From positions 1,054,001 to 1,118,000 of the forward strand of contig NZ_JALKAN010000002.1 of NCBI RefSeq assembly GCF_023015965.1: a stretch of DNA of 64,000 nt, in the 5' to 3' direction. The DNA is from Allomuricauda sp. F6463D (lineage in GTDB: Bacteria; Bacteroidota; Bacteroidia; Flavobacteriales; Flavobacteriaceae). The notes beneath the pieces were generated by a model, which saw only the letters and a list, made by a program, of their open reading frames with translations, had not been told where the DNA came from and did not search any database. Shown piece after piece: positions 1 to 64,000 of this stretch. Both the position numbers and the translations under genes were made by a program. Each line of letters begins with the position of its first letter. The first letter of the stretch is position 1.

Positions 1-1036
1 AATCGGCCAACATGCGTTCCCGTTCATCGCCTTTCACAATTTTAGAAAGCTCTATTTTGAGATTATTTGTGGTTAAATCATTTTGAATCAACTCTTTGAC
101 AACTTCCCTTTTCATGATTAAATTGACCAAAGAAATATAATCTAATGTGATTATTCGCTTTGCGATTTGATAGGAAATCCAACTGCCTTTATAGCATACC
201 ACTTGAGGGATGCCGAAAAGAGCGGTTTCCAATGTTGCCGTTCCACTGGTTACCATGGCGGCGTGGGAATGCTTTAAAAGGGAGTAGGTTTTGTTGGAAA
301 CGTATTCCACTTTATCATCTTGTAAGAAAGGAGCATAAAATTCATCGGAAAGACTAGGAGCTCCAGCAATCACAAACTGATAATCCGAAAAATCCTTTTT
401 TACACTAAGCATCACGTCCAACATTTTTTGGACCTCTTGTTTTCTGCTGCCAGGGAGCAATGCAATAATAGGTTTGTCGGAATCTAAATTGTTTTCTTTT
501 CGAAAAATAGCATTAGCCTGAATTGGCGTGTTTTCAATAGCATCAATTAGCGGATGACCAACAAACTGCACTGGATAACTATGTTTTTTCTCGTAAAAAT
601 CCTTTTCAAAAGGAAGGATTACGTACATCTTGTCAATATCCCTCTTTATTTTTTTGATTCTCCCTTCCCTGGAGGCCCATATTTGGGGTGAAATATAGTA
701 ATTGGTCTTGAAGCCATGTTCTTTGGCCCACTTGGCTATCCTTAGGTTAAAGCCTGAAAAATCAATAAAAATTACTACATCTGGATTAAATTTTTGGATA
801 TCTTCCTTACAATACGAAATGTTTTTGAAGATTGTGGGGATGTTCATGAGCACCTCCAAGAACCCCATAAAGGCCATGTCCTTGTAATGTTTGGCTAATT
901 CTCCGCCAGCTTGTTGCATCAAATCACCACCCCAACAGCGAATTTCCGCCATGGAGTCTTCTTTTTTGAGGGCCTTTATTAAGTTGGACCCGTGCAAGTC
1001 TCCCGATGCTTCACCAGCAATAATGTAATATTTCAT
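1..1036 (-). CDS. lpxB: Lipid-A-disaccharide synthase, 3' end cut by window edge
   Basis: Glycosyltransferase (GT19) that joins UDP-2,3-diacylglucosamine and lipid X to make the lipid A disaccharide at the inner face of the inner membrane. Translating back from the ATG at 1034-1036 gives an N-terminus with the family signature AGEASGDLHG (residues 7-16), then GGDLMQQAGG, an FNLRIAKWAK stretch, YYISPQIWASREGR, and the nucleotide-sugar loop LLPGSRKQEV. About 345 codons are inside the window; the family is usually about 370-380 residues, so only the last few dozen residues are missing. It lies downstream of surE and a small membrane protein on the same strand, a common flavobacterial arrangement. 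Identification is firm. Confidence 0.95.
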   Translation of the reverse strand, partial: MKYYIIAGEASGDLHGSNLIKALKKEDSMAEIRCWGGDLMQQAGGELAKHYKDMAFMGFLEVLMNIPTIFKNISYCKEDIQKFNPDVVIFIDFSGFNLRIAKWAKEHGFKTNYYISPQIWASREGRIKKIKRDIDKMYVILPFEKDFYEKKHSYPVQFVGHPLIDAIENTPIQANAIFRKENNLDSDKPIIALLPGSRKQEVQKMLDVMLSVKKDFSDYQFVIAGAPSLSDEFYAPFLQDDKVEYVSNKTYSLLKHSHAAMVTSGTATLETALFGIPQVVCYKGSWISYQIAKRIITLDYISLVNLIMKREVVKELIQNDLTTNNLKIELSKIVKGDERERMLAD

Positions 1037-1174
1037 TGATAAGTGTCAAGTTCAATGTGCAAAAGAAACTTCATCAAAAACTAAAGATGAAATTATATTT
1101 TGTACGGTCATGAGTTTTTAAATACTACCCGAAAATGCATTTTGATTGTAATTCTGCTTTTGTGCTTATGCTTG

Positions 1175-1462
1175 TTATGCCATCAATTTATACGTCAAAA
1201 TAATCAAAGCGGTCACTAAGGTAGCCAACATAACACCTTTCGCACGTTGGTCTCTTTTTATCCGTAAAAAGCCAAAAAAAGCTACCAAATTTAAAATGGC
1301 CCCCAACGCCAATAAACTGCCAATATGACCTTGGGCAATAGCGGCATTGAAAGTCTCTTTGATACTCAAATCAGAAAATAATAATATGTAAAGCAAGGTT
1401 CCAAAAGTATTTGCTATAATCCCTACTATAAATCCAACGATAATCTCTCTCTTATTGTTCAT
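1175..1462 (-). CDS. Small three-helix membrane protein of unknown function
   Basis: A 95-residue protein that I cannot name beyond its topology. Three hydrophobic segments are visible at about residues 7-29, 45-66 and 76-93, separated by a short polar loop (DLSIKETFN) and a basic loop (RIKRDQRAKG). The ATG start lies inside the end of surE, an 11-base overlap, so translation is probably coupled to surE. lpxB follows about 140 bases downstream. The position between surE and lpxB suggests a conserved envelope-related passenger, but this is inference only. Confidence 0.75.
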   Translation of the reverse strand: MNNKREIIVGFIVGIIANTFGTLLYILLFSDLSIKETFNAAIAQGHIGSLLALGAILNLVAFFGFLRIKRDQRAKGVMLATLVTALIILTYKLMA

Positions 1463-2231
1463 TTAGGTTCCAGTTGTTTATTTGTGGTATGGCATGGTGT
1501 GCCGTAAGGTCGAATTGGGTGGGTACTACCGAGATATAACCCTCTGCCAATGCCCATTCATCAGTATCTTTACCTTTGTCCAAAAGTTCGAATTCTCCCG
1601 TAAGCCAATAATAATCCTTTCCGGAAGGGCTCGTTCGTTTATCAAATTTTTCTTTCCAATTACCTCTTGCTTGCCTACATATTCTTACACCTTTTGGTGC
1701 TGTTTCTGTTTTAGGGATGTTGACGTTCAGTACGGTACCTTTTGGAATACCGTTGGTCAATGCTTCAGAAGCAATTTTTTTAATGGAATCCAGTGCAGGC
1801 TCAAAATTAGCATCCCAAGAATAATCGCACAACGAAAAGCCAATAGCGGGAATCCCTTCAATACCCGCCTCAATGGCAGCACTCATGGTGCCAGAATAAA
1901 TCACGTTTATGGATGAATTAGATCCGTGGTTGATGCCACTTACGCAAATGTCGGGTCTTCTGTCCAAAATTACTCGCAGTGCCAATTTCACACAATCTGC
2001 GGGTGTTCCACTACAGCTATATTCACTAGGAGCACCTTCCTTGTTGTCAACAATCACTTTCTTGGAAAACAAAGTGCTATCAACTGTAATGGCGTGTCCC
2101 ATACCGCTTTGCGGGCTGTCTGGAGCAACTACGACAACATCTCCGAGTTGCTTCATCGTACGAATTAATGCCCTAAGTCCAGGCGCGGTAATTCCATCAT
2201 CGTTGGTAACAAGTATCAATGGTTTTTGCAT
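1452..2231 (-). CDS. surE: 5'/3'-nucleotidase SurE
   Basis: Metal-dependent nucleoside monophosphate phosphatase of the stationary-phase survival protein family; acts in the cytoplasm on 5'- and 3'-nucleotides and, in some species, short polyphosphate. The family signature is at the N-terminus: LILVTNDDG with the metal-binding pair D11-D12. It is followed by the conserved VVAPDSPQSGMGHAIT segment and SGINHGSNSSINVIYSGT, which builds the active site. The length of 259 residues is normal. The ATG at 2229-2231 fits the family start. It begins a minus-strand group with the small membrane protein and lpxB. Confidence 0.96.
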   Translation of the reverse strand: MQKPLILVTNDDGITAPGLRALIRTMKQLGDVVVVAPDSPQSGMGHAITVDSTLFSKKVIVDNKEGAPSEYSCSGTPADCVKLALRVILDRRPDICVSGINHGSNSSINVIYSGTMSAAIEAGIEGIPAIGFSLCDYSWDANFEPALDSIKKIASEALTNGIPKGTVLNVNIPKTETAPKGVRICRQARGNWKEKFDKRTSPSGKDYYWLTGEFELLDKGKDTDEWALAEGYISVVPTQFDLTAHHAIPQINNWNLNEQ

Positions 2232-2382
2232 ACTAGATAATTAATGCTATAAAAATACGTTTTTCATAAGTATATGAAGCTCTAGCCGTTTAACAAAAAA
2301 TTAAATCCAGTAGAAAGAACTGGCACGGTTTTTTCTGTATCTTAGGGAATTCATACAAGTAAAAACGATGGAGGACGTAATG

Positions 2383-2390
2383 TAAATTTG
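2383..2390 (+). promoter_or_regulatory. Candidate -7 box of the protease gene
   Basis: TAAATTTG is an exact match to the Bacteroidetes -7 consensus TAnnTTTG and lies 43 bases before the ATG of the S41 protease. No TTG is seen at the expected 17-23 base distance upstream, so only half of the promoter is supported. Confidence 0.35.
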
Positions 2391-2433
2391 ACGGTATGAA
2401 ATCAGTTTGCGGAGCTCCTGAAAAAACATATTT

Positions 2434-4605
2434 ATGAAAAAGAATTTCATCTTAGCACTTTTGGTCATTCTCGTGGCAGTAGCTTCCTGTAGTTTTACCA
2501 ATAAGTCTTTTGAAAATGATGATAAAGATAAATTTTTGTTAGAACTGATTTCCTATGTATTGGAAAGAGGGCATTATGAGCCTAAAGAAATCAATGATAG
2601 CTTTAGCTCCAATGTGTTTGATGATTTTATCGATATTGTTGATCCCACAAAACGATATTTTCTCCAAAGTGATGTTAGGGAATTTGAAAAATATAGGTTT
2701 ATGATCGATGATGAGATCAGAAATACCGACATCACATTTTTCAATATTGTTTATCAACGTTTGATGGTGCGTATGAAAGAAGCGAAGGAAATATACAACG
2801 AAGTACTTTCCCAACCTTTTGATTATACCGTGGATGAAGCCATAGAGATTGATTATGACGAACAAGAGTTTGCTTCCAATGAAAATGAATTGAAAGAACG
2901 TTGGAGAAAGCAGTTGAAATATAATACTTTAAATATTTTTGATAATAAAATAGACAATACAATCTCTGATGCGGACGAAGATGTAAACTTGGATTCTAAA
3001 CCAGTTATGTACTTCAACGACATCCCAAACTCGGTGGATAAAGTAGCTACCGAAGAAGAAGCAAGAGAAATAACCAAAAACACTTTGGATGAATTTTTCG
3101 ATTTCGTGGATGACCTTGAACGAAAAGATTGGTTCGTACAATACTTGAATACAATTGTGGAGGAATTTGATCCCCACACATTCTATTTTGCTCCAGAAGA
3201 AAAAGAAATCTTTGATATTGGTATTTCCGGTAAGTTTGAAGGTATCGGTGCTAGGTTACAAAAAAAACCTGAAGGCGCTAAAATAGTAGAGATAATTTCT
3301 GGTGGTCCTGTATGGCGGGATCAATCCCTAGAAGTTGGAGATGAGATTCTTAAAGTAGGTCAAGAAGGTGAAGAACCTATTAATATTGTTGGTATGCGAT
3401 TGGAAGATGCCATTAAGTTAATAAAAGGTCCAGAAGGTTCTGTAGTAGATTTGACCGTAAGAAAAGTGGATGGAACCATTGAAACTGTTTCCATAACCAG
3501 AGACGTTGTAGAATTGGAGGAATCCTATGCCAAATCTGCAAGTATAGATGCCGGTAGCCAAAAATATGGCCTTATAGATCTTCCTAAATTTTATGTGGAT
3601 TTTGAAGATTATACAAAAAGAAATGCAGCCACCGATGTTGCGAAAGAGATAGAGCGCCTTAAAGAGGCAGGTGCAGAGGGAATTATATTGGATCTGAGAG
3701 ATAATGGTGGTGGGTCATTAAAAACTGTTGTGGAAATGGCAGGATTGTTTATTAAAGATGGTCCTATTGTTCAGGTTCGTTCCTCTGGGCAACGTAAAGA
3801 AGTGCACGAGGATAAAGATGAAAGAGTGCAATGGGATGGTCCTTTGGTAATTTTGGTCAATGAATTGTCAGCATCGGCATCAGAAATATTGGCAGCAGCC
3901 ATGCAAGATTATAAAAGAGCCGTAATAATAGGAAGTAAGCAAACTTTTGGAAAAGGAACGGTCCAAAATGTAATTCCTTTGGATAATATTGTGCGAGGTA
4001 ACGAGCATGGGGATTTAGGTGCCATTAAATTGACCACACAAAAATTTTACAGAATCAATGGAGGTTCAACCCAGTTGGAAGGTGTTAAAAGTGATATAGT
4101 GGTTCCAGACCGTTACAGCTATATTGATCTTGGCGAACGTGATCAGCAAAACCCACTTGGATGGGATAAGATAACTCCAGCAGATTATAAAGTATGGGAT
4201 GGATATATTGATTTGGATGAGGCCGTTAAAAATAGTAAGGAACGTATGGCGAACAATGAGCAGATTAAGCTCATCGATGAAAATGCAAAATGGCTGAAGG
4301 ATCAACAGGATGAAAACTTAATTTCACTTAAGTATGATTCGTATGTCAGTAAAGAGCAGGAAGCCAAAAAACGCTCAGATAGGTTCAAAAGCCTAAAGGA
4401 TTACGATTCTAAATTGTCTTTTGGTTCTTTACAATATGAGACGGAATTATTCACCAAAGATTCTGTGCTCAGGGAAAAAAGAGATAGATGGCACAAAAAT
4501 TTGGCGCGTGATATTTATGTTGAGGAAGCCGTTAATGTGCTGAAAGACCTACATCAGAACAATATCAAAAGAAAAGAAAATAAATTGGCCAGCGTTAAGG
4601 GATAA
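2434..4605 (+). CDS. prc: Carboxy-terminal processing (tail-specific) protease, S41 family
   Basis: Periplasmic PDZ-containing serine protease of the Prc/Tsp/CtpA family, which trims or degrades envelope proteins from their C-termini. The N-terminus is a lipoprotein signal with lipobox VASC (C19). After a long Tsp-type N-terminal domain comes the PDZ domain (about residues 265-350, starting at GISGKFEGIGARL), then the S41 core. The Ser-Lys dyad is recognisable: SASASE places the nucleophile at S481, and TFGKGT places the general base at K507. A C-terminal DUF3340-like helical region rich in Lys and Glu follows. At 723 residues it matches the long Prc subgroup. It is monocistronic, with a strong terminator directly behind it. 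Confidence 0.93.
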   Translation: MKKNFILALLVILVAVASCSFTNKSFENDDKDKFLLELISYVLERGHYEPKEINDSFSSNVFDDFIDIVDPTKRYFLQSDVREFEKYRFMIDDEIRNTDITFFNIVYQRLMVRMKEAKEIYNEVLSQPFDYTVDEAIEIDYDEQEFASNENELKERWRKQLKYNTLNIFDNKIDNTISDADEDVNLDSKPVMYFNDIPNSVDKVATEEEAREITKNTLDEFFDFVDDLERKDWFVQYLNTIVEEFDPHTFYFAPEEKEIFDIGISGKFEGIGARLQKKPEGAKIVEIISGGPVWRDQSLEVGDEILKVGQEGEEPINIVGMRLEDAIKLIKGPEGSVVDLTVRKVDGTIETVSITRDVVELEESYAKSASIDAGSQKYGLIDLPKFYVDFEDYTKRNAATDVAKEIERLKEAGAEGIILDLRDNGGGSLKTVVEMAGLFIKDGPIVQVRSSGQRKEVHEDKDERVQWDGPLVILVNELSASASEILAAAMQDYKRAVIIGSKQTFGKGTVQNVIPLDNIVRGNEHGDLGAIKLTTQKFYRINGGSTQLEGVKSDIVVPDRYSYIDLGERDQQNPLGWDKITPADYKVWDGYIDLDEAVKNSKERMANNEQIKLIDENAKWLKDQQDENLISLKYDSYVSKEQEAKKRSDRFKSLKDYDSKLSFGSLQYETELFTKDSVLREKRDRWHKNLARDIYVEEAVNVLKDLHQNNIKRKENKLASVKG

Positions 4606-4633
4606 CTTGGTCATTATTAAAATAATCATTTGT

Positions 4634-4662
4634 AAAGCCAACTCTTAAGAGTTGGCTTTTTT
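4634..4662 (+). terminator. Rho-independent terminator after the protease gene
   Basis: A perfect palindrome, AAAGCCAACTC-TTAA-GAGTTGGCTTT, is followed by a run of six T. It lies 29 bases after the protease stop codon and ahead of the endonuclease gene. Confidence 0.9.
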
Positions 4663-4705
4663 GTGCAACTTTAAAGCTGAAGCTTAAAAACCCACATACA
4701 GGTAA

Positions 4706-5506
4706 ATGAAAAATAGAACAATATATGCCGTACTCCTTGCACTATGCATAATAGGATTTTGGCTTTTCGATAATTTTTATACCCCGGCAACCTACTCCAA
4801 TTCCAATGGTTCCAGTCCTGATGTAGTGCAATCTGATTTTTTGCCCTTATCCACAACAGGCTCCATAGTTGAGCATGAATATTACACACTTTCGTATAGT
4901 GAAGCGCATGAACAGGCAGAGTGGGTAGCATATACGCTTAAAAAGGAGCACTTAACGTATGATGATAGACAACGGCCTTATTTTATAGAAGACCCCAAAG
5001 TGAAAACTAAGTCTGCCGATTGGCGAAATTACAAAGGTTCTGGGTTTGATAGAGGGCATTTATGTCCTGCAGGCGACCGCCGGTTCTCAGAACAGGCATA
5101 CAATGAAACATTTTATACTAGCAATATTAGCCCTCAAGACAGGTACTTTAATGCTGGGATATGGAATCGTCTGGAACAGAAAGTACGGTATTGGTGCAAA
5201 AAATATGGTGATTTAATTGTGGTTACGGGCGGAATTTTATCAGAAAAAGGACTGTTGGAAATAGGGGAAGAAGATGTGGATGTACCCAATTCTTTTTATA
5301 AAATTATATTGAGGACATCGGGTGAAGAAGTACAACTCCTTGCATTTTTGATTCCGGCCACAGAAAGTAAACAATCACTACAAAACTTCTTGGTTTCTGT
5401 AGATGAAATAGAAGGGGAGACTGGTATTGATTTCTTTGTAAACCAAACGAAAAAATGGCAAACCGATATGGAATCAGGGGTCTTTGATAAAGGGTGGGAA
5501 TTCTAA
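4706..5506 (+). CDS. Membrane-anchored or secreted DNA/RNA non-specific endonuclease (NUC1 family)
   Basis: Beta-beta-alpha-metal nuclease that cleaves DNA and RNA without sequence preference. The active-site motif DRGH is at residues 115-118, with H118 as the general base, followed by LCPAGDR. The metal-binding asparagine is expected in GIWNRLE (N154). The N-terminus is a single hydrophobic helix (about residues 6-23) and works as a signal anchor or signal peptide, so the enzyme faces the periplasm or outside; no immunity protein is adjacent. The 266-residue length is typical of small bacterial members. Its stop codon overlaps that of rodA tail-to-tail by four bases. A role in nucleic acid scavenging is inference. 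Confidence 0.9.
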   Translation: MKNRTIYAVLLALCIIGFWLFDNFYTPATYSNSNGSSPDVVQSDFLPLSTTGSIVEHEYYTLSYSEAHEQAEWVAYTLKKEHLTYDDRQRPYFIEDPKVKTKSADWRNYKGSGFDRGHLCPAGDRRFSEQAYNETFYTSNISPQDRYFNAGIWNRLEQKVRYWCKKYGDLIVVTGGILSEKGLLEIGEEDVDVPNSFYKIILRTSGEEVQLLAFLIPATESKQSLQNFLVSVDEIEGETGIDFFVNQTKKWQTDMESGVFDKGWEF

Positions 5507-6786
5507 ATACCGTCTTTTAATCGATTCGAGTCAAGTTTTAGGAATATGAACAACAGCATGGTGAAAAATATGAGTCCAGAGCCACCGTAACTAAAAAATG
5601 GCAAAGGCACTCCGATGGTAGGCAATAGACCGAGTACCATTCCTATGTTTATAAAGTAATGGAACACTAAAATGGAAATCACTCCATAACCGTACATTCG
5701 ACTAAAGTCATTTTTTTGTCTTTCGGCTATATAGATCAACCTTAAAAAAAATAGTGAGAACAATAGAATTACCGTAGCTGTTCCCAAAAAGCCCCATTCT
5801 TCACCCACCGAACTAAAAATATAATCCGTGTGCTGCTCTGGTACAAAGTCACCTTTGGTCCTGGTGCCTTCCATAAATCCTTTTCCAATAAACCCACCGG
5901 ATTCTATGGCTTTTTCAGATTGATAGGTATTATATCCAATGGTTTTTCGGATTTCGTCCAGTTTGTTTTCATCTTTCTCCAGACTCAACCATAATACAAA
6001 ACGATCCCTGTGTCGCTGTTCAAATATATTTTCAAAAACAAAGTTTACGGAAAGGGAAAAGAGTATTGAAACTGCAATGACCCCCAAAACTGGAAGAACA
6101 GGAATTTTGACCGAAGCTTTTTTGAAGGTATAGATCAATAGGGTGAGAATTATTAATCCTATAGCCACCCAAACGGTTCCAAACATTAGTGTTGTGGCAA
6201 ATATCACCACAGCGAAGATGAGAATGCCTAAATAATAAATGGGAAACCCTTCCCTGAACAATACAAAAAAGAGTGAAAAATAGATCAGCGAACTTCCAGG
6301 GTCAGGCTGCGGCAAAATTAATACTGCAGGCAGTAAAATAATGATCAAAGCATATATTTGATGTTTGCCTGTACGGATATCCGTCTGAATATCGCTCAAA
6401 AACTTAGCGAGGGCCAAGGCAGTTGCCACTTTGGCCAATTCTGAAGGTTGTAGGTTGAAAAATCCTAGATCATACCAAGATGTCGCCCCAGCTATTGTCT
6501 TGCCAAATACAAACAAACCAATGAGCAAAACAATGGACACGATATAAAAAATAGAGGCGAATCGTTCAAAAAAATAGGATTCCACAAAGAGTACGAAAAT
6601 GATGCCCAATGTGGCAAGACCTATAAAAAAAAGCTGTTTGCCGTAAAGTGTTGAAAAATCAAAAATTGAAGTATGTGCTTCTCCAACCGATGTTGAGTAA
6701 ATATTGATCCATCCAATAAAGACCAAAAGAGCATAGAGGATTACCGTAACCCAATCCAACCTTCCAAAAAGCCCTTTACCAAACAT
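5503..6786 (-). CDS. rodA: Rod-shape SEDS glycosyltransferase RodA
   Basis: Peptidoglycan polymerase of the SEDS family that works with the PBP2 encoded just upstream in the elongation complex. The 427-residue sequence is a polytopic membrane protein with about ten helices. Family landmarks are LQPSELAKVATALALAKFL (lipid II site region), QPDPGSSLIY, and the C-terminal GLLPTIGVPLPFFSYGGSG, which is the classic FtsW/RodA signature. The ATG at 6784-6786 lies within the end of mrdA (11-base overlap), implying translational coupling. It is the last gene of the mreBCD-mrdA-rodA operon. A cytoplasmic insert of about 50 residues (EQRHRDRFVLWLSLEKDENK) is normal in Bacteroidetes. Confidence 0.96.
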   Translation of the reverse strand: MFGKGLFGRLDWVTVILYALLVFIGWINIYSTSVGEAHTSIFDFSTLYGKQLFFIGLATLGIIFVLFVESYFFERFASIFYIVSIVLLIGLFVFGKTIAGATSWYDLGFFNLQPSELAKVATALALAKFLSDIQTDIRTGKHQIYALIIILLPAVLILPQPDPGSSLIYFSLFFVLFREGFPIYYLGILIFAVVIFATTLMFGTVWVAIGLIILTLLIYTFKKASVKIPVLPVLGVIAVSILFSLSVNFVFENIFEQRHRDRFVLWLSLEKDENKLDEIRKTIGYNTYQSEKAIESGGFIGKGFMEGTRTKGDFVPEQHTDYIFSSVGEEWGFLGTATVILLFSLFFLRLIYIAERQKNDFSRMYGYGVISILVFHYFINIGMVLGLLPTIGVPLPFFSYGGSGLIFFTMLLFIFLKLDSNRLKDGI

Positions 6787-8644
6787 ATTCGTTTATCTTG
6801 AAAGGTTCACCACTATAGGGTTTATTATACTCATGTTCCAACGTTTTCTCCAACATTCGTTTTTCAAGATCTTTTCGGGTAATCTCACCTTTTATATATT
6901 TTTCTATCAATAGCGATGCAATATGTCCTGCATAACGAGAACCATAATATCCATTTTCAATATAAACAGCCAAGGCAATTTGCGGATTTTCAACAGGAGC
7001 AAAGGCAACAAAAACCGAATGGTCCGTCAATTGCATACGTTCACCATCCACCCTTATAAAGTTTTCTACTGTACCAGTTTTACCAGCAATTTCAATATCA
7101 GGAACCTGTACCCATCTACCTGTCCCATAATTGTACACGTTTGCCATGCCCTCAATTACTGATTCAAAGTGTTTTCTATCGATCGTAGTGTAACGTGGCT
7201 CTGAAAATTTGGGGTCGATATTGCCATTGCCCCCTACGCTTTTAATTATATGGGGTGTGTAAAAATATCCTCGGTTGGCAATGGTGGCCGTCATGTTGGC
7301 AAGTTGTAAAGGAGTGGCTGCGATTTCTCCTTGTCCAATAGAGTTGGAAATAATGGTGGATGCCGCCCACCTGCCATCTCCATACCATTTATCATAATAT
7401 TCCTTGCCGGGAATTCTTCCAGGTGCTCCTGTGGGAAGGTCGGTTCCCAAGAAATCTCCAAGACCAAAACTTTTCATGTGTTTTTCCCAAACATCCATAC
7501 CTTGGTCAGTGGTTTCGTATTTGTCGTAAATTTTTCGGAAAACACCGGCAAAATATGCATTGCAGGATTTATATATACCATTGTTCAAATCTCTTATCCC
7601 ACCACCACAGTGGCATCCTCTGAGTGTATTTCCTACATAAAACCCATGGTAACACCTAAATTTTGTTTCGGTGTCAATTACCCCTTCTTCAAGACCAACC
7701 AATGCATTTAAGATTTTAAACGGGGAACCTGGTGAGGGCTGAGCCAAGATAGAACGGTCCCAAGTAGGTTTGGATATGGTGTCGTAATGTAGTTTACTAT
7801 AGTTTCTAGAACGTTCCCTGCCAACGAGCAGAGCCGGGTCGTACGTAGGACCGGAAATCATTGCCAAAATTTCACCTGATTTAGGTTCAATGGCCACAAT
7901 GCCACCTCTTTTACCATGCATTAATTTTTCACCATATTCCTGGAGTACCTTATCCAAGCTAATATGTATTTCTTTGCCTTGTTGTGGAAGTGTGTCCAAT
8001 CTCCCCTCTTTATAAGGACCGATATCTCTATTAAATCGATCTTTTTGAATATGCTTTACACCTTTCCGACCCCTTAAAATTTCTTCGTACTGCTTTTCAA
8101 TGCCTGTTCGCCCTTTTAGCTCTCCTGCAACGTAATATGGGTTGTTTTGAAGGTCCCATTCATTTACCTCGCTAATATAGCCGAGTACATTTGCTGCACT
8201 TTTGGTATTGTAATATCGCAAAGACCTTTTTTGGATATAGAAACCCGTAAAATGTCGCATTTTTTCTTGAAGCCGTGCATAGTCTTCTTTGGAGAGCTGA
8301 GGCACTAAAACAGATGGTAGCCTAGGGGAATATCTTCTTGCCTTTTCCATTTTGGAAATAAAATCGGGTTTATCTATACCCAATAGACTACAAAATTCCA
8401 AAGTATCCAAAGGCTTCACTTCCCTAGGTATGACCATGACATCGTAAGCAGGTTGGTTGCCTACCAAAAGTTTTCCATCTCTGTCATAGATATAGCCTCT
8501 TTCAGGATAGTCGTAGACTTTTTTAATAGCAGGGTCATCCAGTATTTGATCCGGAGAAAAACGGAATAACTGTAAATATGAAAGCCTGCCTATAAAGGTA
8601 AAACCTATTAGAATAACAATGGAAGACAGTAATAATTTTTTCAT
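6776..8644 (-). CDS. mrdA: Penicillin-binding protein 2 (elongasome transpeptidase)
   Basis: Class B PBP that cross-links peptidoglycan during cell elongation. It has one N-terminal transmembrane helix, a dimerisation domain starting at YPERGYIYDRDGKLL, and a transpeptidase domain with the SxxK active site in SPGSPFK, an SNS-type second motif in TIISNSIGQGE, and KTGT in IAGKTGTVEN. I chose the ATG at 8642-8644 (MKKLLLSS, 622 residues); the reading frame is open two codons further to a TTG, but the ATG gives a standard signal-anchor start. It sits between mreD (47 bases) and rodA (overlapping), the usual divisome-like pairing of a class B PBP with its SEDS partner. Confidence 0.96.
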   Translation of the reverse strand: MKKLLLSSIVILIGFTFIGRLSYLQLFRFSPDQILDDPAIKKVYDYPERGYIYDRDGKLLVGNQPAYDVMVIPREVKPLDTLEFCSLLGIDKPDFISKMEKARRYSPRLPSVLVPQLSKEDYARLQEKMRHFTGFYIQKRSLRYYNTKSAANVLGYISEVNEWDLQNNPYYVAGELKGRTGIEKQYEEILRGRKGVKHIQKDRFNRDIGPYKEGRLDTLPQQGKEIHISLDKVLQEYGEKLMHGKRGGIVAIEPKSGEILAMISGPTYDPALLVGRERSRNYSKLHYDTISKPTWDRSILAQPSPGSPFKILNALVGLEEGVIDTETKFRCYHGFYVGNTLRGCHCGGGIRDLNNGIYKSCNAYFAGVFRKIYDKYETTDQGMDVWEKHMKSFGLGDFLGTDLPTGAPGRIPGKEYYDKWYGDGRWAASTIISNSIGQGEIAATPLQLANMTATIANRGYFYTPHIIKSVGGNGNIDPKFSEPRYTTIDRKHFESVIEGMANVYNYGTGRWVQVPDIEIAGKTGTVENFIRVDGERMQLTDHSVFVAFAPVENPQIALAVYIENGYYGSRYAGHIASLLIEKYIKGEITRKDLEKRMLEKTLEHEYNKPYSGEPFKINEYVW

Positions 8645-8697
8645 GAGCAACCTAAATTACTTGGCTCTTAATATATCCAACGAAAAAAACGTGTTGT

Positions 8698-9204
8698 TTA
8701 TTCCGTTTTTGGACTAAAAAGTGAACTGAACAGAATACAAAGTATTAAAGTTACGATACCTGTGGCAAAAACTTTTTTCAAAATTAAAAGGATATGCGCA
8801 ATACTTAAAATTTCAAACGTATAGAATATCAAATGATGGATTAGAACCACTAAGGCCATAAAGGTAATACGTTGTAGTTTGGTAGTATTCTTAAAGCTGA
8901 AATTTTGAAAATCAAAGTTCACCCCAAAGCAAAATCGCATTATTGCAGGTCTAATGTATGCTATTGATACCGAAGCCAATGCATTTAATGCAAGAGTGTC
9001 GGAGAATATGTCAATGGTCAATCCCAATAAAAAAGCAATGAGCATAAACAATGCTTTATTTGCTTTTATCGGATACCAATAGAAGAAAATCACATATACC
9101 ATCGGGTTGATGAAGCCCAAAAAATTAAGGTTGTTAAAAATTAGAACCTGCGCAAGGACCAACAATACGAACCGGAGGATATTTATTATAATGGTATTGT
9201 TCAT
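8698..9204 (-). CDS. mreD: Rod-shape-determining membrane protein MreD
   Basis: Small integral membrane partner of MreB and MreC in the cell-elongation complex. The 168-residue protein has about five hydrophobic helices and ends with a short charged tail. Sequence identity in this family is low, so the call rests on topology, length and position directly after mreC. The ATG overlaps the mreC stop by four bases (ATGA), typical of coupled translation. mrdA follows after 47 bases. Confidence 0.92.
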   Translation of the reverse strand: MNNTIIINILRFVLLVLAQVLIFNNLNFLGFINPMVYVIFFYWYPIKANKALFMLIAFLLGLTIDIFSDTLALNALASVSIAYIRPAIMRFCFGVNFDFQNFSFKNTTKLQRITFMALVVLIHHLIFYTFEILSIAHILLILKKVFATGIVTLILCILFSSLFSPKTE

Positions 9205-10016
9205 TCTATGGTTATTGCCTCTAATTCTTTAATTTCTTGCTTGTCCTTGTTTTCTAAGAGATATACATTTTTGATATTGGCCATATCACTGAAAAGTTCA
9301 ACGTCAATATTGTAAAAACTTTGGGAGGCGTTAAGGTCGTATTTTTTAATGACCCCCACAGGTACGTTCTCCGGAAAAATACTGGACATGCCCCCTGTAA
9401 CAATAGTATCGCCCACCACCAGCGGAACCAACCGTGGGATATCGATGAGTTGGGCTACAGTATAATCTTTAGTGTCCCATATCAAAGAACCAAAATATTC
9501 CGTTCCCTTGATTTTGGCATTGATATTTGATTTTGTATTGAGCACACTTTGAACTGTGGAGAAATTATTGGAGACGTTCTCCACAATTCCTAAAATACCA
9601 TCCGTTGTGATTACTCCCATATCCTGATGGACTCCATCATTCTTTCCTTTGTTGATGGTGACATAGTTTCGTGGCGAATTAAAACTGTTCTTGATCAATT
9701 TAGCACTCAACACTTCATATACTACCAAGGTTGAGTCCAATGAGTTTGTAATGGTATCATCCGGGGTGTTGAACAATAACTTACGTAACTGCTGGTTTTC
9801 TTCCACCAATCTATGGTTCTCTTCCTGTAAGTTAAAATAAGAAGAAACATCAGAGCCGGTACCATAAATGCTGCCAGTGACCCATTTAGATGAATTGAAA
9901 AATTTAGATTGATGATACGAATGTGACCTAATGGTCATCACCAATGAGATAAACGCAAAAAAGGCATATAAAAATGCATTTCGATAACGTAAGACAAAAT
10001 TGATGATGCGTTGCAT
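9201..10016 (-). CDS. mreC: Rod-shape-determining protein MreC
   Basis: Bitopic scaffold protein that links cytoplasmic MreB filaments to the periplasmic synthesis enzymes. It has an N-terminal transmembrane helix (about residues 10-27), then a coiled-coil segment (YFNLQEENHRLVEENQQLRKLL), then the two beta-barrel periplasmic domain with the signature NKGKNDGVHQDMGVITTDGILGIV. The 271-residue length is normal. The gene lies 65 bases after mreB and overlaps mreD by four bases. Confidence 0.96.
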   Translation of the reverse strand: MQRIINFVLRYRNAFLYAFFAFISLVMTIRSHSYHQSKFFNSSKWVTGSIYGTGSDVSSYFNLQEENHRLVEENQQLRKLLFNTPDDTITNSLDSTLVVYEVLSAKLIKNSFNSPRNYVTINKGKNDGVHQDMGVITTDGILGIVENVSNNFSTVQSVLNTKSNINAKIKGTEYFGSLIWDTKDYTVAQLIDIPRLVPLVVGDTIVTGGMSSIFPENVPVGVIKKYDLNASQSFYNIDVELFSDMANIKNVYLLENKDKQEIKELEAITIE

Positions 10017-10081
10017 GCAATCGTATCGTTAAGAAAGTTTTTGAACCCCTTGAAGGTAATGGAACTGTTGGAAATACAGCT

Positions 10082-11110
10082 CTATTTTATTAAAATACTT
10101 TTATACCGTTCAATGTTTTTAAGTGCAATTCCTGTACCTCGAACAACAGCTCTTAAAGGATCTTCAGCAATATATACCGGCAAATCTGTCTTTTGAGAAA
10201 GTCTTCTGTCCAAACCTCTTAACATAGACCCTCCACCTGCAAGATAAATTCCAGTATTGTAAATATCTGCCGCAAGTTCTGGTGGCGTTTGGGATAAGGT
10301 TTCCATAACCGCATCCTCTACTCTTAGGATACTTTTATCCAATGCCTTTGCAATTTCTCGGTAAGAAACATGCACCTGTTTTGGTTTTCCTGTCAACAAA
10401 TCACGGCCTTGGATCGATTTGTCCTCTGGAGGGGATTTTAAATCCTCTGTTGCTGAACCAATTTCTATTTTTATAGCCTCTGCAGTACTTTCCCCAACAT
10501 ATAGATTATGTTGTGTTCGCATGTAATAAATAATATCGTTGGTGAATACATCACCTGCAATTTTTACCGATTTGTCACAAACAATACCTCCAAGTGCTAT
10601 TACCGCAATTTCTGTTGTACCACCACCTATATCCACAATCATGTTTCCTTTCGGTTGCATAATGTCCAAGCCAATACCTATGGCAGCTGCCATGGGCTCG
10701 TGGATTAAGTATACTTCTTTGCCGTTTACCCGTTCTGCAGATTCACGAACAGCACGCATCTCCACTTCGGTAATACCAGATGGAATACAAATGACCATTC
10801 GAAGCGCCGGAGGAAACCATTTTTTCTTCAACGCCGGAATGCTCTTGATCATCATGTTCATCATTTTTTCAGAAGCATCGAAGTCGGCAATTACCCCATC
10901 TTTCAATGGTCGTATGGTTTTGATGTTTTCATGGGTCTTTCCTTGCATCATATTGGCTTCGCGACCAACCGCGATAATTTTCCCACTAACGCGGTCCCTT
11001 GCCACGATGGAAGGACTGTCGACCACCACCTTGTCCATGTGGATGATCAGGGTATTTGCGGTACCAAGGTCAATGGCTATCTCCTCGGTCATGAAATCAA
11101 AGAATCCCAT
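10082..11110 (-). CDS. mreB: Rod-shape-determining actin homologue MreB
   Basis: Actin-fold ATPase that forms membrane-bound filaments to guide cell-wall elongation. The N-terminus IAIDLGTANTLI is the phosphate-1 loop, VDIGGGTTEIAV the phosphate-2 loop, and GIYLAGGGSMLRGL the adenosine loop. At 342 residues it is full length. It follows purH by 56 bases on the same strand and heads the mreBCD-mrdA-rodA group, so purH and the mre genes may share a transcript. Confidence 0.97.
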   Translation of the reverse strand: MGFFDFMTEEIAIDLGTANTLIIHMDKVVVDSPSIVARDRVSGKIIAVGREANMMQGKTHENIKTIRPLKDGVIADFDASEKMMNMMIKSIPALKKKWFPPALRMVICIPSGITEVEMRAVRESAERVNGKEVYLIHEPMAAAIGIGLDIMQPKGNMIVDIGGGTTEIAVIALGGIVCDKSVKIAGDVFTNDIIYYMRTQHNLYVGESTAEAIKIEIGSATEDLKSPPEDKSIQGRDLLTGKPKQVHVSYREIAKALDKSILRVEDAVMETLSQTPPELAADIYNTGIYLAGGGSMLRGLDRRLSQKTDLPVYIAEDPLRAVVRGTGIALKNIERYKSILIK

Positions 11111-11166
11111 AAAAATTATCTGTTTTTCGGATTAACGGTAAAAAAATATCGGCTAAAGTACTAAAA

Positions 11167-12696
11167 TTAATGTTTAAAATGCCTAGTACCAGTCATCACC
11201 ATCGCCAATCCGTTTTCATTGCAATAATCAATGCTCAATTGATCTTTTATGGAGCCACCAGGTTGTATCACACTTTTTATACCAGCTTTGTCTGCAATTT
11301 CCACACAATCAGGGAACGGGAAAAAGGCATCACTGGCCATTACGGCGTCATTTAAATCAAAATTGAAAGATTGTGCTTTATGAATCGCTTGGTTCAAAGC
11401 ATCTACTCGTGAAGTTTGCCCTGTTCCGCTAGCGCACAGTTGTTTGTTCTTCGCCAGAACAATGGTATTACTTTTGGTATGCTTGCATAATTTTGAGGCA
11501 AATATCAAATCTTCGATATCTTCAGGACTAGGCTTATTATCTGTTACAGGATTGAGGTCCTCTTTGGTATCAGTTTTATAGTCCTTATCTTGAACCAAAA
11601 CACCGTTCAAACAAGTTCTCACCAAAGTGTCTGGCAATGCTGTTTCGTTTTGTATTAGGATGATTCTGTTCTTCTTGCCCTTTAAAATTTCCAGAGCCTC
11701 ATCAGAATAGCTAGGGGCAATAACCACTTCACAAAACAATTTGTGAATTTCTTCGGCCGTAGGCTTATCAATTTCAACATTGGAAATCAAAATACCACCA
11801 AAGGCAGAAACCGGATCGCCTGCCAACGCATCCACATAAGCTTGATGTATGGTGCTACGAGTGGCCAAACCACAAGCATTATTATGTTTTAGGATAGCGA
11901 AAGTTGGGTCGTCGTTTTTAAATTCTCCCATTAGATTTACAGCGGCATCAACATCCAACAGGTTGTTGTAGGAGAGCTCCTTTCCGTGAAGTTTGGAGAA
12001 CATAGCTTCAAAATCGCCAAAGAAAAATCCTTTTTGGTGTGGGTTTTCTCCATAACGCAAAACCTGACCTTTAGTCTCACTTATTTTCAATACTGTCTCT
12101 ACTTTTTCTTTGTTGAAGTAGTTGAAAATAGCAGTGTCATAATGTGAAGAAATGTTGAAGGCTTTGGCGGCAAAACGTTTGCGATCTTCCAAAGTAGTGC
12201 TTCCATTACCATCAGAAATCACGTTTAGAAACTCCTCATAATCCTCCATGGAAGAAACACAGAGTACATCCTTAAAGTTTTTGGCTGCTGCCCTGATCAA
12301 GGAAATTCCACCAATATCTATTTTCTCAATAATATCTTGTTCCGATGCGCCGCTGGCAACGGTTTTTTCGAAAGGGTAGAGGTCTACGATCACAATATCC
12401 AGTTGTGGAATTTCGAATTCCTCCATTTGGGCAACATCACTTTCATTGTCCTGCCTGTTCAAAATGCCTCCAAAAACTTTGGGGTGCAAAGTTTTTACAC
12501 GACCTCCCAAAATGGATGGGTAGCTGGTCACATCTTCTACAGGTACCACGTCGATACCGAGGTCACGGATAAACTTTTCGGTACCCCCTGTGGAATAAAG
12601 GGTTACACCTAGTTCGTCCAGTTTTTTCACAATAGGTTCAAGTCCATCTTTATGAAATACGGAAATTAATGCGGCAGCGGCTTTTTTGGTAGTCAT
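11167..12696 (-). CDS. purH: Bifunctional AICAR transformylase / IMP cyclohydrolase
   Basis: Catalyses the last two steps of IMP synthesis. The N-terminal MGS-like cyclohydrolase domain carries LGVTLYSTGGTEKFI and TLHPKVFGGIL. The C-terminal formyltransferase domain has RYGENPHQKG, the catalytic KHNNACGLA (usually KHxNPCG), VSAFGGI, and near the end QPGGSIKD and VMTGTRHFKH. Length 509 residues is normal. It is the first gene of the minus-strand purH-mreB cluster, an arrangement common in this family of bacteria. No purine riboswitch is visible in the upstream 90 bases. Confidence 0.97.
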   Translation of the reverse strand: MTTKKAAAALISVFHKDGLEPIVKKLDELGVTLYSTGGTEKFIRDLGIDVVPVEDVTSYPSILGGRVKTLHPKVFGGILNRQDNESDVAQMEEFEIPQLDIVIVDLYPFEKTVASGASEQDIIEKIDIGGISLIRAAAKNFKDVLCVSSMEDYEEFLNVISDGNGSTTLEDRKRFAAKAFNISSHYDTAIFNYFNKEKVETVLKISETKGQVLRYGENPHQKGFFFGDFEAMFSKLHGKELSYNNLLDVDAAVNLMGEFKNDDPTFAILKHNNACGLATRSTIHQAYVDALAGDPVSAFGGILISNVEIDKPTAEEIHKLFCEVVIAPSYSDEALEILKGKKNRIILIQNETALPDTLVRTCLNGVLVQDKDYKTDTKEDLNPVTDNKPSPEDIEDLIFASKLCKHTKSNTIVLAKNKQLCASGTGQTSRVDALNQAIHKAQSFNFDLNDAVMASDAFFPFPDCVEIADKAGIKSVIQPGGSIKDQLSIDYCNENGLAMVMTGTRHFKH

Positions 12697-12789
12697 TTTG
12701 TGTGTCTTAAAATCAATTTATTAAGCGCACAAAAGTACTTTTTTTGAACCTAAAAAGCAGAAGGGTTTATCAACAAATTACCAGAAGTT

Positions 12790-13242
12790 TTACAGAATTT
12801 TTGCTACTTTACTATTGACGAATTCCAAAAAGCGTTCATCTTCCTCTGTAAATGGGTCGGGAGTATTGGAGTCAATATCGATTTGGCCCACATTTTCACC
12901 ATTCACGAACAAGGGGACCACAATCTCTGCTTTTACCGTTATGCTACATGCAATATAATTGTCTTGGGCGCCCACATCGGGTACAACAAAGTTCTCATTG
13001 CTGACGGCAACCTGACCGCAAATACCTTTTCCAAAAGGGATTATGGTGTGGTCGGTTGGAGCACCGGCGTAAGGACCAAGTTTCAACTCGTTCTTATCCC
13101 CATTTTTAAAATAAAACCCGACCCAGTCATAATGGTCTACGTTCTTGCGTAAAAGTTCACAGATTTCACCTAAACGGGCTTCCACTAATTTGTCTTCTGT
13201 TTGGACAATTTCAAGAATCTTGGGTTCCAATGATTTTAGCAT
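12790..13242 (-). CDS. GAF-domain protein, free-methionine-R-sulfoxide reductase-like
   Basis: A single GAF domain of the fRMsr type, which reduces free methionine-(R)-sulfoxide in the cytoplasm. Recognisable elements are YDWVGFYF, GPYAGAP, IPFGKGICG, DNYIACS and the C-terminal GQIDIDS. I placed the start at the ATG 13240-13242 (MLKSLEPK, 150 residues), since the frame extends upstream only to a weak TTG. Two of the three family cysteines remain, C75 in GKGICG and C99 in YIACS; the first one, expected in the segment before IPFGKG, is replaced. Two-cysteine members may still be active, so function is likely but not certain. It is transcribed divergently from the metal island. Confidence 0.88.
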   Translation of the reverse strand: MLKSLEPKILEIVQTEDKLVEARLGEICELLRKNVDHYDWVGFYFKNGDKNELKLGPYAGAPTDHTIIPFGKGICGQVAVSNENFVVPDVGAQDNYIACSITVKAEIVVPLFVNGENVGQIDIDSNTPDPFTEEDERFLEFVNSKVAKIL

Positions 13243-13333
13243 GGCGATTTTTTTGCAAAGGTATTGAATAGTGGATTTGTTCGACAAAGGAAATTAAACT
13301 TACAGATATTAAAAAGGATAAACTTTTGTTAAG

Positions 13334-13366
13334 TGAAGCGCTTCAAAACGATATTTTGTAAATTTG
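13334..13366 (+). promoter_or_regulatory. Palindrome and -7-like box ahead of the metal island
   Basis: The perfect 12-base palindrome TGAAGCGCTTCA (13334-13345) lies 28 bases upstream of the first ATG of the metal island. It is followed by TAAATTTG (13359-13366), an exact TAnnTTTG -7 box. The box ends 7 bases before the ATG, so a transcript from it would be nearly leaderless. The palindrome would suit a dimeric regulator, but which one is unknown. No TTG lies at the expected -33 distance. Confidence 0.35.
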
Positions 13367-13373
13367 CTTTTCA

Positions 13374-13784
13374 ATGAAGCAGATTTTACATCAAATAGTA
13401 TCTATTGCGATGGCCATTTTGGTTCTTGCTTCTACCGTTTCTTGGACGGTGGACAAGCACTTTTGTATGGGCCGTTTAATGGATATTTCCTTTTTTGCCC
13501 ATGCGGAAGATTGTGGTATGGAAGCTGCTATTGCTTTAATGGATGATGAAGACATTCAAAATCCATGTTGTGAAGATGAATCGTTTACGATAAAAGGACA
13601 GAATGACCTTAAACTTTCATTGAGCAATTTGGATTTGGACCATCAAATCTTTTTGGTGGCCTTTGTACAATCTTACATTGAACTTTTTGCTCCGTTGGAT
13701 AAACTTCCTATCTCCAACGAAAAATATCCACCTCCTATCTTGGTCAAGGACATTCATGTTCTGGATCAAGTTTTCTTGATTTGA
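13374..13784 (+). CDS. HYC_CC_PP family secreted protein, first gene of the metal island
   Basis: A 136-residue exported protein with an N-terminal signal helix (about residues 7-25). It shows the three landmarks of the HYC_CC_PP family of Bacteroidetes: HFC near the N-terminus (KHFCMGR), a CC pair in NPCCEDE, and a PP pair close to the C-terminus (KYPPPIL). The biochemical role is not known to me. These proteins are generally found beside TonB-dependent receptors and metal exporters. Here the receptor follows after 91 bases, which supports a role in handling copper or another soft metal in the periplasm. The cysteines and histidines could be metal ligands. Confidence 0.82.
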   Translation: MKQILHQIVSIAMAILVLASTVSWTVDKHFCMGRLMDISFFAHAEDCGMEAAIALMDDEDIQNPCCEDESFTIKGQNDLKLSLSNLDLDHQIFLVAFVQSYIELFAPLDKLPISNEKYPPPILVKDIHVLDQVFLI

Positions 13785-13875
13785 TTTTTTGGATTAGAAC
13801 CATTTACCCGTCTCAATTTTGATTCGGGCGCAACGCATGTTGTTCAATTATTTCTAATTCAATTATATCATTTTA

Positions 13876-16111
13876 ATGAAAACATATTTGATTATATTTT
13901 TTTGTCTACCATTGTTGGCAAGTGCCCAAGATGCCATTCAAGGTATGGTGATGGAGGCAAATCCCCAAAACAAACATATTGGTCTGTCAGGGGCGAACGT
14001 GTACTGGCAAGGTTCTCCAATTGGGACTATGACCAAAGAAGATGGAATGTTCAGCATTCCTTACTCCAAAGACTATAATAAGCTCATTATTAGTTTTATT
14101 GGATTTAAAACAGATACGCTCACCATAAACGAGCCGAAAATGGTGCATCATTGGCTACAACCATCCAATGAACTGGATGAGGTTGTGGTGGAACAGAAAA
14201 AAGAAGCAGTGCAAAAATCCTTCTTTTCAGCGCAAAATGTGGTAACGGTGAACAGTGCCGAACTATTGAAGGCTGCCTGTTGCAACCTTTCGGAGAGTTT
14301 TGAGACAAACCCAGCTATTGATGTCAATTTTAATGATGCTCTAACGGGAACCAAGCAAATAGAAATGTTGGGGCTTACCAGTCCGTATTTGTTGATTACC
14401 CAAGAGAACATCCCAATGGTTCGCGGAGCCTCCCAAGCATTTGGGCTCACATTTACCCCCGGAACATGGGTGGAGAGCATCCAGATTACCAAAGGCGCAG
14501 GAAGTGTAGTGAATGGATATGAAAGTATCTCGGGCCAAATCAATACCGAACTTCAAAAACCACTTACCGATTCACGGATTTTTGTGAACGGTTATGGAAA
14601 TCTTAATGGAAGACTGGAGTTGAACACCCATTTCAACACTAAAATATCGGATAAATGGAGTACAGGACTATATGTTCATGGAAACCGAAGGGATGCTGAA
14701 GTGGATAATAACGACGATGGTTTTTTGGATAATCCTTTGTCCAATCAAATCAATGTGATGAACCGCTGGCAATATCAAAACCCGGAAACAGGTTGGGTAA
14801 GCTTTATCAATTTTCGCTTTTTAAATGATGAAAAACAAATTGGGGAAACTGCTTTTGACCCGGATACGGACAAGTTTACCACCAATGCATGGGGCAGCGA
14901 AATAGATACGCAAAGGTTTGATGGTTCTGTGAAGTTGGGATATGTATTCCCGGATTTGCCTTTCCAAAGTTTTGGGTTTCAAGCATCGTACAGCCACCAT
15001 GCCCAGGATTCCTATTATGGTTTCAATACTTACGATATTGATCATGAGAGTATGTATTCCAACCTGATTTTTAATTCAATTATAGGGAACACAAAACATA
15101 AGTTCAAAACAGGGATATCTTTTGCCTATGATGGGTATGATGAATTGGTGAACAATCAAACTATTTGCAAGGTCCGATAGGTCGGCAGGAGCGTTTTTTG
15201 AATATAGTTATACCAATTTGGAAAAATTGAGCCTCACCGCAGGTGCCCGTTTTGACACGCATAATAGACTCGGTAACTTCTTTACCCCACGATTGCACGT
15301 TCGCTATACGCCTTGGGAAAATGGTAGTTTTCGCGGTTCTTTTGGTTTAGGGAGGAGAGCGGCCAATATTTTTGCCGAAAATCAGAGAATGTTTGCTTCT
15401 TCTAGGACCATTCAGTTAAATGGCAATGGTGGAAATATTTATGGATTTGATGCTGAAAAAGCTGTGAATTTTGGATTTGGATTTATCCAGAAGTTTAATT
15501 TGTTCGAAAGACCGGGTGATTTTAGTATGGACTTTTATCGCACCGATTTTGAAAACCAGATTGTTGTGGACTGGGAAAATCCAAGAGAGGTTACTTTTTC
15601 GAATTTAGAAGGGGATAGTTATGCCAATAGTTTTCAAGTAGAATTGAACTATGAAGTTTTGCCCAAATTGGAAGTGCGTACCGCATATAAGTATTATGAT
15701 GTAAAAGCTGAGTATCAAACGGGTTTACTGCAAAAACCTTTGCAAGCAAAGCATCGATTTTTTACAAATTTGGGATATACCACGCAGCCTAAGGAGAATG
15801 GAGCGCAGTGGCGATTCGATTATACCTTCAATCTATTGGGAGAACAGCGTTTGCCAAGTACCGCTGCCAACCCTGCTGAATATCAATTGGGGGAGTATGC
15901 CGATGGATATAGCTTGATGAATGCCCAAGTGACCAAGGTATTCTCAAACACATTTGAGGTGTATGTTGGAGGAGAGAATTTGACTAATTTTAGACAATAT
16001 AATGCCATTTTGGGAGCGGATGACCCGTTCGGCAATTATTTTGATACAACAATTGTTTATGCTCCAATTTTTGGAAGAATGCTCTATATGGGCTTTAGAT
16101 TTAAAATTTAA
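13876..16111 (+). pseudogene. TonB-dependent receptor for a metal, interrupted by a +1 frameshift
   Basis: Outer-membrane receptor with signal peptide (residues 1-17), a carboxypeptidase-regulatory-like domain (about 20-90) and a plug domain containing LLKAACCNLSESFETNP, a CC-bearing segment typical of receptors next to heavy-metal genes. The frame from 13876 runs to a stop at 15178-15180, in the middle of the barrel. The rest of the barrel continues without a break in the next frame to 16111, ending in the aromatic-rich C-terminus MGFRFKI. Removing one base at about 15163 restores NNQTFARSDRSAGAFFEY through the junction, giving one receptor of about 744 residues. It is either a recent inactivating mutation or a sequencing error; no other decay is visible. 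Confidence 0.85.
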
Positions 16112-16129
16112 TCATTAAAAAATTATATT

Positions 16130-16501
16130 ATGAAAAATAGAATATTGGTTCTGGTTATAATGCTTGTTTCCATGGCGGGAATAGCTCAGGATAAAAACAA
16201 AAAAATGACCTTCGAGGTGAACGGTAAGTGTGAAATGTGCAAAATGCGCATCGAAAAAGCAGCTCTAGGTGTTTCTGGAGTAAAATATGCGACTTGGAGT
16301 ATCCCGACCCATCAATTGTCTTTGGTAATGGATGAACGCAAAACCAATTCGATGGAAATAAAATCTGCCATTGCAGCCGTTGGGCACGATACAAAAGAAT
16401 TAAAAGCTACTGAAGAAGCGTACATGAGTGTACACCCCTGTTGCAAGTATAGGGAAGATAATACGGATGATGGGTTAATCCATAAAAAAGAGAATCAATA
16501 A
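16130..16501 (+). CDS. Secreted heavy-metal-associated (HMA) domain protein
   Basis: A 123-residue exported protein: signal peptide to about residue 20 (SMAGIAQ), then one HMA ferredoxin-like fold with the metal-binding motif GKCEMCKMRIE (CxxC). The C-terminus carries an extra HPCCKY motif that could be a second site. It probably chelates or passes copper(I) or a similar ion in the periplasm. The stop codon is immediately followed by the copA start with no spacer, so the two are surely cotranscribed. It sits between the receptor and the exporter, consistent with a relay role. Confidence 0.88.
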   Translation: MKNRILVLVIMLVSMAGIAQDKNKKMTFEVNGKCEMCKMRIEKAALGVSGVKYATWSIPTHQLSLVMDERKTNSMEIKSAIAAVGHDTKELKATEEAYMSVHPCCKYREDNTDDGLIHKKENQ

Positions 16502-18997
16502 ATGAAACATACCTATCTCGTAACTGGAATGAGCTGTAATGGTTGTAGGAGCCATGTCGAGCAAACCTTATCCAAAGTAGTGGGTGTGATTTCGGCTGAT
16601 GTTGACCTTGAAAATGCCAAAGCGAGCATAGAAATGGAAGGTCACATCCCAATTGAAAAATTCCAAGAGGCCTTACAAAAGGATGGGGGGCGGTATGGTA
16701 TTCATGCACCGGGTCATCAACCTAAGCCTGAGAAGAAGAATAAACCAATTACCAATGGAACTGGAACCTATTATTGCCCAATGCAGTGTGAGGGAGATAA
16801 GACGTATGACAAGCCGGGCGATTGCCCAGTATGTGGAATGGACTTGGTCGAAGAGCAGATTTTAGGTTTAGGTTCGCAGGAAAAATGGACCTGTCCCATG
16901 CATCCAGAAGTAGTGGAAGACGGTCCGGGTTCTTGTCCAAAATGTGGGATGGATTTGGTGCCCATGGAACCGGAAGCCAGCTCGGAAGAAAAAACATATA
17001 AAAAACTGCTCAAAAAGTTTTGGATTGCACTTGCTTTCACCCTGCCCATTTTTTTCATTGCCATGAGCGATATGCTGTCCAATAATCCATTGCACAATAT
17101 TATGGCGCCTAAATATTGGAATTGGGTGCAGTTTGTTCTATCCCTTCCAGTAGTTTTTTATGCAACATGGATATTTTTTGAAAGAGCGTACAAAAGCATC
17201 AAAACATGGAACTTGAACATGTTTACATTGATAGGCATTGGTGCTGGAGTGGCTTTTGTTTTTAGTGTGTTCGGATTGTTGTTTCCTAGTTTTTTTCCAA
17301 ATCAATTCAAAGGAGAAACAGGCGCTGTGCATGTGTATTTTGAAGCAGCGACCGTTATTCTTACTCTTGTGCTTTTAGGGCAACTGCTAGAGGCCAGGGC
17401 CCATAGTAAAACCAATAATGCCATAAAGGAATTGTTGAAATTGGCTCCCAACAAGGCTATAAAAGTGGTGAATGGTGAAGACGTTGAGGTCAGTATCGAT
17501 GCTATTGAAAAAGGTGATGTTCTTCGGGTAAAACCAGGGGAGAAAATTCCTGTGGACGGGATTATAACCGAAGGTGAAACTTCGGTGGACGAGTCCATGA
17601 TTACTGGGGAGCCAATTCCCGTGGAGAAAATAGTGGAAGATAAAGTAAGCAGCGGCACCATAAACGGCAATCAATCCTTTTTGATGAAGGCGCAGAAGGT
17701 GGGCAGTGAGACCCTTCTTTCGCAAATTATTCAAATGGTGAACCAGGCCAGTAGAAGTCGAGCACCTATTCAAAACTTGGCAGATAAAGTATCCGCCTAT
17801 TTTGTACCTACGGTAGTGATTATTTCAATTTTGACTTTTGCAGTTTGGGTCATTTGGGGGCCACAGCCTGCCTATGGTTATGCTTTGATCAATGCTATAG
17901 CTGTTTTGATCATAGCCTGTCCATGCGCACTTGGTTTGGCAACTCCCATGTCCGTAATGGTCGGCGTGGGAAAGGGTGCTCAAAATGGGGTGTTGATCAA
18001 AAATGCGGAAGCCTTGGAGAAAATGGCCAAGGTGGAGACCTTGATTATTGATAAAACGGGGACTATCACCGAAGGTAGGCCTACTTTTGACCATTTGGAA
18101 ACGTTTTCGGATGATTGGTCTGAGCAAGATTTACTTCAATATATTGTTTCGGTAAATGCAAATAGTGAACACCCTTTGGCCCAAGCGACGGTGAAATATG
18201 GCAAAGAAAAAGGCATTGGAATTTTGAAAACCAAGTATTTTAATGCTGTTGCCGGTATGGGGGTAGAAGGAAAAATCAAAGATTCTGAAATCCATTTGGG
18301 GAATCTGAAGTTGATGAAAAAAGCCAATGTGGAAATTACCGAAGCAATGATAGGGAAGGTCAAAAAAGTACAAGAAGAAGGTAAAACTGTTTCGTATTTG
18401 GCTATTGATGGTAAGTGCCATGGTTTTGTGGCCATTGGGGACAAAATAAAAGATACCAGTGCTAAAGCCATCAAAGCAATTCAGGATAAAGGAATTTCTG
18501 TAATTATGCTTACTGGCGATAATGCCGTCACAGCAAAGGCAGTGGCCAAGGAATTGCATCTGGATGATTTTAAGGCAGAGAATCTCCCCGAGGACAAAAT
18601 GAAGGAAGTGGGGCGTCTTCAGAACGAAGGAAAGGTTGTGGCCATGGCCGGCGACGGAATAAATGATGCCCCTGCATTGGCCAAGAGCGATTTGGGCATT
18701 GCAATGGGCACGGGAACCGATGTGGCCATAGAGAGCGCCATGATCACTTTGGTAAAAGGAGACCTTCACGGTATTGTGAAAGCTCGAAACCTAAGTGAGG
18801 CCGTAATGCGAAACATCAAACAAAACTTATTTTTTGCATTGGTTTACAATACCATTGGAGTACCGGTTGCCGCTGGGATTTTGTATCCATTTTTTGGTAT
18901 CTTGCTCTCACCTATGATAGCTGCTTTGGCCATGAGTTTTAGCTCTGTATCGGTCATTGCGAATGCACTTAGGTTAAGAACAAAACCAATAGATTGA
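16502..18997 (+). CDS. copA: Copper-type P1B ATPase (heavy-metal exporter)
   Basis: P-type ATPase that pumps copper(I) or a related ion out of the cytoplasm. Order of parts: an N-terminal HMA domain with MSCNGC (C12, C15); two heavy-metal-binding zinc-ribbon-like modules, YYCPMQ...CPVCGMDL and WTCPMHP...CPKCGMDL; then the transmembrane core. The intramembrane CPC motif is C473-P474-C475 (ACPCALG), the phosphorylated aspartate is D517 in DKTGT, the ATP-binding HP motif is in SEHPLAQ, and the hinge is [13 protein letters not shown] plus the HMA domain favours copper over zinc. At 831 residues it is complete. Confidence 0.95.
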
Positions 18998-19000
18998 CAA

Positions 19001-19705
19001 ATGGTAAAACGAACCACTGCTATAAAAATTAGAAAGGTCCATAGATATTTGGGCCTTTTTTTAGGTCTTCAATTTATATTATGGACAGCCAGTGGCCTGT
19101 ATTTTAGTTGGACCAATCTTGATGAGATCCACGGAGACCATTTTAAAAACATTGAATATGAACCAAAAGCCTTTTCTGGTTTGGTGGGACTGCAAGAGTT
19201 GGAAGTGCCCAAAGAAATAAGTGCCATCAATCTAAAGGATATTGCAGGTAAACCGTATTATTGGATAAACGAAACACACCTTGTGGATGCCAGGAACGGT
19301 AAATTAAAAAAAGGTATTTCGGAAGAAGAAGCTCTGGCTATGGCGGAACGTCAAATGGCACCACATTTAAAAGTTAAGAATATTGAGATAATCAATGAAA
19401 CGGATAAGCATCATGAATATCGAGAAAGGAAATTACCTGCTTATGTGATTACATATGATTCTCCTGAAAATATAAAAGCCTACGTGTCAGTGGCTGATGG
19501 GTCTTTTCAAACTGTAAGGCATCGAAATTGGCGTTGGTTCGATTTTCTTTGGATGACCCACACGATGGACTATGAAGGCCGGGATAATTTTAATACAACC
19601 TTACTTCGCGCATTTTCGCTTTTAGGATTGATCACCGTGTTGAGCGGATTTATATTATGGGTTACATCTTCACCCACCATGAGAAAATTAATAAGCAGGA
19701 AATAG
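19001..19705 (+). CDS. PepSY-domain membrane protein
   Basis: A 234-residue protein with one hydrophobic helix near the N-terminus (GLFLGLQFILWTASGLYFSW), a soluble periplasmic PepSY-like part, and a second helix at the C-terminus (LLGLITVLSGFILWVTS). The ATG follows the copA stop by three bases, so it is the last gene of the metal operon. PepSY membrane proteins often accompany iron or copper uptake systems and some act as reductases. No haem-ligand histidine pattern allows a firmer call here, although HRNWRWFDFLWMTHTMDY is a conserved-looking His-rich segment. Confidence 0.85.
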   Translation: MVKRTTAIKIRKVHRYLGLFLGLQFILWTASGLYFSWTNLDEIHGDHFKNIEYEPKAFSGLVGLQELEVPKEISAINLKDIAGKPYYWINETHLVDARNGKLKKGISEEEALAMAERQMAPHLKVKNIEIINETDKHHEYRERKLPAYVITYDSPENIKAYVSVADGSFQTVRHRNWRWFDFLWMTHTMDYEGRDNFNTTLLRAFSLLGLITVLSGFILWVTSSPTMRKLISRK

Positions 19706-19784
19706 TTTAGTTAATATTTAGCCAAATAAAATCTTCGGATTAAAAACTGGAATACATTTACTTCAATCTTTAATTTATTGACTG

Positions 19785-19880
19785 ATGAAACAAGCAAAGT
19801 CAAATGGAAAGTCATCTCCCGCAAAAGCTATAAAGCCTGTTGCAAAGAAGACGGCCCAAGCTACTGGTAAGAAGAAGTAA
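19785..19880 (+). CDS. Tiny lysine/alanine-rich basic peptide (possible)
   Basis: A 31-codon reading frame starting with ATG and rich in Lys, Ala, Thr and Ser (PAKAIKPVAKKTAQATGKKK). It resembles the basic C-terminal tails of histone H1-like or nucleic-acid-binding proteins. It lies alone after the metal operon with about 80 bases upstream and a hairpin (19891-19907) behind it. Such tiny basic ORFs are found free-standing in Flavobacteriaceae, but no homology can be checked here. It could also be chance, given the A-rich sequence. Confidence 0.4.
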   Translation: MKQAKSNGKSSPAKAIKPVAKKTAQATGKKK

Positions 19881-19926
19881 CTTGGTTTTAGGTTCTCTGG
19901 GAGAACCGTTCAACTAGATAAAAAGA

Positions 19927-19961
19927 GAACGCCCCGATTTGCATCGGGGCGTTCCTATTTT
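19927..19961. terminator. Bidirectional terminator between the basic ORF and groEL
   Basis: A 12-base-pair GC-rich stem, GAACGCCCCGAT-TTGC-ATCGGGGCGTTC, has T-rich tails on both sides. It separates the plus-strand metal region from the minus-strand groES-groEL operon and most likely ends the groEL transcript. Confidence 0.9.
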
Positions 19962-19980
19962 TAATCCGAATGGATTGATA

Positions 19981-21621
<1,641 letters not shown>

Positions 21622-21637
21622 CTAGTTGATTTTTTAA

Positions 21638-21916
21638 TTATACAATTGCCAAAATATCGCTCTCGCGCATCATCAAATAGTCGGTACCACTGAACTTAAG
21701 TTCAGTACCAGCGTACTTTCCATAAAGCACAGTATCACCAACTTTGACGGTCACTTTTTCGTCTTTGGTCCCTGGACCGACGGCCACAACTGTTCCTTTT
21801 TGTGGTTTTTCTTTCGCATTGTCCGGGATGATAATACCGGAGGCAGTTTTGGTTTCAGCCTGTAGGGGCTCAATCAAAACCCTGTCTGCCAATGGTTTGA
21901 TGTTTACTTTAGCCAT
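21638..21916 (-). CDS. groES: Co-chaperonin GroES (Hsp10)
   Basis: The 10-kDa lid of the GroEL chamber. The 92-residue protein begins [17 protein letters not shown] and has the mobile loop [39 protein letters not shown] and the end [12 protein letters not shown], all typical. It heads the groES-groEL operon. The upstream gap to secG contains the terminator of the opposing upstream transcript unit. Confidence 0.98.
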
Positions 21917-22005
21917 ATTTTAAATTTTAGGTGTTTGTTTTAAAAATTCTTGAATTTAAAAGACAGAAATTGTGCCAATGCACAAAAACTGACATTTTGG
22001 AAAAC

Positions 22006-22040
22006 AAAAATGCCAGCTTGTCATTTAAGCTGGCATTTTT
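22006..22040 (-). terminator. Terminator of the secG operon
   Basis: A 14-base-pair stem AAAAATGCCAGCTT / AAGCTGGCATTTTT with a seven-base loop lies 23 bases beyond the secG stop codon, with T-runs on the minus strand. It separates secG from groES. Confidence 0.88.
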
Positions 22041-22062
22041 ATATGCTTTGTCAATCTTAGGT

Positions 22063-22425
22063 TTATCCAATAGTATCTACTGGACTAGTAGTGGTGGCTG
22101 GCGGAAGTTGTTCCGGTACTTCTTCTGGTATCGTTTCTGGTATTTCCGTGTCATCGCCTTGTAGCAACTTAGAATCTGCTTGGCTATAGCTTCCTTTGAG
22201 TGAAACATTGGAAAGCAATATTAAAACAATCAATAATGTGGCAAGGGTCCAAGTACTTTTATCTAAAAAGTCTCCTGTTTTTTTGACACCTCCAACAACT
22301 TGGTTGCCACTTCCTCCAAAGGATGATGACAATCCACCGCCTTTAGGATTCTGAACCATTATAACCAAGACCAATAAAAGGCACACGATAATTATAAGTA
22401 CCAAAAAAATTGTAAACGTGCTCAT
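22063..22425 (-). CDS. secG: Preprotein translocase subunit SecG
   Basis: Auxiliary membrane subunit of the SecYEG channel. Two transmembrane helices (about residues 3-23 and 55-77) flank the conserved cytoplasmic loop QNPKGGGLSSSFGGSG, which is the SecG signature. A longer acidic, Pro/Thr-rich tail (residues 80-120, EIPETIPEEVPEQLPP) is common in Bacteroidetes SecG. The start overlaps the upstream gene stop by four bases (ATGA). It is the last gene of the group coming from the sigma-54 activator and lptE. Confidence 0.93.
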   Translation of the reverse strand: MSTFTIFLVLIIIVCLLLVLVIMVQNPKGGGLSSSFGGSGNQVVGGVKKTGDFLDKSTWTLATLLIVLILLSNVSLKGSYSQADSKLLQGDDTEIPETIPEEVPEQLPPATTTSPVDTIG

Positions 22426-23345
22426 TTTTTATCTTTTTCTTTTTGCAGCTTCTTCACAGCCTGAATTTGATCTGCAAAGAAACCACTTTTTTCTGGATAT
22501 TTCAAACTCAATATTTTAAAAGCTTGAATGGCTTTTTTATACTTTTTTTGTTCTAGATAAACCTTGGCCAAAGTCTCTGTCATCAACTCATTTTGGTTGA
22601 TTTTAGTAGACTCTTTTATATTGATTTTGGGTAAGGATTCTTTTGGAACTATTTTGGGGTTGTTCTCGATAAACTTATCCAATAGATCAAATTTTTTCTT
22701 ACGCTCCAGCATGTCCAAGGCACTGTCGTGCTGTTCGTCGACACTGGTTTCATCGTTGTTTGCTGGTTCTTCGGAGGGGGTGGTTAATTGCAGCCATTCT
22801 GTAAAGGAGTGTTTTTCTCTTTTAGTAAAAAGAATGGGCTTGCCGAGGTTTAAATCGGTTTCAGCTTTTTGTACATTTTCCTTGTCTGTAATTTTTTCTA
22901 CATGCTCTTCTGGTTTTACAGACTTAAAAAGCTCAGGGTTTAGAATTTGCTCTGCATCCTTTAAATTTTGGGGCAATGCGGGTTCGCTGGATTCTGATAG
23001 CATACTTTCTACATTGGGATTGGGTTGTATTTCTTCAGAGACGGCTTCTTGATCTTCGAGCTTGGAACCTCTACCTGCAATGGTGTTCGCTATATTGTTT
23101 TGTATAAATTCTTTAGATGTTATGTAATCGAAAAGCACATCCCTGTCCGAAGTGTGGGATGCGGTTACCTTTAAGGCGTTGTTATATTTGTAGCTGTCTA
23201 AATTTTTGAGCCCCTTTAAATGTAGGGCGCGGGCTGCCTGGAAATAGGGGTATTCCTCAATAATATCCTCAAGCTCTCTTGTTTGTTTTGGAGAGAGGAT
23301 GGTATTGGAATTTTGAAGAATATGTATAAAATCCGAAACGTTCAT
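22422..23345 (-). CDS. Conserved protein of unknown function between lptE and secG
   Basis: A 307-residue soluble protein I cannot assign. The N-terminal third (residues 1-95) is helical and well structured in appearance (ILSPKQTRELEDIIEEYPYFQAARALHLKGLKNLDSY). The middle (about 95-240) is low-complexity, rich in Glu, Lys, Pro and Ser, and probably disordered. The C-terminus (about 245-300) reads like one or two TPR-type repeats, LMTETLAKVYLEQKKYKKAIQAFKILSLKYP. It overlaps secG by four bases and follows lptE by six. This lptE-unknown-secG order suggests an envelope assembly or export partner role, which is inference. Confidence 0.82.
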   Translation of the reverse strand: MNVSDFIHILQNSNTILSPKQTRELEDIIEEYPYFQAARALHLKGLKNLDSYKYNNALKVTASHTSDRDVLFDYITSKEFIQNNIANTIAGRGSKLEDQEAVSEEIQPNPNVESMLSESSEPALPQNLKDAEQILNPELFKSVKPEEHVEKITDKENVQKAETDLNLGKPILFTKREKHSFTEWLQLTTPSEEPANNDETSVDEQHDSALDMLERKKKFDLLDKFIENNPKIVPKESLPKINIKESTKINQNELMTETLAKVYLEQKKYKKAIQAFKILSLKYPEKSGFFADQIQAVKKLQKEKDKK

Positions 23346-23351
23346 AAAATA

Positions 23352-23873
23352 TTACCAATTTCCCAGAGAAGCATTAAAAATATCCTGGGTAAGTCGTTCA
23401 AAAATTTCTTCGTGGGCTGTTGCCTGTATCGAGGTCAATGAGGCTGCTGCATCAAAATCATAAAAGAAAGAAAACCGTCTTTCAAAATCGGAATCCTCTT
23501 TTGTGGTATTGTAAAACCGGACATTCACACTCATAGTCAGTCGATTCTGTGAGGTAAGTTGATCAGCGGTAGCTGTCATTGGAATAACTTTGTATTCTAC
23601 AATCTCGCCTTCGTACAATAAATCACCATTATTTCCTGTAAGTGATAGACTTGTTAGATTGTTGATCATATCCTGAAGTGCCAAGGTGAAATCTCGGTCT
23701 AATCCGGGAACAATAGTGGATCCTGGTGTCTGGTCCGCATAATTTTGAAAAAAGTTTACTTGAAAACTCTGTGCAGTACCTATATCAGCACCGGAAAAAT
23801 TATATGCTCCACAGCTCTGCAGAAAGAATATCAATCCAATTAAACCAATCTTTATTCCATTTTTGTTAATCAT
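23352..23873 (-). CDS. lptE: LPS assembly lipoprotein LptE
   Basis: Outer-membrane lipoprotein that plugs LptD during lipopolysaccharide insertion. The N-terminal signal ends in lipobox LQSC (C21), followed by the family-typical GAYNFSGADI. The body contains the LptE-like pattern of an alpha/beta domain ending in HEEIFERLTQDIFNASLGNW. I chose the ATG at 23871-23873 (173 residues); the frame is open three codons further to a TTG. It lies 25 bases after the sigma-54 activator on the same strand. Confidence 0.9.
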   Translation of the reverse strand: MINKNGIKIGLIGLIFFLQSCGAYNFSGADIGTAQSFQVNFFQNYADQTPGSTIVPGLDRDFTLALQDMINNLTSLSLTGNNGDLLYEGEIVEYKVIPMTATADQLTSQNRLTMSVNVRFYNTTKEDSDFERRFSFFYDFDAAASLTSIQATAHEEIFERLTQDIFNASLGNW

Positions 23874-23897
23874 TGCCTTCAAACGTTTAAATGTAAC

Positions 23898-25178
23898 CTA
23901 AAGATCGTACTGTTTTATTTTTCTGTAGAGCGTTCTTTCCGAAATCCCAAGTTCCGCTGCTGCCGCTTTTCTTTTTCCTTTGTTGCGCTCCAAAGATTTT
24001 TTAATCAGTTCAATTTCCTTTTCTTGTAAAGATAAGGTTTCTTCTTCTTCAATTTCCTCCGCAAAATGATAACGATCCTCAGGCTGTTGCTGAACAGTAC
24101 TTGGCACTGATGCTTCCATAATAGGTTCTGGGAGGTGGAGCAATTCCGAAGTGGAACTTTCCTCATGCTCTATGTCTTCCTCTTCTTGATTTCCATATAT
24201 TTTTCTGATCAACCCTTCATTTTCCCGTTGAACTTTGTTGGGGTCATTGTCTTTTAAGAGTTCCAAGGTTAATTTTTTGAGGTCGTTCAAGTCACCTTTC
24301 ATATCAAAAAGGACCTTGTACAAAATTTCCCGTTCATTGCTAAAGTCCCCTTCTTTTTTGGAATTCTCCACCACGGCAGGTAGGTTGGAACTGTTCGCAT
24401 TAGGTAAGTAGCTGTTCAACGTAGCTGCAGAAATACTTCGTTCTTCTTCCAAAACAGAAATTTGTTCCGCAATGTTCCGTAATTGGCGGATGTTTCCTGG
24501 CCACCTATATTTTAGGAGCAGACTAACAGCATCATCTTCTAGGCGGATGGTCGGCATTTTGTATTTCTGCCCAAAATCCGAAGCAAACTTTCTGAATAAC
24601 AAATGGATATCTTCCCGTCGATCCCTCAGTGGAGGCAAATGGATTTCTACTGTGCTCAACCGATAATACAGATCCTCCCTGAATTTTTCTTTTTTAATGG
24701 CCTCGAACATATTAATGTTGGTGGCCGCAACAATGCGAACATCGGTTTTTTGTACTTGAGAGGATCCAACTTTTAGAAATTCTCCGTTTTCCAATACCCT
24801 AAGTAATCGAACTTGCGTGGTAAGTGGAAGTTCTCCGACTTCATCCAAAAAAATGGTTCCGCCATCTGCTACTTCAAAATAACCGCTACGGGTTTGGGTA
24901 GCTCCGGTAAAAGCACCTTTTTCGTGTCCGAACAATTCACTATCTATGGTTCCCTCGGGAATTGCACCACAGTTCACTGCGATATATTTGGCATGTTTAC
25001 GGTGGGAGAGTGAATGGATGATCTTTGGTATGGATTCTTTTCCCACACCACTTTCTCCAGTTACCAATACCGAAATATCGGTAGGTGCAACTTGTATGGC
25101 TTTTTCTATGGCCCGGTTGAGTTTAACATCGTTTCCAATAAGCTCGAACCGTTGTTTTATGGATTGTACACTTTCCAT
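23898..25178 (-). CDS. Sigma-54-dependent transcriptional activator without receiver domain
   Basis: Bacterial enhancer-binding protein of 426 residues: AAA+ domain first, with Walker A GESGVGKE (41-48), the sigma-54-contacting loop GAFTGA (88-93), Walker B in GGTIFLDEVGELP and the arginine finger region LRDRREDI. A linker of about 110 residues rich in Glu follows, then a FIS-type helix-turn-helix (about 402-426, AAAAELGISERTLYRKIKQYDL). There is no response-regulator or PAS domain at the N-terminus, so control must come from elsewhere or from abundance. The position upstream of lptE and secG suggests it may respond to envelope state; target promoters cannot be named here. Confidence 0.93.
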   Translation of the reverse strand: MESVQSIKQRFELIGNDVKLNRAIEKAIQVAPTDISVLVTGESGVGKESIPKIIHSLSHRKHAKYIAVNCGAIPEGTIDSELFGHEKGAFTGATQTRSGYFEVADGGTIFLDEVGELPLTTQVRLLRVLENGEFLKVGSSQVQKTDVRIVAATNINMFEAIKKEKFREDLYYRLSTVEIHLPPLRDRREDIHLLFRKFASDFGQKYKMPTIRLEDDAVSLLLKYRWPGNIRQLRNIAEQISVLEEERSISAATLNSYLPNANSSNLPAVVENSKKEGDFSNEREILYKVLFDMKGDLNDLKKLTLELLKDNDPNKVQRENEGLIRKIYGNQEEEDIEHEESSTSELLHLPEPIMEASVPSTVQQQPEDRYHFAEEIEEEETLSLQEKEIELIKKSLERNKGKRKAAAAELGISERTLYRKIKQYDL

Positions 25179-25273
25179 ACGCTGATATTCCTGCTTTCGC
25201 TGGAATCTTATTTTTTAAATTACACATTCCCTACTACTCTTGGAAAAGCAGGAGGTGTATAATTAATAGGTTA

Positions 25274-26737
25274 TTAATTGTTTTCTGAATACCCAACAGC
25301 CTCACCGATTAGGGTGGCCGAGGTGCATTCGTTGATTTTTACATTCACAAAATCCCCAACGTTGTAATGTTCCTTTGGAAAAACCACAACAGTGTTTTGT
25401 GAATTTCGGCCCATCCAGTGGGCTTCAGATTTTTTGGAAGCTCCTTCAATAAGTACCTCCTCGGTTTTGCCCAAATGTTGTTGGGTACGATAATGACTGT
25501 GCTTTTGTTGCACTTCAATGATTTCTTGCAAACGCCTTTTCTTGGTTGTTTCCGGGACGTCATCTTCCATTTTACGCTCGGCCAATGTTCCGGGTCTTTC
25601 GGAATAAGCGAACATAAAACCAAAATCGTATTTCACATATTCCATCAAGCTTAAGGTGTCTTGGTGGTCTTCTTCGGTTTCTGTTGGAAAGCCTGTGATC
25701 ATATCTTGGCTAATGGCACAATCGGGAATAATTTTTCTAATGTCGTCTATAAGCTCAAAGTATTCCTCTCTGGTATGTAAACGGTTCATTGCCTTTAAGA
25801 TGCGATTGCTTCCACTTTGTACCGGCAGATGGATATATTTGCATATGTTACGATGCTTGGCCATGGCTTCTATAACATCTAAGGTCATGTCCTGCGGATT
25901 TGATGTTGAAAAACGGATACGCATTTTGGGCTGGGCCTGTGCTACAAGTTCTAATAACCCTGCAAAGTTTACAGAAGTTGCTTTTTGCATTTCCGAAGCT
26001 TGATCAAAATTCTTTTTTAAACCACCGCCATACCATAGGTAACTATCCACATTTTGCCCCAGTAACGTGATTTCCTTAAATCCTCTTTCCCAAAGGTCGT
26101 TCACTTCCTCCAAAATGGATTGTGGGTCGCGGCTACGTTCTCTTCCTCGGGTAAAAGGAACTACACAGAAAGTACACATGTTATCACAGCCACGGGTTAT
26201 GGAAACAAAAGCGGAGACTCCGTTGGAGTTTAATCGAACAGGCGCCACATCTCCATAGGTTTCATCTTTGGAAAGAATAACGTTTACAGCATTTCTACCT
26301 TCATCTATTTCTTGGATAAGGTTGGGCAGGTCTTTGTAGGCATCTGGTCCTACTACCATATCCACTATTTTTTCCTCTTCCAAAAATTTACTTTTCAATC
26401 GTTCCGCCATGCATCCCAAAACACCAACCTTCATATTTGGTTTTGTTCTTTTTACAGCATTAAACTTTTCCAAACGTTTGCGAACGGTTTGTTCAGCCTT
26501 TTCCCGAATAGAGCAAGTGTTGACCAAAACCAAATCGGCATCATTCAAATTTTGGGTGGTATTGAAACCTTCCTTCGCCAAAATGGACGCTACGATTTCG
26601 CTATCGGAAAAGTTCATCTGGCAGCCATAACTTTCAATGTACAGCTTTCTACCGTTATTTTCGTTTTTTTCCAGCGATAGGGTGCTTCCTTGTTGGCTTT
26701 CGTCTATTACTTTTTCCACGCTTTTTTCCTCAATCAT
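25274..26737 (-). CDS. miaB: tRNA-2-methylthio-N6-dimethylallyladenosine synthase MiaB
   Basis: Radical-SAM methylthiotransferase acting on i6A37 of tRNAs that read UNN codons. Domains in order: UPF0004 with [17 protein letters not shown] and cysteines in [11 protein letters not shown] and [11 protein letters not shown]; radical-SAM core with [18 protein letters not shown] (CxxxCxxC cluster); C-terminal TRAM domain. I set the start at ATG 26735-26737 (487 residues): the frame extends to a TTG at 26758, but that codon lies inside the -7 promoter box, so it would not be transcribed in full. Confidence 0.96.
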
Positions 26738-26755
26738 AAATGTATCAATGGGGTG

Positions 26756-26787
26756 CAAATATAAAGGTTATTAAAGTCTAGTGACAA
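26756..26787 (-). promoter_or_regulatory. miaB promoter
   Basis: On the minus strand TTG (26785-26787), a 21-base spacer and TATATTTG (26756-26763) match the flavobacterial consensus TTG-N(17-23)-TAnnTTTG exactly. Transcription would begin around 26749, about 12 bases before the chosen miaB ATG. Confidence 0.65.
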
Positions 26788-26868
26788 TTTGGCAGTAATT
26801 TTTAAGAATTTATTGCGAAATCACCTGTTAGTGTTACCTTCAAGCAGTAAAACAAACTGTACGTAAAG

Positions 26869-27597
26869 ATGAATTTCTCTAATATTTTGGAAAGAATTAA
26901 GCTGAGTTCCCCAGTGGAGTTCGGAACTGTGTTCAATAACTCTGTTGAGCTGTTCAAAAAAGTTTGGCTTCAAGGGTTCCTTACCCTTGTATTTACCTTT
27001 GCGGCCATCTTACCTTTTTATTTGTTGATATACCTCCCAATGATTATCATGGGAATAAGCAATCCAGATGTCTTTGAAAGTAATAACATGCCTCCGGCGT
27101 TTGCGGGATTGATGGCATTAATAATACCTATAGTTTTTGTAGGTGTTATGATGGTTGCTATTTGTTTGAATGCTGCTTTTTTGCGGATATGCAGAAAATA
27201 TGATCTGAACGAATCAGGAAAGGATGATTATTTTTTTTACTTTAAAAAAGCATATTTGACCAAAGCTCTTATCCTTTCCTTAATAATGATGGGTCTGACT
27301 ATGTTGGGACTACTGGCCTGTGGTCTGGGAAATATATATTTGGTCGTACCTATGTCATTGTTTCCTGCCTTTTTTGCTTTTGACAAAAAACTTACCGCCA
27401 TGGAAATAGTAAAAGCCAGTTTTGCGCTTGGAAATAAAAATTGGTTAATGATATTTCTATTGGTACTTGTAGCGGGGCTAGTCTCCCAACTTGGAGTTGT
27501 TTTGTGTTTGGTTGGAGTTTTATTTACCGCAATGTTCAGTAAAATACCTTTCTACTTTATTTATAAAGAGGCGGTGGGAATTTCCATGGATGTTTAA
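26869..27597 (+). CDS. Polytopic membrane protein of unknown function
   Basis: A 242-residue hydrophobic protein with about six predicted helices, grouped as 38-62, 80-107, 133-150, 150-175 and two C-terminal helices. The N-terminal amphipathic region reads VEFGTVFNNSVELFKKVWLQGF, a pattern also seen in the glycerophosphoryl diester phosphodiesterase-type membrane domain family (DUF7847/UPF0259-like). I do not recognise a specific function and there are no catalytic motifs. It is separated from topA by 131 bases that may hold the topA promoter, so it seems to be a single-gene unit. Confidence 0.8.
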   Translation: MNFSNILERIKLSSPVEFGTVFNNSVELFKKVWLQGFLTLVFTFAAILPFYLLIYLPMIIMGISNPDVFESNNMPPAFAGLMALIIPIVFVGVMMVAICLNAAFLRICRKYDLNESGKDDYFFYFKKAYLTKALILSLIMMGLTMLGLLACGLGNIYLVVPMSLFPAFFAFDKKLTAMEIVKASFALGNKNWLMIFLLVLVAGLVSQLGVVLCLVGVLFTAMFSKIPFYFIYKEAVGISMDV

Positions 27598-27701
27598 ATT
27601 GGTTAAGAATTGGTGTTGATGAGAGTTTACAAAAATGCTTATTGTTGGTTTATTTTACCGTTAAAAGAAAACCAGTGAATGCTGATGTTTAAATTTTAAT
27701 A

Positions 27702-27709
27702 TACTTTTG
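27702..27709 (+). promoter_or_regulatory. Candidate -7 box of topA
   Basis: TACTTTTG matches TAnnTTTG exactly and ends 19 bases before the topA ATG. A matching TTG at -33 is not present, so confidence is limited. Confidence 0.35.
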
Positions 27710-27728
27710 TTGTCACAAAACCCAGTGC

Positions 27729-30218
27729 ATGCCAAAGAATTTAGTTATTGTAGAGTCCCCTGCCAAGGCTAAGACCATTGAACGATTTTTAGGAAAAGAT
27801 TTTCAAGTGGAGTCGAGTTTTGGTCATATCGCAGATCTTCCGTCCAAAGAACTTGGGGTAGATGTGGAAAATGATTTTAAGCCAAAATATACCGTTGACA
27901 AGGAAAAGAAAGCCTTGGTGAAAAAACTTCGGGACCTGGCAAAAAAAGCAGATATTATTTGGCTGGCGAGTGATGAAGACCGCGAAGGAGAAGCTATTTC
28001 TTGGCATTTGGCCGAAGAATTGAAATTGGATAAAAACAAGACCAAACGAATTGTTTTTAACTCCATTACCAAATCGGCAATTCAAAAAGCAATTGAAAAC
28101 CCGAGGGACATTAATTACAACTTGGTAAACGCACAACAAGCCCGTAGGGTGTTGGATCGCTTGGTGGGGTACGAACTCTCACCGGTTTTGTGGAAAAAGA
28201 TTAAACCCGGTCTTTCTGCAGGTCGTGTGCAATCTGTTGCAGTTCGACTTATTGTGGAGCGAGAACGGGAAATAGATGGTTTTACACCAGAAGCATCGTT
28301 CAGGGTTAAAGCGGAATTTAAAACAGATGGTGGAAACGCCTTTGCCGCCAAATTGAATAAATCTTTTCCTACTAAGGAGGCTGCTGAGAAATTTTTAAAA
28401 GAAAACATAGGTGCGGATTTTTCAGTTTCCGAACTGGCCAAAAAACCAGCTAAGAAATCTCCGGCTGCACCATTTACTACATCTACCTTGCAACAGGAAG
28501 CTTCAAGAAAACTTTATTTTTCGGTGAGTCGAACTATGCAAGTGGCACAGCGGTTGTATGAGGCAGGTCTTATTACCTATATGAGAACGGATAGTGTTAA
28601 CCTTTCTAAAGAAGCACTATCTGCGGCAAAGAATGCCATTGTGGAAAACTACGGCGAAAACTATAGTCAAACCAGAAATTTTACCGGAAAATCCAAAGGC
28701 GCCCAAGAAGCTCACGAAGCCATTCGTCCAACCGATATGAAATTACAGTCGCCACAGCTGGAGCGCGACCAGGAAAAATTGTATGAACTTATCTGGAAAC
28801 GTACCCTGGCCTCGCAAATGAGCGATGCCCAGTTGGAACGGACCAATGTTAGAATAGAAGCAAGCAGCCATAACGAAGAATTCACTGCAAACGGGGAAGT
28901 GGTTAAGTTTGATGGTTTCTTAAAAGTATACTTGGAAGGAACCGATGATGAAGAGGGTAGTGAGGAACAAGAAGGAATGCTACCGGCAATGAGTGTTGGG
29001 GAGCCACTTCAAAATGTGTTCATATCAGCGACCGAGCGATTTACCCGGCCACCTTACCGTTATTCTGAAGCCTCTTTGGTGAAGAAACTTGAAGAATTGG
29101 GCATTGGCCGACCTTCCACCTACGCACCAACAATCTCCACTATCCAAAACAGGGGTTATGTGGAAAAGGGTACCGTAGAAGGTTCCGAACGTAAATATAT
29201 TCAGTTGGTACTTGAAAACGATAAAGTTTCAGATAAACAATTGACCGAAATGGTGGGGTCAGAGAAGGGAAAAATTGTCCCGACCGATATTGGGATGATC
29301 GTAAACGATTTTTTGGTGACCCATTTCACTCAAATTTTGGATTATAATTTTACTGCTCAAGTAGAAGGAGATTTTGATGAGATAGCCTCGGGAGATGAAG
29401 ATTGGCAAGAAATGATGAAAAATTTCTACAAAGATTTTCATCCCAACGTTTTGGAAGTACAAGAAAATGCTGAACGTGCCAGTGGTGAACGTATATTGGG
29501 CACGGACCCAAAATCAGGACGACAGGTTTCCGTAAGATTGGGTCGTTTTGGACCAATGGTGCAAATTGGCACTGTGGACGATGAAGAAAAACCAGAGTTT
29601 GCGAGTTTACTTCCTGATCAATCATTAGGAACAATTACTTTTGATGAAGCGATGACGCTTTTCGAGCTACCTAGAAAGTTAGGGGTTTATGAAGGAGAAG
29701 AGGTCGAAGCAAATGTTGGGCGGTATGGTCCTTATGTGAGATTTGGCAAAAAATTTATTTCACTGGCCAAGGGCGAAAGCGCTTTCGATGTGGATATGGA
29801 TCGCGCCATAGAACTAATCCAAGAAAAGCAAAAGGCAGATGCGCCGATTGCGGCTTATGAAGGAAAGGATGTTACCAAAGGTAAAGGCAGGTTTGGTCCA
29901 TTTATCAAATGGGACGGTATGTTTATCAATGTGAACAAAAAATATGACTTTGATAATCTGTCCGAAGGGGATATTGCTGAATTGATCGAGGCCAAAAAGA
30001 AAAAGGAGGCCGAGAAATTGATTCAAGAATGGCCCGAAGAAAAAATTAGGATAGAAAAAGCCCGTTGGGGCAGACATAATATTATTAAAGGTAAGGTCAA
30101 AGTAGAGATTTCCAAAGATGTTGATGCAACAAAAGTAACTTTGGAAGAGGCGCAGGCCCTATTGGAAAAGAAATCACCAAAGAAAAAAGCCAAAACAAAA
30201 GCAAAAGCTAAGAAATAG
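27729..30218 (+). CDS. topA: DNA topoisomerase I
   Basis: Type IA topoisomerase that relaxes negative supercoils. The Toprim domain starts with VIVESPAKAKTIE (catalytic E9) and contains the acidic SDEDREGEA triad. The strand-cleaving tyrosine is Y284 in ITYMRTDS. Instead of the four-cysteine zinc fingers of E. coli TopA, the C-terminal third carries several repeats of the GRFGPMVQIG / GRYGPYVRFG / GRFGPFIKWD type and ends in a Lys/Ala-rich basic tail (SPKKKAKTKAKAKK), the usual Bacteroidetes form. At 829 residues it is complete. The arginase-fold gene follows after one base. Confidence 0.97.
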   Translation: MPKNLVIVESPAKAKTIERFLGKDFQVESSFGHIADLPSKELGVDVENDFKPKYTVDKEKKALVKKLRDLAKKADIIWLASDEDREGEAISWHLAEELKLDKNKTKRIVFNSITKSAIQKAIENPRDINYNLVNAQQARRVLDRLVGYELSPVLWKKIKPGLSAGRVQSVAVRLIVEREREIDGFTPEASFRVKAEFKTDGGNAFAAKLNKSFPTKEAAEKFLKENIGADFSVSELAKKPAKKSPAAPFTTSTLQQEASRKLYFSVSRTMQVAQRLYEAGLITYMRTDSVNLSKEALSAAKNAIVENYGENYSQTRNFTGKSKGAQEAHEAIRPTDMKLQSPQLERDQEKLYELIWKRTLASQMSDAQLERTNVRIEASSHNEEFTANGEVVKFDGFLKVYLEGTDDEEGSEEQEGMLPAMSVGEPLQNVFISATERFTRPPYRYSEASLVKKLEELGIGRPSTYAPTISTIQNRGYVEKGTVEGSERKYIQLVLENDKVSDKQLTEMVGSEKGKIVPTDIGMIVNDFLVTHFTQILDYNFTAQVEGDFDEIASGDEDWQEMMKNFYKDFHPNVLEVQENAERASGERILGTDPKSGRQVSVRLGRFGPMVQIGTVDDEEKPEFASLLPDQSLGTITFDEAMTLFELPRKLGVYEGEEVEANVGRYGPYVRFGKKFISLAKGESAFDVDMDRAIELIQEKQKADAPIAAYEGKDVTKGKGRFGPFIKWDGMFINVNKKYDFDNLSEGDIAELIEAKKKKEAEKLIQEWPEEKIRIEKARWGRHNIIKGKVKVEISKDVDATKVTLEEAQALLEKKSPKKKAKTKAKAKK

Positions 30219-30219
30219 T

Positions 30220-31377
30220 ATGGCCTTCGATTTTCTGGTTCCGGTCAAGGACAAAGTATTGGCGCATTCCGAATTGTTGCCAGAACAAGCATTGGGCAAA
30301 AACATCCATATGCACACAGAAAGGGATGGACTTCCGGTATTTGCTCATGCCGATGTAGCCATTTTTGGTGTAATGGAGTCCAGAAATGCATTTGAAAAAA
30401 AGCCTGAAAAACTTGATTTAGGCGAAGTTCGTATTCAACTCTACCGCTTAATGATGGGCAATTGGAATTCCAACATTATCGATATTGGTGATGTTGAAGA
30501 AGGAGATACAGTTGAAGACACCTATTTTGTAGTCAAGGAAATCGTGGCGGGACTTCTTGAAGAAAATATTATACCTATCGTATTGGGACTTACTCAAGAT
30601 ATTACGTTCCCAACATATCGTGCTTTTGATAAAATCAAGAACATGGTAAATCTTGTCTCCATTGATAGTCGTTTTGACTTTGGAGAGGACGATGAGCTCA
30701 TCTCATCACATTCCTACATGAGCAGGATAATTACGGATAAGCCTAACAATCTTTTTAATTTTTCCAATATTGGATACCAGAGTTATTTCAATGCCCAGGA
30801 AGAAAAGGATTTGATGGAGCGACTTTTTTTTGACGCATATCGGTTGGGTGAAATTGCAGCGAATATAGAACTGGCAGAACCAGTATTGCGCAGCAGCGAT
30901 ATTGTTAGCCTAGATTTACGTGCAGTACGGGCAAGTGAAATGGGAATGACCAAAAACTTTTCCCCGAACGGTTTTACCGGAAGGGAAATATGTGCCATTG
31001 CCCGTTATGCCGGTATAAGTGATAAAGTCTCTTTGTTTGGGATTTACGAAGGGGAAAATTCACATCAAACATTTCAAATGATTGCCCAGATCATTTGGTA
31101 TTTTATAGAGGGGCTGAGTTTTAGGATAAAAGAATACCCTAGCTCTAAGAATGAAGACTTCACTAAATTTACTGTACCCACGGACACGGAAGAACTTATC
31201 TTTTTTAAAAGTCATGTCACAGAACGCTGGTGGGTAGAAGTACCAACAATTTTAGTAGAACATACTAAAACAAATTCGGTGGCGTTATTACCTTGCACCG
31301 AAGAGGACTATCTGGATGCTTGCAACCAGACCATTCCTGAAAGGTGGTTCAAAGCTTATAGAAAAGGTTTGAACTAA
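30220..31377 (+). CDS. Arginase/agmatinase-fold protein with degenerate metal site (usually annotated formimidoylglutamase)
   Basis: A 385-residue member of the ureohydrolase superfamily by overall pattern, but the manganese-binding motifs are eroded. The GGDHS segment is LGLTQD (122-127, no histidine). The DxHxD segment is D149-S-R-F-D153 (histidine replaced by serine/arginine context). The SxDxDxxDP segment is S230-L-D232-L-R-A-V (second aspartate replaced by R234). Three of the six usual metal ligands are therefore missing, which argues against classic hydrolase activity. The start codon follows the topA stop by one base, so it is cotranscribed with topA, and gldK lies 121 bases downstream. 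A structural, regulatory or secretion-linked role is possible; the common name should not be taken as function. Confidence 0.82.
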   Translation: MAFDFLVPVKDKVLAHSELLPEQALGKNIHMHTERDGLPVFAHADVAIFGVMESRNAFEKKPEKLDLGEVRIQLYRLMMGNWNSNIIDIGDVEEGDTVEDTYFVVKEIVAGLLEENIIPIVLGLTQDITFPTYRAFDKIKNMVNLVSIDSRFDFGEDDELISSHSYMSRIITDKPNNLFNFSNIGYQSYFNAQEEKDLMERLFFDAYRLGEIAANIELAEPVLRSSDIVSLDLRAVRASEMGMTKNFSPNGFTGREICAIARYAGISDKVSLFGIYEGENSHQTFQMIAQIIWYFIEGLSFRIKEYPSSKNEDFTKFTVPTDTEELIFFKSHVTERWWVEVPTILVEHTKTNSVALLPCTEEDYLDACNQTIPERWFKAYRKGLN

Positions 31378-31498
31378 TTAAATTTATTTTTGACCATTAA
31401 TTGTGTTTGCACAATAATTTAATCAAAAATCAGTTTTGAGAGTAATGAATTTGTGTAGTACAGTTGTAAATCTTGAATCGAATAATTTAACCTAAAGT

Positions 31499-32875
31499 AT
31501 GAGAAAGCTATTCTTTTCATCTATAGCACTTGTTTTTTTGCTTACCAGTTGTGGCTCTAAATCAAGATCAAAAGGTGAACTAGTTGGGGTCCAGGGAAAA
31601 AAATGGCATCCAGAAAAGCCTTATGGGATGGAGCTGATTCCCCGTGGCGCATTTGTAATGGGTAAGGCCGAAGAGGATCAGGCAAAAGTATTGAACGCTC
31701 CCACAAGAACGGTTACCGTAAGGTCCTTTTATATGGATGATACGGAAATCACTAATAGTGAGTACCGCCAGTTTGTGGAGTGGGTCAAGGATTCCATTGT
31801 AAGGACAAGGTTGGCCATTTTGGCCGACGAGTTGGGCATTGGCCCGGAAGATGAAGGTATAGGTGAGTATGCCTTTAAGGATACCGATACAACTGAACTT
31901 TCGGCATACGATAAGTATATGCTTGATAATTATGCTGGTCTTGGAGAGACTGGATATGAAGGAAGGTCATTGAATAAGGATGTAGACCTTGTGTGGGATA
32001 CTTCCGAATATCCTGATGAGTATTACTCTGAGATAATGGATTCTATATACCTTCCAGAAGAAGAAAGTTACAATGGATTGAGAAGTGTTGATGTAACCAA
32101 AATCAAGTATAAGTACAGTTGGATGGATATCGAGGCGGCTGCCCGAGCAAGAACTGGTAACAGAAAGGATTTTATCAAGCAAGAAGAGCTTGAAATCTAT
32201 CCAGATACCACCGTATGGATTCGAGATTTTGAATATAGTTACAATGAGCCAATGCACAACGATTACTTTTGGCACGATGCTTACAGTGATTATCCTGTAG
32301 TAGGGGTAAACTGGATGCAGGCAAAAGCTTTCTGTAACTGGAGAACAAAATTTAAGAACGATGATCAAAAAAGTCGTGGAAAGCAGTTTGTTAACCAATT
32401 TAGATTGCCAACCGAAGCCGAATGGGAATATGCGGCCAGAGGTGGTATCGAAGGAGGTTCATATCCTTGGGGTGGTCCATATGTAATCAGTGATACAGGA
32501 TGTTTTATGGCCAACTTTAAACCACAACGTGGTGATTATGCAGCCGATGCGGCCTTGTATACGGTAGAGGCGAAATCTTTCGAGCCTAATGATTATAACC
32601 TCTATAATATGGCTGGAAACGTTTCAGAATGGACAAACTCAAGTTTTGACCCCGGCGCTTACGAATATTTGTCTACCATGAACCCGAACATCGGTTCACA
32701 GGATAATCAAAGAAAAGTAATCCGTGGAGGATCTTGGAAAGATGTAGCATATTTTCTTCAGGTAAGTACAAGAGATTATGAATACCAGGATTCCGCAAGA
32801 AGCTATATCGGATTTAGAACCGTTCAGGATTACATGGGAGAAGAAGATTCTACCGACGGAAGAAGTGGATTATAA
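31499..32875 (+). CDS. gldK: Gliding motility / type IX secretion lipoprotein GldK
   Basis: Outer-membrane lipoprotein that forms the periplasmic ring of the type IX secretion system together with GldN. The signal ends in lipobox LTSC (C18). The rest is a formylglycine-generating-enzyme/sulfatase-modifying-factor fold: ELIPRGAFVMGK, DDTEITNSEYRQFVEW, PVVGVNWMQAKAFCNWR, RLPTEAEWEYAARGG, YNMAGNVSEWTNS, VIRGGSWKD and SYIGFRTV. At 458 residues the length is normal. It is the first gene of gldK-gldL-gldM-gldN. Confidence 0.96.
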   Translation: MRKLFFSSIALVFLLTSCGSKSRSKGELVGVQGKKWHPEKPYGMELIPRGAFVMGKAEEDQAKVLNAPTRTVTVRSFYMDDTEITNSEYRQFVEWVKDSIVRTRLAILADELGIGPEDEGIGEYAFKDTDTTELSAYDKYMLDNYAGLGETGYEGRSLNKDVDLVWDTSEYPDEYYSEIMDSIYLPEEESYNGLRSVDVTKIKYKYSWMDIEAAARARTGNRKDFIKQEELEIYPDTTVWIRDFEYSYNEPMHNDYFWHDAYSDYPVVGVNWMQAKAFCNWRTKFKNDDQKSRGKQFVNQFRLPTEAEWEYAARGGIEGGSYPWGGPYVISDTGCFMANFKPQRGDYAADAALYTVEAKSFEPNDYNLYNMAGNVSEWTNSSFDPGAYEYLSTMNPNIGSQDNQRKVIRGGSWKDVAYFLQVSTRDYEYQDSARSYIGFRTVQDYMGEEDSTDGRSGL

Positions 32876-32960
32876 AAAAAGAATAAGGGAACATTATATA
32901 AATTACAAGTAAAACCAGTAACCAAATACTTATTTATATAACTTAATTAAAATTAGAATT

Positions 32961-33629
32961 ATGGCGCAGTCAAAATCAACAAAAAAGCTATTTAATATGG
33001 CCTACGGGCTAGGAGCATCGGTAGTAATTATTGGTGCATTGTTCAAGATTCTTCACTGGGAAGTAGATCTTGGGTTTATGAAATTAGGAGGATCACTTCT
33101 TCTTGCTATTGGACTTATTACAGAAGCATTGATCTTTGCCATCTCTGCATTTGAACCAGTAGATGATGAATTCGATTGGTCTTTGGTATATCCGGAATTG
33201 GCCGGTGGTGAGGCGGATGCTTCTAGAAAACAAGAAGCTAAAGATGCTCAAGAAACTGAAGGACTACTTTCTAAAAAATTGGATAACCTTCTTAAAGAAG
33301 CAAAAATCGATTCTGATCTTTTTGCCAACTTGGGAGAAAGTATCAAAAGTTTTGAAGGTGCTGCCAAGAATATTACTCCAACTACGGACGCCATTCAGCA
33401 CACTAAAAAATACTCTGAGGAATTGTCTCATGCTGCAGCTCAAATGGAATCTTTGAACAGTTTGTACAAAGTTCAATTGGAAAGTGCTAGCAGACAAGCT
33501 TCCATAAACGAGGAAGTAGTTCAGAATGCAGGTGCTTTGAAAGACCAAATGGAGTCTTTGGCAACTAACCTTTCTTCTTTGAATGGAGTATACGGAGGTA
33601 TGCTTACTGCTATGGGCGGTAAAATCTAA
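32961..33629 (+). CDS. gldL: Type IX secretion motor protein GldL
   Basis: Inner-membrane stator protein that, with GldM, converts proton flow into the motion that drives type IX secretion and gliding. Two transmembrane helices lie near the N-terminus (about residues 13-31 and 40-64). The second carries a buried glutamate, E55 in GLITEALIF, which corresponds by position to the glutamate known to be essential for proton passage in Flavobacterium GldL. The remaining 150 residues form a cytoplasmic helical part. The 222-residue length and the position between gldK and gldM are typical. Confidence 0.96.
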   Translation: MAQSKSTKKLFNMAYGLGASVVIIGALFKILHWEVDLGFMKLGGSLLLAIGLITEALIFAISAFEPVDDEFDWSLVYPELAGGEADASRKQEAKDAQETEGLLSKKLDNLLKEAKIDSDLFANLGESIKSFEGAAKNITPTTDAIQHTKKYSEELSHAAAQMESLNSLYKVQLESASRQASINEEVVQNAGALKDQMESLATNLSSLNGVYGGMLTAMGGKI

Positions 33630-33694
33630 TTAGAGGTTTTAATCAACAGAAAACAAACCAAATCAAATTATTTATTAAATCTAATTAGAAAAAC

Positions 33695-35275
33695 ATGGCA
33701 GGAGGAAAACAAACACCACGTCAGAAGATGATCAACCTTATGTATTTGATCTTCATAGCGATGTTGGCACTTAATATGAGCAAGGAAGTACTCGCAGCTT
33801 TCGGATTAATGAACGAAAAGCTCGAAACTTCCAACACTAACATGGACTCCAACAACACCAGTTTTATGGCCAGTTTGGAAACAAAAGCTAGTGAAAACAC
33901 GGAGGAGTATGGTGAACTATACCAAAATGCTCAACAGATAAAAGAACTTTCAGATGCTTATTATAGTTATTTGGAAGGGTTGAAAAAAGAGATGACCGCA
34001 GATTTGGAAGACCCAAAAGATTATGTGGTTATGGATAAGTCGGATTATTTGGACCAAAAATTCTGGCAAGGAGATAAATTGACTCCGGCCGGAGAAGAGT
34101 TCATGGGCTTCATTAACAACTATCGTGATGGCGTGATCAATGCATTGCCAGCAGATGAGTTTGAAAGTTTGAAATCGGCTGTAGATACCCGTTTTGCTAC
34201 CAATGATGGTAAAAAAGACGATGGTAAAGTAGAGACTAGGGATGGTACTCGCCAAGATTGGATCAACTATCATTACGAAGGATTTCCACTGGTAGCCTCT
34301 TTAACAAAGTTGACACAGTTGCAGGCAGATATCAAAACTACTGAGCAAGAGGTGCTTAAAACCCTTTTGGAAGGTGAGTTGACAGAAGCAGTATCCTTAA
34401 CAAATTTCGCCAGTGCATTGGATGCACCTAAAACTGCTTATTATGCAGGAGAAAAATATACAGGTAAGATTATTGTTAGCAAAACTGACAGGACTTCTAC
34501 TCCTGTAAAGGCAGAGTTGACTTTGGACGGAAGACCATTGACCGAAGGTAAGGACTACGAATTGGAAGCAGGAGGAATCAAAATGTTGATCAGTGCCGGT
34601 ACTCCAGGAGATCATACAATCACAGGAACCATGACGTACATGCAAGATGGCCAAGAGGTACCAGTAGAAGTGAACAACACTTTTGCAACCATCTCTATGC
34701 CAAATGCAGCAGTTATTTCTGCAGATAAGATGAACGTGGTTTACCGAGGTGTGGCCAATCCAATGACGATATCAATTCCAGGTATTCCTGATAACAAGGT
34801 GACAGCTTCAGCTTCTGGTTTAAGCAGAAGAAGTGGTAGTAACTATGTTATGAACCCAGGTACAGGTAGATCTGTGACCATTACAGCTTCTGGTACTTTG
34901 CCAGATGGTAAAGGAATCAGTACTAAGTCTGAGTTCCGTATTAAGGATATTCCAAGGCCAAGTGGTACCGTTCGTGGAGAATCCGGAAGCATTAAAATGC
35001 CTAGGAAAAACCTTGAAATTGCAACAGTTAGTGCTATGTTGGAAGACTTTGATTTTGACTTGAACCTTGCTGTAGCTGAATTCAAGTTCAAAGTACCAGG
35101 TCAACCTACCGTAGTAGTAAAAGGAAATAAATTGGATGCCAGAGCCAAATCCGCACTTAGAAGAGCGGGTAGAGGAGAGTCTGTGCAGATATTCGATATC
35201 CAAGCTTACATCACAAACAACAAGAGCTACAAGTTGAAAAAAGTATCTCCGGTTGTGGTTGAGCTTACAAACTAA
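33695..35275 (+). CDS. gldM: Type IX secretion motor protein GldM
   Basis: Bitopic protein whose single N-terminal helix (about residues 13-33, MINLMYLIFIAMLALNMSKEVLAAF) packs into the GldL pentamer and whose long periplasmic stalk reaches toward GldK/GldN. The helical first domain (about 35-225) is followed by beta-rich Ig-like domains (about 230-526), beginning at DAPKTAYYAGEKYTGKI. The start MAGGKQTPRQKMINLMYLI is characteristic. It follows gldL by 65 bases and precedes gldN by 26. Confidence 0.97.
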   Translation: MAGGKQTPRQKMINLMYLIFIAMLALNMSKEVLAAFGLMNEKLETSNTNMDSNNTSFMASLETKASENTEEYGELYQNAQQIKELSDAYYSYLEGLKKEMTADLEDPKDYVVMDKSDYLDQKFWQGDKLTPAGEEFMGFINNYRDGVINALPADEFESLKSAVDTRFATNDGKKDDGKVETRDGTRQDWINYHYEGFPLVASLTKLTQLQADIKTTEQEVLKTLLEGELTEAVSLTNFASALDAPKTAYYAGEKYTGKIIVSKTDRTSTPVKAELTLDGRPLTEGKDYELEAGGIKMLISAGTPGDHTITGTMTYMQDGQEVPVEVNNTFATISMPNAAVISADKMNVVYRGVANPMTISIPGIPDNKVTASASGLSRRSGSNYVMNPGTGRSVTITASGTLPDGKGISTKSEFRIKDIPRPSGTVRGESGSIKMPRKNLEIATVSAMLEDFDFDLNLAVAEFKFKVPGQPTVVVKGNKLDARAKSALRRAGRGESVQIFDIQAYITNNKSYKLKKVSPVVVELTN

Positions 35276-35301
35276 GAAGTATAAAAAGTATACAAGTGAT
35301 C

Positions 35302-36204
35302 ATGAATTGGAAAAACGCATTGTTAATTGGATTGTTGGGCATACTGCCTGTATCAATCATGGCACAGGCAAACATTTTAAATGCCAAGTTGCCCGAAGAT
35401 ATAGGTAAAAAAACCCAAGCTCAGATAGAGCAAGATGCCGATGAACCTTTAGAGTACGGTTATGTGGATGATAGGGATATCCTTTGGTCCAAGACCGTTT
35501 GGGAAATCGTTGATCTTGATGAGCGAGTTAACTTTCCATTGTATTACCCGACTGATACCGTAGGTATTGGGAAAGACAGAAGGTCGCTGTACCACGTTTT
35601 GATGAAGAACATCAGAAATGGAAACCTTACAGAGGTTTATGCAGACTCCTACTTTACTGAAAAGAGAAAGTTGGAAGACCTTTCGGCAACCTTGAGCAAA
35701 GTGGATACCACGGACCTTGGGTACGAACAAGTAAATGCTGGTGAGCAGGTTTCCCCTGAGTTTATTAACAAAAGGGATCTTACCGCAGCAGATATTGAAG
35801 AGTACCGTATAAAAGGAATTTGGTTTTTCGATAAGCGACAAGGAGAACTTAAATTTCGATTATTGGGAATTGCACCCGTTGCACCCGATGTAAACTTTAT
35901 CGATGATGAGTCTGTTGATCCAGGGCAGAACAAAGTAGAATTGTTCTGGGTGTGGTATCCTGCGGCGCGTAAAATTTTACACGATGCCAAAGTATACAAC
36001 CAACGTAACTCTGCAAGACCTATATCTTTTGATGCACTGTTAAATGCGCGTCGTTTCAATGGTGTTATCTACAAGGAAGAAAATGTTCACGAAGATCGTG
36101 AAATAAAAGACTACATTTTTGATAATGCATTGTTCCAGCTCTTGGAAGCTCAAAGAATCAAAGAGGATATAAGAGACAGGGAACAAGATATGTGGGCATA
36201 TTAA
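35302..36204 (+). CDS. gldN: Gliding motility / type IX secretion protein GldN
   Basis: Periplasmic partner of GldK in the outer-membrane-associated ring of the type IX secretion system. A signal peptide ends around residue 23 (SIMAQA). Recognisable segments are DDRDILWSKTVWEIVDLDERVNFPLYYP near the N-terminus and KVELFWVWYPAARKILHDAKVYNQRNSARPISFDALLNARRFNGVIYKEEN near the C-terminus. I chose the ATG at 35302 (300 residues) over the GTG two codons earlier. It is the last gene of the gld operon and is followed by a strong terminator. Confidence 0.95.
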   Translation: MNWKNALLIGLLGILPVSIMAQANILNAKLPEDIGKKTQAQIEQDADEPLEYGYVDDRDILWSKTVWEIVDLDERVNFPLYYPTDTVGIGKDRRSLYHVLMKNIRNGNLTEVYADSYFTEKRKLEDLSATLSKVDTTDLGYEQVNAGEQVSPEFINKRDLTAADIEEYRIKGIWFFDKRQGELKFRLLGIAPVAPDVNFIDDESVDPGQNKVELFWVWYPAARKILHDAKVYNQRNSARPISFDALLNARRFNGVIYKEENVHEDREIKDYIFDNALFQLLEAQRIKEDIRDREQDMWAY

Positions 36205-36233
36205 TTGTTCATAAAAAATCCAATTCAATACAG

Positions 36234-36267
36234 CAAAAACGCCGCACTATGTGCGGCGTTTTTTTTT
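36234..36267 (+). terminator. Terminator of the gldKLMN operon
   Basis: A ten-base-pair GC-rich stem AACGCCGCAC-TAT-GTGCGGCGTT is followed by nine T. It is 30 bases behind the gldN stop codon. Confidence 0.93.
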
Positions 36268-36310
36268 ATTAAAACTGAAGCTTTAGTGTTAATAAAATGA
36301 ATCGGATGCC

Positions 36311-36318
36311 TAATTTTG
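36311..36318 (+). promoter_or_regulatory. Candidate -7 box of the FAD oxidoreductase gene
   Basis: TAATTTTG matches TAnnTTTG and ends four bases before the ATG, which would give a leaderless mRNA. There is no TTG at -33, so this may be chance. Confidence 0.3.
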
Positions 36319-36322
36319 TACT

Positions 36323-37378
36323 ATGTTGGATTATATAGTAGTAGGATTGGGGTTGGCAGGAATCTCTTTTTGTGAAACCTTGGAGAAAAAAGGTAAAACT
36401 TTTAAAGTAATCACCGATGAGTCACAAAAAGCTTCTCAAGTAGCGGGAGGATTGTACAACCCCGTAATATTGAAAAGATTTACCATGGCTTGGAAAGCCA
36501 AACAACAATTGGAGTTGGCCAAGCCATTCTACCAGCATTTGGAGGATAAGTTGGGCATAAAATTAGATAGTGAACTTCCAGTTTTGCGAAAATTTGCATC
36601 TGTGGAAGAGCAGAACGCATGGTTTGTAGCAGCCGACCGCCCTGAGTTGGATTATTTTCTATCCACCAAGATTCTACCGAATAATAATGATGAAATCGAT
36701 GCATCCCACGGCTTTGGCAAAGTAAAATATACCGGTAGGATTGATACAGGTAATATGGTGCGGTGCTATAGAAAATATTTGAAAGAAAAGGACCGACTGC
36801 ATGCCGAAACTTTCGATTTTAAATCCTTTACGAATGAGAATGAACACGTGTCCTATAAATCTCTTACCGCCAAAAACATTGTTTTTGCTTGTGGTTACGG
36901 GCTTAAACGAGACCCTTATTTTGGGTATTTACCCATGAACGGCACCAAAGGGGAGTTGTTGATCATTCATGCGCCGGATTATAGAGAAAAAAATGTGATC
37001 AAATCATCCGTTTTCACCATTCCAATGGAAGGAGACAGGTATTTGGTAGGAGCTACTTACAAATGGAAAGATAAAACCAATGTACCCACAGCGGAATCTA
37101 GACTTGAACTTGTTAAAAAACTAAAGACTTTTTTAAAATGTAATTTTGAAATTATTGATCATATTGCGGGAATTCGACCAACAGTTGTAGATCGTAGACC
37201 GTTGGTAGGGAGACATCCAAAACATAAAAATATCTATGTTTTAAATGGTTTTGGATCAAGAGGTGTGCTTATTGCTCCATACGCTTCAGGCCAATTGTAT
37301 GACTATATTGAAAATAACATAGCATTGCACCCTGAAATGGATATTGCAAGGTTCACTAAAAAATACTACCAAAATTAA
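36323..37378 (+). CDS. FAD-dependent oxidoreductase of the DAO (glycine oxidase-like) family
   Basis: A 351-residue flavoprotein with the dinucleotide-binding Rossmann motif at the extreme N-terminus (YIVVGLGLAGISFCETLEKKG), a second nucleotide contact at AKNIVFACGYG, and the C-terminal DAO signature VNGFGSRGVLIAPYASG-type segment (NGFGSRGVLIAP). DAO-family enzymes oxidise amino acids or N-methyl amino acids, or act on tRNA wobble bases in MnmC; the substrate here is not apparent. There is no signal peptide, so it is cytoplasmic. The stop overlaps that of the DUF983 gene tail-to-tail by four bases. Confidence 0.88.
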   Translation: MLDYIVVGLGLAGISFCETLEKKGKTFKVITDESQKASQVAGGLYNPVILKRFTMAWKAKQQLELAKPFYQHLEDKLGIKLDSELPVLRKFASVEEQNAWFVAADRPELDYFLSTKILPNNNDEIDASHGFGKVKYTGRIDTGNMVRCYRKYLKEKDRLHAETFDFKSFTNENEHVSYKSLTAKNIVFACGYGLKRDPYFGYLPMNGTKGELLIIHAPDYREKNVIKSSVFTIPMEGDRYLVGATYKWKDKTNVPTAESRLELVKKLKTFLKCNFEIIDHIAGIRPTVVDRRPLVGRHPKHKNIYVLNGFGSRGVLIAPYASGQLYDYIENNIALHPEMDIARFTKKYYQN

Positions 37379-37779
37379 CCCTTAACAGCTTCTTTGTGCT
37401 GTTTTACTGCATTGGGGTCGTATTTAATAAAGAAGTTTATCCAAATATTTCTGGATAACCTTATGATTACGGGCATAAAAATAATCAAGGTACCAACAAT
37501 CGAAATAAAGGAAGTAATTAAAGAAGTGCCTATGAACAAAAACGAAATTACAAAAGCTGCGACTGCAAAAGCAATACCAACACCATAGCTAACATACATG
37601 GCTCCGTAAAAAAAAGAAGGCTCTATCTTATATTTTAAACCACAATGGGAGCATCTTTCATTCATATCAAAGATTTTGGAAAGGGTATAAGGATTTGAAT
37701 TCTCATACATGCTCTCTTCATGGCATCTTGGACAGTTTCCTGTTAAAATACTGTACAATTTGGTTCCTTTTTTTAACAT
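37375..37779 (-). CDS. DUF983 zinc-ribbon membrane protein
   Basis: A 134-residue protein with an N-terminal zinc ribbon (CPRCHEES...CSHCGLKY, two CxxC pairs) followed by two transmembrane helices (about residues 55-80 and 85-108) and a basic C-terminal tail. This is the DUF983 architecture, widespread in Bacteroidetes and Alphaproteobacteria and without a known function. It is divergent from the ABC-F gene with a 65-base gap and convergent with the FAD oxidoreductase. Confidence 0.87.
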   Translation of the reverse strand: MLKKGTKLYSILTGNCPRCHEESMYENSNPYTLSKIFDMNERCSHCGLKYKIEPSFFYGAMYVSYGVGIAFAVAAFVISFLFIGTSLITSFISIVGTLIIFMPVIIRLSRNIWINFFIKYDPNAVKQHKEAVKG

Positions 37780-37795
37780 TTGCAGGACTTTTGTA

Positions 37796-37803
37796 CAAAA
37801 GTA
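37796..37803 (-). promoter_or_regulatory. Candidate -7 box of the DUF983 gene
   Basis: TACTTTTG on the minus strand matches TAnnTTTG and lies 17 bases before the ATG. The nearest upstream TTG is 27 bases away, slightly outside the normal spacing. Confidence 0.35.
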
Positions 37804-37844
37804 TAAATTCGATTTCTAATGTATTGTAATCAAGGTCACATATA

Positions 37845-39761
37845 ATGTTAAACATTCACAATCTTTCAGTAGCCTTTGGAGGTGAATACCTGTTTGAAGA
37901 AATATCATTTCGTCTCAATGGAGGGGATAGGGTAGGTCTTATAGGAAAGAACGGTGCTGGGAAGTCCACCATGCTTAAACTTTTGGCTAAGGAAATGCCT
38001 TTGGATGAAGGTGCCATAGCTATGGAGAAAGATGTAAAAATAGGATTTCTTAAGCAGGATATCGACTTTGAGGAAGGTAGAACAGTATTGGAAGAGTCCT
38101 ATCAGGCATTTTCGGAAATTAAGGAGCTCGAGCTTAGGCTTGATGAGGTAAATACTGCATTGGCGGAGCGCACGGATTATGAAAGTGATGGATACCATCA
38201 ACTAATGGTCGATTTAAATGATATAACCCACCGATATGAAATTTTGGGAGGGTACAATTATCAAGGAGATACAGAAAAAGTACTTCTTGGTCTCGGTTTT
38301 AAAAGGGAGGACTTTACTAAGTTGACTGATACTTTTTCTGGAGGATGGCGTATGCGTATTGAGTTGGCCAAGCTTTTGCTTCAGAGCAACGATGTACTTC
38401 TACTGGATGAGCCTACGAACCACTTGGATATCGAATCGATTATTTGGCTCGAACAGTTTCTACGAAATTTTCCCGGCGCCGTTGTTATTGTTTCACACGA
38501 TAAAATGTTTCTGGACAATGTTACCAATCGAACAATAGAAATTTCATTGGGCAGGATTTATGACTACAGCAAACCTTATTCCCAGTTTTTGGTACAACGA
38601 AAAGAAATTAAGGAGCAGCAACTAAGTGCCCAAAAGAATCAAGAAAAACAAATTCAGCAGACTGAAAGATTAATTGAAAAATTTAGAGCGAAATCCAGTA
38701 AGGCCTCCATGGCACAATCCCTTATCAAAAAATTGGACAAATTGGAACGCATTGAGGTAGATGAAGAAGACAATAGCGTAATGAACCTTCGTTTTCCGGT
38801 CTCTGTGAACCCGGGGAAAGTTGTTGCTGAACTGGAAGGTGTTTCAAAAAGCTATGGTTCAAAAAAAGTATTGGAAGATATTGACCTAATGGTTGAGCGT
38901 GGTAGTAAAACAGCTTTTGTGGGTCAAAATGGGCAGGGAAAAACAACGCTGGCTAAAATTATGGTGGGGGAACTGGATTATCAGGGCCACCTAAAAATGG
39001 GACATAACGTAGAGTTGGGATATTTTGCACAGAACCAAGCCGAATATCTTGATGGTAACAAAACGGTTTTGGACACCATGATCGATGCTGCCAATGAAAA
39101 AAATAGAAGCAAGGTAAGAGATATTTTAGGGTCTTTTCTATTCAGGGGAGATGATGTGGACAAATATGTAAAAGTACTCTCTGGAGGTGAGAGAAACCGA
39201 TTGGCCTTGGCCAAAATGCTTTTACAGCCCTTTAATGTTCTCATTATGGATGAACCTACCAATCATTTGGACATTAAATCTAAAAATGTCTTAAAACAAG
39301 CCCTTCAGAGTTTTGAAGGAAGCCTGATCTTGGTTTCTCACGACAGGGATTTTCTCCAAGGGTTAACGGATAGAGTATATGAGTTTAAAGGAGGTGGCAT
39401 AAAGGAATATTTAGGGGATATTGATTTTTATCTTGAACAACGTAAGATGGAGGATTTTCGAAGCGTTGAGAAGGGAGATCAACCTAAAAAGAAAGATGCC
39501 CCTCAAGAAAAAAGCAAAGAAAACGACTATAAAACCCAAAAAAAACAAAAGTCCCTAAAAAATAAACTCAGTGGAGTTGAAAAAAAGATCTCACAATTGG
39601 AAAAGGAGATTGCGGATATTGATCATAACTTGCTGTTGGATTATGACTCAACTATTGCAAAACCAAACTTTTTTGACAATTATGAGGGTAAAAAGAAGGA
39701 TTTGGAATCTTTGATGGAAGATTGGGAAAGCCTTTCCCATGACTTAGAATCACTACGGTAA
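37845..39761 (+). CDS. ABC-F family ATPase (Uup/EttA-like)
   Basis: Soluble protein with two ABC ATPase cassettes and no membrane domain; ABC-F proteins act on ribosomes or on DNA repair intermediates. Cassette 1 has Walker A GKNGAGKST (from residue 34) and signature FSGGWRMR; cassette 2 has GQNGQGKTT and LSGGERNR. Both Walker B motifs read LLLDEPTNHLDI / LIMDEPTNHLDI. The linker (about 240-310) is the charged ABC-F arm, and the C-terminus (about 540-638) is a Lys/Glu-rich coiled coil as in Uup. It is not possible to separate housekeeping from antibiotic-resistance ABC-F types from sequence alone. The length is 638 residues. Confidence 0.93.
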   Translation: MLNIHNLSVAFGGEYLFEEISFRLNGGDRVGLIGKNGAGKSTMLKLLAKEMPLDEGAIAMEKDVKIGFLKQDIDFEEGRTVLEESYQAFSEIKELELRLDEVNTALAERTDYESDGYHQLMVDLNDITHRYEILGGYNYQGDTEKVLLGLGFKREDFTKLTDTFSGGWRMRIELAKLLLQSNDVLLLDEPTNHLDIESIIWLEQFLRNFPGAVVIVSHDKMFLDNVTNRTIEISLGRIYDYSKPYSQFLVQRKEIKEQQLSAQKNQEKQIQQTERLIEKFRAKSSKASMAQSLIKKLDKLERIEVDEEDNSVMNLRFPVSVNPGKVVAELEGVSKSYGSKKVLEDIDLMVERGSKTAFVGQNGQGKTTLAKIMVGELDYQGHLKMGHNVELGYFAQNQAEYLDGNKTVLDTMIDAANEKNRSKVRDILGSFLFRGDDVDKYVKVLSGGERNRLALAKMLLQPFNVLIMDEPTNHLDIKSKNVLKQALQSFEGSLILVSHDRDFLQGLTDRVYEFKGGGIKEYLGDIDFYLEQRKMEDFRSVEKGDQPKKKDAPQEKSKENDYKTQKKQKSLKNKLSGVEKKISQLEKEIADIDHNLLLDYDSTIAKPNFFDNYEGKKKDLESLMEDWESLSHDLESLR

Positions 39762-39899
39762 GGCATTAATTCAAAAATTTATACAACACTATTTTAAGTA
39801 TTCACAACATAACTGGGTGTGTTCGTCGATAAAATTTGTAAGATAATTCTTCTTTACTGTTATTTGTAGGTAAATTCTTTACGATAAAATAAGTAATAA

Positions 39900-40787
39900 A
39901 TGATTCGAGCAACCATTTTTTTCTGTAGTTTGATGTTTTTATCTGGTATTCCCTTTGTTAGTGGACAGATTACTCCAAACGAAAAATCTGCGCTAGTGGA
40001 TTTATATAACAGTACCAATGGGAAGGAATGGAATTCATCCTGGGATTTAAGTGCTTCCGTTGATTCTTGGAAAGGTGTAGAGCTAAAGGATGGTCATGTA
40101 GTTGGCATTACTCTCTTTATGAACAATTTGAAAGGAGTTATCCCGGAAAGTATGGGTGATTTGGCACATCTTACTAATTTAAATCTAGCATTTAACCAGA
40201 TTACAGGTGTACTACCCAATAGCATCACCAAACTGGAAAAATTAAAAGTTTTCCGTTTAGAAATGAATCGAATTAAAGGCGCTATACCTCAAGGAGTTGA
40301 TAATTTTAAGGACATGGAGGTATTCTCCATGTTCAATAATTTTTTAAGTGGTTCCATCCCGGAAAACTTTGGTAAACTCAAGAATCTCAAAGAGCTCAAT
40401 CTATCCAGTAACAATTTAAAAGGGAGTATTCCAAAAACCATAGGCAATCTTTCAAATTTGGAAGCACTAGGTTTATTTGAAAATATGTTGGAGGGCCAAA
40501 TACCAGCTGAAATTGGAAAATTAGCGCAGTTAAGGGAGTTGGTATTGTCCAACAATCGACTAGGAGGTGAAATTCCAAAAGAGTTTGGACAATTGGGAAG
40601 TTTGGTAATTCTACAACTTCAAAACAATCGGTTTAATTCTCTGAATGTTCTCCAGACAATGAATACACAGAATTTTTTGGTGTTTGATACAGATGATAAA
40701 TCGTTGAATCCTAGATTTAATGATGTTCAGTTTGAGCAAACTCGAATGGCTGATACTAAGTTTGAGGACGACAATGAAAATGAGTAA
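39900..40787 (+). CDS. Secreted leucine-rich-repeat protein of plant-like type
   Basis: A 295-residue exported protein: signal peptide to about residue 22 (SGIPFVSGQ), an N-terminal cap with the LRRNT-like pattern ALVDLYNSTNGKEWNSSWDL...SWKGVEL, then about seven leucine-rich repeats of the plant-specific form LxxLxxLxLxxNxLxGxIP (residues about 65-235). The C-terminal 50 residues are acidic and lack a type IX secretion sorting domain or a lipobox. It is probably periplasmic or released and may bind a protein or glycan partner. It stands alone, with its own terminator, between the ABC-F gene and the RND operon. Confidence 0.88.
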   Translation: MIRATIFFCSLMFLSGIPFVSGQITPNEKSALVDLYNSTNGKEWNSSWDLSASVDSWKGVELKDGHVVGITLFMNNLKGVIPESMGDLAHLTNLNLAFNQITGVLPNSITKLEKLKVFRLEMNRIKGAIPQGVDNFKDMEVFSMFNNFLSGSIPENFGKLKNLKELNLSSNNLKGSIPKTIGNLSNLEALGLFENMLEGQIPAEIGKLAQLRELVLSNNRLGGEIPKEFGQLGSLVILQLQNNRFNSLNVLQTMNTQNFLVFDTDDKSLNPRFNDVQFEQTRMADTKFEDDNENE

Positions 40788-40813
40788 TAAACATTAATTT
40801 AGTTTGTTTGGTT

Positions 40814-40846
40814 ATGGGGATACAGGCGTGTATCCCCATTTTTTTT
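40814..40846 (+). terminator. Terminator after the LRR gene
   Basis: An 11-base-pair stem ATGGGGATACA-GGCG-TGTATCCCCAT is followed by eight T. It is 27 bases behind the LRR stop codon. Confidence 0.92.
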
Positions 40847-40884
40847 ATACTATTCTTATGTGCATTTTATGAAATATTTAACCA

Positions 40885-40911
40885 TTGTAAAAATTGTAGG
40901 AGATAGCTTTG
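40885..40911 (+). promoter_or_regulatory. Promoter of the RND efflux operon
   Basis: TTG (40885-40887), a 16-base spacer and TAGCTTTG (40904-40911) match the flavobacterial promoter form, one base under the usual minimum spacing. Transcription would start about 17 bases before the adaptor ATG. Confidence 0.5.
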
Positions 40912-40933
40912 CAGGGTTTAAACCAACTAACAC

Positions 40934-42055
40934 ATGCGAAAGCTCATAATATCGGCAGTTGCAGGAGGGATTATAATTTTTGCATCTCTTTACTTTGCTG
41001 GCCTTATTGCAGGTAGTAAAAAAAATGGAAGATCACCATCCCAAAAGGTGGTTAAGACTGTATTTGTTGACACGGTAGTAAATGCTACCGTTCCTATAAT
41101 GGTGCCTGCCAATGGTAATCTAAAGGCAAAAAAACGTGTTGAGCTATACTCAGAAGTTCAAGGAGTTTTTAGATCTGGCAGCAAATTGTACCGAACAGGC
41201 CAAAAATATGCTGTTGGACAAACATTGATTAAGATAGACGCCAGCGAATACTATGCATCCGTGCAATCTGCAAAGAGTAATTTGTATAATTTGCTAACAT
41301 CCATAATGCCTGATTTAAGGTTGGATTACCCAGAAATTTATCCAAAATGGCAGCAGTACTTAAATGGATTCGATTTAGAGAAGACCACTCCTGAACTACC
41401 TGAATTGGATTCAGAAAAAGAAAAATTCTTTATTACGGGAAGGGAAATTATAACCACTTACTATAATGTAAAGAACCTAGAGCAACGTTTGGCAAAATAT
41501 ACGATTTCAGCTCCATTTAATGGAGTTTTAACTGAAGCTTTGGTTACTGAGGGGACCTTGGTGCGATCAGGACAAAAACTGGGTGAATTCATAAATACTG
41601 GATTGTATGAGTTGGAAGTGTCCGTAAGTAAAACGTATGGAGATTTTTTAAAAGAAGGGAAAGAAGTAAGTCTCACCAATTTGGAAAAAACCCAAGAGTT
41701 TACAGGCAAGGTTGCTCGCGTAAATGGTAGGGTAGATCAGAATTCACAAACAATAACAGCTTATATAGAAGTAAGTGGCAGCAATTTAAAAGAAGGCCAA
41801 TACCTTGAGGCCAATCTTGATGCTAAAGAAGAGACCGACGCCATAGAAATCGATAGATCATTACTGCTGGAGAATAATCAAATCTTTGTTGTTAAAGATT
41901 CCATTCTAGATTTAATGGATGTGAAGCCTGTTTTTTTTACCGATAAAACCGTGGTCCTCAAAAACGTACCGGATGGAGAAATGATCGTATCCAAACCAAT
42001 AGTAGGTGCCTATTCAGGTATGTTGGTAAAAATCTTTGACGAAAGTAAATCTTAA
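40934..42055 (+). CDS. RND efflux periplasmic adaptor (membrane fusion protein)
   Basis: Periplasmic linker between the inner-membrane RND pump and the TolC-type outer-membrane channel. An N-terminal signal anchor (about residues 6-26) is followed by the lipoyl/barrel-sandwich half VPANGNLKAKKRVELYSEVQG, a helical hairpin, the second lipoyl half APFNGVLTEALVTEGTLVRSGQKLGEF, and the beta-barrel domain. Length 373 residues. There is no lipobox, so it is anchored by the N-terminal helix. It is the first gene of an adaptor-pump-channel operon, 12 bases ahead of the pump gene. Confidence 0.93.
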   Translation: MRKLIISAVAGGIIIFASLYFAGLIAGSKKNGRSPSQKVVKTVFVDTVVNATVPIMVPANGNLKAKKRVELYSEVQGVFRSGSKLYRTGQKYAVGQTLIKIDASEYYASVQSAKSNLYNLLTSIMPDLRLDYPEIYPKWQQYLNGFDLEKTTPELPELDSEKEKFFITGREIITTYYNVKNLEQRLAKYTISAPFNGVLTEALVTEGTLVRSGQKLGEFINTGLYELEVSVSKTYGDFLKEGKEVSLTNLEKTQEFTGKVARVNGRVDQNSQTITAYIEVSGSNLKEGQYLEANLDAKEETDAIEIDRSLLLENNQIFVVKDSILDLMDVKPVFFTDKTVVLKNVPDGEMIVSKPIVGAYSGMLVKIFDESKS

Positions 42056-42067
42056 ACCCCCTCGGCC

Positions 42068-45000
42068 GTGAGAAAAATTATCTCGTATTTTATTAAATAC
42101 CACATGGCAGTAAATGTCCTTGTTTTGGCATTTTTTGTTTTTGGGGTTGTTGGTATAATCTCCTTAAAATCATCATTTTTTCCACTAAGCGAAGCCAAGA
42201 ACATTACAATATCCATTGCTTATCCCGGAGCTTCACCCCAAGAAATTGAAGAAGGAATTGTGCTCAAAATTGAGGACAACCTCAAAGGACTGGAGGGAGT
42301 TGAAAGAGTAACCTCTACTTCAAGGGAGAACAGCGGAACCATCAATGTGGAAATTGAGAAAGAACGAAATGTTGATTTCATGCTGTTGGAGGTAAAAAAT
42401 GCAGTAGATAGAGTTCCAACTTTTCCTACTGGCATGGAACCTTTGATAGTTGCCAAGCAAGAACCTGTTAGGCCCACAATTAGTTTTGCCATAAGTGGTA
42501 AGGAAATACCCTTGGCCACGTTGAAACAGATTGGGCGTCAAATTGAAAACGATCTTAGGGCAATCGATGGAATTTCACAAATATCTATCTCAGGTTATCC
42601 CGACGAGGAAATCGAAATAGCGGTAGATGAAAGTAGTCTTTTGGCTTATAACCTATCATTTAGTGAAGTTGCACTAGCAGTTTCTAATGCAAACATATTA
42701 GTTACCGGAGGGAATATCAAAACCGTAACCGAGGAGTATCTTATCCGGGCCAATAACCGTTCGTACTATGGAGATGAACTTTCCAATATAGTAGTTAGAG
42801 GCGACGCAGCAGGTAGGGCTATTAGATTAAAGGATGTAGCAATTATTAGGGATAGGTTTTCCGAAACACCAAATGCATCTTATTTTAACGAGGAGCTGGC
42901 CGTTAATATTACAGTTACAAGTACCAATACTGAAGATTTAATGGGCTCCGCTGAAAATGTGAAGCAGTACATTGAAGATTTCAATGAAAAATATACAAAT
43001 GTTCAGTTGGATGTAATTGATGATAGATCTATTACTTTAACGCAGCGTACCCAACTGTTGACCGAAAACGCTATTGTTGGAATGATTTTGGTACTAGTGT
43101 TTTTGTCCCTCTTTCTAAATACCCGATTGGCGTTTTGGGTAGCCTTTGGGTTGCCTATCGCATTTTTGGGAATGTTTGTTTTCGCTCCCATGTTCAATGT
43201 TACGATCAATGTATTGTCCTTGTTCGGGATGATTATTGTAATTGGTATTTTAGTGGATGATGGGATTGTAATTGCTGAAAATATCTATCAGCATTACGAA
43301 GAAGGAAAATCACCTGTAAAAGCCGCCTTGGATGGCACAATGGAGGTGCTTCCTCCAATTATTTCTGCTATTATAACCACCATTTTGGCTTTTTCCATAT
43401 TCCTGTACTTGGATAGTCGTATTGGTGAATTTTTTAGTGAGGTTTCGGTGATTGTGATTCTTACATTAGCTGTGTCCTTAGTGGAAGCCTTAATTATTTT
43501 ACCCGCCCACTTGGCACACTCCAAGGCACTTCACCGCAATAAGAAAGAACCCAAAACAAGTATTGCCAAAGTTTTTGCCAAACTTAGGGTTATCAACAAA
43601 ATCGGAGATCAAATAATGAATTATATGCGGGACAATTGGTATAGTCCAGCTCTTCGATTTATGATGAACTATAAGATACTGACTTTTGCACTTTTCTTTA
43701 TGGCATTGGTGTTAACCCTTGGCTCCATAGGGGGAGGTGTAGTTAGAACTTCGTTTTTTCCTAGGGTAGCTAGTGATCAAGTATCCATAGAGCTTACCAT
43801 GCCCAATGGTACCAACGAAACGGTAACAGATTCTATTATAAGCCTAATACAAGAGAAAGCACATATCGTAAACCAAGAGTTAACGGAGAAATACCTGCAG
43901 GGCGTGGATAAAATGCTTTTCGAAAATATGATCAAGAACTTAGGACCTGGATCATCATCGGCCCGCTTGGAAATCAACCTCCTTCCAGGGGAAGAGCGGC
44001 CAGATGGTATTCGTTCAGACATGGTCACTACTAGGTTAAGGGAGTTGGTAGGCCCTGTAATTGGAGTGGAGAGTTTAATATATGGTTCTGGTGGGAATTT
44101 TGGAGGTAATCCAGTTTCAGTGTCCTTGTTGGGCAACAATATTGAGGAATTGAAAAATGCCAAGGAAGAACTTAAGCAGGCCATGGAGAGCAATGCAACC
44201 CTTAAAGATGTAACGGACAATGATCCATCAGGAATCAAAGAAATACGCTTAGAACTAAAAGAAAATGCATATTTGTTGGGACTGGATCTTCGTACGATAA
44301 TGAACCAAGTACGGGGAGGGTTTTTCGGGGCTCAGGCACAGCGCTTTCAACGGGGGCAAGATGAGATACGGGTTTGGGTACGATACGATCGGGAAAACAG
44401 ATCTTCAATCTCCGACTTAGATGAAATGCGAATTTTGGCTCCTAGCGGAGACCGTATTCCTCTAAAAGAAATAGCGAGCTACACTATTGAAAGAGGAGAT
44501 GTGGCCATCAACCATCTTGAAGGAAGAAGGGAAATCCAAGTATCTGCGGATTTAACAGACCCAGAGACCACTAGTGGAACCGATGCAATGTTATGGATAC
44601 GAAATGAAGTGCTACCGGATATTCTGTCAAAATACCCATCAATTTCTCCTTCCTATGAAGGTCAAAACCGAGAGGCTAATAAATTAATTGGATCCTTGGG
44701 TGTTGTTGGGCCCATAGCACTGTTCCTTATATTTATTACAATAGCCTTCACGTTTAGGAGTATAAGCCAACCATTGCTATTGATTTTTATGGTGCCATTT
44801 AGTTTAACAGCCGTTGCTTGGGGACATTGGATACATGGTTTCCCCATCAATATTCTTTCAATGCTTGGGATAATTGCATTGATTGGGATTATGGTGAACG
44901 ATGGGCTTGTACTTATAGGTAAGTTCAATATCAATCTACGTGGTGGAATGAAATTCGAAGATGCGCTCTACGAAGCTGGCCGTTCTCGATTTAGGGCGAT

Positions 45001-45358
45001 ATTTTTAACCTCTGTAACTACAATTGCTGGTTTGGCACCGCTGCTTTTGGAGAAAAGCCGTCAAGCACAATTCCTAAAACCAATGGCCATTTCCATTGCA
45101 TATGGAATCGCATTTGCCACTATATTGACCTTGCTTATGTTACCATTGCTTCTATCCTTTGGAAATTATGTAAAAGTATCGACCAAAAGATTGTGGACCG
45201 GTGAAAGCGTTACAAGAGAAGAGGTGGAACGGGCTATTCGTGAACAGCATGAAGAGGAGGAAATGGAGGCAGGTAGCATTGCCTTAAATGGAACCAATAA
45301 TAACAACGTTTCTCACAATGGAGAAGAAACCTCAAACGTAGTAGAAGAGACCACATAA
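42068..45358 (+). CDS. RND family efflux pump, inner-membrane subunit
   Basis: Proton-driven exporter of the AcrB/MexB-like superfamily, 1096 residues, with 12 transmembrane helices and two large periplasmic loops. Landmarks are the N-terminal amphipathic start and first helix, SIAYPGASPQEIEEGI, the conserved VDDGIVIAENIYQHYEEG in TM4 with the proton-relay aspartates, and NDGLVLIGKFN in the second half. The start is a GTG at 42068. The C-terminal 40 residues are acidic and Asn/Thr-rich. The substrate is not predictable; the sequence type is HAE1/HAE2-like rather than the metal-type CusA. The stop overlaps the TolC-like gene by one base. Confidence 0.94.
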   Translation: MRKIISYFIKYHMAVNVLVLAFFVFGVVGIISLKSSFFPLSEAKNITISIAYPGASPQEIEEGIVLKIEDNLKGLEGVERVTSTSRENSGTINVEIEKERNVDFMLLEVKNAVDRVPTFPTGMEPLIVAKQEPVRPTISFAISGKEIPLATLKQIGRQIENDLRAIDGISQISISGYPDEEIEIAVDESSLLAYNLSFSEVALAVSNANILVTGGNIKTVTEEYLIRANNRSYYGDELSNIVVRGDAAGRAIRLKDVAIIRDRFSETPNASYFNEELAVNITVTSTNTEDLMGSAENVKQYIEDFNEKYTNVQLDVIDDRSITLTQRTQLLTENAIVGMILVLVFLSLFLNTRLAFWVAFGLPIAFLGMFVFAPMFNVTINVLSLFGMIIVIGILVDDGIVIAENIYQHYEEGKSPVKAALDGTMEVLPPIISAIITTILAFSIFLYLDSRIGEFFSEVSVIVILTLAVSLVEALIILPAHLAHSKALHRNKKEPKTSIAKVFAKLRVINKIGDQIMNYMRDNWYSPALRFMMNYKILTFALFFMALVLTLGSIGGGVVRTSFFPRVASDQVSIELTMPNGTNETVTDSIISLIQEKAHIVNQELTEKYLQGVDKMLFENMIKNLGPGSSSARLEINLLPGEERPDGIRSDMVTTRLRELVGPVIGVESLIYGSGGNFGGNPVSVSLLGNNIEELKNAKEELKQAMESNATLKDVTDNDPSGIKEIRLELKENAYLLGLDLRTIMNQVRGGFFGAQAQRFQRGQDEIRVWVRYDRENRSSISDLDEMRILAPSGDRIPLKEIASYTIERGDVAINHLEGRREIQVSADLTDPETTSGTDAMLWIRNEVLPDILSKYPSISPSYEGQNREANKLIGSLGVVGPIALFLIFITIAFTFRSISQPLLLIFMVPFSLTAVAWGHWIHGFPINILSMLGIIALIGIMVNDGLVLIGKFNINLRGGMKFEDALYEAGRSRFRAIFLTSVTTIAGLAPLLLEKSRQAQFLKPMAISIAYGIAFATILTLLMLPLLLSFGNYVKVSTKRLWTGESVTREEVERAIREQHEEEEMEAGSIALNGTNNNNVSHNGEETSNVVEETT

Positions 45359-46683
45359 TGAAAAGTATTTTTTATACAGTATCCCTAGCCTTGGTGTTAT
45401 TTGGTCCTTTGGCAAATGCGCAAGACCAAGTACTTACCAAAGAAAAAGCCATTGATCTGATTTTGGAGAATAATCTGGATATTCAAGTGGCTCGCAATAT
45501 TAAATTGATTGATGAAAACAATGCCAATATCCTAAACTCAGGTTATTTGCCATCCGTAACCGGAGTTGCTGGCGGAAGTATCGACAAACAAAACTCTGAA
45601 GGGGTTTTGGCAAATGGTGATACAAGAACAGCGGAAGGAGCGGAGACCAGAAGATACAACGCTGCGGTAAATGTGAATTATACCTTGTTTGATGGATTGG
45701 GAAGGTATTACAACTACAAAAGTTTTCAAGAGAGGTCGCAACAATCTGAGCTCGAGGTAAGACAGACCATTGAAAATACCATACTACAATTATTTACTGT
45801 ATACTATGAAGCCGCACGTCTTACAGAGAATACTGCAACTTTGGAACAAGCACTGGAAATTTCCAAGGATAGGTTAAAAAGAGCTCAATATCAATTTGAG
45901 TTTGGACAAAATACAGGACTTGATGTTTTGAATGCAGAGGTCGATATCAACACGGACAGTATCAATTTGTTGAATTCTAGGCAACAGCTTAGAAATACGA
46001 TGAGGGACCTAAATTTGATTTTGAACCGAGATCTTTCTTCACAATTTTCTACAGATACAACGGTCACTTTTGTGCCTGAACTCCAAATGGAGGGTATGTT
46101 CAATGAAGCGCAGTTAAATAATGTAAGACTGCAAATCGTTGAAAAGGATATCAATATGGGTCTAAATGATATTAGGGTGGCCAAAAGCGGTTATTTGCCA
46201 ACAATAGGTTTAACTGGAACGTATGGTTGGAACGAGTCGAGCAATAACAGCCCCTTGGCATTTACGTTGCAAAATAGCTCAACAGGTGTAACAGGCACGG
46301 TTAATCTTACTTGGAATTTATTTGATGGCGGTAGTACCATAACAGGGATTAAAAATGCCAAAATTGCATACAAGAACCGCGAAATAGCAAAAAAACAGAT
46401 ACTCTTGGAAGTTGAAAGAGATATACGAAACGCTTGGGACAGTTATACCAATGCCTTGTACGTTTTGAATGTGCAGGAGAAAAATTTACAGACCAACCAA
46501 AACAACTTCAACAGAACGGATGAGCGATACAAACTTGGGCAAGTTACTTCTATAGAATTTAGACAGGCCCAACTGAACTTGTTGAACGCGGAATTGGCTA
46601 AAAGTCAGGCCAAGTACAATGCAAAATTGGCGGAACTTCAAATGCTACAGATTAGCGGTCAGTTGCTCAATATTGATTTTTAA
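45358..46683 (+). CDS. TolC-family outer-membrane efflux channel
   Basis: Outer-membrane component of the tripartite pump. Signal peptide to about residue 21 (GPLANAQ), followed by two homologous OEP repeats made of long helices and short barrel strands: LTKEKAIDLILENNLDIQVARNI...SGYLPSV in the first half and SGYLPTIGLTGTYGW...NLTWNLFDGGSTITGIKNA in the second, ending YNAKLAELQMLQISGQLL. The 441-residue length is normal. Its ATG shares a base with the stop of the pump gene, so the three genes are one operon. Confidence 0.93.
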   Translation: MKSIFYTVSLALVLFGPLANAQDQVLTKEKAIDLILENNLDIQVARNIKLIDENNANILNSGYLPSVTGVAGGSIDKQNSEGVLANGDTRTAEGAETRRYNAAVNVNYTLFDGLGRYYNYKSFQERSQQSELEVRQTIENTILQLFTVYYEAARLTENTATLEQALEISKDRLKRAQYQFEFGQNTGLDVLNAEVDINTDSINLLNSRQQLRNTMRDLNLILNRDLSSQFSTDTTVTFVPELQMEGMFNEAQLNNVRLQIVEKDINMGLNDIRVAKSGYLPTIGLTGTYGWNESSNNSPLAFTLQNSSTGVTGTVNLTWNLFDGGSTITGIKNAKIAYKNREIAKKQILLEVERDIRNAWDSYTNALYVLNVQEKNLQTNQNNFNRTDERYKLGQVTSIEFRQAQLNLLNAELAKSQAKYNAKLAELQMLQISGQLLNIDF

Positions 46684-46685
46684 GT

Positions 46686-46868
46686 ATGCACGAGCATTTT
46701 TTCCAATGTCCCTACTGTTGGGAAGAAATTTCTTTTTTATTGGATAGCTCGGTCAAACAACAAACTTATGTTGAAGATTGTGAAGTATGTTGTAACCCGA
46801 TAGAAGCAACTGCTAAATTCAATGCTCAGGAGCTTGTTTTTTTTGATGTGAAGGAAATTGGGCAGTAG
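46686..46868 (+). CDS. CPXCG-motif cysteine-rich small protein
   Basis: A 60-residue cytoplasmic protein with four or five cysteines in CPYCWEE near the N-terminus and CEVCCNPI in the middle, the pattern of the CPXCG-motif zinc-ribbon family. The function is unknown. The ATG is only two bases after the stop of the TolC-family gene, so it is likely cotranscribed with the RND operon, although this family also occurs in other contexts. It ends 33 bases before the opposing MFS gene. Confidence 0.85.
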   Translation: MHEHFFQCPYCWEEISFLLDSSVKQQTYVEDCEVCCNPIEATAKFNAQELVFFDVKEIGQ

Positions 46869-46901
46869 TGGAAAGTTGAGCAATTGAAGTGTTTGGAAAT
46901 A

Positions 46902-48095
46902 TCAAGATTTCTTATTTCCCTGTACTTTTTGTGAATATAAAATTGCAATTCCAATTATAGCGCCAAAACAAGCCAGCACACCCCCAACTAAACTCGCGTA
47001 GTTGACTCCAAGTCCGAAAACCATAGGTAATCCCCCAAAATAAGCTCCAGAGGCATTTCCCATATTAAACGCACTTTGGTTCATGGATGAGCCCAATTTT
47101 TCTGCGCCTTTTGCAGCTTTTATAATGGCAATCTGAATTGGTGCCGTGATAGAAAATGTTATGACCCCAACAATAAAGCTTAGAACAAATAAGACAATGC
47201 TGTTGCTAGCAAAAATTGAATTTAGGATCAGCACAGTTGTCATACAAAGCATACTTATGATCACAGATTTTATAGGGTTGAATATTTCCACCATTCTAGC
47301 CCCTAGAAAGTTTCCAAAAAACATCCCAATACCTGCTACAACAATTACATAACCAACATATGCCTCTGGTAGTTTTGTTACGGAGATAACCAAAGGGGCA
47401 ATATAGCTGTACCATGCAAAAAAACCTCCAGTGCCAACTGTGGTCAAAGCAATCAATGCCCACAGTTTTTTGCTCTTTATTCCAGATGAAGGACTTTCGC
47501 TATTTGGAGCATCCAATGATTCCAAATTTTTCTTTGGCATCCAAAAATACAGACTGGTCAACGTGGCCACACCTGATATTCCCACGAGTATGAACGAATA
47601 GCCCCAGTGCCATTCTTGTCCAATATATGTTCCCAATGGCACCCCCAGAATATTGGCAACCGTTAGTCCAGAGAACATAATTGCCATGGCTTGGGCTGCC
47701 TTGCCCGGTTTAGCCAAATATCCAGAAACTACAGCCCCTATACCAAAAAAAGCACCATGTGGCATTCCAGATAAGAACCTAAAAAGCATCATAATCCAAT
47801 AGTCTTCGGAAAATGCAGACAACGTATTGAATATTGTAAACCAAAGCATTAGAAAAAGTAATGTTTTTTTGGGGTTGAGGTTGTTTGTAATCCGAGCCAT
47901 TACGGGGCCGCCTATAACTACACCCAACGCATAAATTGCAATAAAATGTCCAGCTTTGGGTATGGATATGTCCATGGAATCAGCGATATTGGGAAGGATT
48001 CCCATAATTACAAATTCTGTCAGGCCAATCCCAAATCCACCTATTGCAAGAGATAAAAGTGCTTTTCTATTGGTTGAATTTGAATTCTTGTCCAA
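46902..48095 (-). CDS. MFS exporter, AraJ/DHA1-like
   Basis: Twelve-helix major facilitator of 397 residues, DHA1 drug/sugar efflux type. The motif-A-like loop is GPVMARITNNLNPKK after TM2, and motif GMPHGAFFGIGAVV in TM4 is typical of AraJ/YdhP-like sugar or drug effluxers. The central cytoplasmic loop is polar (ESLDAPNSESPSSGIKSKK). The start appears to be a TTG at 48093-48095: the frame has a stop six codons upstream, and the next ATG would remove the first helix. A good promoter lies just upstream. The substrate is not determinable. Confidence 0.88.
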   Translation of the reverse strand: MDKNSNSTNRKALLSLAIGGFGIGLTEFVIMGILPNIADSMDISIPKAGHFIAIYALGVVIGGPVMARITNNLNPKKTLLFLMLWFTIFNTLSAFSEDYWIMMLFRFLSGMPHGAFFGIGAVVSGYLAKPGKAAQAMAIMFSGLTVANILGVPLGTYIGQEWHWGYSFILVGISGVATLTSLYFWMPKKNLESLDAPNSESPSSGIKSKKLWALIALTTVGTGGFFAWYSYIAPLVISVTKLPEAYVGYVIVVAGIGMFFGNFLGARMVEIFNPIKSVIISMLCMTTVLILNSIFASNSIVLFVLSFIVGVITFSITAPIQIAIIKAAKGAEKLGSSMNQSAFNMGNASGAYFGGLPMVFGLGVNYASLVGGVLACFGAIIGIAILYSQKVQGNKKS

Positions 48096-48112
48096 GCTTA
48101 TTTTTTATTGGA

Positions 48113-48146
48113 CAAAGGTAGGGGGTAAATGTTGAACTGGAAGCAA
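48113..48146 (-). promoter_or_regulatory. Promoter of the MFS gene
   Basis: On the minus strand TTG (48144-48146), a 23-base spacer and TACCTTTG (48113-48120) match the flavobacterial consensus. The predicted start is near 48106, about 11 bases before the TTG start codon, so the transcript has a very short leader. Confidence 0.5.
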
Positions 48147-48179
48147 GGATATTTGCTAAATTATATTTTAAATTGACCT

Positions 48180-48298
48180 TGTAAAAGCAAAAAAACAGCC
48201 TTGAGGATTGGACTAATTCAAATACATTCAAAAAATGAAACAAATACTTTTGAAAAGGTATTTTGATTTCAAGGCTGCTTTGAAGATTAGCTTTTACA
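48180..48298 (-). repeat. Nested inverted-repeat element, possible structured RNA or MITE
   Basis: Three concentric inverted repeats share one centre region: TGTAAAAGC (48180-48188) with GCTTTTACA (48290-48298), CAGCCTTGA (48196-48204) with TCAAGGCTG (48269-48277), and AAATAC (48242-48247) with GTATTT (48258-48263). All three are perfect. On the minus strand the middle stem is followed directly by seven T (48189-48195), as in a terminator. It lies upstream of the MFS promoter, so it is not part of that leader. It could be a small transposable remnant, an independent small RNA or an elaborate terminator. Confidence 0.5.
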
Positions 48299-48384
48299 TA
48301 TACTAAACTACATCTTTGTCTTATTTTTTATGTAATTCCTCAACTATAAGTACCAATCCCGATTCATAAGAACTATTTTATTAA

Positions 48385-48424
48385 AAAAATGAAAGGTCCG
48401 CTCTTAATCGAACGGACCTTTTTT
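48385..48424 (-). terminator. Terminator of the SusC/SusD operon
   Basis: A nine-base-pair stem AAAGGTCCG / CGGACCTTT (48392-48400 with 48413-48421) has a 12-base loop and is followed on the minus strand by a T-rich tract. It is 22 bases beyond the stop codon of the lipoprotein gene. Confidence 0.85.
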
Positions 48425-48443
48425 ATTGACTGGATGTAAAAAA

Positions 48444-49244
48444 TTAATTGATGCAAGGAGACGGATTGGGGCCAAAGGGACCCAGAACTTCACCATCCGG
48501 TGTTTCAATAGTATAAACATGTTCTTCCTCAAAGGCACCACTGGTGTATGAAATTACAAGTTCTGCATTGTCATCTGGCACATCAACATTAAAAGTTGCC
48601 GTATCTCCAGATGTAAATGTATAATCTGTTGTCACGCCATCAATTTCGAAAGTCACGAAGGCACCGTCCCAACCATCACCGAACAGATCTTGCATTTCAA
48701 TCACCCATGTTCCTGGTACGGTGGTTCCGGAAATTGGTGAGCATTTGACCAAAACGATAAAATTAAACGCTTGCAATTGCTCTGGTTGCCCGGTTACCGT
48801 GGCACTATAGTTTTCAACGGTGGTTTCTGTACCGTCAACTCCGGTAGATTTACCTAAAAACCGAATAAAGTCACCCCCAGAAATATCATCTACCGTTATG
48901 CCCAGTGAACTGGCAATTTCGGTATAGGGGATGGAGATATCGCTCGGAAATTGAGTTATCGTAGTCAAGGGTACGGTATCAGTTGAGACACCTCCCGACT
49001 CCAAAGTTACACTTAAGTCCCAAGAAGCTACATTGTCACTTGGGTCATCCACGGTTCCTAAAAGGCTGGAAGTGGCAAGATCACCTTTTGCAACAATTGA
49101 CTGATCTAGCAGGATCCTAACATAAGGAGCGGCTGAATCTTCCAGTTCGAACACGTTGAGTGGGTTTTTGTCTTTATCCTCACAGGCAATAAATCCCAGT
49201 AATAAGAGTACAAGACCTAATATGTATTTATAATTACTTTTCAT
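48444..49244 (-). CDS. Lipoprotein of unknown function, third gene of Sus-like operon
   Basis: A 266-residue predicted lipoprotein: signal ending in lipobox FIAC (C21), then a soluble beta-rich body with no recognised domain. The C-terminal part (GTWVIEMQDLFGDGWDGAFVTFEIDGV...LVISYTSGAFEEEHVYTIETPDGEVLGPFGP) resembles short beta-sandwich segments with DLFGDGWDGA-type turns found in secreted Bacteroidetes proteins. The ATG at 49242-49244 is preferred because it follows the SusD stop by 23 bases; a longer frame would run into susD. By position it should be a surface-exposed accessory binding protein, comparable to SusE/SusF, which is inference. Confidence 0.82.
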   Translation of the reverse strand: MKSNYKYILGLVLLLLGFIACEDKDKNPLNVFELEDSAAPYVRILLDQSIVAKGDLATSSLLGTVDDPSDNVASWDLSVTLESGGVSTDTVPLTTITQFPSDISIPYTEIASSLGITVDDISGGDFIRFLGKSTGVDGTETTVENYSATVTGQPEQLQAFNFIVLVKCSPISGTTVPGTWVIEMQDLFGDGWDGAFVTFEIDGVTTDYTFTSGDTATFNVDVPDDNAELVISYTSGAFEEEHVYTIETPDGEVLGPFGPNPSPCIN

Positions 49245-49267
49245 CTGTATTGTTTTTTGGTTATAGA

Positions 49268-50983
49268 TCAATCAACGAATCCTTCAGGGTTAGTGTCCCA
49301 GAAAACTGGAGTACTTGGAGCACTTTTCTGCATAATGTTTGTGTTGCTGTCTGCAGCAGTTTGCGAATACCACATAGATCTAAGGAACGTTCCTGGATCG
49401 GGGGTGGTAAAGGCAGGGGTGAGATTATCTGGCTGACCCGTTCTTCTGTAGGTGTTATAAGCCTCTATTCCGTTGCACCATAATGCTATGAAGTACTGTT
49501 CAACAATAATGCGAAGTTTGTCGGTATCGTCTCCAGCATCGTAATTGGACAATATATCGGAAACATGATCATCTATTGCCGTGGAGGTGGCCTCATAACC
49601 TGTGCCATTTGCTAATTGAGCCCCAAAATTTACCACGGTGTTTATCGATTGTCTGATTCCTGTTTCAAAATAGTCCCTAGCATTACCTGTTGTGTTTAAA
49701 GTAAGTGCTGCTTCCGCCAACATAAAATAGGTATAGGAAGACATTAAGATGGGAGAAATTCCCGCTCCTGCCAGTCCTTCACTCACAGCTCCTGAGCCAG
49801 ATACATTTCTAAAAGAGTTGTCATCAAAAGGTCCCCCGACTGGATAGGTGCCGTGTAATGTTCTAAAGGCATCATCTGGTGGGATACCGTCATCGTCCAA
49901 ATGGTTTCTTCCCCAATATCCACTTAAACCATTGGTTGCCGGCACCAGACAATAAGGTTCCGAGGAATCCCACCAACTGGGTAGCGATATCTCGGTGACA
50001 CATTCTTTGGTAACTACATCAGCACCAGAAAAGTCTACTTGTTGTCGATAAAAATAGTACCGTATTCTAGGGTCTGGTTCACTGTACTGATTGGCCATCA
50101 GATTCATATAATAGTTGGAGGTGTAAAAGTCCGAACTTGGTCCTGCACCATCATAATTGGCATCAAAATAGGGATGTCTACTATCTGGAGAGGCATTATT
50201 GGTACCCCACTGAAAGAAAAAGTCGTCGGAAGGGTCTAAAATCAATTGGTTTCCACTAATCAACTCGTTGATACGTGCGGTGGAAACCGATGCTCCAAAA
50301 CCATCGGCATTGGCCACACGGGTTTGTAAGTATAGTTTTAACCGCATAGTACTGGCCACTTTTTTCCATTGACCCTCATTGCCGTTATAAAAAAGATCGT
50401 TTAAAGGCAATACCGTTTCATTTTTATTTAAATTGTCAATGGCATCTATCAAAAGTTGATCTGCCGCCTGGTAAATGGAGGCTCCTGAATCCACTGAGGG
50501 GTTGAGTATGCCTTCGCCCCCTGAAACTGCTTCGGAATATGGTACATCTCCGAAGAAATCTACCATGGACATCATGATATATGCTTCTAGAATTTGCCCG
50601 ATTGCAATATGGGTATATTGACCCGCTTCTTGTGCCAATGGGTTCATTGTACGAATGTCGATTAATGCTCTTGCGTATACATTGTCCCACACCCTGTCAA
50701 AATTGTCCGGATCATAGTTCTCCCTGTATGTCGGTCCAAAACCGTGTTGCATTCTTACGGGCTCCATTCCAAATTGGCTGAGACCATTTTCGTTTCTTCC
50801 TTCCTCGCCGGAATGGATTTGGGCAGTCATGAGTTGTATTTGATTTAAAAAGAAATCAACACTTGCCTGCGACGGGTTTAAGGCATTTGGACTCTCCACC
50901 ACATCCAAGGAAGTGGTCTCACAGCCCAACATAACTGTCAGTGCAGCGATTACGAGACTGAGTATATTTGATATTTTTTTCAT
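49268..50983 (-). CDS. SusD/RagB-family nutrient-binding outer-membrane lipoprotein
   Basis: Surface lipoprotein that closes over the SusC barrel like a lid and binds the imported oligomer. The 571-residue sequence has a lipoprotein signal with LGC (around residue 21), the SusD-like alpha-helical TPR scaffold, AYIMMSMVDFFGDVPYSEA (the typical first SusD helix region), and a C-terminal segment EAYNTYRRTGQPDNL. It is the SusD-like/SusD_2 type (ESTSLDV-type start, QYFIALWCNGIEAYNTYRR). It follows the SusC gene by 30 bases. Confidence 0.94.
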   Translation of the reverse strand: MKKISNILSLVIAALTVMLGCETTSLDVVESPNALNPSQASVDFFLNQIQLMTAQIHSGEEGRNENGLSQFGMEPVRMQHGFGPTYRENYDPDNFDRVWDNVYARALIDIRTMNPLAQEAGQYTHIAIGQILEAYIMMSMVDFFGDVPYSEAVSGGEGILNPSVDSGASIYQAADQLLIDAIDNLNKNETVLPLNDLFYNGNEGQWKKVASTMRLKLYLQTRVANADGFGASVSTARINELISGNQLILDPSDDFFFQWGTNNASPDSRHPYFDANYDGAGPSSDFYTSNYYMNLMANQYSEPDPRIRYYFYRQQVDFSGADVVTKECVTEISLPSWWDSSEPYCLVPATNGLSGYWGRNHLDDDGIPPDDAFRTLHGTYPVGGPFDDNSFRNVSGSGAVSEGLAGAGISPILMSSYTYFMLAEAALTLNTTGNARDYFETGIRQSINTVVNFGAQLANGTGYEATSTAIDDHVSDILSNYDAGDDTDKLRIIVEQYFIALWCNGIEAYNTYRRTGQPDNLTPAFTTPDPGTFLRSMWYSQTAADSNTNIMQKSAPSTPVFWDTNPEGFVD

Positions 50984-51013
50984 AATATATTTTTTGATTC
51001 TAATTAGCTGCTA

Positions 51014-54000
51014 TTAAAATGATGCTCTTACGGTAAGACCATATCTTCTTGTTGATGGTCCTGTAAAGAAATCGATACCCTGTCCGTTACCTACACCTGT
51101 ACTCGAAGAGTTGGTATCGTAGCGAACATCGTCTGGAAAGTTTACCGCTTTGTACCATAAATTGGAACCAGAAAGTGTCAAGGACAAGCTGCCAAATGGT
51201 GTTTTGTCCAACATTTTCTTTGGAATGGAATATCCAAGCGAAGCTTCTTGCAACCTAATGGTGGTGCCATCAAAAATATTTACCTCGTTTATGCCGCCAG
51301 CAAAGAATGTGTTGAATCCAAACTCTGTGGCCGTAATGGCTACGTTGTTGGGTGTGCCATCGGCTAAAACTCCGGGTAAAATATAGTTGGATTCCCTATG
51401 GATCGGTTGGTCTGGAGCTACAACACCGCGACCGATAAGACCTGCAGTTGTTACCGAATACACATCACCACCATGGCGGTATTGTAAGTTGGCTGATAGG
51501 GTAAAGTTTTTAAATGTTATTGTTGGAATCAAGGCTGTGGTCCAATCCGGATTGGGATCCCCTATCTCCGTAATATTATTATCCACCAAGTACCTGCCAT
51601 TACTTCCTACCACCTTGTTACCGTTGTCGTCCCTTTGGATGGTGCTTCCGAGCAGCACTCCGAACGGCCTGCCTTCCACAGCATAGTTGGCTGCTTCCCC
51701 AGCTACCGCAAAAGTCAATAGAATGTTATTGGTGCCTTCGGCCAAATCGGTCACAATGGTTTCACTTGTCGTAAAATTGCCGGCTAGGTTAAACCCTATT
51801 CCCGCATCACTTTCTCTGAAAAGGTTAAAATCATAATCCACTTCAACCCCTTTGGTCTCTACTTCGCCAATATTAACAAAGGTAGATCGGAAGCCTGTTG
51901 AGCTATCCAAGGTACGGTTGGTAATAAGATCTGTAGTGGATTTTTGGTACAAACTCACATTAAAATTGAGCCTATTGAAGAGCCTGGTGTCCAATCCAAT
52001 TTCCAACTCTTGCACTCTTTCAGGGGATAGATCGCGGTTACCGAGCACATCCGAAACTGTATTCCCAGAAATCACATTGCCACTTTGATTAACAAAGGTT
52101 CTAGATCCCAAGGAAAGCACATCCCTAGTATTAAACGGCGTAGGAAAACCTGCAGAGGATCCATAACCTAATCTAAGTTTGGCGTAGTTGAGTACATTAC
52201 CTTGTATTACAGGAAATGCGGTTGTAGGGATAAATGATAGGCTTGCACCTGGATAGAACAATGAATTGTTCTCTCTTTCCAATGTGGAGGACCAATCGTT
52301 TCTTCCTACTACATTGATATAGACCAGATCTTTATAGGATAAGGTTGCATCTAGATAAACACCCACCAAGTTTTCCTCAAAATTCTGATTTAAATTAAAT
52401 CCGGAAAAAGAGTTAACGGATGATGGCGTTGTGAAGTTGAAGTGTTCAAGTACTCCAAAAACCAATTGTCCTTGACTTTCTATACCATCTTGCGCAAAGG
52501 TATCCCTGCGACTATTGGCACCAAAAGTTGCAGTGAGATTTAAATCATCGGAAATACTTTTTTCTGCACTCAATATTAAATCATGGTTCCAAATGGAATT
52601 TCTTACCGAGGTAGTTCTTAGTATGCCCAAGGTAGGGCCATCAACACCGCCTTTATTTTGGCCATAAAAATTTAACTCAGTGTATGTATCCAATCCTACC
52701 CGGTATGTTAAGTTCATCCAATCGTTTATAGCATAGCTTATGGATGCATTCCCGGTAAAACGATCTGTTTCTTGACCAGTTCTGGAATTGGCCACGGTCC
52801 AGTATGGATTTTGGATATCGTTTCCTGAGCGATAGTATAAGCTTCTACCATCTGCTGCTTGATAAGGAATATTTGTTAAATCGACATTCCGTGGGGTGTA
52901 AAGAACATCTCCGAATATGGCCGAACCATTAAAAGCAGCTCCACTACCTGTACTAACCGCATTAGGAGGGGATTTATACCCTGTTCTTGCAAAATTGAAC
53001 ACACCCGATACCGTAAAGTTGTTGGATAATTTGGCATTTCCACCCAAACTAAAGTTGTTGCGCAGTAACCTGTTTCCTGGTGTAACACCAATATCTTCGG
53101 TACGGCCATAGTTGGCATTGAAATTTACGTTTTCAGACCCGCCACGTACATTAACAGATGTACTGTATACATACCCTGTTCTAAAAAATTCTTCTATACC
53201 ATTATAAGGTTTGTAAGGATACTCGAAATTTAAAAGATCTTCATATCCGACTATCAAAGTGGGGTCTGCAATATAGTTGAACGGATGTTGGGTAAGCGCT
53301 ACGCCATTAGGACCGGTCCGTATGTATTGCGCTGCTGTGGCTATGCCATCATCATCAGTTCGGTCAAAACGTGGTCCCCAGTTACTAAAGAAAAACCCGA
53401 AACCTTGGTGGAACCCACTTCCATAATTATCCTGAAAATTTGGAAGTACAGCATTGGACATAAATACCGATTGGGTAACGGAGACTTCCGTTTTAGATGG
53501 GGCATCACCGGTTGCGGCCCCTTTTGTGGTTATAAGAATTACACCGTTTCTACCACGGTTACCGTAAAGTACAGTTGCACTTAACCCCTTTAATACACTT
53601 ACACTTTCTATGTTGTTGGGGTCAAGATCCAAGAATCGACTTGATTCTGTATTCCCATCCAAAAAGTTGGTCTGTGCATTTGTTCCAGAATCAAAAGGAA
53701 TACCGTCCACGATAAAGAGTGGTTGATTGGATTGAGTGGCCGAAGAGTACCCGCGAATAATGATGTTGGTACCTGATCCTGACATCCCGTTGTTAGAGGT
53801 AATATTTACCCCAGCAACCTTTCCGTTCAAAACGCGGGCAACATCCGCTTCAGGTCTGGCTTCTACTTTATCGGATTCAACGGTGGTAACGGAGTATCCT
53901 AAAGACCGTTTTTCCCTGACAATACCTTGCGCGGTTACCACTACTTCTTCCAATTGTGATGCATCTTCCTGCATTTGTACATTGATTGTGTTCGCTGTAC

Positions 54001-54256
54001 CAACACTCCTTTCCAGTGTTCTTTGACCCAAATAAGAAAATACGAGAATATCAACTTCGCTTGCTTCGAGGGTGTAATTGCCATCAAAATCCGATTGTGT
54101 ACCCCGTACGGTGCCCTTAACAATAATGTTAACACCGGGTAAGGGTACCCCGTCTTGGTCGGTGACCGTTCCGGTAACCGTTTTTTCTTGGGCATGGGCA
54201 AATGCTATTGATAGGCACATTGCCAGCAGCGCTCCAAACAGTTTCTTTACTTTCAT
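51014..54256 (-). CDS. SusC/RagA-family TonB-linked outer-membrane transporter
   Basis: TonB-dependent importer of 1080 residues. Signal peptide to about residue 22 (IAFAHAQ), a carboxypeptidase-like regulatory domain (VTGTVTDQDGVPLPGVNIIVKGT...SDFDGNYTL), the LEEVVVTAQG TonB-box-like linker, the SusC plug signature VNITSNNGMSGSGTNIIIRGYSS...PLFIVDGIPF, and a 22-strand barrel ending YGLTVRASF. It is the first gene of the Sus-like operon. No glycoside hydrolase or peptidase lies beside it, so the ligand is unknown; the two AraC regulators upstream probably control it. Confidence 0.96.
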   Translation of the reverse strand: MKVKKLFGALLAMCLSIAFAHAQEKTVTGTVTDQDGVPLPGVNIIVKGTVRGTQSDFDGNYTLEASEVDILVFSYLGQRTLERSVGTANTINVQMQEDASQLEEVVVTAQGIVREKRSLGYSVTTVESDKVEARPEADVARVLNGKVAGVNITSNNGMSGSGTNIIIRGYSSATQSNQPLFIVDGIPFDSGTNAQTNFLDGNTESSRFLDLDPNNIESVSVLKGLSATVLYGNRGRNGVILITTKGAATGDAPSKTEVSVTQSVFMSNAVLPNFQDNYGSGFHQGFGFFFSNWGPRFDRTDDDGIATAAQYIRTGPNGVALTQHPFNYIADPTLIVGYEDLLNFEYPYKPYNGIEEFFRTGYVYSTSVNVRGGSENVNFNANYGRTEDIGVTPGNRLLRNNFSLGGNAKLSNNFTVSGVFNFARTGYKSPPNAVSTGSGAAFNGSAIFGDVLYTPRNVDLTNIPYQAADGRSLYYRSGNDIQNPYWTVANSRTGQETDRFTGNASISYAINDWMNLTYRVGLDTYTELNFYGQNKGGVDGPTLGILRTTSVRNSIWNHDLILSAEKSISDDLNLTATFGANSRRDTFAQDGIESQGQLVFGVLEHFNFTTPSSVNSFSGFNLNQNFEENLVGVYLDATLSYKDLVYINVVGRNDWSSTLERENNSLFYPGASLSFIPTTAFPVIQGNVLNYAKLRLGYGSSAGFPTPFNTRDVLSLGSRTFVNQSGNVISGNTVSDVLGNRDLSPERVQELEIGLDTRLFNRLNFNVSLYQKSTTDLITNRTLDSSTGFRSTFVNIGEVETKGVEVDYDFNLFRESDAGIGFNLAGNFTTSETIVTDLAEGTNNILLTFAVAGEAANYAVEGRPFGVLLGSTIQRDDNGNKVVGSNGRYLVDNNITEIGDPNPDWTTALIPTITFKNFTLSANLQYRHGGDVYSVTTAGLIGRGVVAPDQPIHRESNYILPGVLADGTPNNVAITATEFGFNTFFAGGINEVNIFDGTTIRLQEASLGYSIPKKMLDKTPFGSLSLTLSGSNLWYKAVNFPDDVRYDTNSSSTGVGNGQGIDFFTGPSTRRYGLTVRASF

Positions 54257-54608
54257 ACGAATAAAGTTTTGTTAGTAATTTGAAATGAGTTAGTGCAACT
54301 GAGAAAGGTGGGCGATGCTAGGAATATGATAGCTAATTCAAATAATACTTCTGGGAAGTAAACAAAACTCAATGGATTTTGTTTTTTTGAAGTAAGGCCT
54401 CTCACCGCCCTACCTTTACAATTGCATAACAAATCAACCTAAAACTGTTATGGATTGGGTACTTTTTAAACGGCTAGAACCCTAAAAACAAGAAAGCCCA
54501 TGGGGAAGTACTCTTTTTAACAGATTAAGATTAATTTAATAACAGGCCAAAAAAACCTCTTGAGCAACAAGAGGTTTTAGGGAATTGTTCTAACAGGTAT
54601 AAGTGTAG
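54257..54608 (-). promoter_or_regulatory. Upstream region of the Sus-like operon
   Basis: A 352-base gap. The right part carries the terminator of the AraC-type gene. The left part must contain the susC promoter: on the minus strand a TTTTG is followed at 15 bases by TATTATTTG, close to but not matching the consensus spacing. Overlapping it is a short inverted repeat TACTTC-TGG-GAAGTA (54346-54360), a possible operator. No further gene is visible. Confidence 0.35.
54546..54578 (-). terminator. Terminator of the short AraC-family gene
   Basis: An 11-base-pair stem AAAACCTCTTG-AGCAA-CAAGAGGTTTT is followed on the minus strand by seven T. It is about 30 bases behind the stop codon. Confidence 0.9.
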
Positions 54609-55088
54609 TTATGCCATTTGAATTTCATTTTGGGGAACTTTCAAGGTGGCTGCCGTTCTGTAACCGTTGGGACTAAACCCGGTAAGTTTTTTAAAGGCAC
54701 AGTAAAAGCTGTTCTTACTGTTAAAGCCTACTTCGTACATAATGGCCTTTACACTCAATGAAGGATCGGAAACCAATAAATATTTTGCCTCTTCAATTCT
54801 ATAATCGTTTAAACAAGAATAAAAGTTTTTTGCGAAATACGTATTGATTACTTGGGACACTTTGTACCTGTTCTCTTGGATATGTTCCGATAGATCATCA
54901 AGACTAATTGTGTTGTTCCTATAAATCCTGTCTTCCTCAAAAGCTATTTGGATTTTCACCCGAATGGCATTGGCTTCCGATTCTGTTAGCCCGGACTTTC
55001 TGTACTTTTCATGACTGTTTAATGGGAAAGTTGTCCGTTTCTCTTGCCCACTGTACATAAAGATGATGTGCTTTAGTAGCCGTTTCAT
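54609..55088 (-). CDS. Short AraC-family regulator without sensor domain
   Basis: A 159-residue protein consisting of a short linker and the two helix-turn-helix modules of the AraC family (about residues 85-145, SLSVKAIMYEVGFNSKNSFYCAFKKLTGFSPNGYR). The linker KYRKSGLTESEANAIRVKIQIAFEEDRIYRNNTISLDDLSEHI closely parallels the linker of the 506-residue regulator just upstream, so this is a paralogue that lacks the TPR and seven-helix sensor part. It is probably a direct DNA-binding partner or antagonist of its neighbour, which is inference. Both genes share the leader motif TGATTGATG at their starts. Confidence 0.87.
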   Translation of the reverse strand: MKRLLKHIIFMYSGQEKRTTFPLNSHEKYRKSGLTESEANAIRVKIQIAFEEDRIYRNNTISLDDLSEHIQENRYKVSQVINTYFAKNFYSCLNDYRIEEAKYLLVSDPSLSVKAIMYEVGFNSKNSFYCAFKKLTGFSPNGYRTAATLKVPQNEIQMA

Positions 55089-55113
55089 ATTGATTGATGA
55101 TTTTTGATTGATG
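55089..55113 (-). repeat. Leader repeat TGATTGATG (two copies)
   Basis: TGATTGATG occurs at 55091-55099 and 55105-55113, directly upstream of the short AraC gene. A third copy lies at 56688-56696 upstream of the long AraC gene. The shared placement suggests duplication of the leader together with the gene, or an autoregulatory site. Confidence 0.45.
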
Positions 55114-55163
55114 ACTACTAGTTAGCTATTAAACCACTGATTTTCGGTGTTCCCGATAAGAAT

Positions 55164-56684
55164 TTACCCTTGTTTTATATGATAAAGGTATTCGCTGGGT
55201 GTAAGCTGGGTATCTTTTTTGAAAGCTTTGTTGAAAGAAACTTTGTTATTGTAGCCCACTTCGTAAGCGATATCTATAATATTTAGTTCACTTTTTTTCT
55301 CAAGCAATTCTTTTGCTTCCTGAATACGGTAAGAATTCACAAATTCACGAAAGCTCATATTGAAATGCTCATTGATGAGCTGCGATGCATTATGTCGGGT
55401 AGTGTCGAGTTTTTTGGCTACCATGTCAAGATTTATTTCGCAGTTTCGATATAATTTCTCATTCTGAAAAAGATCTTTAAGATTTTCCTTTAGTTCTTCG
55501 GATAAACTATCTGTCAAACCGGATTTTACATATTTTGGAAATAACCGATTGGTATAGGAGTACAGTCCGCTAAAGACATCTGGTTGTACATTGGCAGCAT
55601 ATCCGATATAGAGCACCATGGTGCTCATCAAAATTATTGGGGAATGGTATAGGGTGCCGCTGTTTACCCCAGCAATAATATATACGCCATAAACTATATA
55701 GACCAAAACATAACCTACATGAATCAAGTAAATGTTTTTTTGCCAAGTTCTAGTTTTTTTACTCAAACCTGTTTTGTTTTTAGTGATAAGCAAATGGACA
55801 AAAAAGGCATATACACCCAAAGAAATGGCTTTAAGAGCTACCAATAAAACTAGTTTGGTGGAGTCGCCAGGATTTAAACCCTCTTCCAATCGTTGTAACA
55901 TTTGAATGATTTTTTGAGAACCGGAGAAACCATAAACGGTAAAAATGAGATAGGTAGTTAGCGCTACGGTGGGTAAAAAATGCAATAAATCCTTTTTGCC
56001 CAAGTCGCTAGATTTGGAAACTCTTTTAAAATAAAGAAAAAGTAGAGGTCCATATAATAAAGAAGACCAAGTGGACATTAGATAAGTGTGTGGAAACTCA
56101 AACACATAATTTGTTTGGTTTACACAGATGTTCAAAATAAACAAGGAGTGTATGAAAACGAAAGTAGCAATAAGGACTCTAGCTTGGTTATCTATTTTTT
56201 TATTGATCAACAATCCAAAAGTGATATAAAGACCTATCAGTGAGACAAAAAAATAAAATATTGACCAAATTGTGAATTTCGGCAGTACAGTTCCTGAAAG
56301 TGTAGCAAAATCCGATTCATGTCTAATATTGTCAAAATCTTCATGCAATAGAAAAGTGGGATGGAAGTCTATTTTTAAATAATCGTAGATGTATGAAATG
56401 GACTCTGTTGGTTTATCCAATGCCGCTTGACTTAGTGCCAACTTTTTTAAAATATGTGTTTTTTGCTGTATATCCTTAACCTCAAGGTTCTTTTGATACA
56501 AGGGTACAGCTTCCTCAAAACGATGGATATTAAAATAATAATCTGCCCATTCCAAAGAATCTTTAAAAATTTCGGCAGGTGTTATAGGTAATTCATCATA
56601 ACTGCTATTCACAGTTATGCCATAGGCAAACATAATGTTTAGCCATAAAGGAAGTAAGACAATATAATGGGTAGATTGTCTCAT
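55164..56684 (-). CDS. Membrane-bound AraC-family regulator (TPR + seven helices + HTH)
   Basis: A 506-residue one-component sensor-regulator. Signal-like N-terminus, a periplasmic or cytoplasmic TPR-like segment (about residues 40-110, DSLEWADYYFNIHRFEEAVPLYQ), seven predicted transmembrane helices (about 135-375), a linker (KYVKSGLTDSLSEELKENLKDL), and a C-terminal AraC helix-turn-helix pair (about 425-505, LNIIDIAYEVGYNNKVSFNKAFKKDTQLTPSEYLYHI). It is a type common in Bacteroidetes, where it senses an envelope signal and controls a nearby SusC/SusD locus. It precedes its short paralogue by 75 bases. Confidence 0.9.
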   Translation of the reverse strand: MRQSTHYIVLLPLWLNIMFAYGITVNSSYDELPITPAEIFKDSLEWADYYFNIHRFEEAVPLYQKNLEVKDIQQKTHILKKLALSQAALDKPTESISYIYDYLKIDFHPTFLLHEDFDNIRHESDFATLSGTVLPKFTIWSIFYFFVSLIGLYITFGLLINKKIDNQARVLIATFVFIHSLFILNICVNQTNYVFEFPHTYLMSTWSSLLYGPLLFLYFKRVSKSSDLGKKDLLHFLPTVALTTYLIFTVYGFSGSQKIIQMLQRLEEGLNPGDSTKLVLLVALKAISLGVYAFFVHLLITKNKTGLSKKTRTWQKNIYLIHVGYVLVYIVYGVYIIAGVNSGTLYHSPIILMSTMVLYIGYAANVQPDVFSGLYSYTNRLFPKYVKSGLTDSLSEELKENLKDLFQNEKLYRNCEINLDMVAKKLDTTRHNASQLINEHFNMSFREFVNSYRIQEAKELLEKKSELNIIDIAYEVGYNNKVSFNKAFKKDTQLTPSEYLYHIKQG

Positions 56685-56841
56685 TATTGATTGATGATGA
56701 ATTAGTTAATAACAATTTAAGAAAATAAGCCCTTATTATTGTTAAGAAACTATTAAAGTAGGTAAGCCCCGATAAAAGTTTACTACACCATAGGTGTTGG
56801 TTTCAGGTATGGTGGGATGTTTTTTTTAAATTTTAATATCG

Positions 56842-57075
56842 TTAATAAAGTTTGTCCAGTATTTTCCGTGTTCTTGCTAAGGGTGCAGTATCACGAATAA
56901 TCAACCATATGGATATATTTATTCTAATATTTTGAAGTCCAATCATAATCACTGACTCTCTTGGGGCTGCGGCTCTACCTTTGATCTTGATAGCAACTTC
57001 TCCTCACCCTACAATCTGCTCAGCATGGCCAATCACTCCTGAAACAGTATAGTTCTCAGAGGTAAAATAAGGTTT
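56842..57075 (-). pseudogene. Relic reading frame with one in-frame stop
   Basis: Reading the minus strand from 57075 gives KPYFTSENYTVSGVIGHAEQ, then after the TGA at 57004-57006 GEVAIKIKGRAAAPRESVIM and so on to a TAA at 56842-56844. The composition is protein-like, and there is only one interruption in 78 codons. It lacks a start codon. I do not recognise the family. Confidence 0.4.
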
Positions 57076-57109
57076 CTAAAAAGCTAAAAAATATCTTTCA
57101 TGGATTTAC

Positions 57110-57244
57110 TTAACTTTTGTGGGGTAGACGGAGAATACATTGTAACCACTCTTTTCCATCATTATCATAGATTTCAAAGGTTTGAACATGCCACTGAGGG
57201 TTAACCTCACTAGAAAGTAAAATGTTGCAAATAACAGTAGTCAT
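57110..57244 (-). pseudogene. Short ORF or gene relic of 44 codons
   Basis: ATG (57242-57244) to TAA, encoding a 44-residue peptide with a protein-like middle (QWHVQTFEIYDNDGKEWLQC). It lies just upstream of the other relic in a different frame, so the two could be parts of one decayed gene. It may also be a real small ORF. Family not recognised. Confidence 0.35.
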
Positions 57245-57355
57245 TTCAACTTAAATTTATTTCAGGGCGACTAAACTTTTTATAAGTTCTATGTGATTGA
57301 AAGGCGCAGTTGAAGTGTAAGGTCATTCGAACTGGCGGGAGAAAATAGCAATAAT

Positions 57356-57388
57356 AAAAAAGCCTCTCAGTTTACTGAAAGGCTTTTT
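57356..57388 (-). terminator. Terminator of the initiator tRNA gene
   Basis: A stem AAAAAGCCT / AGGCTTTTT enclosing a smaller CAGT/ACTG stem begins four bases beyond the tRNA 3' end, with T-runs on the minus strand. Confidence 0.88.
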
Positions 57389-57392
57389 CTAG

Positions 57393-57465
<73 letters not shown>

Positions 57466-57475
57466 ATGTGGACGG

Positions 57476-57508
57476 CAAATATACAACCCTTTTTATATCA
57501 TTTCCAAA
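57476..57508 (-). promoter_or_regulatory. Promoter of the initiator tRNA gene
   Basis: On the minus strand TTTG (57505-57508), with TTG at 57505-57507, a 21-base spacer and TATATTTG (57476-57483) match the flavobacterial promoter consensus exactly. The start point would be a few bases before the tRNA 5' end at 57465. Confidence 0.7.
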
Positions 57509-57578
57509 CATAACTTAATATTCCTTTTCCACTAGCACCAATCCCGCCCAAAATCCATAAATTCGGGCTTTTTACCTT

Positions 57579-58943
57579 ATGGACGCAATCAACGATTTTA
57601 TTTCTTCACTTTTGCCCTACACGGAACTGCCCATGTTTATCCTGCTAATAGGAGGAGGGCTTTTTTTGGCTTTTTATTCCAAATTTGCTCCATTTCGCTA
57701 TTTTGGGCATGCCATTGCGATAGTATCCGGTAAGTATGATGATAAAAATGCAAAGGGAGATGTAACCTCGTTTCAAGCACTATCCGCTGCTGTTGCTGCT
57801 ACCGTTGGTTTGGGAAATATATCAGGAGTGGCCATAGCCATACATGATGGCGGACCAGGTGTTGTTTTTTGGATATGGATGACCGCACTTTTGGGAATGG
57901 GAATTAAATTTTATTCCGGTAGTTTGGCCATAATGTTCCGTGGAACAGATTCCGAGGGTCATATGCAAGGAGGTCCCATGTTCTATATAACCCAAGGAAT
58001 GGGAAAATGGGCAAAACCAATGGCCATCTTTTTTAGTATTTGCGGGTTATTCGGATTTTTGGGCGTATTTACCGCCAATCAATTTACAGAAGCATTTATG
58101 GGAGTAGTGGAGCCCCAGGAGACCATATGGGTGACCAGTGAGTATAATTGGAAGCTGGGGATTGGTTTTTTTCTGGCCATTATCACATCTATTGTAATTT
58201 TTGGCGGTCTTACTAAAATAGCAAAGGTAGCATCCGCTATAGTGCCCTTTATGGTTGGGGTTTATCTTTTGGCCGTTATTTTTGTGATGGCTAGCCATGC
58301 AGGAGAAGTGCTTCCTGCTCTAAAATTGATTATGGTAGAAGCTTGGAATTTCGATAGCATGGTCACCGGTGGATTTTGGGGCTTGGTAATCGTTGGAGTA
58401 CGTAGAGCCATGTTTTCGAACGAAGCAGGTTTGGGGAGCGCGCCGATGTACCACGGACAATCCAAAAATGATGAACCGGCCAAAGAAGGACTTGTGGCGA
58501 TGTTGGGTCCGTTTATTGATACGATTTTAGTATGTACCTTTACAGCCGTAGTAATAATTTTGAGCGGCGCTTATTTGGAGGACAGTAGTGGAATCGTGAT
58601 GACGATGTCTGCTTTTGAAACCACACTCTACGGCATAGGAGATGTATTGCTGATGGTTATTGTATCCGCATTTGCATTGTCAACCTTGTTCACTTATTCG
58701 TATTATGGCGTAAAGAGTCTTTCATTTTTGACCAACGCCAAAATTGGAAAATGGTACAATGTGTTTTTTGTGGTAATGATAGTTTTTGCCGCAATAGCAT
58801 CCTTAAAATTGGTAAAAAACCTGATAGATCTATCCTATGCATTGATGGTGATACCCAATATGATTGCTGTGTTGTATCTTTCACCAAAGGTGAACGCAGC
58901 ATCCAAACAATATTTTGAAAAAAGAAAGAAAGGTGGAGCATAA
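57579..58943 (+). CDS. Alanine/glycine:cation symporter (AGCS family)
   Basis: Sodium- or proton-coupled amino acid importer of 454 residues with about 11 transmembrane helices. The family signature appears as FQALSAAVAATVGLGNISGVAIAIHDGGPGVVFWIWMTALLGM, followed by the extended MFYITQGMGKWAKPMA. A second conserved block is RAMFSNEAGLGSAPMYHGQ. The ATG at 57579 is the natural start. The last 11 bases overlap the era start when the GTG of era is used. Confidence 0.94.
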   Translation: MDAINDFISSLLPYTELPMFILLIGGGLFLAFYSKFAPFRYFGHAIAIVSGKYDDKNAKGDVTSFQALSAAVAATVGLGNISGVAIAIHDGGPGVVFWIWMTALLGMGIKFYSGSLAIMFRGTDSEGHMQGGPMFYITQGMGKWAKPMAIFFSICGLFGFLGVFTANQFTEAFMGVVEPQETIWVTSEYNWKLGIGFFLAIITSIVIFGGLTKIAKVASAIVPFMVGVYLLAVIFVMASHAGEVLPALKLIMVEAWNFDSMVTGGFWGLVIVGVRRAMFSNEAGLGSAPMYHGQSKNDEPAKEGLVAMLGPFIDTILVCTFTAVVIILSGAYLEDSSGIVMTMSAFETTLYGIGDVLLMVIVSAFALSTLFTYSYYGVKSLSFLTNAKIGKWYNVFFVVMIVFAAIASLKLVKNLIDLSYALMVIPNMIAVLYLSPKVNAASKQYFEKRKKGGA

Positions 58944-59814
58944 ATCAGGATTTGTAAATATTATCGGTAATCCCAATGTGGGTAAATCTACATTGATGAA
59001 CGCTTTTGTGGGCGAAAAACTTTCCATTATTACATCAAAGGCCCAAACTACCCGCCACCGTATATTAGGAATTGTCAATGGAGACGACTTTCAAATGATT
59101 CTATCCGATACCCCTGGAATCATAAAACCAGCCTATGAGCTTCAAAGCTCCATGATGGATTTTGTGAAATCTGCTTTTGAAGATGCAGATGTACTCCTTT
59201 ACATGGTTGAAATAGGGGAAAAAGCGCTAAAGGATGAATCTTTTTTCAAAAAAATACAGCATAGCAAGATTCCGGTATTACTGCTCCTCAACAAAATTGA
59301 CACTTCCGATCAACAGGTACTTGAAGAGCAAATGCAATATTGGCAAGAACAATTGCCCAGTGCAGAGATTCATCCCATATCCGCATTGGAAAACTTCAAT
59401 GTAAAAGAAGTGTTCAATCGTATTTTGGAATTGTTGCCTGAAGCACCACCTTTTTATCCAAAAGATCAAATTACGGACAAGCCTGAACGTTTTTTTGTAA
59501 ACGAGACCATACGCGAAAAAATCTTACTTCATTACAAAAAAGAAATCCCATATTCGGTTGAGGTAGAGACCGAGGAATTTGTGGAAGATGAAAACATTAT
59601 ACGGATTCGTTCTGTAATTATGGTGGAGCGCGACACCCAAAAAGGTATTATTATTGGTCACAAGGGAAGTGCCCTAAAAAGAGTGGGCGTAGAGGCCAGA
59701 AAAGACCTGGAAAAATTCTTTGCTAAACAGGTACATATAGAACTCTTTGTAAAAGTCAATAAAAACTGGCGTAGTAATTCCCAACAACTTAGACGCTTTG
59801 GCTATAATGGTTAA
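58933..59814 (+). CDS. era: Ribosome-assembly GTPase Era
   Basis: GTPase that binds the 3' end of 16S rRNA during small-subunit maturation. The P-loop is GNPNVGKST (from residue 12), the G3 motif is DTPG, and G4 is NKID; a C-terminal KH RNA-binding domain carries IIGHKGSALKRVG. I chose the GTG at 58933-58935 (MEHKSGFVNI, 293 residues), which aligns with the usual family N-terminus; a TTG six codons earlier would add a lysine-rich extension overlapping the symporter gene more deeply. The stop overlaps the opposing membrane-protein gene by four bases. Confidence 0.95.
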   Translation: MEHKSGFVNIIGNPNVGKSTLMNAFVGEKLSIITSKAQTTRHRILGIVNGDDFQMILSDTPGIIKPAYELQSSMMDFVKSAFEDADVLLYMVEIGEKALKDESFFKKIQHSKIPVLLLLNKIDTSDQQVLEEQMQYWQEQLPSAEIHPISALENFNVKEVFNRILELLPEAPPFYPKDQITDKPERFFVNETIREKILLHYKKEIPYSVEVETEEFVEDENIIRIRSVIMVERDTQKGIIIGHKGSALKRVGVEARKDLEKFFAKQVHIELFVKVNKNWRSNSQQLRRFGYNG

Positions 59815-60332
59815 GCATCACTGTTAATTCTTTCAAATGGCGCAATCGTATCCCTGAAAAATCGTTTTAATTGATCCATTTGATTTTTACCTTTAGCTCT
59901 TCCCAAGCGTCCAAAAGCATAAAGCGAAAACCAGATTACCACCAAAAAGCCCATACCCACTAAATATAGGTTTATGTTTTTGCCCAATGAATAATTGGAA
60001 TAGGCAAAGATTCCCAAAATGATAAAAAGGGTGCCAATTCCAAAATGCAGGAACATAAAAAAAGTCCAAAGCGTTGGATTGGGACCAAATACTCCACGAA
60101 TGTTGCTCACTTCTTTTTCAAAAGAAGAAAGTTCCAAGTGTAATTGCGGGGTCCAAAAAGTTGTCTCCGATTTTTTGAATTTGACAAAGATGTGTTCGTC
60201 AAGTCTTTTTATATCAAAAGACTTCTCTTGAACTTCATCAAAAACAGCTTCTAAAAGCTCCAAATTTGTTTTAAGGGAAACACGAAAACGTGGCCGTAAA
60301 ACTATCTCATTAGGCAAGTCACTCATAATCAT
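59811..60332 (-). CDS. Two-helix membrane protein of unknown function between era and der
   Basis: A 173-residue protein with an N-terminal soluble domain of about 95 residues (PRFRVSLKTNLELLEAVFDEVQE...FWTPQLHLELSSFE) and two transmembrane helices (about residues 95-112 and 122-141), ending with a basic tail. Such proteins sit beside era and der in many Flavobacteriaceae and are sometimes mislabelled as GTP-binding; no GTPase motif is present. Function unknown. An alternative ATG two codons inside (MSDLPN) is equally possible. Confidence 0.8.
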   Translation of the reverse strand: MIMSDLPNEIVLRPRFRVSLKTNLELLEAVFDEVQEKSFDIKRLDEHIFVKFKKSETTFWTPQLHLELSSFEKEVSNIRGVFGPNPTLWTFFMFLHFGIGTLFIILGIFAYSNYSLGKNINLYLVGMGFLVVIWFSLYAFGRLGRAKGKNQMDQLKRFFRDTIAPFERINSDA

Positions 60333-60378
60333 TTGAAAATGATCAAAAAAGGTATCATTTTTTCTTCATAATAAATGG

Positions 60379-60386
60379 TATTTTTG
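60379..60386 (+). promoter_or_regulatory. Candidate -7 box of der
   Basis: TATTTTTG matches TAnnTTTG and ends 16 bases before the der ATG. No TTG stands at the -33 distance. Confidence 0.35.
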
Positions 60387-60402
60387 CCAAAAAATAAACC
60401 TA

Positions 60403-61704
60403 ATGGGAGCTATTGTAGCCATTGTGGGAAGACCCAATGTTGGGAAATCCACGTTTTTTAACCGACTCATTCAACGTCGAGAGGCCATTGTGGATGCTGT
60501 TAGCGGTGTTACACGTGATCGTCACTATGGCAAAAGTGATTGGAACGGTAAAGAATTTTCGTTGATTGATACTGGCGGTTACGTAGTAGGTAGCGACGAT
60601 ATTTTTGAAAAAGAAATAGATAAACAAGTAGAATTGGCCATTGATGAGGCAGATGCTATCATTTTTATGGTAGATGTTGAATCGGGTGTAACAGGAATGG
60701 ATGAAGATGTTGCCAAATTGTTGCGCAAGGTAGATAAACCTACTTTTTTAGCTGTCAACAAAGTGGATAATTCTATGCGGATGGCTGATGCCGTTGAATT
60801 TTATTCTCTGGGATTAGGCGAATACTATCCGCTATCAAGTATCAATGGTAGTGGTACTGGGGAGTTATTGGATGCCCTTGTAAAAGTACTGCCAGAGGAA
60901 AATGAAGAAGAAAGTGAATTGCCCCGTTTTGCGGTGGTAGGAAGGCCAAATGCAGGAAAATCATCATTTATAAATGCATTGATCGGTGAAGACCGCTACA
61001 TAGTAACCGATATCGCTGGAACTACCCGGGATAGCATCGATACCAAATATAATCGGTTTGGGTTCGAATTCAATTTGGTGGATACCGCAGGTATACGACG
61101 TAAGGCCAAAGTAAAGGAAGACTTGGAATTTTACTCAGTAATGCGTTCTGTTAGAGCTATAGAATACTGTGATGTATGTATTGTGATGTTGGATGCGACC
61201 AGAGGATTTGATGGACAGGTTCAGAATATATTTTGGCTTGCACAACGAAATAATAAGGGAATTGTCATTTTGGTGAATAAATGGGATTTGTTGGAAAAAG
61301 AGACAAATTCTGTAAAAGAATATACAGCCAAAATAAAAGAGGTGATTTCACCTTTTGAAGATGTACCAATTCTTTTTGTATCTGTTTTGAACAAACAAAG
61401 GATATACAAGGCGATAGAGACTGCTGTGGAGGTTTATAAAAATCGTTCAAAACGAATTCCTACCCGAAAGTTGAATGATGTTATGTTGCCCATCATTGAA
61501 AGAACGCCTCCGCCATCGACTAAAGGAAAATACGTAAAAATCAAGTTTTGCACTCAATTGCCCACGCCATATCCTCAATTTGCTTTTTTCTGCAACTTGC
61601 CACAATATGTGAAGGATCCATACAAAAGGTTTTTAGAGAATAAAATCAGGGAGAATTTTGACTTTACCGGAGTTCCGATGACCATTTTTATGCGGAAGAA
61701 GTAA
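60403..61704 (+). CDS. der: Ribosome-assembly GTPase Der (EngA)
   Basis: Double-GTPase needed for large-subunit maturation. The first G domain has GRPNVGKST (from residue 9) and the DTGGY-type switch, with NKVD as G4. The second has [21 protein letters not shown] and NKWD. The C-terminal KH-like domain (about 355-433) ends with the conserved [21 protein letters not shown]. At 433 residues it is full length. It abuts the opposing pbpC gene with no spacer. Confidence 0.97.
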
Positions 61705-64000
61705 CTATTCACCAGAGGCAGATCGTACCTCGACAACTTGCTGAATGCGATTGCCATTATTGTCCACCGCGGTAAGCATATAATCACCCGGTGTGATATG
61801 TAAAATAAGCTCGTGGAAATTTTGGGTCTTGCCCACAAAAGTCTCATCCAAATACCAATAAACAATGGTATTGGATTGTTGATGCGCCAGTTTTACAATG
61901 ATCTCTGAAGTTTTTGTTCCCAAATCTTTTGGGAGCAACACTGCTTCGTTTTTTTTGGGGTAGATAAATTCCATCAAATTGTTGTCCAAAATTGTACAGC
62001 CATCCAAATAGGGAGGCAATGGCTTGTAATTGGGATTGGAAGAAGCATAATAATATTCCAAAATTGGAGGTAGTGCCAACCAGTTTTTGGCTACCATATC
62101 TTCCAATGGATAACACTCCGAGTTCACTCTATATTTTTCTGATTTATCTAAAAACACCTGCTGATGATAAGGGCAGGGGCCACTTCGAGTACCGCGTGTA
62201 GGCACCCATTCTTTTTTTGCATCATCGCAATATGGGGAGGCACGATAACCGCTTTTTGAGCAAACTTCTATTTCAACTAAATCATCAAACGGTTCTTGGA
62301 ACCAGCCACTATTGGGGAGTGCATCCAAAACATCAAAAAGCAAAGGGGCCGCAGCGGATATTCCTGTAAGCCCTGGTCTACCTTCCCCATCAGCGTTGCC
62401 CGCCCAAACGCCAATGGCATATTTTGGTGTAACACCTACTGCCCAGGCATCTTTAAAACCAAAACTAGTTCCTGTTTTCCAAGCAATGGGCTGGGAGGAA
62501 TCAAAAAACTGCCAGTTTTCATCACCTTCTGGTCGGTTTACCTCGTACATGGACTGGAAGGTGCTATAAATTGCTCCTGCACCAAAAACCAACGGGTCAA
62601 ATTGTTGTTCCCCATAATCTTTGGTTTCATTTTGTAAATAGGTAGCTTTTGTAAACTCAAGGTTTCTATATGTGCTGGAATGCGTTGAAAAATAATTTAA
62701 ACTGGAAGCCATGGAAGCATAAGTCGAGGTCACTTCCCATAGGGAACTTTCCGCACCACCAAGAATCAAGGACAATCCATAATAAGATGCAGGTCTGTCC
62801 AAAGATTCCATGTTCATCTTATGTAGTTTGTTATAGAATTTTTGAAGCCCGTATTCCCGCAACAACCGAACTGCTGGTACATTCAGCGAACGGGAGAGTG
62901 CTTTACTGGCAGGCACGGCCCCAACATGTTTTAAATCAAAATTTTGTGGATGATATCCGTTAATCACTGTCGGGACATCTTCCACCAAACTGTTCGGGAG
63001 TAGTTGACCTTCATCTAATAAAGAAGCGAAAAGAAAAGGCTTCAAGGTGCTTCCGGTACTTCTTTTTTTGGTGATGATGTCCACATAGTTTCCATGCTTT
63101 TCCCCAGATGGTGAGTTTCCCACATACCCGAGTACTTTTCTGGTTTCCACATCAAGGATCAAAATGGCCAAATTATGGATCTCGTTGCTTTGCAATTGCC
63201 GATAATGCCTTTCAGCCAAAATATTTAGGCGCTGTTGTAGCGGTCTTTCAATTGAAGTCGTGATGCGTTGGCCGGGATATTCATTTCGGATACGTTCGGT
63301 AAGATGCGGAGCTATGTCTGGCAATGGCACTGGTTTTTGTGGGAGTGGTTCGGAAATGGCCAATTCGTAAGTGGTTTGGTCAATGATTTCTTTCTCCCAT
63401 AGTTTTTTTAGTAATCGATTTCGTTTGTTCAAAAACGATTGTTCATTTCTGCCAGGGAAAATCAGCCCCGGCGCATTAGGTAAAACGGCCAATGCAGCAG
63501 ATTGTCCCCAACTTAATTCGTGGGCAGGAATCCCAAAGTACCGCCACGCTGCCGTTTCCAATCCCACTACATTGCCACCATAAGGAGTGTGGGAGGCATA
63601 GCGTTTTAAAATTTCTTCCTTGGAGTAGCGTAACTCTAATCGAGTGGCCATAAATACCTCGATGATTTTTTCCCAGTAGGTCCTATTTTTGTTTTTTCTA
63701 CTTAAACGAATGACCTGTTGTGTGATGGTACTGCCACCCCTACGAGTCTCTTTGGTGAGATTGTGTCCAATGGCCTTGATAATGGAAATGGGGTTAAACC
63801 CGGGATGCTTATAAAAATATTCATCCTCAAAAAGCAAAATACTCTGTTTGAAACGTTTTGGAATCGAGTCCATTTTTGGAAATCGCCATTGACCATCATC
63901 GGCGATACGGGCTCCGATAAGGAAACCATCGGAACTGTCCACAACGGTCGAAGTTGGGTCTATGAAAAGGGTTTTGGGTAGACAAAACAACCATAAAACC
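61705..64000 (-). CDS. pbpC: Penicillin-binding protein 1C, 5' end cut by window edge
   Basis: Bifunctional class A-type peptidoglycan synthase. The glycosyltransferase domain carries EDEYFYKHPGFNP and RGGSTITQQVIRLSRK; the transpeptidase domain carries STGSTLKPFLF (SxxK) and WKTGTSFGFKDAWAVG (KTG); the C-terminal BiPBP_C beta domain (about the last 90 residues) ends the protein. The frame continues to the window edge as a hydrophobic helix (VLWLFCLP), so the true start lies beyond 64000. PBP1C is usually next to a gene for an alpha-2-macroglobulin-like protein; that gene would be outside the window. Confidence 0.94.
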   Translation of the reverse strand, partial: VLWLFCLPKTLFIDPTSTVVDSSDGFLIGARIADDGQWRFPKMDSIPKRFKQSILLFEDEYFYKHPGFNPISIIKAIGHNLTKETRRGGSTITQQVIRLSRKNKNRTYWEKIIEVFMATRLELRYSKEEILKRYASHTPYGGNVVGLETAAWRYFGIPAHELSWGQSAALAVLPNAPGLIFPGRNEQSFLNKRNRLLKKLWEKEIIDQTTYELAISEPLPQKPVPLPDIAPHLTERIRNEYPGQRITTSIERPLQQRLNILAERHYRQLQSNEIHNLAILILDVETRKVLGYVGNSPSGEKHGNYVDIITKKRSTGSTLKPFLFASLLDEGQLLPNSLVEDVPTVINGYHPQNFDLKHVGAVPASKALSRSLNVPAVRLLREYGLQKFYNKLHKMNMESLDRPASYYGLSLILGGAESSLWEVTSTYASMASSLNYFSTHSSTYRNLEFTKATYLQNETKDYGEQQFDPLVFGAGAIYSTFQSMYEVNRPEGDENWQFFDSSQPIAWKTGTSFGFKDAWAVGVTPKYAIGVWAGNADGEGRPGLTGISAAAPLLFDVLDALPNSGWFQEPFDDLVEIEVCSKSGYRASPYCDDAKKEWVPTRGTRSGPCPYHQQVFLDKSEKYRVNSECYPLEDMVAKNWLALPPILEYYYASSNPNYKPLPPYLDGCTILDNNLMEFIYPKKNEAVLLPKDLGTKTSEIIVKLAHQQSNTIVYWYLDETFVGKTQNFHELILHITPGDYMLTAVDNNGNRIQQVVEVRSASGE

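Follow-up and report, generated by a model that had tools for sequence, protein, structure and literature searches.

Known ureohydrolases use two metals. Site A is built from H101, D124, D128 and D232, and site B from D124, H126, D232 and D234. Arginase-fold proteins that have lost metal ligands also occur. An arginase-like protein of Trypanosoma brucei, reportedly described by Hai et al. in 2015, is said to carry no manganese cluster and to have a function that is not known. Here we describe a protein, for which we coined the label PA, that is the 385-amino-acid product of an ORF at positions 30220-31377 of the window (the whole stretch of DNA that was analyzed, 64,000 nucleotides). PA resembles the T. 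brucei protein in its predicted arginase fold with lost metal ligands. However, the T. brucei protein is eukaryotic, whereas PA represents a bacterial, class-wide family that mostly retains three aspartates.

The closest described relative of PA, both by sequence profile and by structure, is the formimidoylglutamase HutG (B. subtilis 3m1r, T. cruzi 4mxr/2a0m), which has the same fold; the segment after D232 in PA resembles that of ligand-bearing relatives. In contrast to HutG, PA is without the two ligands used only by site B, carries a C-terminal extension, and scores far below the hutG cut-off. Passages of one paper (PMC11271267) state that arginase-family proteins without a binuclear center are known and that their functions are elusive, and present MetCb as the inactive subunit of metformin hydrolase, working with the catalytic MetCa. 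As depicted in those passages, MetCb is a bacterial arginase-family pseudoenzyme, as PA appears to be, but it works with its partner MetCa, whereas some genomes have PA as their sole Pfam Arginase protein. Over many families, PA also adjoins the porP-porKLMN/gldKLMN core operon of type IX secretion, which has an apparent separate promoter. The main-text portion of a type IX secretion review (PMC5445135) contains neither the word arginase nor the word topoisomerase. A passage of one genome paper (PMC11278836) mentions a formiminoglutamase standing alone, the other steps of histidine degradation being absent, and its identity with PA is only conceivable. The locus tags Fjoh_1852 and CHU_0169 were deduced from position.

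The PA gene lies on the + strand between topA and gldK. Ligand places are named after rat arginase, whose H101, D124, H126, D128, D232 and D234 we take to correspond to PA residues 126, 149, 151, 153, 232 and 234. The features referred to below are as follows:

27729..30218, + strand: topA, ending one base upstream of PA (TIGR01051, 714.3 bits against a cut-off of 456.4)
30220..31377, + strand: PA, with a ureohydrolase fold and changes at three of its six metal-ligand places, one of a family spread across the class (Pfam, AlphaFold2, alignment)
30583..30600, + strand: LGLTQD, PA residues 122-127, in the place of GGDHS/GGGHD; the H101 equivalent is Q126 (alignment)
30664..30678, + strand: DSRFD, PA residues 149-153, in the place of DxHxD; D149 and D153 are kept and the H126 equivalent is R151 (alignment)
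30841..30891, + strand: PA residues 208-224, with the family-specific R208 and R224 and, between them, E220, which is common to outside relatives (alignment)
30907..30927, + strand: SLDLRAV, PA residues 230-236, in the place of SxDxDxxD; D232 is kept and the D234 equivalent is R234 (alignment)
31138..31374, + strand: C-terminal extension, PA residues 307-385, with conserved W337, W338, C359, Y364 and W376 (alignment)
31378..31498, + strand: 121-bp gap between PA and gldK, with no porP
31499..32875, + strand: gldK, first gene of the gldKLMN core (TIGR03525, 606.9 bits against a cut-off of 350)
32961-33629, 33695-35275 and 35296-36204: gldL, gldM and gldN, downstream of gldK

The positions given in the initial annotation hold: the 385-codon ORF starts one base past the topA stop (30218) and gldK is next, from 31499. 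Upstream of topA, positions 26869-27597 encode a 242-amino-acid protein with no NCBIfam match at E ≤ 0.001.

PA belongs to the arginase superfamily by profile, matching Pfam Arginase (PF00491) at 41 bits against a curated cut-off of 22. It reaches only 39.3 bits against the NCBIfam hutG profile (TIGR01227), for which the equivalog cut-off is 229.15. AlphaFold2, run with a 40-sequence alignment, returned a model of moderate confidence (pTM 0.71, mean pLDDT 65.3). The best Foldseek match of this model is T. cruzi formiminoglutamase (E 5.8e-10), and VIA-align against 2a0m, a T. cruzi protein of the arginase superfamily, gave a Z score of 22.9 and an rmsd of 3.4 over 236 aligned positions. As modeled, residues 21-303 of PA form an arginase-type alpha/beta fold. 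Such a fold had been proposed from the sequence alone, and both the profile match and the structure prediction bear it out. No N-terminal hydrophobic stretch was found in PA, the top 19-residue mean being 0.89 over the first 40 start positions. The window's genome encodes a second HutG away from the PA locus (L001:1501-2325; G000:C19:175013-175837), which scores 288.7 bits against the same TIGR01227 cut-off. The name formimidoylglutamase is not supported for PA, and the routine enzyme name it carries is probably wrong.

In PA, GLTQD starts at residue 123, DSRFD at 149 and SLDLRAV at 230, and the six ligand places together read QDRDDR, with three changed and three kept. The same places read HDHDDD in six of seven relatives outside the PA family (L212-L217 and the second HutG of the window's genome) and HDHNDD in the other one. 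Not one of 234 distinct PA members keeps all six ligands of the binuclear site. These members comprise 64 named relatives and 170 others (filtered at >150 bits and >300 residues; 13 are from the window's genus). Exactly three ligands are kept in 195, four in 12, and fewer in 27. The three that are changed in the window are all missing in 218 of the 234 members, while the other 16 retain one of them and none retains more than one; the three site A aspartates are all present in 206. Among the named relatives, Q126, D149, D153 and D232 are invariant and position 151 is always R (61) or K (3). Among the 170 others, Q126 is found in 137, D149 in 154, D153 in 151 and D232 in 159, with R or K at the H126 place in 84. 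Because the pattern holds across the family, the loss of ligands in PA is not a matter of chance.

Judged from these alignments, site B is without both of its unique ligands, the equivalents of H126 and D234, often with Arg or Lys instead. Site A mostly retains its three aspartates, plus a Gln, which is milder than complete loss. Gln126 alone proves little because Asn is tolerated at the first ligand place in two enzymes: B. subtilis formimidoylglutamase has N there in our alignment, and the title of PDB entry 4myn gives N114 for the native T. cruzi formiminoglutamase. Loss of the H126 and D234 equivalents is the stronger argument. The initial annotation had claimed that at least three ligands were gone; exactly three are changed (Q126, R151 and R234), the first of them mildly, and the comparison of relatives shows the pattern to be family-wide. 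Replacement of the lost ligands by shifted residues would contradict the pseudoenzyme reading, and the alignments show no residues that appear to do so. D127, next to Q126, was considered as a shifted ligand and rejected, since the outside relatives mostly have D there as well (GGGHD).

Several residues set the PA family apart from its relatives. R224, W293 and C359 occur in all 170 non-named members, W338 in 169, and R208, W337 and Y364 in 168. In six relatives from outside the class (L212-L217, the best 6 of the 26 matches listed there), none has R208 or R224 and one has W293. PA members are just as invariant at E220 and G251, yet these two residues are common to all six outside relatives. 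The C-terminal extension is absent from these six. Modeled alone, it folds into five strands and two helices (pTM 0.57), and a PDB fold search with this model gave no match better than E 0.45, which is not proof of a new fold.

At E ≤ 1e-8, the PA profile matches 235 of 247 genomes of the class, a few of them weakly. Among the 235, two matches are unconvincing (G077, 46 bits; G111, 43 bits), two are pieces at contig ends (G109 and G161), and one is broken (G073). Inner stop codons were seen in two PA relatives, G073:C1:921211-922308, which is split into three pieces, and G418:C1:60741-61877. In one order with repeated loss of gldK, 139 of 199 genomes have PA. A phylum sample searched at E ≤ 1e-15 yielded matches in 84 of 247 genomes; the 26 listed matches outside the class are all without the C-terminal extension and end by profile position 314, ahead of most of it. 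In a 57-taxon tree of the window's PA, 49 sampled members, L212-L217 and L001 (the second HutG), the PA members are monophyletic with a support of 0.893, which is not full. Relative to the window, PA has a median dN/dS of 0.019 (20 usable of 74), topA one of 0.021 (15 of 74) and gldK one of 0.023 (32 of 74); these values are rough because synonymous distances are large. A dN/dS of about 0.019 indicates that PA is functional.

The gene order topA-PA-[porP]-gldKLMN is conserved across many families. Considering only the 122 genomes with positions for both PA and gldK, we found PA immediately upstream of gldK on the same strand in 93, belonging to 31 families; the two genes are on different contigs in 24 of the others and far apart or reversed in 5. 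This count covers the class sample. Nine of the 93, those of the window's family, have a short PA-gldK gap, and in the remaining 84 one gene would fit. Pfam was run on five ORFs downstream of PA, one at a contig end and the other four located between PA and gldK, and all five are PorP/SprF. In 51 gldK-adjacent regions, including the window, topA directly precedes PA in 46, and PA is directly followed by porP in 43 and by gldK in 7 (50 in total); for 40 of these regions only the topA side is informative, because they were picked from the 93 gldK-adjacent genomes. Of the 12 PorP/SprF-type genes in the window's genome, none lies at the gldK operon, whereas most other sampled families have one before gldK.

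Where PA lies apart from gldK, the association with topA depends on the sample. The order sample has topA immediately upstream of PA in 15 of 20 regions and one gene off in one more. In the class sample, topA is within three genes in only 3 of 20 regions, 18 of which have PA apart from gldK, with G034 and G016, in which the region holds no gldK, making up the rest. A set of ten regions with PA apart from gldK has topA in two, one of them (L167) at a contig edge.

Spacing sets the two sides of PA apart. The topA-PA gap has a median of 14.5 bp (n=46) and is 50 bp or less in 33 of 46 regions; the PA-porP gap has a median of 142 bp (n=43) and is 50 bp or less in none of 43. The motif TTTAGC occurs in 23 of 43 PA-porP gaps (regions L158-L166 and L277-L311; shuffles gave a mean of 1.9 and a maximum of 6), an enrichment that is post hoc because the motif was chosen after inspecting these gaps. 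Its median position is 55 bp before porP (range 15-350). Elsewhere it was found in 1 of 7 PA-gldK gaps (the window's type, without porP), 1 of 44 topA-PA gaps, 1 of 42 porP-gldK gaps, 1 of 51 gldK-gldL gaps and 0 of 51 gldL-gldM gaps; only the porP-gldK gap (median 123.5 bp) is of similar length among these controls. TAnnTTTG is only mildly above shuffles, in 13 of 50 PA-porP and PA-gldK gaps (mean 6.2, maximum 12 in shuffles). From its placement, TTTAGC seems to be a promoter-like element of the secretion genes, lying downstream of PA. It is likely that topA and PA are co-transcribed, and gldK is probably in a unit separate from PA.

It had been suggested that PA acts in secretion or gliding. 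In this case, PA would be a cytosolic accessory or regulator of the type IX system, with the cytosolic portion of the GldL motor as one conceivable target; we consider this unlikely. The position upstream of porP-gldKLMN in the 93 genomes speaks for it, and all 235 PA-positive class genomes match the GldK profile at E ≤ 1e-20 (242 of 247 genomes match overall, 236 exceed the cut-off, and the five without a match are all without PA), but some of the matches at this threshold may be GldJ-like. In the order sample, with gldK called at E ≤ 1e-60, 137 genomes have both genes, 2 have only PA, 49 only gldK and 11 neither (Fisher one-sided 4e-5), a test that ignores kinship; the association is confounded by descent, because 7 of the 11 genomes with neither share families (f39, f77, f144, f157 and f159) with gldK-positive members that are without PA. 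Rate covariation on a fixed tree between PA and gldK also favors a link in the 30-taxon test (0.44), and is 0.23 with 48 taxa. The PA-topA pair gives 0.46 with 48 taxa and 0.38 with 30, and the control pair topA-miaB gives 0.56 with 30; at neither size do the tests distinguish topA from gldK as the partner of PA. Against a secretion role stand the packing of PA on topA and the longer gap to porP or gldK, often with the promoter-like element, by which porP-gldK seemingly has its own promoter. Furthermore, 49 of 186 gldK-positive genomes in the one order have no PA-profile match at E ≤ 1e-8, so the type IX system does not require PA. PA was not found near porP-gldK in 11 such regions (L218-L227 and L229), two of which (L225 and L227) read topA-porP-gldK. 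Conversely, G429 keeps topA-PA and G454 has PA with no GldK match at E ≤ 1e-60 in either, although siblings of G454 have gldK. The link to type IX secretion is weaker than first supposed, and a role there is possible, not favored. What is well supported in the earlier pseudoenzyme proposal is that a routine enzyme name hides a conserved protein whose metal site is incomplete.

Alternatively, PA could still be an enzyme. As aligned, site A with its three aspartates and Gln could hold one metal, so catalysis by PA is conceivable. A single-metal hydrolase, or another activity, might use Q126, D149, D153 and D232, with Arg or Lys replacing metal B. The retention of these four residues in most of the 170 non-named members is consistent with this, as are the Asn at the first ligand place of real formimidoylglutamases and the still recognizably ureohydrolase-like segment after D232. 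However, known ureohydrolases use two metals, and the aspartates are also lost in distant PA members (fewer than three ligands remain in 27 of 234); we regard an enzymatic PA as improbable. Far less probable still is that PA contributes a non-catalytic subunit to a mixed ureohydrolase. MetCb, in the account given in passages of PMC11271267, is a precedent for it, and a six-ligand HutG is encoded elsewhere in the window's genome. Yet PA is the sole Pfam Arginase protein (E ≤ 0.01) in 8 of 12 genomes, a figure that is not a rate because the 12 were chosen as poor in such genes; G248, for which the PA position is not given, is probably alike, and G081, G114 and G095 have another. A reading of the ORF as a pseudogene in decay or as an artefact of annotation has almost no chance of being true. 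Nothing in the window's ORF points to it, and apart from the two relatives with inner stops the listed members are free of them; conservation, with the low dN/dS given above, refutes this reading.

The explanation that we prefer, giving it about an even chance, is that PA belongs to the topA unit and is a cytosolic protein with a binding or regulatory, non-hydrolytic role, with a single origin from a formimidoylglutamase-like enzyme. PA would have arisen once, no later than in the ancestor of the class, and would have lost binuclear metal hydrolysis; the site B ligands are gone and the site A aspartates mostly kept. The family has also gained its conserved residues and C-terminal extension, is under strong purifying selection and usually lies a few bases behind topA. 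Expressed as part of the topA transcription unit, PA would stay in the cytosol, would hydrolyze no guanidino or formimino group and would act by binding. Most likely its remodeled pocket would sense a small ligand or cation, with the signal passing to a protein partner via the C-terminal extension, and PA would not be a structural component of the type IX machinery. More speculatively, and rather doubtfully in our opinion, PA might be a class-wide regulator with one half-site plugged by Arg or Lys and the other serving as a sensor, coupling a signal from a metabolite or cation either to DNA topology or to gliding and secretion. This last idea draws on PA being made with topoisomerase I and lying next to the secretion motor genes.

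PA is under selection about as strong as that on topoisomerase I, class-wide, and its best match is the formimidoylglutamase family, whose chemistry it contradicts. With a wrong name for PA, genome models may assign histidine or arginine metabolism wrongly. If PA is a pseudoenzyme, its half-site would be a natural case for two-metal hydrolases turning into binders, and to our knowledge the family would be a very large arginase-fold one. PA also cautions against reading function from neighbors, since the secretion operon it adjoins is seemingly a separate unit.

In several families, PA is distant from both topA and gldK. A divergent gene just upstream of such PA genes recurs in five families, and in L239 it is two genes upstream (the regions are L168, L172, L173, L176, L233, L234, L239, L243 and L249). 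The three copies tested (L168, L172 and L176) are NAD-dependent epimerases. Another order has five families in which PA is followed by two recurrent genes in place of porP-gldK (L253, L255, L258, L259, L262 and L265). In L253, the genes after PA are ruvC, on the opposite strand, and a gene of the lysylphosphatidylglycerol-synthase type.
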